DNA from: Coriobacteriales bacterium
Lineage (GTDB): Bacteria; Actinomycetota; Coriobacteriia; Coriobacteriales; Atopobiaceae
DNA length: 44,839 nt
Assembly (NCBI GenBank): GCA_029101205.1
Contig: JAQXQO010000035.1
Location: 1 to 44,839 of the forward strand
Reading direction: 5' to 3'
Shown here in pieces: positions 1-44,839 of the stretch; position 1 is the stretch's first letter, and the number at the start of each line of letters is the position of its first letter. Under the pieces are notes generated by a model that ran no database searches, had not been told where the DNA came from, and worked only from the letters and a program-made list of their open reading frames with translations. A program made the position numbers and the translations under genes.

Positions 1-287
1 TGCGCGAAATCCTTGAACTTGCCGTTGGTGCCAACGAAGTCGGTCTCGCAGGTGAGCTCGACCATAGCGGCAACCTTTGCGTCATCAGAGACGTAGACGG
101 CGATGGTACCCTCGTTGGTCTCGCGGCCAGCGCGCTTGACAGCCTTGGCAAGACCCATCTTGCGGAGGACGTCGACGGCCTTATCAAGGTCGCCGTCGGC
201 CTCGACGAGGGCCTTCTTGCACTCCATCATGGGAGAGTCGGTCATCTCGCGAAGCTGCTTCACGAGGGCGGCAGTAATCTGTGCCAT
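1..287 (-). CDS. tsf: Elongation factor Ts, N-terminal part (runs off the left edge)
   Basis: Reverse-strand reading from CAT at 285-287 gives [49 protein letters not shown]..., typical EF-Ts N-terminus; follows rpsB. Confidence 0.95.
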
Positions 288-330
288 GTGAACCTCCTAA
301 AGGGGGTGTTTGGTTGGTTGGAGACGGACG

Positions 331-1116
331 CTACTCGGCCGCAGGAGCCTCAGCGGCAGGAGCGGCGGCCTCCTCGGTCGCGACCGGAGCGGAAGCCTCG
401 CCGGTCTGCATCTCCTCAGCGGTCACCTGAGTCTCGCCGGTACCAGCAAGAACGGCGTCGGCAGCGAGCTCGCACATAAGGGAGACGGAGCGGATGGCGT
501 CGTCGTTAGCGGGCACGCCGTAGTCGATGACGTCGGGGTCGGAGTTGGTGTCGAGCAGTCCGACAACGGGGATGTGCAGACGGTTGGCCTCGCGCACGGC
601 GATCTCCTCGCGCTTGGTATCAACCACAAACAGGGCCTGGGGCAGGCTCTTCAGCTCGCGCACGCCACCGAGGTTGCGCTGCAGCTTCTCGAGCTCCTTG
701 GTCAGGACGGCCTGCTCCTTCTTGGGCAGGGTGGCCATGACGCCGTCGTTCTGCATGGTCTCGAGCTCCTCCATGCGAGAGATGCGGGAGCGCATGGTGA
801 CGAAGTTCGTCAGCATGCCGCCCAGCCAGCGCTGGTTGATGTAGGGCATGTTCGCGCGCTCGGCCTGGGTCTGGATGGGCTCCTGAGCCTGCTTCTTGGT
901 GCCGACGAACAGGATGGTGCCGCCCTTGGCAGCGGTCTCCTTCAGGAAGGTGTAGGCCTTGTCGGCGTCCAGGATGGTCTGCTTCAGGTCGAGGATGTAG
1001 ATGCCGTTGCGCTCGCCGAAGATGTAGGGCTTCATCTTGGGGTTCCAACGGCGGGTCTGGTGACCGTAGTGGCAGCCTGCGTCGAGTAGGGTCTGGATGT
1101 TGATCTTTACAGCCAT
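331..1116 (-). CDS. rpsB: 30S ribosomal protein S2, Ala/Glu-rich C-terminal tail
   Basis: MAVKINIQTLLDAGCHYGHQTRRWNPKMKPYIFGERNGIYILDL...; next to tsf. Confidence 0.97.
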   Translation of the reverse strand: MAVKINIQTLLDAGCHYGHQTRRWNPKMKPYIFGERNGIYILDLKQTILDADKAYTFLKETAAKGGTILFVGTKKQAQEPIQTQAERANMPYINQRWLGGMLTNFVTMRSRISRMEELETMQNDGVMATLPKKEQAVLTKELEKLQRNLGGVRELKSLPQALFVVDTKREEIAVREANRLHIPVVGLLDTNSDPDVIDYGVPANDDAIRSVSLMCELAADAVLAGTGETQVTAEEMQTGEASAPVATEEAAAPAAEAPAAE

Positions 1117-1257
1117 GTGCTAAACCTCCTGTGGTTTGTCCTCCGCGTGAGGTCACTCCCGTCTGACCACCCCTTGCCTGGCTTTGGGCGCAGGGCACCA
1201 CGGTAGACGAGTCGTCACGCGTGTGAAGTATGCCGTGCAGACGCACAGCGATTGTGC

Positions 1258-1287
1258 ATTATATCAGCTATGGTGCCCTTGCGCCAA
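1258..1287 (-). promoter_or_regulatory. Predicted sigma70-type promoter for rpsB-tsf
   Basis: Reverse strand: TTGGCG (1282-1287), 18-nt spacer, TATAAT (1258-1263); leaves a leader of about 135 nt before rpsB. Confidence 0.65.
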
Positions 1288-1356
1288 GCTCGCAGGTCCG
1301 CACAGGAGTTCACCACAAATTCACAGTTCCTGCCCAGCAACGCGGCGCACGCGGAC

Positions 1357-2319
1357 TCATCCGCGCGGGTGCGCACGCCGCGTGGCCTCCTTCAGCCTGC
1401 CCACCGAGAGGTGCGTGTAGATCTGGGTGGTCTGCAGGCTCTCGTGCCCCAGGAGCTCCTGCACGCTCCTGAGGTCGGCGCCACCCGACAGAAGCTCCGT
1501 CGCGAACGTGTGCCGCATGGCGTGAGGCGTGACGCCGGAGTCGAGCCCGGCCTGGCGTGCCCGCAGCTCGAACCTGCTGCGCAGTGCCGCCGCCGACATC
1601 CTGCGTCCCCTGGTCGAGACGAACAGTGCGCTCGTGCGCTCCCCCTTCCCGCGCTGGACCAGCTGGGGCCGTCCCTTCTGGACGTAGAGCTCGACCCATC
1701 TGACGCACTCCTGGTACAGGGGCACGATGCGCTCCTTCGAGCCCTTGCCGAAGAGCCTCACCTGCGCGTACTTGCCCGCCTGCACGTCGCCCACGTCCAG
1801 GCGCGACACCTCCGAGATGCGCGCGCCCGAGGCGTACAGCAGCTCCAGCATGGCACGGTCGCGCAGCCCCTCGGCGTCGGTGGTGTCAAACGACTCCAGG
1901 AGGCGCTCCACCTCGGCGTCGGTCAGCGTGGTGGGCAGCGTGCGCGGGACCTTGCGCCCCGAGATGGCCGCCGCGCTGTCCTGCTGCGTGACGCCCTCGC
2001 GCAGCAGCCACCCGTACAGCGTGCGAAGGGAGGACAGGTGCCGGTTTATGCTCTTTGGCGAGTAGCCCGCCTGGCTCATCTGCGCCAGGTAGCCACGCAG
2101 CTGGCGGTGGGTCACCTCCAGCGGCATGATGCCCTCGCGCCCGACCCAGTCCAGGTAGTGCTGCAGGTCGCACGAGTACGACCGCACGGTGTTGTCCGAG
2201 AGGTGCCTGACGCCGCCCAGGTAGTCCAGGAACTCGCCGACCAGCCGCGCAAAGCGCCCCTGCTGGCTGCTGCGCTCCTGCACCTCCTGGACCGCGGCCG
2301 GCTGCTCGTCGCGGCTCAT
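1357..2319 (-). CDS. xerC: Tyrosine recombinase, XerC/XerD family
   Basis: SAM-like N-terminal domain plus catalytic motifs (SGARISEVSRLDVGD, HAMRHTFATELLSGGADLRSVQELLGHESLQTTQIYTHL). Confidence 0.9.
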   Translation of the reverse strand: MSRDEQPAAVQEVQERSSQQGRFARLVGEFLDYLGGVRHLSDNTVRSYSCDLQHYLDWVGREGIMPLEVTHRQLRGYLAQMSQAGYSPKSINRHLSSLRTLYGWLLREGVTQQDSAAAISGRKVPRTLPTTLTDAEVERLLESFDTTDAEGLRDRAMLELLYASGARISEVSRLDVGDVQAGKYAQVRLFGKGSKERIVPLYQECVRWVELYVQKGRPQLVQRGKGERTSALFVSTRGRRMSAAALRSRFELRARQAGLDSGVTPHAMRHTFATELLSGGADLRSVQELLGHESLQTTQIYTHLSVGRLKEATRRAHPRG

Positions 2320-3650
2320 CGCCGTATCTGCCCAAACAGGTCTTCTCTGCTTTGCACGAGGGCGGCGAAGTCAGCCTTTGCCCTGGTGGCATAGGCGCGG
2401 TAGCGCTCCTGCTTTTTCATGCGCTTGCCCTCCAGGGGCGGAACCAGCCCGAAGTTCACGTGCATGGGCTGGTAGTCCTGGGTTGCGGGGTCTGTGGCGT
2501 AGGCCACCAGGGCGCCGAACGCGCACGTGCGAGGCAGCTGCGGCGCGTCAAGCCCCCTCAGCTCGGCGTAGGTGTTCAGCGCCGCCAGGTACCCCGACGC
2601 GATGGCCTCGGTGTAGCCCTCGGTCCCCGTGATCTGGCCTGCCAGCCTGCAGGACGTGCCCGGAATCTTGAACGTGGCGTCCAGCACGTGCGGGGAGTCG
2701 ACGAACGAGTTCCTGTGCATGACGCCATAGCGGAAGAACTCCGCCCCCTCGAGCCCGGGAATCATGCGGAACACGCGCTTCTGCTCTCCCCAAGTGAGGT
2801 TGGTCTGGAACCCGACCAGGTTGTACGCGGTGCGGTCTGCGTTCTCGGCGCGCAGCTGCACGGCCGCCCATGGCCTGCGCCCGGTGCGCGGGTCGGTGAG
2901 GCCCACGGGCTTCAGCGCGCCGAAGCGCAAAGAGTCCCTGCCCGTGCGCGCCACCTCCTCGACGGGCTGGCAGGCGCAGAACAGGTCGCTCTGCTCGAAG
3001 TCGCGCGCCAGCACGCGCTTTGCGCCCACCAGCTGGTCGTAGAAGTCGTTGTACTCGTCCTTGCTCATGGGACAGTTCAGGTAGTCGCCCGAGCCCGTCT
3101 GGTCGTAGCGCGACTGCGAGAACACGACGGACCTGTCCAGGCTCTGCGCGTCCACCACGGGAGCCGCGGCGTCAAAGAACCACAGGTGGCTACCGCCGAC
3201 CTGCGACGAGATGGCCTGGAACAGCGCGTCGGAGCACAGCGGACCCGCGGCTATGACGCAGGGCCCCTCTGGGATCTGCGTGACCTCGGCGCGCACCAGC
3301 TCGATGAGCGGCTCTTCCTCCACGGCGCGCGTGACCGCCTCGCTGAAGCGGTCGCGGTCCACCGCCAGCGCGCCGCCCGCGGGCACGGAGCACCTCATGG
3401 CCATGTCCAGAAGGCGGCTGCCCGCCGTCCTGAGCTCCCACTTCAGAAGGCCGGCGGCACTCTCCTCGCGCAGGGACTTCAGCGAGTTCGAACACACCAG
3501 CTCGGCCAGCCGGTCCGTGTGGTGCGCCGGCGACTCATGCACGGGCCGCTGCTCGTACAGCCTGACGGGCACGCCCCTGGCAGCCAGCTGCAGGGCGCAC
3601 TCGCTACCCGCCAGTCCGCCGCCGACCACGCTAACCACCACGTCGCTCAC
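2316..3650 (-). CDS. trmFO: FADH2/folate-dependent tRNA (uracil-54-C5) methyltransferase
   Basis: VVSVVGGGLAGSECALQLAARGVPVRLYEQRP..., LVCSNSLKS, GTEGYTEAIASGYLAALN; GTG start chosen from the upstream GGGAGG. Confidence 0.92.
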   Translation of the reverse strand: MSDVVVSVVGGGLAGSECALQLAARGVPVRLYEQRPVHESPAHHTDRLAELVCSNSLKSLREESAAGLLKWELRTAGSRLLDMAMRCSVPAGGALAVDRDRFSEAVTRAVEEEPLIELVRAEVTQIPEGPCVIAAGPLCSDALFQAISSQVGGSHLWFFDAAAPVVDAQSLDRSVVFSQSRYDQTGSGDYLNCPMSKDEYNDFYDQLVGAKRVLARDFEQSDLFCACQPVEEVARTGRDSLRFGALKPVGLTDPRTGRRPWAAVQLRAENADRTAYNLVGFQTNLTWGEQKRVFRMIPGLEGAEFFRYGVMHRNSFVDSPHVLDATFKIPGTSCRLAGQITGTEGYTEAIASGYLAALNTYAELRGLDAPQLPRTCAFGALVAYATDPATQDYQPMHVNFGLVPPLEGKRMKKQERYRAYATRAKADFAALVQSREDLFGQIRR

Positions 3651-3679
3651 CACAGTACCTCCCGTCACCGCGCCGGCGC

Positions 3680-4999
3680 CTAGGCCCCGGCGTTCTGCTC
3701 GTCGTTCGCAGACATCATACTATGGTCCCCCGCAAAGTCGCCCCGCTCGCCATTCGCCACGGGCCCAGGGCAGGCCTCTCGCTCAGGCAGGCTCCAGCTC
3801 TGTCCCGAGCCGTCGGGCGCTCCGGCTTCTCCCGCGTAGTCCGGCGTGGCTGCGCGCTGTCCACCAGCGCCAGGCGCGTCGCCCACATCCGAGGTCTCGG
3901 AAGGCTGCCAGACCTGCGGGCCCATGGGAGCCGCCCAGGCGTACGAAGGATCCACCTGCTCCGCAGTGTTGGTCGGAACGGTCCCCGAAAGGATATCGCC
4001 TTGCGTCACGGGGGCCTGCGCCTCTTCCCTGTGCGTCTGCGGCCTCCCAAGCGATGGCGCTCCCAGGGGGATGGCGTACGGGTCGTCCAGCCCCTGACGC
4101 TGCCGCGCCCTTCGGAAGTACTTCTCGTACGCGGCCTGCGTCACGGAGTAGCGGCCGTCCAGCAGGTGCACCACCAGTCCCTGGGTCTCGTACTCCGACA
4201 GCGTCGTCATCGTGGTCAGAAGAGCCTGTCCCAGCCGCTCGCTGAGCTCGTCGGCGCGCATCGGCGATGCTATGAGCGCCGATATGACCGCGCTGTTGCC
4301 CTCGTAGTGGTTCTCGACCACCATGCGCAGGGTGTCGTAGTCCAGGCTGATCTGCGTCTGCAGGTCCATCTCGCTGGCTATGATGCTGGCGCCGGTGGCG
4401 ATGAGCGAGTTCGTGCCCTGCGAGTTGGGCGAGAAGATCGAGCCTGGTATGGCGTATATGTTCCTTCCCAGCTGGTTCGCGACCTCGGCGGTGCTCATGG
4501 TCCCGGACTTCAGCCCCGCCTCGGTGACGAAGAGCGAGCGTGACATGGCCGCGATGATGGCGTTCCTGCGCACGAACGTGAAGCGCTGCGGATGCGACTT
4601 CCACGGGCTGATGGATATGACCGCGCCGCCCTTGCGGACCGCGTCGTGGAAGATGTCGCGCGACGTGTCTGGGTAGACCACGTCCGCGCCAGCTCCCGAC
4701 ACGATTATGGTGCGCCCGCCGCTGTCGATGGCCGAGCGCGACGCGGCGTGGTCGCAACCCATGGCCCCGCCGGACACCACCACCAGGTCGCACTCCACGG
4801 CCACGCGCGCAGCCATCTCGGCGACCTCCTGGCCGTAGGGCGTGGCCTTGCGCGCTCCGATGATGCTGATGCACGGCATGTTCAGGCACTCTCGGTCGCC
4901 CACGCCATACAGCACCTTCGGCGCCGATTCCCCCAGGTCCTCCAGGGCCCGCGGGTAGTCTTTCTCCCCGCGGGCGATCTCCCAAGACATCCTTCCCAT
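3680..4999 (-). CDS. dprA: DNA-processing protein DprA/Smf family, divergent motifs, long low-complexity C-terminal tail
   Basis: Rossmann-like core (VVVSGGAMGCDHAASRSAIDSGGRTIIVSGAGADVVYP, RRNAIIAAMSR, GSIFSPNSQGTNSLIATGA); precedes comM in the usual order. Confidence 0.85.
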   Translation of the reverse strand: MGRMSWEIARGEKDYPRALEDLGESAPKVLYGVGDRECLNMPCISIIGARKATPYGQEVAEMAARVAVECDLVVVSGGAMGCDHAASRSAIDSGGRTIIVSGAGADVVYPDTSRDIFHDAVRKGGAVISISPWKSHPQRFTFVRRNAIIAAMSRSLFVTEAGLKSGTMSTAEVANQLGRNIYAIPGSIFSPNSQGTNSLIATGASIIASEMDLQTQISLDYDTLRMVVENHYEGNSAVISALIASPMRADELSERLGQALLTTMTTLSEYETQGLVVHLLDGRYSVTQAAYEKYFRRARQRQGLDDPYAIPLGAPSLGRPQTHREEAQAPVTQGDILSGTVPTNTAEQVDPSYAWAAPMGPQVWQPSETSDVGDAPGAGGQRAATPDYAGEAGAPDGSGQSWSLPEREACPGPVANGERGDFAGDHSMMSANDEQNAGA

Positions 5000-5062
5000 G
5001 GTTCCTCCCGAAATCGTGGTCACGCCCCGGCTCTTGTGTGATACCGAGGCAACGAACGCCAG

Positions 5063-6596
5063 CTACAGAGACGTGCGCGACCTGAACGCGATGGCCACCA
5101 GGACGTCGTCGCGCGTCACCTGGACGTGCTGCTCGAGGTCGGCCACGCTGCGCGCAACCTGCGACAGCCGCGCGATGGCGCGCCCTCCCAGCGCCAGGCG
5201 CTCTGCCGCACCCAGAAACGCGGTCTTTGCCTGGGAGTCGAAGTCGTCCACGAGGCAGTGCCTCCTGTGCGCCTCGTCGTCCGAGGGGTCAGTGCTGTCC
5301 CGCAGCCTCCAGCTTCTGAAGTCCAGCGCATCGAGCACCTCCCGGGCCATCTGGCCGGTGGTCTTGCCCTCCTCGCCCTCGATAACCTTCGAGGAGGTGG
5401 GACGGCAGACATCCACCCTGAGGTCTATGCGATCCATGAGGGGGCCTCCTATGCGCGCCTGGTACTTCTGCACGGCGGAGGCCGGGCAGGTGCAGGGCTG
5501 CCGGGGGTCTCCCAGGTGTCCGCAGGGGCAGGGGTTTGCAGCCGCCACCAGCTGGAACGCGCACGGGAACACGTAGACGCCGTCGGCGCGCACCAGACGC
5601 ACGACGCCTTCCTCCATGGGCTGGCGCAGCGCCTGCAGCACAGACTGTCCGAACTCGGGAAGCTCGTCCAGAAAGAGCACGCCCCGGTGCGCCAGCGACA
5701 CCTCACCGGGCAGCACGGGCCTTCCGCCACCGATGAGCCCCGCGCGCGACACCGAGTGGTGTGGCGACCTGAACGGCCGCTCCCCCGCCATCAGGCCGTC
5801 CAGGGGCTGCCCCGCAACGGAATGCAGAAGAATGGCCTCGTAGGCCTGCTCCTCGCTCAGCCGGGGCAGGATGGTGGGCATGCGGCTGGCCAGCATGGTC
5901 TTTCCCGAGCCCGGTGGCCCCACCATCAGGATGCCGTGCCCTCCCACCGCGGCTATCTGCAGCGCGCGCTTCGCAGGCTCCTGGTCTATGACGTCGGCGA
6001 AGTCCGCCCTGGAGGCTGGCATAGACTCGCCAACGGCGGGCATCCTCTCGCAGGTCTGCGCGGGCAGCGTCGCCACGCCCCGCGGCAGCTGCGCCAGGCT
6101 GTCCATGGCCCTGGCGTCGGGACACCCCCACACGCCGCCCTGCTGCCGCGCTGCGATGACGCACAGCCCCTCGGTCTGTGCCAGGGCCCCATAGGCCACC
6201 ATGCCCCTGGTGGGCAACACGGCCCCGTCCAAGCCCAGCTCGCCCACAAAGAGGCACCCGTCCAAGTCCCTCACGGGTATCTGCCCGGTGCAGGCCAGGA
6301 TGGCCACCGCTATGGGCAGGTCGAACCCCGTGCCGGTCTTTCTGAGGTCTCCCGGCGAGAGGTTTATCGTGATGTGCATCCTGGGCACGGTGAACCCGCA
6401 GGCGCGGATGGCGCAGCGCACGCGGGAGCGCGCCTCCAGCACGGCGGAGTCCGGCATGCCAACCACCGTGAGGCCGGGTATGCCGCCCGAGGCGCTGACC
6501 TCCACGCTGACGGGAACGGCCTCTACGCCGCGCAGCGTGGCGGCATGCACGGCGAACGCGCGCCCGCCCGTCACCTGGGCGCTCATAGCGACCCCG
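5063..6596 (-). CDS. comM: YifB/ComM family Mg-chelatase-like AAA+ ATPase
   Basis: GIPGLTVVGMPDSAVLEARSRVRCAIRACGF, Walker A GPPGSGKTMLASRMPTILP, LDELPEFGQSVLQALRQPMEEG, ANPCPCGHLGDPRQPC. Confidence 0.93.
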
Positions 6597-7401
6597 TTCC
6601 CGTGTCGTCCCACTCGAAGGCGCCCACCAGGTGCCGCAGCTGAGCCCTCTGGTTGTCATGCAGGTTCAGGGCTATGACGTCGAAGCGCACCGACGTCAGC
6701 TCGGGGTGCAGCGCCAGGTAATACAGTGCTATGCGCCGGTAGCGCTTCTGCTTTGCCGCGTCGACGGCCAGCTCGGGTATGGCCCCCTCGCATTCGCCAT
6801 GGACATAGCGGGTCTTCACCTCTATGAGGACCGTCTCGTCGTCCTGGCGCGCCACGATATCGGCCTCGCCGAAGGGGCACCGAAAGTTTCGCTGTGACAG
6901 CTGGTAGTCGTGCGCCTCCAGGTAGCGCGAAGCCAGCTCCTCGCCGCGCCTGCCCACCTCGTAGTTCGAGCACCTGCACAGAGGCTTGGTGTGGTCTGTG
7001 GCACGGCTCTTTCGGCAGGGCCCGGACTTTCCCGAGCGCAGGGCATGGTCCACGTCCTGGCGGGGTCCGCCGTAAGATCCCATGGGCTCTTCGGCCCCCC
7101 GGTCCGCGGGTCCGCACGAGTCCTCGTTTCGCCACCCCTCGGGCCCCAGGCAGTCGTTGGGCACATCCTCGGCGCCTGCCTGCGCCGCCGCCCCTCTGCC
7201 CTCGGACTCGTCCTGCTGGTCCCAGCCCTCGTCCTCTGACAGCACTGCTGGCTCGCCCACCCTGGACAGGTTGCACGACTCCTCCGGGCATGGCACATCC
7301 TGGGCACGTTCGTCCTCGCCCCGCACAGTCTCGGTGCGCGGCGCCTTCGCCGCGCCCGTTCCCATGCCACCTGTCCTGCTCCTGGTCCTCTGCTTCCCCA
7401 T
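6583..7401 (-). CDS. YraN family (UPF0102) nuclease-like protein with a long N-terminal extension
   Basis: C-terminal part YEVGRRGEELASRYLEAHDYQLSQRNFRCPFGEADIVARQDDETVLIEVKTR; start MGKQRTRSRTGG preceded by GGGAGGAG. Confidence 0.85.
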   Translation of the reverse strand: MGKQRTRSRTGGMGTGAAKAPRTETVRGEDERAQDVPCPEESCNLSRVGEPAVLSEDEGWDQQDESEGRGAAAQAGAEDVPNDCLGPEGWRNEDSCGPADRGAEEPMGSYGGPRQDVDHALRSGKSGPCRKSRATDHTKPLCRCSNYEVGRRGEELASRYLEAHDYQLSQRNFRCPFGEADIVARQDDETVLIEVKTRYVHGECEGAIPELAVDAAKQKRYRRIALYYLALHPELTSVRFDVIALNLHDNQRAQLRHLVGAFEWDDTGTGSL

Positions 7402-7586
7402 GCTCTTCTCCTCCCACGAAAGGTGGGGTACAGCATGACAGGGTCCACTTGCACCGAACTTGCCTTTGGCTGGCAGGAAGCCGGCACCAAGCTGGCGCAT
7501 TTGCGCAGATGACTGAGCCCGCCCAGCGCAACCGTTACGGTGCGCATGGCGCGGGCTTGGACATTGGTTCAAATGCTTATGGAAAG

Positions 7587-8372
7587 TCAGTCCTCGGGAC
7601 CGGAAGCGTCCACGAAGTGACCACAAAACGAGGCACGGTGGATGGGTGAAAGCCCGTAGCGCCGTATGGCCTCGATGTGCTCAGCCGAGCCGTAGCCCTT
7701 GCACTCGGCCAGGTGGTACTGCGGGTAGGTCTGGTCGTAGGCCACCATCAGGTGGTCACGTGTGACCTTCGCCACGATGGACGCCGCGGCGATGCACGCC
7801 ACCTGCGCATCGCCATGCACGATCGTGCGCTCCCTCGGGTGCACATGCACGGGATTGCCGTCGATGAGCACCGCATCGGGTTCCACGCCCGTGTCGGCAA
7901 TGGCCTGTCGCATGCCCATGCGCAGGGCGACGCCCATGCCCAGGGCGTCTATGGACTCTGGCGCGATGTGGGCCATGCCTATGGCCACCGCCAACTCCGC
8001 TATCCGGGCAGCAAGCTCTTCTCGCCTGGCAGGCGTCAGCTTCTTTGAGTCGTTGATGCCCCAGACCATGGGCTCGTCGGGCAGCACCACGGCCCCCACC
8101 GTCAGGGGACCGGCCAAAGACCCTCGCCCCACCTCGTCTACGCCCACGACCAGGCCATGTCCCCCCAGCCGCCACTGCAGCTGGTACATGGCCTCAACGC
8201 GCGAGCGCTCTCGCGCCGTGCGCTCGTGCCTGCGACGCGCGGACGCCACAGCCGCCTGCACCTGCTTTCTTGGGTCGTCCTGGTAGGAGTCGGCAAGATC
8301 CAACTCTTCCTCGAAGGAAGCCCCACGCAGCTGGCTCACGACGTCCTTCGCGCTCTGGCGCCCCTTCTCCAT
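7587..8372 (-). CDS. rnhB: Ribonuclease HII
   Basis: VVGVDEVGRGSLAGPLTVGAVVLPDEPMVWGINDSKKLTPARREEL; start at MEKGRQ with GGGAGGAG upstream. Confidence 0.94.
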   Translation of the reverse strand: MEKGRQSAKDVVSQLRGASFEEELDLADSYQDDPRKQVQAAVASARRRHERTARERSRVEAMYQLQWRLGGHGLVVGVDEVGRGSLAGPLTVGAVVLPDEPMVWGINDSKKLTPARREELAARIAELAVAIGMAHIAPESIDALGMGVALRMGMRQAIADTGVEPDAVLIDGNPVHVHPRERTIVHGDAQVACIAAASIVAKVTRDHLMVAYDQTYPQYHLAECKGYGSAEHIEAIRRYGLSPIHRASFCGHFVDASGPED

Positions 8373-8496
8373 GGGCTCGTCTCCTCCCGCAACCGTTACT
8401 CCGTCGGCTCCGAACAAACAACGCCGTGAAGTGCCCGCATTCACGTCCGGCGCACTGCATGGTAGCAGCAACGACGGCACGGCACCGCATGGCGAC

Positions 8497-8523
8497 AAAA
8501 AAAGCCGCCCCGAAGGGCGGCTG
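8497..8523 (-). terminator. Rho-independent terminator downstream of rplS
   Basis: Reverse strand AGCCGCCCTTCGGGGCGGCTTTTTTT: GC stem, short loop, T7. Confidence 0.9.
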
Positions 8524-8538
8524 TGCGCTTGGACCGGT

Positions 8539-8880
8539 TTAGCGCTTCTCGGGAATGCGAGCGGCCTTGCCCACGCGATCGCGCAGGTAGTACAGCTTTG
8601 CGCGACGAACGCGGCCGTGACGGACGACCTCCAGCTTTGCGATCTTGGGGCTGTGCAGGGGGAACGTGCGCTCCACGCCCATGCCGAAGCTGATCTTACG
8701 CACGGTGAAGGTCTCGCGCGCGCCGGCACCGCTCATGCGGATGACGTCGCCCTGGAAGACCTGCTCGCGCTCGCGGTCGCCTTCCTTGATGCGATAGTGA
8801 ACCTTCACGTTGTCGCCGGGACGGACCTCGGGGATATCCTCGCGGATCTGCTGGCGCTCGATGGCACGAATGTAGTCCAT
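8539..8880 (-). CDS. rplS: 50S ribosomal protein L19
   Basis: [47 protein letters not shown]-like reading; ORF track start extends too far upstream. Confidence 0.95.
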
Positions 8881-8945
8881 AGCTTCCTCGTCTCTAGAGG
8901 TGCCGACGCTTTGCGAACGACACATAGGCTTACACACAAGAGAGG

Positions 8946-8974
8946 ATTATACGGCCTCGCGCCATTGCGCGCAA
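8946..8974 (-). promoter_or_regulatory. Predicted promoter for rplS
   Basis: Reverse strand TTGCGC - 17 nt - TATAAT. Confidence 0.65.
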
Positions 8975-8985
8975 GAATCCACAAC

Positions 8986-9936
8986 CTACACGCAAAAGCA
9001 CACGACGACCGCGGAATCGCTGGTAGGGGCCACGTACGAGTGGGGATTCCCCACGTCGGAGACCCGGTAGAAATACACCTCCGAGGTGTCCTTGCGCATG
9101 AGCGCTGGGAAGGGCGTGCGCAGCCACCAGGAGGACTTGCCGGTGGACGCGTCCAGGGTCAGCGACTGGTTGGCGTTCATGGGGTCGATGCCCAGCTGCT
9201 GGAAGTACTGGTACTGCGTGCCCTCCGCGTTCAGTGTGTTGTCCATGCCGAATGCCGTGTCACCGTACTCGGCCTGCTCCCATGAGATCTGCCCGCACAG
9301 TTCACGCGCCGACAGCAGCCACAGCGTGTCGGTAGTCGCGGTGACGCTGCTGACGTCGTCCAGGTGCCCACGATTGTTCGTCAGCTTCTGCACGGGGACG
9401 ATGCGCTGGGTCAGCTCGTCGGGCAGAAGCGGCAGGTAGTCCGCCGTCAGCTTTGCGCGCAAGGCTGACGCCTCCCAGCCGCCCGCCACGCTGTCCGTGT
9501 CGTTCATCGAGGAGCGCCCCAGCGCCCCCACGGTCATGAAGGTCAGGCCAGCCACGCCACCGTCCTCCGTGGTGTCGTGGCCTATGCCGATGATGCGCAC
9601 GTCGATGACGTAGCCGTTTGTCAGCTGGACCTGCTTCGTCTGGTCGATGATGTTGCCCTGGTCGTCCACCAGCCCGGCGTCGCGCGCTATCTGCGTACGA
9701 TCGTCTGCCGTGGAAGCGGAGGCTATGCTGGCCGAGATCTGGCTGAGCTCGTCCCACGAGTAGGCGTCCAACGTGCTCTTCGACTGCTGCGAGCCGCTCG
9801 AGCTGGTCGCCTGCTGGGCGTCGGATCCAGACCCGCCCTGCTGCAGACTGCATGCGCACAGCCCCAACCCGGCCCCTGCCACCATAAGGGCCGCCACCAA
9901 AGCCGTCAGCACCCTTGCGCCACGAAACACCCTCAT
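8986..9936 (-). CDS. Putative secreted lipoprotein, DUF6273-like C-terminal region
   Basis: Signal peptide with candidate lipobox (LGLCAC-S); GVAGLTFMTVGAL, TLWLLSARELCGQ, SWWLRTPFP resemble DUF6273 proteins. Confidence 0.65.
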   Translation of the reverse strand: MRVFRGARVLTALVAALMVAGAGLGLCACSLQQGGSGSDAQQATSSSGSQQSKSTLDAYSWDELSQISASIASASTADDRTQIARDAGLVDDQGNIIDQTKQVQLTNGYVIDVRIIGIGHDTTEDGGVAGLTFMTVGALGRSSMNDTDSVAGGWEASALRAKLTADYLPLLPDELTQRIVPVQKLTNNRGHLDDVSSVTATTDTLWLLSARELCGQISWEQAEYGDTAFGMDNTLNAEGTQYQYFQQLGIDPMNANQSLTLDASTGKSSWWLRTPFPALMRKDTSEVYFYRVSDVGNPHSYVAPTSDSAVVVCFCV

Positions 9937-10021
9937 GCCTCACTCCAAACGATGCCAAGAAGAACGTTTGCAAGAAGAACTTCCCGGACGAAGCCGACCA
10001 TTGAACAGCCTACCCCCACAT

Positions 10022-10062
10022 GCGTAAATGGGCGAGGGGAAGCTGAGCCTCCCCTCGCCCGA
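10022..10062 (-). terminator. Probable terminator after ppdK
   Basis: Reverse strand GGGCGAGGGGAGGCTCAGCTTCCCCTCGCCC followed by a weak T-rich run (ATTTACG). Confidence 0.65.
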
Positions 10063-10083
10063 AACTACGCTATGACAGCGAAG

Positions 10084-12855
10084 CTACTTGGTGGCAACCT
10101 TTGCGGGACCACCGTTGGAGTTGATCTTTGCCTGGGCACCCGCGAGGCGTGCGATGGGCACGCGGTAGGGCGAGCAGGACACGTAGTCCAGGCCAAGGTC
10201 GTAGTACATCTGGATGGAGTCGGGGTCGCCGCCGGTCTCACCGCAGACGCCGCAGACGATGGTCGGGTTGGCCTTGTGGCCGCCTTCGACGCCCATCTTG
10301 ACCAGCTTTGCGACGCCGGAGTCCAGGGTCTCGAAGGGGTTGGTCTTCAGGATCTTCTTGGCCAGGTACTGCGGGATGAACGCAGACTCGACGTCGTCAC
10401 GCGAGAAGCCGAAGGTGGTCTGCGTGAGGTCGTTCGTGCCGAAGCTGAAGAAGTCGGCGTACTTGCCGATCTCGTCGGCGGTCACGGCAGCGCGCGGCAG
10501 CTCGATCATGCAGCCCACGGGGATGTTCAGCTCGACGCCCTCGGCCTCGGAGACGGCCTTGACGCCCTTCTCGATCTGCTCGCGGACAAGCTTCAGCTCC
10601 TCGACCGTGGAGATCAGGGGAACCATGATCTCAGGCCTGGGGTCGTAGCCCTGCTTCTTCAGCGTGGCGGCAGCGCCGGCGATGGCACGAACCTGCATGT
10701 CGTTGAGCTCGGGGTACACGATGCCCAGACGGCAGCCGCGCAAGCCCAGCATGGGGTTGGCCTCCTGGAAGGAGTCCAGGCGGGCCAGGCGCTCGCGCAT
10801 GGCCTTCAGCTGGGTCTCGTTCTCACCGCGGCCCTCGGCGCGCGCGATCTCGACGGCCAGCTCGCGCGGGTCGTCCAGGAACTCGTGCAGAGGGGGATCC
10901 AGCAGACGGACGATGACGGTCTTGCCGTCCATGGCCTTGAACATGCCCTCGAAGTCGCCGGTCTGAGCCTTCAGCAGCTGACCCAGGGCCTGCTGCTTCT
11001 GGCCGTCGGTGTCGGCGAGGATGAACGACTGGATGATCTGCTTGCGGTCGCCCAGGAACATGTGCTCGGTACGATCCAGGCCGATGCCCTCGGCGCCGAA
11101 GTCGACGGACAGCTGAGCGTCGGCGGGGTAGTCGGCGTACGTGCGCACGCCGAAGAGGCGGCCACGAGAGGCGTCGTGACGGACGTTGTCTGCCCAGGTG
11201 AGGATTGTCTCCAGGTCGCCGGTCAGCTCGGGGCGCACCAGGGGCACAGCGCCCAGGATGACGTCGCCGGTCGTGCCGTTGATCGAGATGATGTCACCCT
11301 CGTGCAGCACGATGTCGGTGCCCGAGACGGTGACCTCCTTGGCCTTTGCGTCGATCTTCAGGGCCTCGGCGCCGCAGACGCAGGGGGCGCCCATGCCACG
11401 GGCGATGACGGCCGCGTGGGAGGTCTTTCCACCATGGGACGTCAGGATGCCCTCGGCGGCGACCATGCCCTTCAGGTCGTCAGGAGTGGTCTCCCAGCGC
11501 ACCAGGATGCAGGGCTTCTCGATGTTCTTGTAGTGGACGGCTGCGTCCGAGGAGAACACGACGGCACCCACGGCGGCACCGGGGCTGGCGTTCATGCCCT
11601 TGGCGATGACGTCGAACTTCGCCTTCGGGTCGAACTGCGGGTGCAGCAGCTGGTCCAGCTGCTCGGGAGCAACGCGCATGATGGCCTGCTCCTTGGTGAT
11701 GCGGCCCTCGTCTACCATCTGCATGGCGACGCGCAGGGCGGACAGGGCGGTGCGCTTGCCCACGCGGGTCTGCAGCATCCACAGCTTGCCGTTCTCGATG
11801 GTGAACTCCAGGTCCATCATGTCCGCGTAGTGGTCCTCGAGGATCTCGAACACGTGGAAGAGCTCCTTGCCAGCCTCCTCCAGGCCCGGGGTCTTCAGCA
11901 GGTCGGCGATGGGCTCGGTGTTGCGGATGCCGGCCACGACGTCCTCGCCCTGGGCGTTGACCAGGAAGTCGCCGTAGCGCTCGTTGGTGCCGTCAGCGGG
12001 GTTGCGCGTGAAGGCGACGCCGGTGGCGGAGGTGTTGCCCTTGTTGCCGAAGACCATGACCTGCACGTTCACAGCGGTGCCCAGGTCGTCGGGAATCTTG
12101 TTCTGCTTGCGGTACAGGATGGCGCGCGGGGTGTTCCAGGAGCCGAACACGGCCTGCTCGGCCAGACGCAGCTGCAGGTAGGGGTCCTGCGGGAAGGAAG
12201 CCTTGCCGTCGGGAGCGACCTCGGGGTGAGCCTGCGAGTCGACGTTCTTCGCGAAGATGTCCTTGAAGGTGGCGGTGAGCTCCTTGAGGTCCTCGGCGTC
12301 GAGCTCGGTGTCCAGCTTTACGCCCTTCTGCTCCTTCTTCTCGTTGATGGCGTCCTCGAACAGCTGGCCGTCAACGCCCATGACGACGTTGGAGAACATC
12401 TGCACGAAGCGGCGGTAGGAGTCCCAGGCAAAGCGGGGGTTCTGCGTCTGCTTGGCCAGGCCCTCGACGGACTTGTCGTTCAGGCCCAGGTTCAGGACGG
12501 TGTCCATCATGCCGGGCATCGAGAAGGGAGCGCCGGAGCGGACGGAGACCAGCAGAGGATCGTCGGGATCGCCGATCTTCTTGCCCATGCGCTTCTCGAG
12601 GTCCTTGCGGTAGACGTCGATCTCGTCCAGGACGCCCTCAGGCCACACGTTGCCTGCGCTCGAGTACGCAACGCAGGTCTGGCTGGTGATTGAGAATCCC
12701 GGAGGGACGGGCAGGCCGATGTTGGCCATCTCGGCAAGGTTTGCGCCCTTGCCGCCCGTGATCCACTTTGCCTCGTCGACGGTGGCACCGGCAACCTCGG
12801 TTACGTTGTTGCCGTTCTCGTCCTTTCCAAAGCGGTAGACATGCTTTTCAGCCAT
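10084..12855 (-). CDS. ppdK: Pyruvate, phosphate dikinase
   Basis: KHVYRFGKDENGNNVTEVAGATVDEAKWITGGKGANLAEMANIGLPVPPGFSI; catalytic GGKTSHAAVIARGMGAPCVCG; C-terminal FFSFGTNDLTQTTFGFSRDD. Confidence 0.97.
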   Translation of the reverse strand: MAEKHVYRFGKDENGNNVTEVAGATVDEAKWITGGKGANLAEMANIGLPVPPGFSITSQTCVAYSSAGNVWPEGVLDEIDVYRKDLEKRMGKKIGDPDDPLLVSVRSGAPFSMPGMMDTVLNLGLNDKSVEGLAKQTQNPRFAWDSYRRFVQMFSNVVMGVDGQLFEDAINEKKEQKGVKLDTELDAEDLKELTATFKDIFAKNVDSQAHPEVAPDGKASFPQDPYLQLRLAEQAVFGSWNTPRAILYRKQNKIPDDLGTAVNVQVMVFGNKGNTSATGVAFTRNPADGTNERYGDFLVNAQGEDVVAGIRNTEPIADLLKTPGLEEAGKELFHVFEILEDHYADMMDLEFTIENGKLWMLQTRVGKRTALSALRVAMQMVDEGRITKEQAIMRVAPEQLDQLLHPQFDPKAKFDVIAKGMNASPGAAVGAVVFSSDAAVHYKNIEKPCILVRWETTPDDLKGMVAAEGILTSHGGKTSHAAVIARGMGAPCVCGAEALKIDAKAKEVTVSGTDIVLHEGDIISINGTTGDVILGAVPLVRPELTGDLETILTWADNVRHDASRGRLFGVRTYADYPADAQLSVDFGAEGIGLDRTEHMFLGDRKQIIQSFILADTDGQKQQALGQLLKAQTGDFEGMFKAMDGKTVIVRLLDPPLHEFLDDPRELAVEIARAEGRGENETQLKAMRERLARLDSFQEANPMLGLRGCRLGIVYPELNDMQVRAIAGAAATLKKQGYDPRPEIMVPLISTVEELKLVREQIEKGVKAVSEAEGVELNIPVGCMIELPRAAVTADEIGKYADFFSFGTNDLTQTTFGFSRDDVESAFIPQYLAKKILKTNPFETLDSGVAKLVKMGVEGGHKANPTIVCGVCGETGGDPDSIQMYYDLGLDYVSCSPYRVPIARLAGAQAKINSNGGPAKVATK

Positions 12856-13049
12856 AGGCTTCTCCTTTGATAGAAAAGCTACCTCGGTACGCGCGAAGGC
12901 GCACCCCAACATCCCAAAAAGCCGACGCAGGGGGTGAACCCTCACACCAGTTCTCTTTGGAGCTTCTACATAATAGCGACCAGTCAGACGCATTTTCATC
13001 GAGGTGCATTTGCTGAGGATTTAGGCTCACTCGCCAATATATTTCTTGA

Positions 13050-13083
13050 CAAATAAAGGGGAGGTCGCTAAACCTCCCCTTTT
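13050..13083 (-). terminator. Rho-independent terminator after the short PDRP-like gene
   Basis: Reverse strand AAAGGGGAGGTTTAGCGACCTCCCCTTTATTT. Confidence 0.8.
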
Positions 13084-13112
13084 GGGCAACATTCGATATT
13101 CTGACGTGCCGT

Positions 13113-13514
13113 TTACTGCTGCTCCAGCTGGTCCCTGTAGGCGCCAATCTTGTTGCTGGGCTCGGTGCCCGTCAGCGTGGACAGCACGGTGATGGCAGGG
13201 CCCAGAAGGTCGATGGACGGGATGCCCATCGCGTCGAGCTCGTGACGCACGTCACGCCGCAGGTTCTTGTCGGAGAAGGTGTGGAACACGGCCATGGGCC
13301 TGTCATTGTCCACGTGCGAGCTGAGGAACTCCTTCACCTTGTCGAGGCTGTCGGCGTTCGACAGGCGAACGATCTCGATTGCGTCGTCGGGGAACTGGGC
13401 GGCCGCGGCACGGACGACCACGTACGCCGTCTCGCCACGAGCGTCAGAAATCACAAAGACGAGCGGCTTGACGTCCTCAACTAGATTGTCGGTACTCAGA
13501 TCGAGAGTTGCCAT
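13113..13514 (-). CDS. Short protein matching only the N-terminal half of the PPDK/PEP synthase regulatory protein (kinase-pyrophosphorylase, PF03618-type)
   Basis: VFVISDARGETAYVVVRAAAAQFPDDAIEIVRLSNADSLDKVKEFLSSH...FHTFSDKNLRRDVRHELDAMGIPSIDLLGPAITVLSTLTGTEPSNKIGAYRDQLEQQ*; 133 aa; AGGAG before ATG; sits just upstream of ppdK. Confidence 0.8.
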   Translation of the reverse strand: MATLDLSTDNLVEDVKPLVFVISDARGETAYVVVRAAAAQFPDDAIEIVRLSNADSLDKVKEFLSSHVDNDRPMAVFHTFSDKNLRRDVRHELDAMGIPSIDLLGPAITVLSTLTGTEPSNKIGAYRDQLEQQ

Positions 13515-13577
13515 CACTTCTCCTCTCACCCACGCGCGTCCGCTCCCATCGCGGCGAGCCCAGGTTTGCCTATGACG

Positions 13578-15671
13578 TTACTTTCGTGACAGAACCGCGA
13601 AGTCGGCGACGCCCGCAAACACGTCAGCGAACTTGTTCAGCAGGCGCAGACGGTTCTCCCGCACCTTAGTATCGTCATCCATCACCAACACGTCATCAAA
13701 GAAGTGGTCGATTGGTTCCCTCAGGTCGGCGAGAGCGCTGCAGGCTGCAGAATATTCGCCATCCTGCAGTGCCTGGGCCACCTTCTGCTGCCCCTGGACG
13801 CAGGCCTGCAGCAGCGCGCGCTCGGCGTCGCCCAGCATGGACTCGTCCACGTTGGAGCCCAGCTTTGCGTCGCCCAGGTGCGCGGCGCGCGCGTAGGCGG
13901 TGGCCAGGTCGTCAAACAGCTCGGGCTCGTTGGCGCGGGCGTCCTCGAGGGCATGCGCGCGTGCCAGGAACTCGTCGGGGTCCACGACGCCCACGGCCGA
14001 TACGGCCTCAATGGTGTCAGGCGAGATCTTCTCGTCCTTGGCGATGGTGGCCAGTCGGCCCAAGAAGAACTTGCGGACCGCAGCCGACACCTCTGCCGCA
14101 TCGAAGTCCAGCCCCTGCCTGGCGTAGGCGTCCAGAGAGGCGCCGATGAGCGCACCCAGCGACACCTGCGGCAGCGTGCGCAGCATGGCGATGACGCCGA
14201 TGGCGGAGCGACGCACGGCGAAGGGGTCGGAGGATCCGGTGGGCGGCTCGTCGATGGCGAACATGCCGCAGATGGTGTCCAGCTTGTCGGCGATGGCCAC
14301 GGCCTTGCCCACGGTGTTGGAGGGCAGCTCGTCGCCTGCGAAGCGCGGACGGTAGTGCTCGCGGATGGCGTCGCACACCTCCTGGGGCTCGCCGGCGGCC
14401 TTGGCGTAGTAGCCGCCCATGACGCCCTGCTGGTTCGTGAACTCGACGACGGCCTGGCTGACCAGGTCGGCCTTGGCCAGGTGAGCGGCCCTTTGGGCCA
14501 GCTGCACGTCGGCGTCGGAGCCGCCGGCCTCGCGCATGACCTCGGGAGCCAGCTCCTCCATGCGCGCGACCTTCTGGCGCATGGTGCCCAGCTTCTCCTG
14601 GAACGTGACCTGCGACAGGCGCTCGACGAAGTCGTCCATGGGGACCTTCAGGTCCTCCTCGTAGAAGAACTTCGCGTCGTCCAGCCTGGCGCGCACGACA
14701 CGCTCGTTGCCGTCGACCACGGTGGCCGAGTAGGCGGGGTCGGCGTTGGACACGACCACGAACTCGCGGGTCAGCTGTCCCTGGGCGTCATATATAGGGA
14801 AGTAGCGCTGGTTCGACAGCATGGACTCGCAGATGATCTCGTGCGGGACGTCCAGGAACTCCTCGTCGAAAGAACCCACCAGCACCGTGGGCCACTCGCA
14901 CAGGTTCACGACCTCGTCGAAGGTACGCTTGGGCGTGTCCACGTGGGCGCCGCCGCGCTCCTGCTCCACCTGGGCGATCTGCTGACGGATGATCTGGGCC
15001 CTGCGGCCCGCGTCCAGCACGTGGGCCTCCTCCAGCACACGCTCGTAGTCGGCGGGGCTGGGACCCACGTGGTCGCCCGGGGACAGCACGCGGTGGCCGC
15101 GCGTGGTGTTGGACGAGGTGACGTCGGCGTAGTGCACGTCTACGACGTCGGAGCCCAGAAGCGCACAGATCCAGCGAATGGGACGCACGAACGACTCGTG
15201 CTCGGAGCCCCAGCGCTGGCTGCGGTAGTTGGGCCACTGGATGTTCGCGATGACGTCATGCGACAGCGTGGACAGTATGGGCATGGCGGGCTTGGACGGC
15301 ACGCTGCGCTCGGCAAACACGTACACGCGCCCGTCGGTGTCCTGGCGCTTGGCCAGCTGCGAGGCGTCGATGCCGAACTTGCGGGCGAAGCCCATGGCGG
15401 CGCGCGTGGGCTTGCCGTCGGCGTCGAAGGCTATGTTGGCCGCGGGGCCGCGCTTGACCTCGTGTATCTCCTCGGTGGCGCAGGCCACGTCGGACACGAT
15501 GGCCGCCAGGCGCCGGGGGCTGGACACGACGCGCACGGCGCCGTGCGACAGGCCGGCCTCGTCCAGGGCGGACGACACCAGCTTGGGCAGCTGCTTGCAG
15601 GCGTTCATCAACGGTGCGGAGGGCATCTCCTCGGTGCCTATCTCCAAAAGGAAGTCCTTGGTCTGGGCCAT
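13578..15671 (-). CDS. glyS: Glycine--tRNA ligase beta subunit
   Basis: MAQTKDFLLEIGTEEMPSAPLMNACKQLPKLV..., full-length beta subunit adjacent to glyQ. Confidence 0.96.
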   Translation of the reverse strand: MAQTKDFLLEIGTEEMPSAPLMNACKQLPKLVSSALDEAGLSHGAVRVVSSPRRLAAIVSDVACATEEIHEVKRGPAANIAFDADGKPTRAAMGFARKFGIDASQLAKRQDTDGRVYVFAERSVPSKPAMPILSTLSHDVIANIQWPNYRSQRWGSEHESFVRPIRWICALLGSDVVDVHYADVTSSNTTRGHRVLSPGDHVGPSPADYERVLEEAHVLDAGRRAQIIRQQIAQVEQERGGAHVDTPKRTFDEVVNLCEWPTVLVGSFDEEFLDVPHEIICESMLSNQRYFPIYDAQGQLTREFVVVSNADPAYSATVVDGNERVVRARLDDAKFFYEEDLKVPMDDFVERLSQVTFQEKLGTMRQKVARMEELAPEVMREAGGSDADVQLAQRAAHLAKADLVSQAVVEFTNQQGVMGGYYAKAAGEPQEVCDAIREHYRPRFAGDELPSNTVGKAVAIADKLDTICGMFAIDEPPTGSSDPFAVRRSAIGVIAMLRTLPQVSLGALIGASLDAYARQGLDFDAAEVSAAVRKFFLGRLATIAKDEKISPDTIEAVSAVGVVDPDEFLARAHALEDARANEPELFDDLATAYARAAHLGDAKLGSNVDESMLGDAERALLQACVQGQQKVAQALQDGEYSAACSALADLREPIDHFFDDVLVMDDDTKVRENRLRLLNKFADVFAGVADFAVLSRK

Positions 15672-15672
15672 C

Positions 15673-16581
15673 CTAGGCCACCTCCCCCTTCTGCTGCTTT
15701 TCGTTCTTGGAAGCGACCTCGGCAAGGTAGGACTCGCAGCACAGCTTTGCTATGGTGCGCACGCGCAGGATGTAGTTCGCGCGCTCCGTGGCGCTGATGG
15801 CGCCGCGGCTGTCCAGCAGGTTGAACGCGTGGCTGCACTTCATGACGCAGTCGTACGCGGGCAGCGGCAGTTTGCGGTCCAGGCAGCGGTGGCACTCGGC
15901 CTCGTAGTCGTCGAACTTCTGCCGCATCATCGGCACGTCTGCGACCTCGAAGTTGTAGGCCGAGAACTCGCGCTCGTTCTCCAGGAACACGTCGCCGTAG
16001 GTCATGGGCGTACCGTCGGGCAGGTAGCTCCAGACGATGTCGTAGACGGAGTTCTTTCCCTGCGCGTACATGGCTATGCGCTCCAGGCCGTAGGTGATCT
16101 CGACAGGCACGGGGTCAACCTCGATGCCGCCCACCTGCTGGAAGTAGGTGAACTGCGTGACCTCCATGCCGTCCATCCAGACCTCCCAGCCGAGTCCCCA
16201 GGCGCCCAGGGTCGGGCTCTCCCAGTCGTCCTCGACGAAGCGCACGTCGTGCTTTGCGGGGTCCAGGCCGATGGCGGCCAACGAGCCCAGGTACAGGTCC
16301 TGCGAGTCCACCGGCGAGGGCTTTATGAGCACCTGGAACTGGTAGTAGTGCTGCATGCGGTTGGGGTTCTCGCCATAGCGGCCGTCGGCGGGACGGCGGC
16401 ACGGTTGCGGGTAGCACGTGCGCCAGGCGTCGGGACCCAGCGACCGCAGCAGCGTGGCGGTGTGGAACGTGCCCGCGCCCACCTCGCTGTCGTAGGGCTG
16501 CATAACCGTGCACCCCTTGTCGGCCCAGTAGTGCTCGAGCGCCAGGATCATGTCCTGGAAGGTAAGAGGCTGTTCGCTCAT
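15673..16581 (-). CDS. glyQ: Glycine--tRNA ligase alpha subunit
   Basis: [48 protein letters not shown]. Confidence 0.97.
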
Positions 16582-16617
16582 GCCCTGTACTCCTTTGCGA
16601 ATGGTTGTAGGCGCCCG

Positions 16618-17199
16618 CTACAGGCCGCGGGCGTCGGAAAACGGCCAGAAAATGAAGAGCGCATGCGACGTCACCGACGAGACCGGTATGGCGCCAAAGT
16701 AGCGCGAGTCAAGCGAGTTCGTGCGGTTGTCGCCCATGACCCAGATGCACCCCGAGGGGACGGTGTATGGGTACGTGATGGCGTCGGTGGTCGAGCTGTG
16801 CACCGTCAGGGGCTCGGAGGGCTTCCCCTCGGTGTAGGACTCGTCTAGCGGCTGCCCGTCCACGTACACGGTACCGTCCACCAGGTCCACGGTCTGCCCC
16901 TCGGTGGCAATGACGCGCTTTATGAGCGTTGTGCCCTGGTCCTCGGGGTCCTTGAACGTCACGACGTCGCCCGCCTGGGGCGAGCTCGTGCGGTACGTGA
17001 TCTTCTCTCCCACCAGGGTGTCGCCCTCGTGAATCGTGTCCAGCATGGAGCCCGAGGGCACGATGTATGTCTCGGCCACGAACGTGCGCAGCAGAAGGGC
17101 GACGCCCAGCGCGATGGCTATGACCACCACCCACTCGAGGGCTCCCCTGCCGCCGGAACGCCGTTCGTCCGAACGGTCGCTAGCTGCGTGCTTGGCCAT
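16618..17199 (-). CDS. lepB: Signal peptidase I
   Basis: TYIVPSGSMLDTIHEGDTLVGEKITYR, DQGTTLIKRVIATEGQTVD, GCIWVMGDNRTNSLDSRYFG. Confidence 0.95.
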   Translation of the reverse strand: MAKHAASDRSDERRSGGRGALEWVVVIAIALGVALLLRTFVAETYIVPSGSMLDTIHEGDTLVGEKITYRTSSPQAGDVVTFKDPEDQGTTLIKRVIATEGQTVDLVDGTVYVDGQPLDESYTEGKPSEPLTVHSSTTDAITYPYTVPSGCIWVMGDNRTNSLDSRYFGAIPVSSVTSHALFIFWPFSDARGL

Positions 17200-17956
17200 C
17201 AGTGTCCTCCTCCGCCGAGTGTTGTGAGTACTTGCGGACGTAGCCTTGGGCCCTGGCGCGCTCCTCGTCGGTCATGGGCGCGTCCGCCAGCAGGTCAGGC
17301 CGCCAGCGCGCGGTCCTCTGCAGCGCGTTCTCGCGCCGCCATGCGTCGACGGCGCCGTGGTCGCCCGACAGCAAAACGTCGGGGACGCGCCTGCCCTCGA
17401 AGTCGGCGGGCCTGGTGTACTGAGCGTACTCCAGCAGGCCGTCCGAGAACGACTCGTCCTTGGCGGACATGTCGTCGCCCAACGCGCCGGGCAAAAGCCT
17501 GACGACGGAGTCGATGACCACCAGGGCGGCCAGCTCGCCTCCCGTCAGGACGTAGTCGCCCAGGCTGATGGTCTCGTCGGCCAGCTCGTAGGCGCGCTCG
17601 TCCATGCCCTCGTAGCGTCCGCACACCAGAAGCACGCGGTCCAAGCCCGAGAGCCTCTGAGCCACGGCCTCGTTGTACGGCACTCCGCAGGGCGAGAAGA
17701 ACACGACGTGAGGAGCGACGTCGCCGCGCGACGAAATGTCGCGCACCGCTTCAAAGATGGGCGCGGGCTTCATGAGCATGCCCTGCCCGCCCCCGAAGGG
17801 CGCGTCGTCCACGGTGCGGTGCCTGTCGTGCGTCCAGTCGCGCAGGTCGTACGCCTGGAAATCAAAAACGCCCTTGGCCTGGGCGCGTCCCATGATGGAC
17901 TCGTTCAGGTAGGGCGCGAAGACGCCGGGAAAGACCGATAGGGTCTCGAAGCGCAT
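17180..17956 (-). CDS. trmD: tRNA (guanine-37-N1) methyltransferase
   Basis: MRFETLSVFPGVFAPYLNESIMGRAQAKG, ALVVIDSVVRLLPGALGDDMSAKDESFSDGLLEYAQYTRPADFEG. Confidence 0.96.
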   Translation of the reverse strand: MRFETLSVFPGVFAPYLNESIMGRAQAKGVFDFQAYDLRDWTHDRHRTVDDAPFGGGQGMLMKPAPIFEAVRDISSRGDVAPHVVFFSPCGVPYNEAVAQRLSGLDRVLLVCGRYEGMDERAYELADETISLGDYVLTGGELAALVVIDSVVRLLPGALGDDMSAKDESFSDGLLEYAQYTRPADFEGRRVPDVLLSGDHGAVDAWRRENALQRTARWRPDLLADAPMTDEERARAQGYVRKYSQHSAEEDTDGQARS

Positions 17957-17960
17957 CGAA

Positions 17961-18494
17961 TCACTCCCCCGCATCCGTGACATGCGAGAACTCGGTTCCC
18001 GCCGGGGCGTGCACCTGGATGGGCCCCTCTTCGGGCACCTGCGTCACGACGACGTCGACCACGGGCAGCAGGGCCTCGCCTCTGGGACCACGCACGACCC
18101 AGACGTCGTTCGCCGGCCCGCGCAGCACCTCGTGGATGCGGCCCAAGGGGCCCAGCGCGTCGTCCGTGACCTCGCGGCCCACCAGCGCGTCGGCGTCATG
18201 CAGCTCGACGTCCGCGGGCAGCTGGTCGCGGCGGGCCAGAAGGTAGCGGCCCACGATGTGCTCGGCGTCGCCGCGCTGCGTTATGCCCGAGAGGCGCAGC
18301 AGCTGCCCGGCGTCCGTCGTGGACACCACATGCACGCTGTGGAAGCGGTCTCCCTTCAGCGTTGGGGGGACGACCGCCACCGTCATGTTGTCGTTCACAA
18401 GAAGGGGAAGGCCGTCCGCGGGGACCGCGACGACCTCCCCCAGCTTCCCGTGGGCCTTGGCCACACGGGCTATGATTTTGTAGTCGGAGAGCAA
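17961..18494 (-). CDS. rimM: Ribosome maturation factor RimM
   Basis: IARVAKAHGKLGEVVAVPADGLPLLV..., LGRIHEVLRGPANDVWVVRGPRGEALLPVVDVVV; between KH protein and trmD. Confidence 0.9.
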   Translation of the reverse strand: MLSDYKIIARVAKAHGKLGEVVAVPADGLPLLVNDNMTVAVVPPTLKGDRFHSVHVVSTTDAGQLLRLSGITQRGDAEHIVGRYLLARRDQLPADVELHDADALVGREVTDDALGPLGRIHEVLRGPANDVWVVRGPRGEALLPVVDVVVTQVPEEGPIQVHAPAGTEFSHVTDAGE

Positions 18495-18500
18495 TGCTGC

Positions 18501-18797
18501 CTAGCCCAGAACCTCGACCTCGACGGCCGTGCCCACGCGCTGGCCCAGCGCACGCGCCAGCGTGCGGATGGCCTTGATGGTACGGCCCCTTCTGCCAATG
18601 ACCCTGCCGGCGTCCTCCTCGGCGCACGTGACCTCGATCAGAGACCCATCCTCGCCGTCGGTGACGTCGAGCGACACGGCATCCTCGTTGTCCACGAGGC
18701 CGCACACGATGTACTCCACAAGGTCAGCTACCTTGTCGGAGGGCATCTCCTCGGCGTCGTCGGCATTCTGCTCCACCTGGGAGTCCTCGATTGCCAT
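18501..18797 (-). CDS. KH-domain RNA-binding protein (KhpA-like)
   Basis: LVEYIVCGLVDNEDAVSLDV...EDAGRVIGRRGRTIKAIRTLARALGQRVGTAVEVEVLG. Confidence 0.9.
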   Translation of the reverse strand: MAIEDSQVEQNADDAEEMPSDKVADLVEYIVCGLVDNEDAVSLDVTDGEDGSLIEVTCAEEDAGRVIGRRGRTIKAIRTLARALGQRVGTAVEVEVLG

Positions 18798-18814
18798 GCC
18801 CTGACTCGCCACGC

Positions 18815-19126
18815 CTACTCTGCAGCCTTGGCTGCCTTGGCGGCCTGCTTCTTCGAGAGCTTGTGCTTCTTCTCGGGAGCAGGAGCGCCGGTGCGGACGA
18901 TGTCGATGAGGTGGGAGACGGTGTTGGAAGGCTGAGCGCCCTTGGCCACCCACTCGTCGATCTTCTCGAGGTCGAGCTCGATGGTCTTCGGGGTGGTCAG
19001 CGGGTTGTAGCGGCCGACCTGCTCGATGTAGCGGCCATCGCGGGGCATGCGGCCGTCAGCGACGACGACGCGATAGTACGGACGCTTCTTGGCACCGTGA
19101 CGGGCCAGACGAATCTTGACTGCCAA
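18815..19126 (-). CDS. rpsP: 30S ribosomal protein S16 (TTG start)
   Basis: [42 protein letters not shown]; start codon read as TTG with GGAGGAG upstream. Confidence 0.96.
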
Positions 19127-19370
19127 TTAAAACTCCTCCAGACGAGCGGCGCAGTTGGAAGTAGGTGTAGGGGCGCCGCATAGCCATACAAGCGATACAC
19201 TATACTACGATAAAATCCCCCGAGGTGGAGGTGCAGTTTTTGTGAAGCGTTGTGCGTCTATCCACCAAAACTCGTTTCTTGGCAATCAAATTGGCCAAAG
19301 TCGGGAATTTCACGAGTAGCATACGTGTCTGTCAGCAAAGCCGCTCCGTGACTCGGGGAAGGACAACCAC

Positions 19371-20048
<678 letters not shown>

Positions 20049-20075
20049 CTCCTCCTGTGAATACCACGCTAAATA

Positions 20076-20105
20076 CGCCCCGCCACGTGCGGGGCGCTTT
20101 TTTAG
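20076..20105 (+). terminator. Rho-independent terminator between response regulator and kinase
   Basis: CGCCCCGC-CACGT-GCGGGGCG-CTTTTTTA; outer arms CGCTAAA/TTTAGCG lengthen the stem. Confidence 0.85.
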
Positions 20106-20144
20106 CGCGATACTTCCAGTGGCCCATCGCAAAGGAGCAATACG

Positions 20145-21395
20145 ATGCTGCAGAAGCTCAGGTTCAAGTTCACCCTGGTCATCACAATCATCGCCGGCAC
20201 CATCCTGGCGGTGGTCCTGCTGAGCTCGCTGTACACCGCGTTCCAGACGCAGCGCTACGTCATCAACAACGCCCTGGAGGACGGCATCCACGGCGACCTG
20301 TCAAAGATGCGCGGCTTTGGCGACACCTCCTCGCTCAGCTCTTCTGCCGACTACACGCGCCTGCCCACGATGGCCATGGACGTCAGCTCGGACGGCATCG
20401 TGCTGGCCACGAACGACATGGCAACCTCGGCCGACGTCGACGTCGTGACCGAGGTGGTCGAGGAGGCGCTGTCTTCCGACGCCGACCGTGGCACCATCAG
20501 CTCTCCCAGCCTCAGCTGGCGTCGCGCCGAGCTGGCAAACGGCTACCGCATCGCGGTGGTGGACACCTCGGCGTCCAACTACCTCCTGAAGTCCCAGACC
20601 ATACAGGATGTGCTGATCCTGGTCATAGCCGTCGTGGTGCTGTGGGGCGTCGCGTGGGCCTTGTCGCTGTGGCTGCTGAAGCCCGTCTCGCATGCATGGG
20701 ACCAGCAGCGCCAGTTCGTCGCCGACGCCTCGCACGAGCTGAAGACGCCCCTTGCCGTCATCATCGCCAACACCGAGATCCTGCTGAAGGACGACAGCAT
20801 CTCGCAGGAGGCCAAGCGCTGGGTCAAGTCGACGGCCGACGAGTCAGCGCACATGAAGAACCTGGTAGAGGAGCTGCTGGAGCTGGCGCGCACCGATGAG
20901 GGCGCCACGTCGGGCTCGGGCATCATGCACATGGACGACGTGGACTTCTCGGCGCAGGTCGAAAGCGCCGCGCTGGAGTTCGACGCCATCGCCTTCGAGC
21001 ACGGCTCCACCCTGGAGGAGGACGTCCAGGAGAACATCCACGTGACGGGCGACGCCGAGTGGACGCAGCGCCTCATAAAGATCCTCATCGACAACGCCAT
21101 CAAATACGCCACCGTGGGCACGCAGGTATCCGTCCGCCTATGGCGCGACGGCAAGAAGTGCCACCTCACGGTGAACAACCACGGCGACGTGATATCCGCC
21201 GAGGACCTGAAGCACATCTTTGACCGCTTCTATCGCTCCGACGAGGCAAGGACCCGCCAGCCCGGCGCCGGCGGCTTCGGGCTGGGCCTGGCCATCGCCA
21301 AGGGCATAGCGACGGCTCACAAGGGCACCATCGAGGCCGCCAGCAACGCGGAAGACGGCACCACCTTCACGGTGACGCTGCCCGTACGCAGCTAG
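20145..21395 (+). CDS. Membrane sensor histidine kinase
   Basis: Two TM segments; H box FVADASHELKTPLAVIIANTEILL; N box ILIDNAIKYA; GFGLGLAIAKGIATAHKG. Confidence 0.95.
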   Translation: MLQKLRFKFTLVITIIAGTILAVVLLSSLYTAFQTQRYVINNALEDGIHGDLSKMRGFGDTSSLSSSADYTRLPTMAMDVSSDGIVLATNDMATSADVDVVTEVVEEALSSDADRGTISSPSLSWRRAELANGYRIAVVDTSASNYLLKSQTIQDVLILVIAVVVLWGVAWALSLWLLKPVSHAWDQQRQFVADASHELKTPLAVIIANTEILLKDDSISQEAKRWVKSTADESAHMKNLVEELLELARTDEGATSGSGIMHMDDVDFSAQVESAALEFDAIAFEHGSTLEEDVQENIHVTGDAEWTQRLIKILIDNAIKYATVGTQVSVRLWRDGKKCHLTVNNHGDVISAEDLKHIFDRFYRSDEARTRQPGAGGFGLGLAIAKGIATAHKGTIEAASNAEDGTTFTVTLPVRS

Positions 21396-21399
21396 AGCC

Positions 21400-22848
21400 A
21401 TGTCCACACTGACGTGGGAGGGCCCGGCCATTGGGCTCATGGACCTGGACGCGTTCTTCGCCTCCGTCGAGATGCTGGACCACCCCGAATGGCGCGGCAA
21501 GCCCGTCATCGTAGGCGGGTCCGCGCAAAAGCGAGGCGTGGTGTCCACCGCCTCCTACGAGGCGAGGAAGTACGGCGTTCACTCCGCTATGCCCTCATGG
21601 CAGGCACAGAGGCTGTGCCCCCAGGCCATCTGGACCAGGGGCCACTTCGACCGCTACCGCGAGGTCAGCGCCCAGGTGATGGCCATCCTGGAGTCCGAGA
21701 CCCCCCTGGTGGAGCGCATGTCCATAGACGAGGCGTTCTTCGACGTGACGCCCGACCGCTACAACCGCGAGGACCCCATCCAGGTGTGCCGGCGCATCCA
21801 GACGCGCGTGGCGCAGCTGGGCGTCACGTGCTCCATAGGCTTGGGCACCACCAAGACCGTGGCAAAGATAGCCTCTGAGCGACAGAAGCCACGCGGCCTC
21901 ACGGTGGTGCCGCCCGGCACCGAGGCCCAGTTCCTGGCGCCGCTGTCCGTGCGCGCCATGAGCGGCATCGGTGAGTCCACGGGCAGGCGCCTTGAGCAGA
22001 TGGGCATCCGCACGCTGGGCCAGCTGGCACGACAGGAACCCGACCAGATGCGCCTGATGTTCGGCGTGTCAGGCCCCCGCATGGTGCTGCGCGCGCAGGG
22101 ACGGGAGCATAGCCGCGTCAGGCCCGCATCGCAGGCCGAGCCGGTGAAGTCGGTCAGCAACGAGCGCACGTTCCAGCGCGACCTCACCACCAAAGACGAG
22201 CTTCTGGCGGCCATCGGCCACGTCAGCGAGCTCACCGGATACAGGCTGCGCACAAAGGGGCTCCAGGGCTCGTGCGTCACGCTGAAGCTGCGCTTCAGTA
22301 ACTTGCACTCGCGCACCGCGCAGCGACAGCTGGACTACGCCACCGATGACGAGCACGTGTTTGGCCCCGCCGCCGCACAGCTGCTGGACACGCTGTGGAA
22401 GCCCGGCAGCGCCGTCCGGCTGGTGGGCGTGGGCATCAGCTCGTTCGGCCCCAAGCCCCAGCAGCTGAGCCTGTTCGACGACGAGCCGCAGGGGACTTCC
22501 TTGCGCGACCCCTCGAGGCGCGAAGCACCTGCAGGCGCCGGGACCGCGCACAACGATGCGGCCAAGAAGGACACAAAGCCCGTCACCGGGTCCACGCAGC
22601 CAAAAGATGGCGCCCAGCCATTGGAGGCCAGGCGCCAGGATGGTACTTCTGAACACTCGGGTGCCCAAGCGGGCTCCGCGTCACACGCACGCGCGAAGAG
22701 GCTTCCCAAACGCGACTTGCGCGCCCTCAGCGAGGCGACCGACCAGGTGCGCCGAAAGTTCGGCTCAGACTCCATAGCGCTGGGCCGCGACCTCAGGCTG
22801 AAGGACGCCCTCTCGGACACCGTGCCCCGGCACAAGGAGGACGCCTAG
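21400..22848 (+). CDS. dinB: Y-family DNA polymerase IV
   Basis: IGLMDLDAFFASVEMLDHPEWRGKPVIVGG, MSIDEAFFDVT, clamp-binding-like QQLSLFDD. Confidence 0.93.
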   Translation: MSTLTWEGPAIGLMDLDAFFASVEMLDHPEWRGKPVIVGGSAQKRGVVSTASYEARKYGVHSAMPSWQAQRLCPQAIWTRGHFDRYREVSAQVMAILESETPLVERMSIDEAFFDVTPDRYNREDPIQVCRRIQTRVAQLGVTCSIGLGTTKTVAKIASERQKPRGLTVVPPGTEAQFLAPLSVRAMSGIGESTGRRLEQMGIRTLGQLARQEPDQMRLMFGVSGPRMVLRAQGREHSRVRPASQAEPVKSVSNERTFQRDLTTKDELLAAIGHVSELTGYRLRTKGLQGSCVTLKLRFSNLHSRTAQRQLDYATDDEHVFGPAAAQLLDTLWKPGSAVRLVGVGISSFGPKPQQLSLFDDEPQGTSLRDPSRREAPAGAGTAHNDAAKKDTKPVTGSTQPKDGAQPLEARRQDGTSEHSGAQAGSASHARAKRLPKRDLRALSEATDQVRRKFGSDSIALGRDLRLKDALSDTVPRHKEDA

Positions 22849-22873
22849 GGCGCGCCTGTGACCTTGGTGGAGA

Positions 22874-23296
22874 CTAGTCCTCGGTCTCCTGCTGGTCCTG
22901 CGCAGGCTCTGCAGGCTCGACGGGCTCGGGCAGCGGCGCCGCGCCCTCCAGGTTCAGCGGCACGTGCGGGGCCTCGCCCCACAGGCGCTCCAGGCGGTAG
23001 AACTCCCTGGCCTCGGGTTGGAACACGTGCACGACGACCGAGCCGTAGTCCAGAAGCACCCACGTGGAGCGCGCCCTGCCCTCGGTCGAGTAGGGCTTGT
23101 AGCCGGTGTTCTTCTGCACCTTCTTTACGATGCCGTCCACGACGGCGTCCATCAGGTGCGAGTTGGCCGCCGAGCAGATGAGGAAGTAGTCGCAGACGTC
23201 AGACTGGCCGGTGAGGTCCAGCAGCATGATGTCGGTGGCCTTCTTCTCGTCCGCGGCGATGGCTGCGACCTTTGCGAGCTCCAGCGGTGTGGTCAT
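22874..23296 (-). CDS. rsfS: Ribosome silencing factor RsfS (Iojap-like)
   Basis: KKATDIMLLDLTGQSDVCDYFLICSAANSHLMDAVVDGIVKKVQKN...STWVLLDYGSVVVHVFQPEAREFYRLERLWGEAP. Confidence 0.95.
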   Translation of the reverse strand: MTTPLELAKVAAIAADEKKATDIMLLDLTGQSDVCDYFLICSAANSHLMDAVVDGIVKKVQKNTGYKPYSTEGRARSTWVLLDYGSVVVHVFQPEAREFYRLERLWGEAPHVPLNLEGAAPLPEPVEPAEPAQDQQETED

Positions 23297-23324
23297 GTGG
23301 TAGTCCGTCCTTTCGCGGCTTGGG

Positions 23325-23993
23325 CTACGCCCTTGCCTGCACTAGAGAGTTATATATGTCTATGGTACCCGGGTACAGGTAGCGCCGCGTCTGGATGACG
23401 TATTCGACCCCACCTGCAAAGGACTGAAAGTACAGCTCGTCCAGGCTGACGCGCCCCACCAGGTCCCTGGAGGCCTGGATACCGGCGCTGGACGGCCTGC
23501 CGGGCTCTATGCCGTCGGCCACGAACACCACCTCGTCCAGGGGCGACATGTGCGCATGGCCGGTGGTGTGCCGGTCGATGGCCTGAAACACCGCGGGGTC
23601 CAGCCACGGGTAGCGCTCCGGCAGCTCCAGCGCGGCCACCTTGCCGTGCAGAAGGGGCTCCACCAGGTGCAGGTCGACGCCCATCTGTATGCCCAGCTGC
23701 TGCGCCCTGCTGACCAGCTCCTGGTGGGGGACCACCTTGCTCCAGTCGTGCAGCAGGCCGGCCGCGCATGCCAGGTAGGGGTCGACGCCGTACAGCAGCG
23801 CCAGGTGCGTGGCCTCGCGCGCCACGCCCAGAGAGTGGCTCAGCCGCTTCGGCTTGGGCGCCAGCTGCCTGCTGACGTCCTCCCGCAGCTGGTCCAGCCT
23901 TTCCTCCTGCTGGGGCAAGAAGTGCGCCTCGCCCCCGACGGGACGCCAGGCCTCGGGCTCCGCGCCCTTCGCGCGGCCCTCTGCTTGCTTCAT
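23325..23993 (-). CDS. yqeK: YqeK-like HD-domain phosphohydrolase
   Basis: RLSHSLGVAREATHLALLYGVDPYLACAAGLLHDWSKVVP; between nadD and rsfS. Confidence 0.88.
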   Translation of the reverse strand: MKQAEGRAKGAEPEAWRPVGGEAHFLPQQEERLDQLREDVSRQLAPKPKRLSHSLGVAREATHLALLYGVDPYLACAAGLLHDWSKVVPHQELVSRAQQLGIQMGVDLHLVEPLLHGKVAALELPERYPWLDPAVFQAIDRHTTGHAHMSPLDEVVFVADGIEPGRPSSAGIQASRDLVGRVSLDELYFQSFAGGVEYVIQTRRYLYPGTIDIYNSLVQARA

Positions 23994-24029
23994 GTGAATG
24001 GCCTCTCTTCCGAATCCATGAGCCCCTGA

Positions 24030-24770
24030 TCAGTATTCCTGCGCGCGGTCCAGCTCGCTTGCCTCGAAGGTGTTCGGGCGGGCACCGTACAGCTTGTGCT
24101 TGTGGATGTAGCCCGTAACGGGTTCGGGCGTCAGGTAGCGCAGGCTCTGCCCCTTCGCCACGCGCTCGCGAAGGTAGCTCGACGAGATGGCCAGGGCGGG
24201 AATCTCGAGGTACGTGACATCGAAGTGGTACGGTGACGCCGCTATGGTGCTGCGGGCGCGATCCAGGTCGTAGCCGGGACGGGTGGCGCCCACCAGGTGC
24301 GCTATGTCCGCGATGGTCTCGGCGTGGCGCCAGCGCACGATCTCGGCTATGGCGTCGGCACCGGTGATGAAGTACAGCTGCACGTTGGGCGGGTACACCT
24401 CGCGCAGAAGCGCCAGCGTGTCGGCCGTGTAGGTGATGCCCTCGCGGTCGACCTCGAATCTGCTGGCCAGGAAGTGGGGGTTGTCCGACGTGGCCAGAAG
24501 CGTCATTGCGTAGCGGTCCTCGCCGGGCGAGACGTGCCGGTCCTGCTTGAAGGCGGGCCTTCCAGCGGGCATGAACACGACCACGTCCAGGTCCAGGTCG
24601 TAGAAGGCCTGCTCGGCTGCCACGAGGTGGCCGTTGTGTATGGGGTCGAACGTGCCACCCATGATGCCCAGCCTGTACGTGCGGTTGGGGTTTCTGCCCA
24701 GCATGGGCAGGTCGGCGCGGCGGACAATGCCTTCGGCTATCTTTTCGATGTCTTTGGAGTCGTACTTCAT
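24030..24770 (-). CDS. nadD: Nicotinate-nucleotide adenylyltransferase
   Basis: RLGIMGGTFDPIHNGHLVAAEQAFYDLDLDVVVFMPAGRPAFKQ, ISSSYLRERVAKGQSLRYLTPEPV. Confidence 0.95.
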   Translation of the reverse strand: MKYDSKDIEKIAEGIVRRADLPMLGRNPNRTYRLGIMGGTFDPIHNGHLVAAEQAFYDLDLDVVVFMPAGRPAFKQDRHVSPGEDRYAMTLLATSDNPHFLASRFEVDREGITYTADTLALLREVYPPNVQLYFITGADAIAEIVRWRHAETIADIAHLVGATRPGYDLDRARSTIAASPYHFDVTYLEIPALAISSSYLRERVAKGQSLRYLTPEPVTGYIHKHKLYGARPNTFEASELDRAQEY

Positions 24771-24786
24771 GCGCCCTCCCACGGCG

Positions 24787-25911
24787 TCAGAACACCAGGA
24801 GCTCGTCTCTGTGTATGGCGGGCTGCGTGGCCTTGGACGGCATGAACCTGCCGATGACCTCCAGCGAGAGCCCCCGGACGCGCACCATGTCGTCAGAGGA
24901 GTAGCGTACCACGCCTCGACCCACGATCAGCCCTTCTTCGTCCACTACGTTCACCACGTCGCCCTCGGCGTACGAGCCCTCGGTGCTCGTGACGCCCACG
25001 GGCAGAAGCGAGGCCCCGCGCTGCGTGATGGCCCTGCGGGCGCCCGCGTCTATGTGGAGCGTGCCGTGCACCACCTCGGCAAGGCCGATCCACAGCTTTC
25101 GCCCGGCCTCGCGAGAGCCTTGCTGGGAGGGAACGAACCTGGTGCCGATGCGCTCTCCCCCGGCAGCGCGCACGAGCGCGTCCCGGTCGCGACCCCTGCA
25201 TATGACCATGGGAATGCCGGCGGCCATGACCGCACGGGCGGCACGCAGTTTGGATGCCATGCCGCCCGTGCCCACGGACGATCCGGCCCCTCCCGCCATG
25301 GACTCCAGCTGCGGAGTGATGGCGTCCACATGCTCCACCAGCCGCGCGTTGTGGTCCTTCTGGGGGTTTGCGGTGTAGAGCCCGTCCACGTCGGAAAGAA
25401 TGACGTACAGGCGCGCGCCCACCAGGGCCGAGACGATGGCCCCCAGCATGTCGTTGTCGCCGAACGTGAACTCGGACACGCTGACGGTGTCGTTCTCGTT
25501 TACCACAGGGACCGCGCCCAGCTCCAGGAGCCTTCCCAGGGTGTTGCGCGCGTTGAGGTACGCCTCGCGGTCGACCACGTCGCGGCGGGTCAGCAGCACC
25601 TGGCCACACGGTACGCCGCGCTTGGCCAGCTCCTCGGCGTACACCTCGGTCAGTGCCGCCTGGCCTGCGGCCGCGCAGGCCTGCAGGCTGGGGATGTCGG
25701 TGGGCTTTGAGCGGAAGCCCAGGCGCTCGCGGCCCGCCGCGGCGGCACCCGACGACACCAGGATGACGTGGCAGCCCTCGCGGCCCAGGCGTGCCACCTG
25801 GTCGCAGACGGAGCCGATGAAGGCGCGGTCGGGGGCGCCGCTGGCGTCCACCAACGTGGACGAGCCCAGCTTTGCCACGATGACGTTCGTATGGCCGTCG
25901 AGCGCGGACAT
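24787..25911 (-). CDS. proB: Glutamate 5-kinase with C-terminal PUA domain
   Basis: VIVAKLGSSTLVDASG, VILVSSGAAAAGRERLGF, NENDTVSVSEFTFGDNDMLGAIVSALVGA, GTGGMASKLRAARAV. Confidence 0.94.
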   Translation of the reverse strand: MSALDGHTNVIVAKLGSSTLVDASGAPDRAFIGSVCDQVARLGREGCHVILVSSGAAAAGRERLGFRSKPTDIPSLQACAAAGQAALTEVYAEELAKRGVPCGQVLLTRRDVVDREAYLNARNTLGRLLELGAVPVVNENDTVSVSEFTFGDNDMLGAIVSALVGARLYVILSDVDGLYTANPQKDHNARLVEHVDAITPQLESMAGGAGSSVGTGGMASKLRAARAVMAAGIPMVICRGRDRDALVRAAGGERIGTRFVPSQQGSREAGRKLWIGLAEVVHGTLHIDAGARRAITQRGASLLPVGVTSTEGSYAEGDVVNVVDEEGLIVGRGVVRYSSDDMVRVRGLSLEVIGRFMPSKATQPAIHRDELLVF

Positions 25912-25912
25912 G

Positions 25913-27334
<1,422 letters not shown>

Positions 27335-27344
27335 TCAATAGATA

Positions 27345-27371
27345 CAAAAAAAGCCCCGCCGAAGCGGGGCA
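27345..27371 (-). terminator. Rho-independent terminator after rpmA
   Basis: Reverse strand GCCCCGCTTCGGCGGGGCTTTTTTTG. Confidence 0.9.
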
Positions 27372-27388
27372 TCAGCATGCGAGAGTGC

Positions 27389-27637
27389 TTACGCGGTGCG
27401 CACGTGCACGTAGTGCTTGCGACCCTTGACGAACTCGACGGTGCCGTCAGCCAGGGCGAACAGGGTGTCGTCCTTGCCACGACCGACGTTCTCGCCCGGG
27501 GTGATGTGGGTGCCACGCTGGCGAACGATGATCTGGCCGGTCTTTACGGCCTGACCACCGAAGATCTTGGTGCCCAGACGCTGGGCGTTGGAGTCGCGGC
27601 CGTTACGGGAGGAGCCGAGACCTTTCTTGTGAGCCAT
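27389..27637 (-). CDS. rpmA: 50S ribosomal protein L27
   Basis: [62 protein letters not shown]. Confidence 0.97.
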
Positions 27638-27679
27638 GGAAATACCTGCCTAACTATACTCAGAGTTGAATCTCGACGC

Positions 27680-28015
27680 CTACGCCTCAGCGGACTGAGC
27701 GGCCTCCTGCACGGGGAGCTCAACGACCTGCAGACGCGTGAGGTTCTGCCTGTGGCCACGCTTGCGCTGGTAGCGCTTGCGCTTCTTGAACTTGAAGATG
27801 ATGACCTTGTCGGCCTTGAACTGCTTCAGGACCTCGGCGGTGACCTTCTTGTCTGCGAGAGCGGCGGCATCCACGACGGTGTTCTGGCCGTCATTGAGCA
27901 TCAGGACGTCAAGGCTGACCTTGTCGCCAGGCTGCGCGTCGAGCTTCTCGACATCAATGATGTCGCCCTGGGCAACCTTGTACTGCTTGCCACCAGTAGA
28001 AACGATAGCGTACAT
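27680..28015 (-). CDS. rplU: 50S ribosomal protein L21
   Basis: MYAIVSTGGKQYKVAQGDIIDVEKLDAQPGDKVSLD...FKFKKRKRYQRKRGHRQNLTRLQV. Confidence 0.96.
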   Translation of the reverse strand: MYAIVSTGGKQYKVAQGDIIDVEKLDAQPGDKVSLDVLMLNDGQNTVVDAAALADKKVTAEVLKQFKADKVIIFKFKKRKRYQRKRGHRQNLTRLQVVELPVQEAAQSAEA

Positions 28016-28056
28016 GTGAGAACTCCTCATTGCTGGTTTGAGTGCAACAGCTATTG

Positions 28057-28084
28057 ATTATACGGCCACAAGCCAAGCAGTCAA
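28057..28084 (-). promoter_or_regulatory. Predicted promoter for rplU-rpmA
   Basis: Reverse strand TTGACT - 16 nt - TATAAT. Confidence 0.75.
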
Positions 28085-28171
28085 CAAAAAATCCCCGCGC
28101 GCTCACGGTTGGGATGGACCGAACGGGAGCACAAGCACACGGGTGGTTTTCTGCTTCGATTTGCGCCTTTG

Positions 28172-28912
28172 CTAGGATAGCTTCCCAGACGCGGCATCGG
28201 GCTCCATGGCCAGAGGCTCCACAAGACCGCCACTTTGGGACTCGTGCCACTGCCCCAGGCGGCATACCCGCAGCGCCTCCATCGCGACCCCCTTCATCTG
28301 GGGCTGCGCCAGCGCGGCGCCCACCAGGATGGCGGGCCGCAGCGCCCCGTCGTTCGTCGACCGGGTGTCCAGCCGAAGGTCCAGGCCGCCCTCGCGCCGC
28401 GTGGCCTGGCATGACACCAGCGACACCCCCAGGTCGATGGTCTTTGGCTTGTCGCCGCGCATGTAGCCCAGGGTCCCCTCGCTCACGAGAGCCTGCAGCG
28501 CCTGGTCCCAGGCCTCGACCGTGGCGCCCGGCGCGTCCAGCTGCACCGACCAGGCGGAGCGGTTTGCCCAGGCCTCCAGGGCCGGCACCTTCCGGGGAAG
28601 GTAGCGCGCCTGCTGCGGCGCCAACCCCGTCGGCGTTGCCTCGGCCAGCCTGCGCAGGGCCTCCGCGGGGTCCACCCGGCTAGTCAGCATGAGGTCGTAG
28701 TACTCGGCCTCAGACGAGGCCCCCACGGGCAGCGCCTGCGAGAACTGCAGGCGAATCCTACGCGCGAAGCCGTTGCCCACGCTGAAGGGCAGACCGGAGC
28801 GCCTAATGCTGCGGTTGATGGTGTTCAGCACCTCGAGGTGACCCAGGTAGGCCAGGCGCCCCGCCTTTATGTAGCGCACGCGCAGCCTGTGGAGCTGCTG
28901 GGCCTCGCTCAT
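28172..28912 (-). CDS. Radical-SAM-associated protein (TIGR03936/DUF2344 type)
   Basis: LHRLRVRYIKAGRLAYLGHLEVLNTINRSIRRSGLPFSVGNGFARRIRLQFSQALPVG; overlaps the radical SAM gene by 4 nt. Confidence 0.88.
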   Translation of the reverse strand: MSEAQQLHRLRVRYIKAGRLAYLGHLEVLNTINRSIRRSGLPFSVGNGFARRIRLQFSQALPVGASSEAEYYDLMLTSRVDPAEALRRLAEATPTGLAPQQARYLPRKVPALEAWANRSAWSVQLDAPGATVEAWDQALQALVSEGTLGYMRGDKPKTIDLGVSLVSCQATRREGGLDLRLDTRSTNDGALRPAILVGAALAQPQMKGVAMEALRVCRLGQWHESQSGGLVEPLAMEPDAASGKLS

Positions 28913-30780
28913 GAGCGCGCCTCCTCTATCTGGTTGTGCACGCCCAGGGTGGGACATACCCCGCATCCCGTGCAGCTGGTCCTGGTGCAGTCCGGCGTCG
29001 TCACGCCCTGTTGACCGCGCCTCCACTCCCTCTGGAGGTATCCCTTCAGGACGCCGGGCGACGTGTGGTCCCACGGCAGCCGCGCGTTCAGGTCGAACGA
29101 CTCGGACGCCACGTCGGTCAGGTCGATGCCCACCTGCCGGGCGGCCTCCTGCCAGCGCTCGTAGGAGAACTGGTCGGTCCACGCGTCGAAGCGGCAGCCG
29201 TGCTGCCAGGCCGCATAGATGAGGTCGAAGCCCGCGCGGCCCATCTTTGACAGGACGGCCTCCACCTGGGAGGTCTGGGCGTCATGGTAGCTGATCCTGA
29301 TGGCGCGGTCGGGCGCCGAGTGCAGAAGCAGGTCCTGGCGACGGCGCACCTCGTCCATGCGCAGCTGGCCCGACCACTGGAAGGGCGTGTGCGCCTTCGG
29401 CACGAAGACCGCCACGCTGATGGACACGCTGACGCCGGAGCGCGGGCCCAAGATCTTCCTGCCCACCTGCAGGACCTCCTCGGCCAGGCGCGTGATGCCC
29501 AGCACGTCCTCGTCGGTCTCGGTGGGGAGGCCCATCATGAAGTACAGCTTCATGCGGCGCCAGCCGTTCTTGAACGCGTTGGTGGCGGCATCGATGAGGT
29601 CCTGCTCGGTCACGTTCTTGTTTATGACGTCGCGCAGGCGCTGAGAGCCGGCCTCGGGGGCAAACGTGAGGCCGGCCTTGCGAGAGGCGCCCACGCAGCG
29701 CGCCATGTCGACGCCGAACGAGTCCAGGCGCTGCGAGGGGATGGAGACCTTTACGCCCGTACCCTCCAGGTCGGAGTCCAGCCTAGTCAGGATCTCCTTG
29801 CACTGCGAGTGGTCGGTCGTCGACAGCGACGACAGCGAGCACTCGTCGTAGCCCGTGGCGCGCAGGCCCTTCTCGACCGCCTGCACCACCTGGTCGGCGG
29901 GGCGCTCGCGCACCGGGCGATACGTCATGCCCGCCTGGCAGAAGCGGCAACCGCGGGCGCAGCCGCGCAACACCTCTACCGACAGTCGGTCCTGGATGAG
30001 CCCCATGTAGGGAATGACCTTCTGGCACACGGGGTCGGTCTGCGCGAAGTCCTGGTAGCTGTGCTTCAGGATGCGCTCGGGGGCACCCGAGCCGGGGATG
30101 GGCACGGCGTAGCCCCAGCGCGTGGACGTCTGGTCCACGACCACCTGGTACAGGCTCGGCACGTAGACGCCGGGGATGCGCCCCAGGTTGCGCACGATGT
30201 CCGCACGTGGCAGGCCCCGGGCGCGGCCGTCGCGCACCGTCTGGGCCATCAGCGTGATGGCACCCTCTCCGTCGCCCAAGAGCACCGCGTCGAACATGGG
30301 GGCCACGGGCTCGCAGTTCCACACCGATGGTCCGCCGGCTATGACGATGGCGTCGTCTTGGGCCCTCTGGCTGGCTCGCACGGGGATGCGCGCCAGGTCC
30401 AGGGCCTCGACGATGTTCGTGCACGCCATCTCGTGCGCCAGCGTGAAGCCCACCAGGTCGAACGACGCCACAGGCGCGGATGACTCCAGCGCCAGAAGCG
30501 GCAGGTCGGTCTTGCGCATGAGCTCGATCATGTCGACCCAGGGCAGGTACGCGCGCTCGCAGCTGATGCCGGGGGCGCGGTTGAGCTCGTTGTACAGGAT
30601 GGCCAGGCCCAGGTTGGGCTGGCCCACCTCGTACACGTCGGGATAGATGACGCAGGCGTGGAACGGGCCATCCTGGCTCTCGCAGGCACCCCACTCGTGG
30701 TCCAGGTAGCGGCTGGGCTTCGAGACCTTCGCCAGCAGCGGCTCCAGCCTGCTATACAGGTCCTCGCGCTTCAGCCTCAT
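28909..30780 (-). CDS. B12-binding-domain radical SAM protein (TIGR03960-like)
   Basis: Start MRLKREDLYSRLEPLLAKVSKPSRYLDHEWG; radical SAM motif LRGCARGCRFCQAGMTYRPVRER. Confidence 0.92.
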   Translation of the reverse strand: MRLKREDLYSRLEPLLAKVSKPSRYLDHEWGACESQDGPFHACVIYPDVYEVGQPNLGLAILYNELNRAPGISCERAYLPWVDMIELMRKTDLPLLALESSAPVASFDLVGFTLAHEMACTNIVEALDLARIPVRASQRAQDDAIVIAGGPSVWNCEPVAPMFDAVLLGDGEGAITLMAQTVRDGRARGLPRADIVRNLGRIPGVYVPSLYQVVVDQTSTRWGYAVPIPGSGAPERILKHSYQDFAQTDPVCQKVIPYMGLIQDRLSVEVLRGCARGCRFCQAGMTYRPVRERPADQVVQAVEKGLRATGYDECSLSSLSTTDHSQCKEILTRLDSDLEGTGVKVSIPSQRLDSFGVDMARCVGASRKAGLTFAPEAGSQRLRDVINKNVTEQDLIDAATNAFKNGWRRMKLYFMMGLPTETDEDVLGITRLAEEVLQVGRKILGPRSGVSVSISVAVFVPKAHTPFQWSGQLRMDEVRRRQDLLLHSAPDRAIRISYHDAQTSQVEAVLSKMGRAGFDLIYAAWQHGCRFDAWTDQFSYERWQEAARQVGIDLTDVASESFDLNARLPWDHTSPGVLKGYLQREWRRGQQGVTTPDCTRTSCTGCGVCPTLGVHNQIEEARS

Positions 30781-31931
30781 GCCGTGGCACCTCCTGGCGT
30801 CAGCACGATGTAGCCATCGTCGGGTTCGTCGTCGGCATCGGCGCCGTCGTCGGGAACGACATCCACCACGGCGGTGCCGTCCACGTCGTGCGCCTGGGCA
30901 GCTCCGCGCCTGGCCTCGACCTCGCGCGCAGCCTGCGCGGCACCCTGAGCCACCTGCTGAGCGTGCTCCAGAAGGCCGGCCCAGGGACGTCGCGCCGTCG
31001 CGCCCTCGTCGGATGCCGCCTGCGCCTGCGCGGCAGCGCTCTGTACATCCGCCGGGGCGGCGCCCACCAGCGAGCGGATGGACTCCCCCACGCCCAGCGG
31101 GTCCTCCCCGAAGCGCAGCGCCAGGGCGCGGCCCGTGGCGACGCTGCCCGCGTAGCCCACGGCACCCCTGACCACGAACCCCAGGCCGGGTACGTGCGAC
31201 GTGATGGCGCGCGAGACGGCGCGGTACGCCAGGCCTGCGCACACGACGGCGGCCAGCTCGGCCACCCTGGAGGCGGACATGCCCTCGCCGTGCGCGGCCG
31301 CTATGTCGAATGCCAGCTTCGACTGGTTTGCCAGCATGATGGGCAGGTCTGCCCCGTGGAGCACGTCCACCGTGCCCACGGCTGCGTTGCTCAGGGCGCA
31401 GCGCTGGATTAGCCGCTCGGTCTGGGCCTCCCGGCAGAACACGAAGTTTGCCGCGACGCTGACGGGGTCGGCGCTGACGTCCAGCATCCACGCGCACAGG
31501 CCGTCCAGCAGCTGGTCGGCCAGCGACCCTATGACCGGGCGCACCAGGGCCGCCTCGTCGGGTCCCAGGCTCGCGTCCGGTACGTCCAGGCTCGTCTGCG
31601 CGCACACCGACACGGGCACGGCGCGCGTGGCGTACTCCACCATGGCGGAGCGCACCAGCTGGTCCGAGCCGCCGGCCAGGACTATGGCCATCTGCGCCGC
31701 AGAGACGTCTGCCGTCGCCTGCAGGTCCTCCAGGTCGCGTACGACGACCTCCGAGGCACCCATCTGCGGCACGAGCGCGCCCTTCACGGCCTGCGCCAGC
31801 CAGCGTGGCACCTGGGCGTCCACCCACACGTGCACCACAAGCGGAACCCCCAGGCTGGCCCAGGCCTCGCGGCCCTTTGCCATGACCTCGGCGACCCTTC
31901 CCATGGGTATGCGAAAGCGCATCCTACTCAC
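30777..31931 (-). CDS. Conserved protein with a DUF697/YcjF-like hydrophobic region
   Basis: ALSNAAVGTVDVLHGADLPIMLANQSKLAFDIAAAHGEGMSASRVAELAAVVCAGLAYRAVSRAITSHVPGLGFVVRGAVGYAGSVATGRAL. Confidence 0.6.
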   Translation of the reverse strand: MSRMRFRIPMGRVAEVMAKGREAWASLGVPLVVHVWVDAQVPRWLAQAVKGALVPQMGASEVVVRDLEDLQATADVSAAQMAIVLAGGSDQLVRSAMVEYATRAVPVSVCAQTSLDVPDASLGPDEAALVRPVIGSLADQLLDGLCAWMLDVSADPVSVAANFVFCREAQTERLIQRCALSNAAVGTVDVLHGADLPIMLANQSKLAFDIAAAHGEGMSASRVAELAAVVCAGLAYRAVSRAITSHVPGLGFVVRGAVGYAGSVATGRALALRFGEDPLGVGESIRSLVGAAPADVQSAAAQAQAASDEGATARRPWAGLLEHAQQVAQGAAQAAREVEARRGAAQAHDVDGTAVVDVVPDDGADADDEPDDGYIVLTPGGATA

Positions 31932-31989
31932 CCCTAGAACCTAGAAATCGAAGCGCGCTGCGGGCATGGCGGCACGAGTCCGCAAGCCC

Positions 31990-33267
31990 CTAGCCCGCCT
32001 TCGTTCGATGATGCCACACGGACTGTATGAGCCCCATGGACGCCAGCTGCGTCAGCATGGAAGAAGAGCCAAAGCTGACGAACGGCAGCGGGATGCCCGT
32101 GATGGGCATGATGCCGATGCACATGCCTACGTTCTCCAGCAGCTGGAACAGCCACATGGACACCACGCCCACGATGACGAGCCTGCCGAAGCACGAGTCG
32201 GTGCGCATGGCCAGCCCGATGCTCGAGAATACCATGAGGCCGAACAGCAGGAGGAGGAACAGGGCACCCACAAAGCCGAACTCCTCGGCCAGCAGTGCAA
32301 ACACGAAGTCGGTGTGCGCCTCGGGCAAGAAGCCCCCGCCGGCCTGGCTGGCGTTTCCGATGCCCTTGCCCAGAAGGCCGCCCGAGCCCACGGCGATCTT
32401 TGCCTGGGTCAGGTTGTAACCGTCGCCCGTGGGATCCACCGACGGGTCCACGAACACGATGAGCCTGTTCAGCTGGTACTGCTTCAGGATGTGCGGAAAG
32501 CCGTCCGTCATGGACGTGGCCACGACGAAGGCGGCGCCCACCACGATGAGCCCCAGCGTCGCGAGCACCCATCTCTTCTTGGCCCCGCCGCAGATGATGA
32601 TGGAGGCGCCCATTACCAGCACGATGAGGCCGGTGCCGAGGTCGGGCTGCGTCAAGATCAGCACGAACGGCACGCACAGGGCGGCGCACAGCTTGACGTA
32701 GTCGCGAAACGAGTCGATGAGGCCGTTGTACTCGGAGGCGAGGGAGGCCATCAGAAGGATGGTGACGGGCTTCGCGAACTCGGACGGCTGCAGCGTGGCG
32801 CCTATAAGCGGGATCTTGATCCAGCCGGTCATGCCCTTGGCGGAGTAGCCCAGACCGGGCACCGAGGGCAGAAGCATCAGCACCACGTCGATGATCATGA
32901 GCACCTTCGCCTTGCCGGCAAGCCGGCGGTAGTCGTAGTGCCACACGAACGCCGCCACTATGAGGCCGAGGGCTATGCCCATGAGCTGGCGCGGAAACGA
33001 CGCCTCTTCGATGGACAAAGAGGCCGACCAGATGATGACGGCACCGTAGGCCACCAGCACCAGGTTCGGGATGAGCTCCGGCAGGTAGAACATGCTGGCA
33101 AAGCCATGGCTTTGCAGGCGAGGTGTCGAGTCGTGATGCGCGCGGCCGTCGGGGCGGGGCATGACGAGGCCCGAGAGGGCGTCCTTGAAGCGGTCGGTCG
33201 CGTTGTGACCGCCTGCTGCCATAGTCCCCGGCCCGGACAGTCGGGTTCTTGTGCTCATGTGTGCCAA
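31990..33267 (-). CDS. rodA: Rod-shape SEDS protein RodA
   Basis: Multi-pass SEDS protein; WIKIPLIGATLQPSEFAKP, FILILTQPDLGT-like, GIPLPFVSFGSSSML; next to PBP2. Confidence 0.92.
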   Translation of the reverse strand: MAHMSTRTRLSGPGTMAAGGHNATDRFKDALSGLVMPRPDGRAHHDSTPRLQSHGFASMFYLPELIPNLVLVAYGAVIIWSASLSIEEASFPRQLMGIALGLIVAAFVWHYDYRRLAGKAKVLMIIDVVLMLLPSVPGLGYSAKGMTGWIKIPLIGATLQPSEFAKPVTILLMASLASEYNGLIDSFRDYVKLCAALCVPFVLILTQPDLGTGLIVLVMGASIIICGGAKKRWVLATLGLIVVGAAFVVATSMTDGFPHILKQYQLNRLIVFVDPSVDPTGDGYNLTQAKIAVGSGGLLGKGIGNASQAGGGFLPEAHTDFVFALLAEEFGFVGALFLLLLFGLMVFSSIGLAMRTDSCFGRLVIVGVVSMWLFQLLENVGMCIGIMPITGIPLPFVSFGSSSMLTQLASMGLIQSVWHHRTKAG

Positions 33268-33276
33268 CCTCCCTTG

Positions 33277-35325
33277 CTACGTGTCGGACGAGGACGAGAT
33301 GGGCGCGCAGCTCTTTGCCACCGTGTCGGGCTCGCCGAATATGGCGCCCATGACGTCGCGCACCACGTACATCGCGCTGTTGGAGCCCCAGGTGGCGTCC
33401 TCGATGGCGGAGGCCACGACGTACTTCGGGTCGTCTGCGGGGGCGTATGCCACGAACCAGCCCGTGGGCTGCTTGTTTGCCACCTCAGCGGTACCGGACT
33501 TGCCGGCGATGGTCTCGCTCATGGTGTCCCAGTGCTTGGTCTGCCACTCCGCCTCCTTGTAGATGACGCCCTGAAGGCCCTGGTGCACCAGCTCCATGTA
33601 CGAGCTGTCCTCGGAGACCGTCAGCTCCTGGCTGGGCACGTAGTCCACGACCGAGCCCGTGCCTGCAGCCGACTTGATGCACTTCAGCACGTGCGGGCGC
33701 CAGATGGTGCCTCCGTTGGCGATGCCCATGTAGGCACAGGCCATCTGCAACGGCGTCACCAGAAGATCACCCTGGCCGATGCACAGGTTTGTCCAGTCTC
33801 CACCCTTCCAGGTGCGGTCGTCGTCCGAGTAGTTGGAGTAGTACTCCCACTTCCACTCGGGCGTGGGCACGCGGCCCGCTCCCTCGCTGGGAAGGTCGAT
33901 GTCCTTCTTTGAGCCGAGGCCCCACTCCTTGAACTTCGCCTGAAGGTTCTCGGGCTCGCTCGACAGGTAGAAGCCCTTGCCGATCTCGTAGAACACGACG
34001 TCGCACGAATAGGTGATGCCGTTCTGCAGGTCTATGTTGCCGTGGCCCGAGTGCTTCCAGCACCACTGGCCCGCACCCGAGCCCAGCCCCGTCCACCATC
34101 CTGTGCAATCGAAGATGGTGTCGGCCGTACAGATGCCGTTGTCCAGGGCGGCGAAGGCCACGATCGGCTTGATGGTGGAGGCAGACGGGTACTGGCCCGA
34201 GATGACGCGGTTCAAAAGCGGGTAGCCGTTCTCCTCGCTCGAGAGTGACGTCCAGTCGTCGTTCGAGATGCCGCCCACGAATATGTTGGGCGAGAACGTG
34301 GGCGCGCTGGCCATGGCCAGCACCTCGCCGTTCGTGACGTCCAGGCACACGACCGAGCCCGCGTTGCACGTGGACGTGGCGTTCTTCTGCACCAGCTTGA
34401 TGACATTGGCCAGGGACTCCTCGGCTGCCTTCTGCAGCGCGGCGTCTATCGTCAGCACGACGTCGGAGCCGCTGGTGGGAGCCACGTACGTGGAGTAGTC
34501 CAGCACGTTGCCGTTGGCGTCCACGTACACGTCCTGCTCGCCGCGCACGCCCTGCAGCACGTTCTCGTACTGGTACTCCACGCCCGACTGGCCCACGATG
34601 TCGCCGGACTCGTACTCGATGGCACCCTCGTCGTCCGAGTTGTTGCTAGCATCCAGCTGCTCGTTCGTCACGGTGCCGGTGTAGCCCACCACGTGCGCCG
34701 CAAGGTTTCCCATGGGGTAGTAGCGGGATGTGCGCTGCTCCACGTCGACGCCATCGAACATGTTTGGGTGCTCGCCTATGAAGGCGACGACACGCCTCGA
34801 GACGTCAGAGGCAACCTTGCGCGCCGACTGAGCGCCCTCGGTCGTGTCCTCGATGTTCCTCTTTACCGCGACCACGGGCATGCCGATGAGGTTTCCCAGC
34901 AGCTGCAGCTCGATGTCGTTGCTGGCCACGTCGGAGCTGGCGACCACCGTCTCCGACGGGCGGTTCGACACGATCTCGACGCCGTTGCGGTCCAGGATGC
35001 GACCGCGCGGGGCGGCGACCGATATGGTGCGCGTGCGGTTGGACTCCGCCTGGCTGGTGTAGTCGTCGGAGTGCAGCACCTGCATGTCCCACAGCCGAGC
35101 CAGCAGCGCCACGATGACGCCGCCGCCAAAGATGCCGAGCCCCTTCAGCCTGCCGTGCGAGCGCTCCTCGCCCGACGTGTCGTTGCCGCCGGCGGCGCGC
35201 GGGGCTGAGCCGCCGATGTCCATCTTGAACCGGGCGTCGCCCTTGCTGTAAAAGATGAACGCCACGACAAGCACCGCGATGGCCAAAACGGCCACGATGG
35301 CCAGAATCACCGAAAAGACGCCCAT
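33277..35325 (-). CDS. mrdA: Penicillin-binding protein 2 (class B transpeptidase)
   Basis: AAPRGRILDRNGVEIVSNRPS; SxxK in SASTIKPIVAFAALD; SCD; KSGTAE. Confidence 0.93.
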   Translation of the reverse strand: MGVFSVILAIVAVLAIAVLVVAFIFYSKGDARFKMDIGGSAPRAAGGNDTSGEERSHGRLKGLGIFGGGVIVALLARLWDMQVLHSDDYTSQAESNRTRTISVAAPRGRILDRNGVEIVSNRPSETVVASSDVASNDIELQLLGNLIGMPVVAVKRNIEDTTEGAQSARKVASDVSRRVVAFIGEHPNMFDGVDVEQRTSRYYPMGNLAAHVVGYTGTVTNEQLDASNNSDDEGAIEYESGDIVGQSGVEYQYENVLQGVRGEQDVYVDANGNVLDYSTYVAPTSGSDVVLTIDAALQKAAEESLANVIKLVQKNATSTCNAGSVVCLDVTNGEVLAMASAPTFSPNIFVGGISNDDWTSLSSEENGYPLLNRVISGQYPSASTIKPIVAFAALDNGICTADTIFDCTGWWTGLGSGAGQWCWKHSGHGNIDLQNGITYSCDVVFYEIGKGFYLSSEPENLQAKFKEWGLGSKKDIDLPSEGAGRVPTPEWKWEYYSNYSDDDRTWKGGDWTNLCIGQGDLLVTPLQMACAYMGIANGGTIWRPHVLKCIKSAAGTGSVVDYVPSQELTVSEDSSYMELVHQGLQGVIYKEAEWQTKHWDTMSETIAGKSGTAEVANKQPTGWFVAYAPADDPKYVVASAIEDATWGSNSAMYVVRDVMGAIFGEPDTVAKSCAPISSSSDT

Positions 35326-35328
35326 GCG

Positions 35329-35889
35329 CTACAGGCCCTTCGTGGAGTAGTGCCCGCCACCGCGCGGACGGCGCACACGACGGGTGCGCGCGCCGCCGCG
35401 CGCGTCACGGGCGAAGAAGTACCCAAAGGGCAGGAACACGACGAACGTCAGGGCAAAGGACGGGAGGGCCCGAATCACCAGCACGTCCGTCAGGGACGAC
35501 GCCTGGCCCACCATCAGCATGGCAAAGTGGTATGCCACCTCCACGGCCAGGCAGCCCAGACCAAACGTGACCAGGCACTGGGGCAGACCGTCCGCAAAGC
35601 GGTTGCGCTCCTCGATGCCCAGCACGTAGGCCATGATCGTCAGCAGCATGGCCATGAGCCCAACGGGGCCGGTCGTGCACAGGTCGTACACCAGACCGGC
35701 AAAGAAGCCCGCCAGGACGCCGCGCCTGCCACCAATGCTGAGCGCGTAGCACGCCGCATACACCAGGGCGAAGTTCATGCGGCCCTCGCCCAGACCCAGG
35801 TTGGGGGCAACGCCCACCTGCAGAAGCAGGCACAGCAGCGCCATGACCAGCGAGGCCACGCGGTTCTTGTTTTCATCGGTTACCTGCAA
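35329..35889 (-). CDS. mreD: Rod shape-determining protein MreD (TTG start likely)
   Basis: Small polytopic membrane protein in mreBCD-mrdA order; ORF track start overruns mreC. Confidence 0.85.
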   Translation of the reverse strand: MQVTDENKNRVASLVMALLCLLLQVGVAPNLGLGEGRMNFALVYAACYALSIGGRRGVLAGFFAGLVYDLCTTGPVGLMAMLLTIMAYVLGIEERNRFADGLPQCLVTFGLGCLAVEVAYHFAMLMVGQASSLTDVLVIRALPSFALTFVVFLPFGYFFARDARGGARTRRVRRPRGGGHYSTKGL

Positions 35890-35905
35890 AGGAACGCTCC
35901 CCTCG

Positions 35906-37030
35906 CTATCCTGCCGCGGAAGTACTTGATGAGTTGTCGGAGCCGCTTGCTGACGAGCTGCCACCCGTCGACGTCGAGCTGCCGGAGTTCGTCGAGGACG
36001 ACGTGGAGCTCGAGCTGCCAGAGCCCTGCGAAGAAGAGCTGTCGGAGGAGCCGGACCCATCCGTGGACGAGGAGTCGGAGCTCGTGCTGGTCTCGCCCGA
36101 TGACTGCTGAGCGTCGGCCTCAGCGATGTCGTCCGCAGAAGCCTGCTGGTCGGAGGTCAAAGACGTCACGACCCAGACTTCCTCGTAGCTGTCGGCGGTG
36201 CTGTAGGGCTCGACCACGATGTCGTAGTACAGGGCGCCCGGCGTCTTGTTGACGCTGGTGACCTTGCCCATGGGCAGGCCCTTCGGGAACACGCCGCCCA
36301 AGCCGCTGGTTACGACGACGTCGCCCACGTTGACCTCCTGGTCCGTGCGGATGAGGTTCAGGTGCAGCGTGCCGTCGGCAGAGCCCTCGACCATGCCCTG
36401 CGCTCGGGTGGACTGGATCATGGCCGACACCGAGGAGTTCTCGTCGGACAGCAGCCTGACGGTGCAGGAGTCAGAGGCCACCTGTATGACCTGACCGACC
36501 GCGCCGTAGGCGTCAAACACGGGCATGCCAACGTCCACCCCGCCCGAGGTGCCCTTGTCCAGCGTGATGGTGCGCGTCCACGAATCGGTGGAGCCGCCGA
36601 TGACGTTGGCGGCGACCGACTGCAGATTGTACGTGTCCTGCAGGTTCAGCAGCTGCTGCAGGCGCTGCGCCGTCTGGCTGGACTCCTCCAGCTCGACGTT
36701 CTTTGCCTGCAGCTCGCGGTTCTGCTGCTCGAGGTCGGTCAGCGTGGCCTCGTCGGCCGTCAGGTTGCGGTATACGTTTCCCAGACCGACAAAGGGGGCG
36801 CTGATGCCGGCACCCACCATGCGCAGGGGCGTCGTGATGGTCTGAAAGCCGTAGCGCATGCTGGTAAAGACGCCAGATCCCGACTCGTGCGAGCTGACCG
36901 TGAACATGACCAGCGACAGAACAACAAGCAGGACTGTCACGAGACCAGCCCTGCCGTTAGATTCGCTTCTTTTGAAACCGCCGTTTGCCCCGTTGGGATG
37001 GGGCGTGCCCAGGCTAGGCATTTTTGCCAT
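35906..37030 (-). CDS. mreC: Rod shape-determining protein MreC with Ser-rich C-terminal tail
   Basis: TM, coiled coil (LTDLEQQNRELQAKNVELEE), beta domain DGTLHLNLIRTDQEVNVGDVVVTSGLGGVFPKGLPMGKV. Confidence 0.95.
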   Translation of the reverse strand: MAKMPSLGTPHPNGANGGFKRSESNGRAGLVTVLLVVLSLVMFTVSSHESGSGVFTSMRYGFQTITTPLRMVGAGISAPFVGLGNVYRNLTADEATLTDLEQQNRELQAKNVELEESSQTAQRLQQLLNLQDTYNLQSVAANVIGGSTDSWTRTITLDKGTSGGVDVGMPVFDAYGAVGQVIQVASDSCTVRLLSDENSSVSAMIQSTRAQGMVEGSADGTLHLNLIRTDQEVNVGDVVVTSGLGGVFPKGLPMGKVTSVNKTPGALYYDIVVEPYSTADSYEEVWVVTSLTSDQQASADDIAEADAQQSSGETSTSSDSSSTDGSGSSDSSSSQGSGSSSSTSSSTNSGSSTSTGGSSSASGSDNSSSTSAAG

Positions 37031-37048
37031 AGACGCTCCTTTGTGAGG

Positions 37049-38092
37049 CTACAGGCCAGCGCTCTGCACGAAGCCACCGGACAGCGCATTGGCCTCGAGG
37101 ACCTTCGCGCAGCCGTTGACAACGTTCTCGAGGGCGGTGGGGCTCACGTTCACGGGAACGCCCGTCTCCTCGCGCAGACGCTGGTCGAGGCCCCTCAGAA
37201 GGCCGCCGCCACCGGTCAGGAGGATGCCGTAGTACATGAGGTCGCTGGCCAGGTCGGGCGGCGTCGCGTCCAGCGCATCGCGCACGGTCTTCGTGACCTC
37301 GTCCAGGGGCTTGTCCAGGGCGCGCCTGATCTCCTCGCTCTCGATGCGGACGGTCTTGGGCATGCCGGTCATCACGTCGCGGCCGTTCACCTCGACGTCC
37401 AGTTCCTCGGCCAGAGGTGCCGCGGAACCGACCTTGATCTTTATGTCCTCGGCGGTGCGCTCGCCAATCGAGAGGTTGTAGACGTCACGCACGTGCTCCA
37501 GAATCGTCTGGTCGAACTCGTCGCCGGCGGTACGGATGGACTTCGAGACCACGATGCCGCCCATTGCGATGACGGCGACTTCGGTGGTGCCACCGCCGAT
37601 GTCCACGACCATAGAGCCCGTGGGATCCTCGATGGGTAGGTCCGCGCCGATGGCCGCCGCCATGGGCTCCTCGATGAGGTAGGCCTGGCGCGCGCCAGCC
37701 TGGATGGTGGCTTCGAACACCGCGCGCTTCTCGACGGACGTCACACCGGAGGGCACGCACACGACCACGCGCGGACGCGGCGACCAGGCATGGCGATGGG
37801 GCCGGGCCTTTTCGATGAAGTAGCGCAGCATGACCTCGGTCACGTCGAAGTCTGCGATGACGCCGTCCTTCAGGGGACGCTCCGCGATGATGGAGCCGGG
37901 GGTGCGGCCAATCATGCGCTTGGCGTCTGCGCCCACGGCGAGCACGCGGTCCTCGGTCTTGTCGATGGCCACGACGGAGGGCTCGTTCAAGACTATGCCC
38001 TCCCCGCGCGCGGAGACCAGCGTGTTGGCGGTGCCAAGGTCTATGGCGAGGTCGCCGCCGTACTCGCCGAACAAAGAGTCGAAGAACGCCAT
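37049..38092 (-). CDS. mreB: Rod shape-determining actin-like protein MreB
   Basis: DLAIDLGTANTLVSARGEGIVLNEPSVVAID, VVDIGGGTTEVAVIAMGGIVVSKSIRTAGDEFD. Confidence 0.97.
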   Translation of the reverse strand: MAFFDSLFGEYGGDLAIDLGTANTLVSARGEGIVLNEPSVVAIDKTEDRVLAVGADAKRMIGRTPGSIIAERPLKDGVIADFDVTEVMLRYFIEKARPHRHAWSPRPRVVVCVPSGVTSVEKRAVFEATIQAGARQAYLIEEPMAAAIGADLPIEDPTGSMVVDIGGGTTEVAVIAMGGIVVSKSIRTAGDEFDQTILEHVRDVYNLSIGERTAEDIKIKVGSAAPLAEELDVEVNGRDVMTGMPKTVRIESEEIRRALDKPLDEVTKTVRDALDATPPDLASDLMYYGILLTGGGGLLRGLDQRLREETGVPVNVSPTALENVVNGCAKVLEANALSGGFVQSAGL

Positions 38093-38129
38093 TTGTCCCT
38101 ATCCTTCGTGCAATCCTGTGGTTATGCTG

Positions 38130-39467
38130 CTAGTTCTGCGCGGAGACCGTGCCGGACGTCGTGGTGGAAGAGCTGCTGCCGTTGCTGGAGCTGGTGTCCA
38201 CGGTAACGCTGGAGATCTTCCAACCTATCTTGTCGCGCGTGAAGTGGAACACGTAGTGCTGGGTCGTGCCGTCGGACAGCTTTGCGGAGACCTTGGCGGT
38301 CGAGTCGCTCATGCCACGGTCGACGGAGTCGATGCTGACCTGGGCGCCCGAGGGAATCAGCGCCTCGATCTCGGACTTGTCGGACGACGACGCCGAGTCG
38401 GCAATCAAAGACGACAGGTCGCCGTTGTTGGTCTTTGCCTCGAAGGCCTGGTTCACGACGGACTCCTGCGTGGGCCAGCCATAGCCGCGATAGTACGCGT
38501 AGCCACCGGCGGCGCACACTACCACCAGGATGATGACCAGGGTGATGACCACCTTGCGACCGGTGTGCTTCTGCTTGCGCTCCTTGCGCTTCTGCTCCTT
38601 GGCGTCCTTGACGATGTCCTCCTCGTTTATGGAGAAGAAGCCCGTGTCCTCGGGAGAGGGCATAAGGTTGCCCGTGGTCTCGCCGGTGGGGTCCAGCGGG
38701 TCGTACGTCACAGGGCCATAGCCGGCGGCAGCCAGCAGGTTGTCGGTGTCGGAGGGCTTGTTTACGCCCATGGCCGCCATGGCGTTGCGCGCGGCGTCGT
38801 AGGAGGCCTGAGCCTCGGGAGCCAGCGTGTAGGTCCCGTCGGCCGTGGCGTGGTTGAACGCGTCGACGGCCTCGGACATGCGGTTGGCGGCCACGTAGGC
38901 CAGGGCCAGCTCGCAATATATGGCGTTCTGGCTGTGCACGCTGCTGCTGAAGTCCAAGGCGGTGCGGTATGCCTCGATGGCGTCCACGGGGCGGGACAGC
39001 TCCATGAACGACCCGCCCAGCTTCCTCAGCGCGAAGCACGGGTCGGGGTTGTTCTCGTCGATGGCGGCGTTCCTGAAGGCGATGCCCGCGCTTCGGACGT
39101 CTCCCAGCTCCTCGTAGGCCGAGCCCAGAGCCAGGTAGGCCTTGTAGGGCTTGGCGTAGGAGGGGTCCTGGGTGGCGCGGGTCAGCGCGTCCACGGCCTC
39201 GGAGCTGCGGCCGGCGGCCAGCAGGGCGCGGCCACGGTTGGTGTTCAGGGCGCCGACCTTGCCGTAGGTAGAGTCGGCCAGGGCGTCGGCGTAGGCCTTG
39301 GCGGCCTCGTCGTAGCGGCCCAGCTTCATGAGGGCGTTGCCCAGCAGGTGGTCGACGCTGCCCGAGACCTCGCCCGGCTGCTTTGCCTGCGACAGCTCGG
39401 AGGCGGCGACCGCCCAGTTACCGCTTCTGTAGGCCGAGACGCCGGCCTTGTACATTTCCTGGTTCAC
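38130..39467 (-). CDS. TPR-repeat protein with a single TM and a C-terminal exported domain
   Basis: N-terminal TPR-like repeats (GRYDEAAKAYADALADS, SSEAVDALTRATQDPS, RPVDAIEAYRTALDF); TM VVITLVIILVVVCAAGGYAYY. Confidence 0.85.
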   Translation of the reverse strand: MNQEMYKAGVSAYRSGNWAVAASELSQAKQPGEVSGSVDHLLGNALMKLGRYDEAAKAYADALADSTYGKVGALNTNRGRALLAAGRSSEAVDALTRATQDPSYAKPYKAYLALGSAYEELGDVRSAGIAFRNAAIDENNPDPCFALRKLGGSFMELSRPVDAIEAYRTALDFSSSVHSQNAIYCELALAYVAANRMSEAVDAFNHATADGTYTLAPEAQASYDAARNAMAAMGVNKPSDTDNLLAAAGYGPVTYDPLDPTGETTGNLMPSPEDTGFFSINEEDIVKDAKEQKRKERKQKHTGRKVVITLVIILVVVCAAGGYAYYRGYGWPTQESVVNQAFEAKTNNGDLSSLIADSASSSDKSEIEALIPSGAQVSIDSVDRGMSDSTAKVSAKLSDGTTQHYVFHFTRDKIGWKISSVTVDTSSSNGSSSSTTTSGTVSAQN

Positions 39468-39492
39468 GATGACTCCCTAGTCCCGCGCAATC

Positions 39493-40041
39493 CTAAGCCT
39501 GCGCATGCTCTATACGGACGGAGTTGAGCACGTCGCCCGCGCGCAGCTTCGCGATGACGTCCTTGCCCTGGATGGTGGTGCCGAACACGGTGTAGCCGGA
39601 GTCCAGGCCGTGCTGGGCGCCCAGGCAGAAGTAGAACTGCGACCCTGCCGAGTCGGGGTGCTGCGAGCGCGCCATGGCCAGCGCGCCGTCCACGTGGCTG
39701 TTGCGGGGGTTCGATGCGAACTCGGCCTTGATGCGATAGCCGGGGCCACCCGTGCCGGGGAGGCCGTCGGGGCCCCTCCTGCCTGCCGCAACGTCGTCGG
39801 GACTCATCTGGCGGGTGTTGGGGTCGCCGCCCTGGATCACAAAGCCGGGCACGTAGCGATGGAACTTCGTCTGGTCATAGAAGCCGGAACTGGCGAGTTC
39901 GCAGAAGTTAGCGACGTGAATGGGGGCGCCGTCACCGTCCAGGCGCACCTTTATGGTGCCCTTGCTGGTGTCGAAGACCGCTACCTCGTCGCCCTTGACC
40001 TGGTACTTCGGCGTATACAGAGGGTCTCCAAAAAATCCCAT
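39493..40041 (-). CDS. Cyclophilin-type peptidyl-prolyl isomerase
   Basis: VANFCELASSGFYDQTKFHRYVPGFVIQGGDP, GALAMARSQHPDSAGSQFYFCLGAQHGLDSGYTVFGTTIQG. Confidence 0.95.
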   Translation of the reverse strand: MGFFGDPLYTPKYQVKGDEVAVFDTSKGTIKVRLDGDGAPIHVANFCELASSGFYDQTKFHRYVPGFVIQGGDPNTRQMSPDDVAAGRRGPDGLPGTGGPGYRIKAEFASNPRNSHVDGALAMARSQHPDSAGSQFYFCLGAQHGLDSGYTVFGTTIQGKDVIAKLRAGDVLNSVRIEHAQA

Positions 40042-40081
40042 GCCGGTCCCTTTCTATGCCATAACTTGCAACGACTACCTG

Positions 40082-40109
40082 ATTCTAGCAGTGAAGGCGT
40101 ACCTTTCAC
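40082..40109 (-). promoter_or_regulatory. Candidate extended -10 promoter with embedded dyad upstream of the cyclophilin gene
   Basis: Reverse strand TGCTAGAAT; inverted repeat GTGAAgGcgtaCctTTCAC at 40091-40109. Confidence 0.4.
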
Positions 40110-40166
40110 ACATTCGGCAGAGGAGGCGAGCCATGTCCGCCCGTCGCAACAGCCGCGTTTCAGGAG

Positions 40167-41201
40167 CTACCCCTGGCTGGACGAGGAGTCATCGGAGCCG
40201 TCGCCCGAGTCGCCGTCCGAGTTGTCGCTCGAGGCCTCCTGCGGCTTCGCGTCGTCGTAGCCCTGCGAGAAGAGCCCCTTCCACGTGCCGGCAGACGACC
40301 CTGACGAGTCGTCTCCCAGAAGCGCGTCGACCTTCGACGCGGCTGACGTCACGTCCGAGGCGGACTTCACGCTGTCCCATGCCGAGGTCATGGCGTCCAG
40401 GCGGTTCCTGAGGTAGCTGGCCAGGGTGTTCAGCGTCTGGCACTCGTCCTCGTAGGGCGAGGACGACATGTCTTTCTGTGAGAAGTCCGACATGGCGTTG
40501 CTGAGGTCCAGCGAAAGCTGCTTAGCCGCCTCGGAACCCTGCGTCACGTCTCCGCCCTTGCCGGCGACTATGTCGCGCAGGAGCGTCTCGTTGTCGTCGG
40601 CCTTCGAAGAGATGGTGCCCAGCGTGTCGTAGAAGCTGGACACCTCCTCGAAGTAGGAATCGGTGCCCGTGGTCTCTTCTTGTGTGGCGGTCTTGTCCTG
40701 GCCGCTGAGGTAGGTGACCTCGCCCGGGTAGCCGGCCATGGACGTGTCGGCATCCGTCGTGGCGTGCCGCACGTTGGCGTTCGGGTTCCACGGCTGCGTG
40801 ATTGCCAGCACGGTGCCGCCCACCGCCACGAGCGCGCACAGGGCCGCGGTCAGAACCACGCGGTAGTGCGGCATGTGCTCCTTAGGCGAGGCGGAGCGAT
40901 AGCCGTCCTTCGGCCTTGCGGGGATGACGCTTTCGGGCTGCGCCACCTTGGCCCGCTTGGCGGCGGGCTTGGGCTTTGCCTCCCCCGCCTCGTGCTCGAT
41001 GACGCTTTCGACCAGCTCGTCGTCCAGGGGGAATCCGCAGCTGGGGCAGGTTATGCGCCCTGGGGGTACCAGGGCGCCGCAGTTCTTGCAGAACACCCCC
41101 TCGCGCTGCGCGGGTTCACGCCGCGCCTGGAGCCGCGCGTGGCACGCGGGGCAGACGGTGGCGTCGTCCGGCACGTGCGTGCCGCAGGTGGGACAAATCA
41201 C
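40167..41201 (-). CDS. Zinc-ribbon single-pass membrane protein
   Basis: ICPTCGTHVPDDATVCPACHARL, VFCKNCGALVPPGRITCPSCGFPL, TM VVLTALCALVAVGGTVLAI; GTG start (41199-41201) chosen from upstream GGAGG; longer ORF begins at 41267. Confidence 0.8.
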   Translation of the reverse strand: MICPTCGTHVPDDATVCPACHARLQARREPAQREGVFCKNCGALVPPGRITCPSCGFPLDDELVESVIEHEAGEAKPKPAAKRAKVAQPESVIPARPKDGYRSASPKEHMPHYRVVLTAALCALVAVGGTVLAITQPWNPNANVRHATTDADTSMAGYPGEVTYLSGQDKTATQEETTGTDSYFEEVSSFYDTLGTISSKADDNETLLRDIVAGKGGDVTQGSEAAKQLSLDLSNAMSDFSQKDMSSSPYEDECQTLNTLASYLRNRLDAMTSAWDSVKSASDVTSAASKVDALLGDDSSGSSAGTWKGLFSQGYDDAKPQEASSDNSDGDSGDGSDDSSSSQG

Positions 41202-41276
41202 TTCAGAGCCTCCGATGATGGGTGCGTTGTGAGCTTCGTTTGTGGGACTGTGCGAGTGGGTCCTCACCCAACGGTT

Positions 41277-43961
41277 TTATGCCTTGCAGCAGAGGTTGTC
41301 CAGAACGTAGGGCAATATTCCACCACTGGCCAAGAACGCTCCCTCCATGGGGGTGTCCACGCGCACGACGCAGTCGAACTCGACGTCGCCCTGCTGCCCG
41401 TGGGCCACCACATGCGTGGTCGGCGAGGCGGGAAGGCCGCCGCGCAGGTCAACCGGGGCGATGTCGAACGTCTCGTGCCCCGTGAGCCCCAGCGAGCTGG
41501 CGCTCTGCCCGTCCATGAACTGCAGCGGCAGCACGCCCATCTGCACCAGGTTCGAGCGGTGAATCCTCTCGAAGCTCTCGGCCAGGACGGCGCGTATGCC
41601 CAGCAGGGCCGGACCCTTGCCCGCCCAGTCGCGGCTGGAGCCAGAGCCGTACAGCTTTCCGGCCACGATGACCAGCGGCACATCGTGCTGGCGGTAGTCC
41701 ATTGCAGCGTCGTACACCGAGGTGATCTGGTCGTTCAGCAGGTCGCGCGTCCATCCGCCCTTGCGACCGTCGGCCAGGTAGTTCTCCAGCTTCACGTTGG
41801 CGAACGTGCCCCTCATCATGACCTCGTGGTTGCCGCGGCGGCTGCCGTACGTATTGAAGTCGGCGTTCTTCACGCCGTGCTCGTTCAGGTATCGGGCTGC
41901 GGGAGAGTCGGCCGCGATGGCGCCAGCCGGCGAGATGTGGTCGGTCGTGACGAAGTCGCCCGCGTACACGAGGGCACGAGCGCCCTGCACCGAAATCCGG
42001 TCCTGACGCTTCGCCAGGTCGAAGTAGGGCGCGCGACGCACGTACGTGGAGTCGGGGTCCCACGGGAAGGTGGCGGACTTGCCAGCGTCGATGGCCATCC
42101 AGGCCCCGGAGCCCTCAAAGAGGCCCTTCGACCCGTCCTTGAACAGCTGCGGGGTCAGCACGCCGTCCAGCGCGTCCTGAATCTCGGCGTCGGTGGGCAT
42201 GAGCTCACTCAGCATGACCGGCGCTCCGTCGGACCCCACACCCACGGGGTCGTGGGCCAGGTCGATGTCCAGGGTGCCCGCCAGCGAGTAGGCCACCACC
42301 AGCGCAGGCTGGCACAGGTAGTTCTGGGCGACGTCGGGAGAGATGCGCCCGTCGAAGTTGCGGTTGCCCGACAGAATGCTCGTGAGCTCCATCTGGTCCG
42401 CATGGGCCTTCAGGCCGGGCAGGATGTCTCCGGAGTTGCCGATGCAGCTCATGCAGCCGAAGCCGCAGGTGTAGAAGCCCAGCTGGAACAGGGCGTCCGT
42501 CAGGCCGGCACGCTCCAGCAGAAGCTCCGTGGCATGGCTGCCGGGAGCCAGGATCTTCTTGACCCAGGGCTTGGGACGCAGGCCGCGCTCCACGGCCTTG
42601 CGCGCCAGGATGCCGGCACCCACCATCATGGCGGGGTCGGTCGCCGTGGTGCAGCTGGTGATGGCGGCGATGGCCAGCGTGCCGTGGCCCAGCTGGTAGT
42701 GGTCCTGTCCGCAGGCGACGTCGAAGGTCTGCGTCAAGTCGGCGCGACCGTGCTGGGCGCTGCTGGAGCGGAAGCGCTCGCGCAGGCCGGCGGGCGTGGT
42801 GTGGTTGTGGGGCCTGGAGGGACCGGCCAGGCTGGTCTGGACGCTGCCCAGGTCCAGCTCGACGCGACGGGCGTACACGCGGCCCTCGGGCATGCCATAG
42901 ATGCCCTGCTGGCGCAGGTAGGCCTGGGCGAAGGCGACCTCGGAGTCGTCGCGTCCGGTCAGGTGCAGGTAGTCCACGGCCGCGTCGTCCACGGGGAACA
43001 GCGTGGTCGTGGCGCCGTACTCGGGGGTCATGTTTGCGACGCAGGCGCGCTGCGTGGGGGTCAGCGTGGCGACACCGGGTCCCGTGACCTCGACCAGGCA
43101 GCCCACGACGCCCTCCTTGCGCAGCAGCTGCGCCACGGTCAGCGCCAGGTCCATTCCCTGGATGGAGTCGCGCAGCCTGCCGGTGAGGTGCAGCTCGACC
43201 ACGGGCGGCACCAGCATGGTGATGGGCTGTCCCAGGGCGGCCGCCTCGGCCTCGATGCCGCCCACGCCCCAGCCCAGGACGCCCAGGCCGTTGGCCGTGG
43301 GGGTGTGCGAGTCGGTGCCCACCAGCGTGTCGAAGCAGGCGACGTCGTCCCTGTCCGCCAGCGCGTCGGTCGTGACCACTCGGCAGAAGCGCTCGATGTT
43401 CAGCTGATGGCAGATGCCGCCTCCGGGGGGCACGATCTCGACGTTCTGGAACGAGTGGGAGGCCCACTTCAGAAACGCGAAGCGCTCACGGTTGCGCTGC
43501 GCCTCCAGCGACTCGTTCCTCTGCGCGCTGTCGGGGACGCCGGCGCAGTCGGCGATGACGGAGCGGTCGACGACCAGGGTGCACGGGATGTGCGGATTCA
43601 CCAGCTCGGGGTCGCCGCCGCGCTCAACCATAGCGTCGCGCATGGCGGCAAAGTCCACGAACACCGGCACGCCGGTGAAGTCCTGGAACAGCACGCGGGC
43701 GGGCATGAACTCGATCTCCTTGCCCTGGGTGCCTGCGAGGCCAGCCTCGACCACGCGGCGGGCCGCCTCGACGGCGTCGTCGTCCGTTGCGCTGCGCCTG
43801 ACGACGTTCTCCAGGAGCACCACCAGGGCGCGCGGGAGCTTCTGCGCTCCGGGGATCTGCGAGACGTCGAAGACCCTGCGCCTGATGCCTGCGGCCTCCA
43901 GCTCCTTCGGGTGGCGCGCCGCCAGGACCTGCTCCCTAAACGCTGCTTCGCTTCCTTGCAT
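41277..43961 (-). CDS. acnA: Aconitate hydratase A
   Basis: VDRSVIADCAGVPDSAQRNESLEAQRNRERFAFLKWASHSFQNVEIVPPGGGICHQ, GTDSHTPTANGLGVLGWGVGGIEAEAAALGQP, SCIGNSGD. Confidence 0.96.
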   Translation of the reverse strand: MQGSEAAFREQVLAARHPKELEAAGIRRRVFDVSQIPGAQKLPRALVVLLENVVRRSATDDDAVEAARRVVEAGLAGTQGKEIEFMPARVLFQDFTGVPVFVDFAAMRDAMVERGGDPELVNPHIPCTLVVDRSVIADCAGVPDSAQRNESLEAQRNRERFAFLKWASHSFQNVEIVPPGGGICHQLNIERFCRVVTTDALADRDDVACFDTLVGTDSHTPTANGLGVLGWGVGGIEAEAAALGQPITMLVPPVVELHLTGRLRDSIQGMDLALTVAQLLRKEGVVGCLVEVTGPGVATLTPTQRACVANMTPEYGATTTLFPVDDAAVDYLHLTGRDDSEVAFAQAYLRQQGIYGMPEGRVYARRVELDLGSVQTSLAGPSRPHNHTTPAGLRERFRSSSAQHGRADLTQTFDVACGQDHYQLGHGTLAIAAITSCTTATDPAMMVGAGILARKAVERGLRPKPWVKKILAPGSHATELLLERAGLTDALFQLGFYTCGFGCMSCIGNSGDILPGLKAHADQMELTSILSGNRNFDGRISPDVAQNYLCQPALVVAYSLAGTLDIDLAHDPVGVGSDGAPVMLSELMPTDAEIQDALDGVLTPQLFKDGSKGLFEGSGAWMAIDAGKSATFPWDPDSTYVRRAPYFDLAKRQDRISVQGARALVYAGDFVTTDHISPAGAIAADSPAARYLNEHGVKNADFNTYGSRRGNHEVMMRGTFANVKLENYLADGRKGGWTRDLLNDQITSVYDAAMDYRQHDVPLVIVAGKLYGSGSSRDWAGKGPALLGIRAVLAESFERIHRSNLVQMGVLPLQFMDGQSASSLGLTGHETFDIAPVDLRGGLPASPTTHVVAHGQQGDVEFDCVVRVDTPMEGAFLASGGILPYVLDNLCCKA

Positions 43962-44839
43962 CCCTTGCCTCCAGCCTCGATACCAGGCGGGCAAACATGC
44001 TGCCGTCGCCCTGGGCGTAGCGCCCGAACCGGTCGTATAGGACATTGAACAACACCACGGAGGCCACAGCCCCCACTAGTAACAATACTGCCACGGACCC
44101 CTCCAGCCGCGCTATCTCGAAGAATCCCGCCATACAGATCGAAGCGAAGATGACCATGGCCATGATGAAGCACAGCAGCGCCACCCGCAAAGGCGTCAAC
44201 GGCAGGGAGATCCTCACTATGAGCGCAACGCCCACCACCAGTGCCAGGAACAGGCAGGCGGTGGATATCTGGGCGAACTCCATGTGCGTCATGCGCCCCA
44301 GCCACAGGCAAATCCCCAACGCCACCACCTCCGTCACCGAGGCCGGGAGCGACTTCGACAGCACGTTCACCAGGAAGCTGCCGCGAACCAGCTCGTGGTT
44401 GGGCTCCAGCGCCAGCACGAACGACGGCACGCCGATGACCGCCGCGGACAAGAGCGACATCTGCACGGGCACGAAGGGGTACGGCGGCATAAATATGCAG
44501 ATAAACGCAAGTGCGGCCGAGAAGACCGTCTTTACCAGGAACAATGACGCCGAGCGCTGCAGGTTGTTGATGGAGCGCCTGCCCTCGGCCACGACCTCGG
44601 GCATGTGGGCGAAGTCGTTGTCCACGAGCACGATCTCGGCCACGTTTCGGGCGGCCGCCGAGCCCGACGCCATGGCCACCGAGCAGTCGGCCTCGCGCAG
44701 CGCCAGCACGTCGTTCACGCCGTCGCCCGTCATGGCCACCGTGCGGCCCTCCTGCTGCAGCGCGCGCACGAGCGATCGCTTCTGCTGAGGGGTCACGCGC
44801 CCGAACACGGCGCAGGTGGTGGCAGCCTTGCGCAGCTTC
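43936..44839 (-). CDS. Cation-transporting P-type ATPase, C-terminal part (runs off the right edge)
   Basis: VFGRVTPQQKRSLVRALQQEGRTVAMTGDGVNDVLALREADCSVAMASGSAAARNVAEIVLVDNDF plus C-terminal TM helices. Confidence 0.93.
   Translation of the reverse strand, partial: KLRKAATTCAVFGRVTPQQKRSLVRALQQEGRTVAMTGDGVNDVLALREADCSVAMASGSAAARNVAEIVLVDNDFAHMPEVVAEGRRSINNLQRSASLFLVKTVFSAALAFICIFMPPYPFVPVQMSLLSAAVIGVPSFVLALEPNHELVRGSFLVNVLSKSLPASVTEVVALGICLWLGRMTHMEFAQISTACLFLALVVGVALIVRISLPLTPLRVALLCFIMAMVIFASICMAGFFEIARLEGSVAVLLLVGAVASVVLFNVLYDRFGRYAQGDGSMFARLVSRLEARDARKRSSV

Follow-up and report, generated by a model that had tools for sequence, protein, structure and literature searches.

A PPDK regulatory protein (PDRP) reduced to its N-terminal domain is the norm in Atopobiaceae, being neither an assembly accident nor peculiar to the organism analysed here. 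The half-length gene lies in the slot beside ppdK and is under purifying selection. PDRP is the textbook case of a single protein catalysing both the addition and the removal of one phosphate, and a regulatory role of its N-domain has so far only been proposed. The short forms represent a natural domain-deletion experiment, with the catalytic half gone and the N-domain under strong selection next to PPDK. We found no prior report of such a clade-wide, kinase-free, N-domain-only variant beside PPDK, and no literature on truncated PDRPs. We suggest that the short protein is a non-catalytic, nucleotide-sensing partner of PPDK, tuning the enzyme non-covalently, which is the best explanation at hand and to which we give about an even chance of being correct.

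The window is the whole stretch of DNA analysed, 44,839 nucleotides of a Coriobacteriales bacterium (GCA_029101205.1, contig JAQXQO010000035.1). The locus contains the following features:

15673-16581, minus strand: glyQ, glycyl-tRNA synthetase alpha, a conserved upstream neighbour by synteny
13578-15671, minus strand: glyS, glycyl-tRNA synthetase beta, a conserved upstream neighbour by synteny at short and full-length loci, 63 nt from the short PDRP
13520-13524, minus strand: Shine-Dalgarno AGGAG just 5' of the short-PDRP ATG, read from the sequence
13113-13514, minus strand: short PDRP (N-terminal domain only), 133 aa, an ORF with a Pfam PF03618 match
13055-13082, minus strand: 12-bp terminator-like hairpin with a U-rich tail (-20.1 kcal/mol, z -3.6)
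10084-12855, minus strand: ppdK, pyruvate phosphate dikinase, 923 aa, with PPDK_N, PEP-utilizers and PEP-utilizers_C domains and the motif GGKTSHAAV

The short ORF has 133 codons, with an ATG start and a TAA stop at 13113-13115, and the protein ends in GTEPSNKIGAYRDQLEQQ. Its match with PF03618 is significant (E 7.5e-19, 68.8 bits against a cut-off of 23.5), covering only positions 1-108 of the 256 of the profile. The NCBIfam model PRK05339 / NF003742 was matched along its first ~115 of 270 positions with 67.9 bits, far under the cut-off of 225 expected for a full-length protein, and the PpsR model gave 20.9 bits. Aligned by hhalign with the N-terminal half of full-length relatives, the short form has a probability of 100 and 50% identity. 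The hairpin (13082-13055) starts 30 nt past the stop; it is not among the calls of a consensus terminator scanner, probably owing to the T-run rule of that program. Only 257 nt separate the short gene from the start of ppdK at 12855, so the C-terminal half cannot fit between them, this stretch being shorter than that half and rich in stops.

The 133-aa protein is predicted to have the PDRP N-domain fold. Its AlphaFold2 model (pLDDT 88.6) has 5d0n as top PDB match in Foldseek (probability 1.00, E 8.7e-4, with a modest TMq of 0.57), and profile comparison with this maize PDRP gave an E-value of 1.9e-8. A full-length relative used as control also has 5d0n as first match (E 2.6e-21), with a TM of only 0.40. 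TAL-effector and armadillo matches of the A1 profile were discarded as artefacts, since only 5d0n has a stretch that is significant by itself. The title of the 5d0n entry is 'maize PDRP bound with AMP', and the AMP is reportedly located at the N-domain loop in the 2016 paper on the structure. According to a review, the N- and C-domains of maize PDRP have the same fold, with P-loops in both, a single active site in the C-domain performs both reactions, and an allosteric role has been proposed for the N-domain (PMC9138534). Internal homology between the two domains was not detected by hhalign, so that the common fold rests on the literature.

No C-terminal half was found in the ORF, in the intergenic region or in the rest of the window's genome (83.8% complete), whose single PF03618 match is the 133-aa gene. 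A frameshift or a lost stop was rejected, as the C-domain sequence is missing altogether and not displaced to another frame; a separate gene for the C-domain was also rejected, none being found genome-wide. The original prediction had described a PDRP cut to its N-terminal half beside ppdK, without its catalytic half, not due to a frameshift and followed by a terminator hairpin about 30 nt past the stop, and all of this agrees with our results. Several of the checks it named gave answers as well: search and alignment against PF03618 and full-length PDRPs returned the N-domain only, structure prediction returned the N-domain fold, and a survey of relatives revealed that the truncation is not unique to this assembly.

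In the window's genus, all 3 sampled genomes have the half-length form only, including two congeners 96 and 99% complete. In the family, a PF03618 match was found in 131 of 140 genomes: 15 contain a PDRP of full length (profile about 1-256) and about 116 have only the half-length form (profile about 1-110). The C-domain alignment search was positive in all 15 full-length genomes, which served as control, with no match in the other 125 Atopobiaceae genomes. Restricting the count to the 101 genomes with a completeness of 90% or more and no more than 5% contamination, PF03618 was found in 99, the C-domain in 11 and PPDK in 99. In the glyQ-glyS-PDRP-ppdK slot, 67 fetched loci have short forms, with a length of 123-135 aa conserved across more than 20 genera, in isolates and MAGs from several projects. 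A further collection yielded named relatives in Olsenella, Thermophilibacter, Tractidigestivibacter, Parafannyhessea, Olegusella and Atopobium, along with Atopobiaceae MAGs; all belong to Atopobiaceae, and isolates and type strains are among them. The short gene remains after glyS where ppdK is found elsewhere, in L045-L047 (genus g15) and L041 (g10). Two loci have an apparently interrupted ppdK, consisting of two overlapping pieces in genome G133 (L109) and containing an internal TGA in G008 (L035), which could be sequencing errors.

Full-length PDRPs (278-304 aa) occur in 15 fetched Atopobiaceae loci, adjoining ppdK in 12 of them. The two loci of genus g28 (L124 and L126) are peculiar, with a full-length protein containing GLSGSAKTP as catalytic P-loop instead of GVSRTSKTP and ppdK elsewhere; this PDRP possibly has an altered activity or target. 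In other families of the order, a full-length PDRP follows glyS in 17 of 17 fetched loci, with ppdK directly next in 14. A survey covering 399 genomes from the order and 397 from the phylum placed half-length PDRPs, among the matches listed, in Atopobiaceae alone. Apparent half-length PDRPs in the order outside this family (G385, G389, G391) and a very short match in G082 are all at contig ends and were discarded.

The concatenated GlyQ, GlyS and PPDK tree agrees with a full-length ancestor. In this tree, the short g9 group is placed with the full-length genera g11, g14 and g16 with support 100, and therefore at least two truncations are favoured, although AU tests are compatible with one, since a single short-form clade was not rejected (p 0.16 in the concatenated tree; p 0.50 in the N-domain tree). 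The GlyS-only tree was poorly resolved.

In the rest of the order, loss of PDRP mostly went together with loss of PPDK. From 17 sampled genomes of the order devoid of PDRP, 14 are also devoid of PPDK. Joint absence is observed in near-complete genomes of family f3 (G143-G146, G168, G176-G178, G188, G190, G193, G197, G207 and G208). PPDK without a detected PDRP was found in G173, G142 and G032.

Nineteen further N-domain-only genes were fetched from Atopobiaceae, away from the ppdK slot, and the ppdK-slot short clade is separate from these paralogues in the tree. In group 2 (L064, L082, L083, L087, L104, L105, L108, L111, L128, L130 and L132), the paralogue comes directly after a glycyl-radical-enzyme activase gene on the same strand in 11 of 11 loci, with a divergent PflD-type glycyl radical enzyme, an Fsa (fructose-6-phosphate-aldolase)-like protein in most loci and a DeoR regulator often nearby. 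This arrangement resembles an operon for breakdown of 1,5-anhydroglucitol-6-phosphate or 1,5-anhydromannitol-6-phosphate, on which YbiW/PflD reactions have been described (PMC12441222). In group 3 (L042, L050, L058, L060 and L068), four of the five paralogues follow a DeoC-type aldolase, and several loci have a divergent GntR-UTRA regulator. An apparent fusion in L060 (a 424-aa open frame) was rejected, its upstream part being the DeoC gene read in the wrong frame. For the remaining genes (L053, L055 and L110), an alpha/beta hydrolase adjoins L053 and a SpoVK-like AAA protein is near L110. The location of paralogues in operons unrelated to PPDK shows the N-domain in use as a separate module and supports its autonomy; its ligand or partner is perhaps not PPDK-specific. 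We tentatively consider that it may have given rise in Atopobiaceae to a new family of kinase-free metabolite or nucleotide sensors acting on different enzymes of anaerobic carbon metabolism, namely PPDK, the glycyl-radical-enzyme activase and the DeoC-type aldolase, a possibility less likely than the role proposed for the ppdK-slot protein.

Those same operons with an activase, a glycyl radical enzyme and Fsa, or with DeoC, would fit a short protein that is a stand-alone ligand-sensing domain with a target other than PPDK (for instance a different enzyme of metabolism, a transcription factor or glycyl-tRNA synthetase), adjacent to ppdK merely by inheritance from an ancestor with the full-length protein. 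The short gene lies close behind glyS with the hairpin between it and ppdK, and in L041 and L045-L047 ppdK is now found elsewhere, as would be expected for such a domain. However, the ppdK-slot clade is distinct from the paralogues, the short gene is kept together with PPDK in nearly all good genomes of the family, and the two are co-lost elsewhere in the order. We regard this alternative as rather unlikely, while recognizing that the moved ppdK, the PPDK without PDRP in G032 and the paralogues in PPDK-unrelated operons do count against a PPDK partner.

The short gene retains the N-domain motifs SDxxGxTA, AVFHT and IPSIDLLGP, which in the window are at:

13425-13448, minus strand: SDARGETA loop (residues 23-30), corresponding to the P-loop-like loop in the N-domain of PDRP; S23, D24, G27 and T29 are invariant in 67 short forms
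13278-13292, minus strand: AVFHT motif (residues 75-79), identical in all 67 short forms of the ppdK slot
13197-13223, minus strand: IPSIDLLGP motif, residues 98-106; D102, G105 and P106 are invariant in short forms

A37, Q40, R86, R90, L114, P119 and G124 are also invariant in short forms, and many of the invariant positions are conserved in the full-length N-domain too. Diversity is lower in the short set than among the full-length proteins used for comparison, and the higher conservation of the short set per se was given little weight. In the loop, Arg26 is present in 57 of 67 short forms against none of 32 full-length proteins, which have mostly Leu, Val, Met or Ile there, while Lys28 is found in 19 of 67 short forms. 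Arg26 is a clade-specific gain of the short forms. These substitutions, and the partial similarity of SDARGKT/SDARGET to the end of a P-loop, would be expected if the N-domain were itself a catalyst, performing phosphotransfer on PPDK without the C-domain. But the loop does not have the first Gly and usually not the Lys of Walker A, and the C-domain, where the review puts the sole active site (PMC9138534), is missing, making this an improbable explanation. The original prediction had placed the P-loop of the family in the C-terminal half, which holds for the sole active site; the N-domain, however, also has a P-loop (PMC9138534), and the short protein keeps SDARGET.

A split PDRP, in which an unlinked kinase subunit from a different family complements the short protein in trans, would explain why the Thr site of PPDK is intact. 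Nevertheless, GGKTSHAAV is identical at short and full-length PDRP loci, so the Thr adjoining the catalytic His is uninformative on regulation and does not have the significance first attributed to it; besides, a C-domain homologue occurs in short-form genomes only alongside a full-length PDRP. We consider a split system even less probable than catalysis by the N-domain.

Comparisons within 15 close pairs gave dN/dS values of 0.02-0.24 for the short gene, against 0.007-0.054 for the N-domain of full-length PDRPs (three pairs), which indicates that constraint acts on the short gene, though perhaps a little less strictly. A decaying pseudogene or an assembly/frameshift artefact, suggested by the short length relative to the PF03618 family, is therefore discarded almost entirely, considering this purifying selection, the conserved length in isolates and MAGs from more than 20 genera and the absence of convincing C-domain remnants at short loci, and 'remnant', the term used originally, is inadequate for a conserved gene that is the norm in the family.

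The strong selection on the loop and motifs of the N-domain, together with the adjacency to ppdK, leads us to prefer a ligand-dependent, non-catalytic partner of PPDK. The kinase/pyrophosphorylase domain would have been lost in the ancestor of most Atopobiaceae, with the N-domain kept as an independent gene. Its product would dock on PPDK, and its SDxRGxT loop would bind a nucleotide, for which AMP comes first to mind, since PPDK uses or produces it and the crystal entry of maize PDRP names it as ligand in its title. PPDK activity would then be tuned non-covalently and without phosphorylation of the Thr beside the catalytic His. The PDRP kinase/pyrophosphorylase activity is not expected, since the known active site sits in the missing half, in agreement with what had been anticipated for this protein, and covalent on/off switching of PPDK by it is very unlikely judging from its sequence. 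If this explanation is correct, the control of the pyruvate/PEP node would have switched from covalent to non-covalent in these gut and oral anaerobes, and the 'kinase/pyrophosphorylase' annotation would be wrong for the short genes. Should binding of PPDK and a nucleotide be true, the 133-aa protein would offer a system to settle the function of the PDRP N-domain.

Among known systems, the full-length PDRPs of other Atopobiaceae and Coriobacteriales occupy the orthologous glyS-ppdK slot with ~50% N-domain identity, differing by their 278-304 aa and a complete kinase half, of which the short form has none. The N-domain is also homologous to that of the PEP synthetase regulatory protein of E. 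coli (PSRP/PpsR), which is full-length, bifunctional and acts on PEP synthetase (PMC2817694), whereas the short PDRP is half-length and beside PPDK. From the traits of PDRP/PSRP, the N-domain fold and a PPDK with the Thr are found here, and the C-domain with GVSRTxKTP is not. Compared with PDRP itself (PF03618, DUF299; maize 5D0N/5D1F), the short protein has no C-domain and hence neither the GVSRTxKTP P-loop nor the kinase/pyrophosphorylase active site, but it is alike in N-domain sequence, predicted fold and genomic link to ppdK, and has an extra Arg in the N-domain loop.
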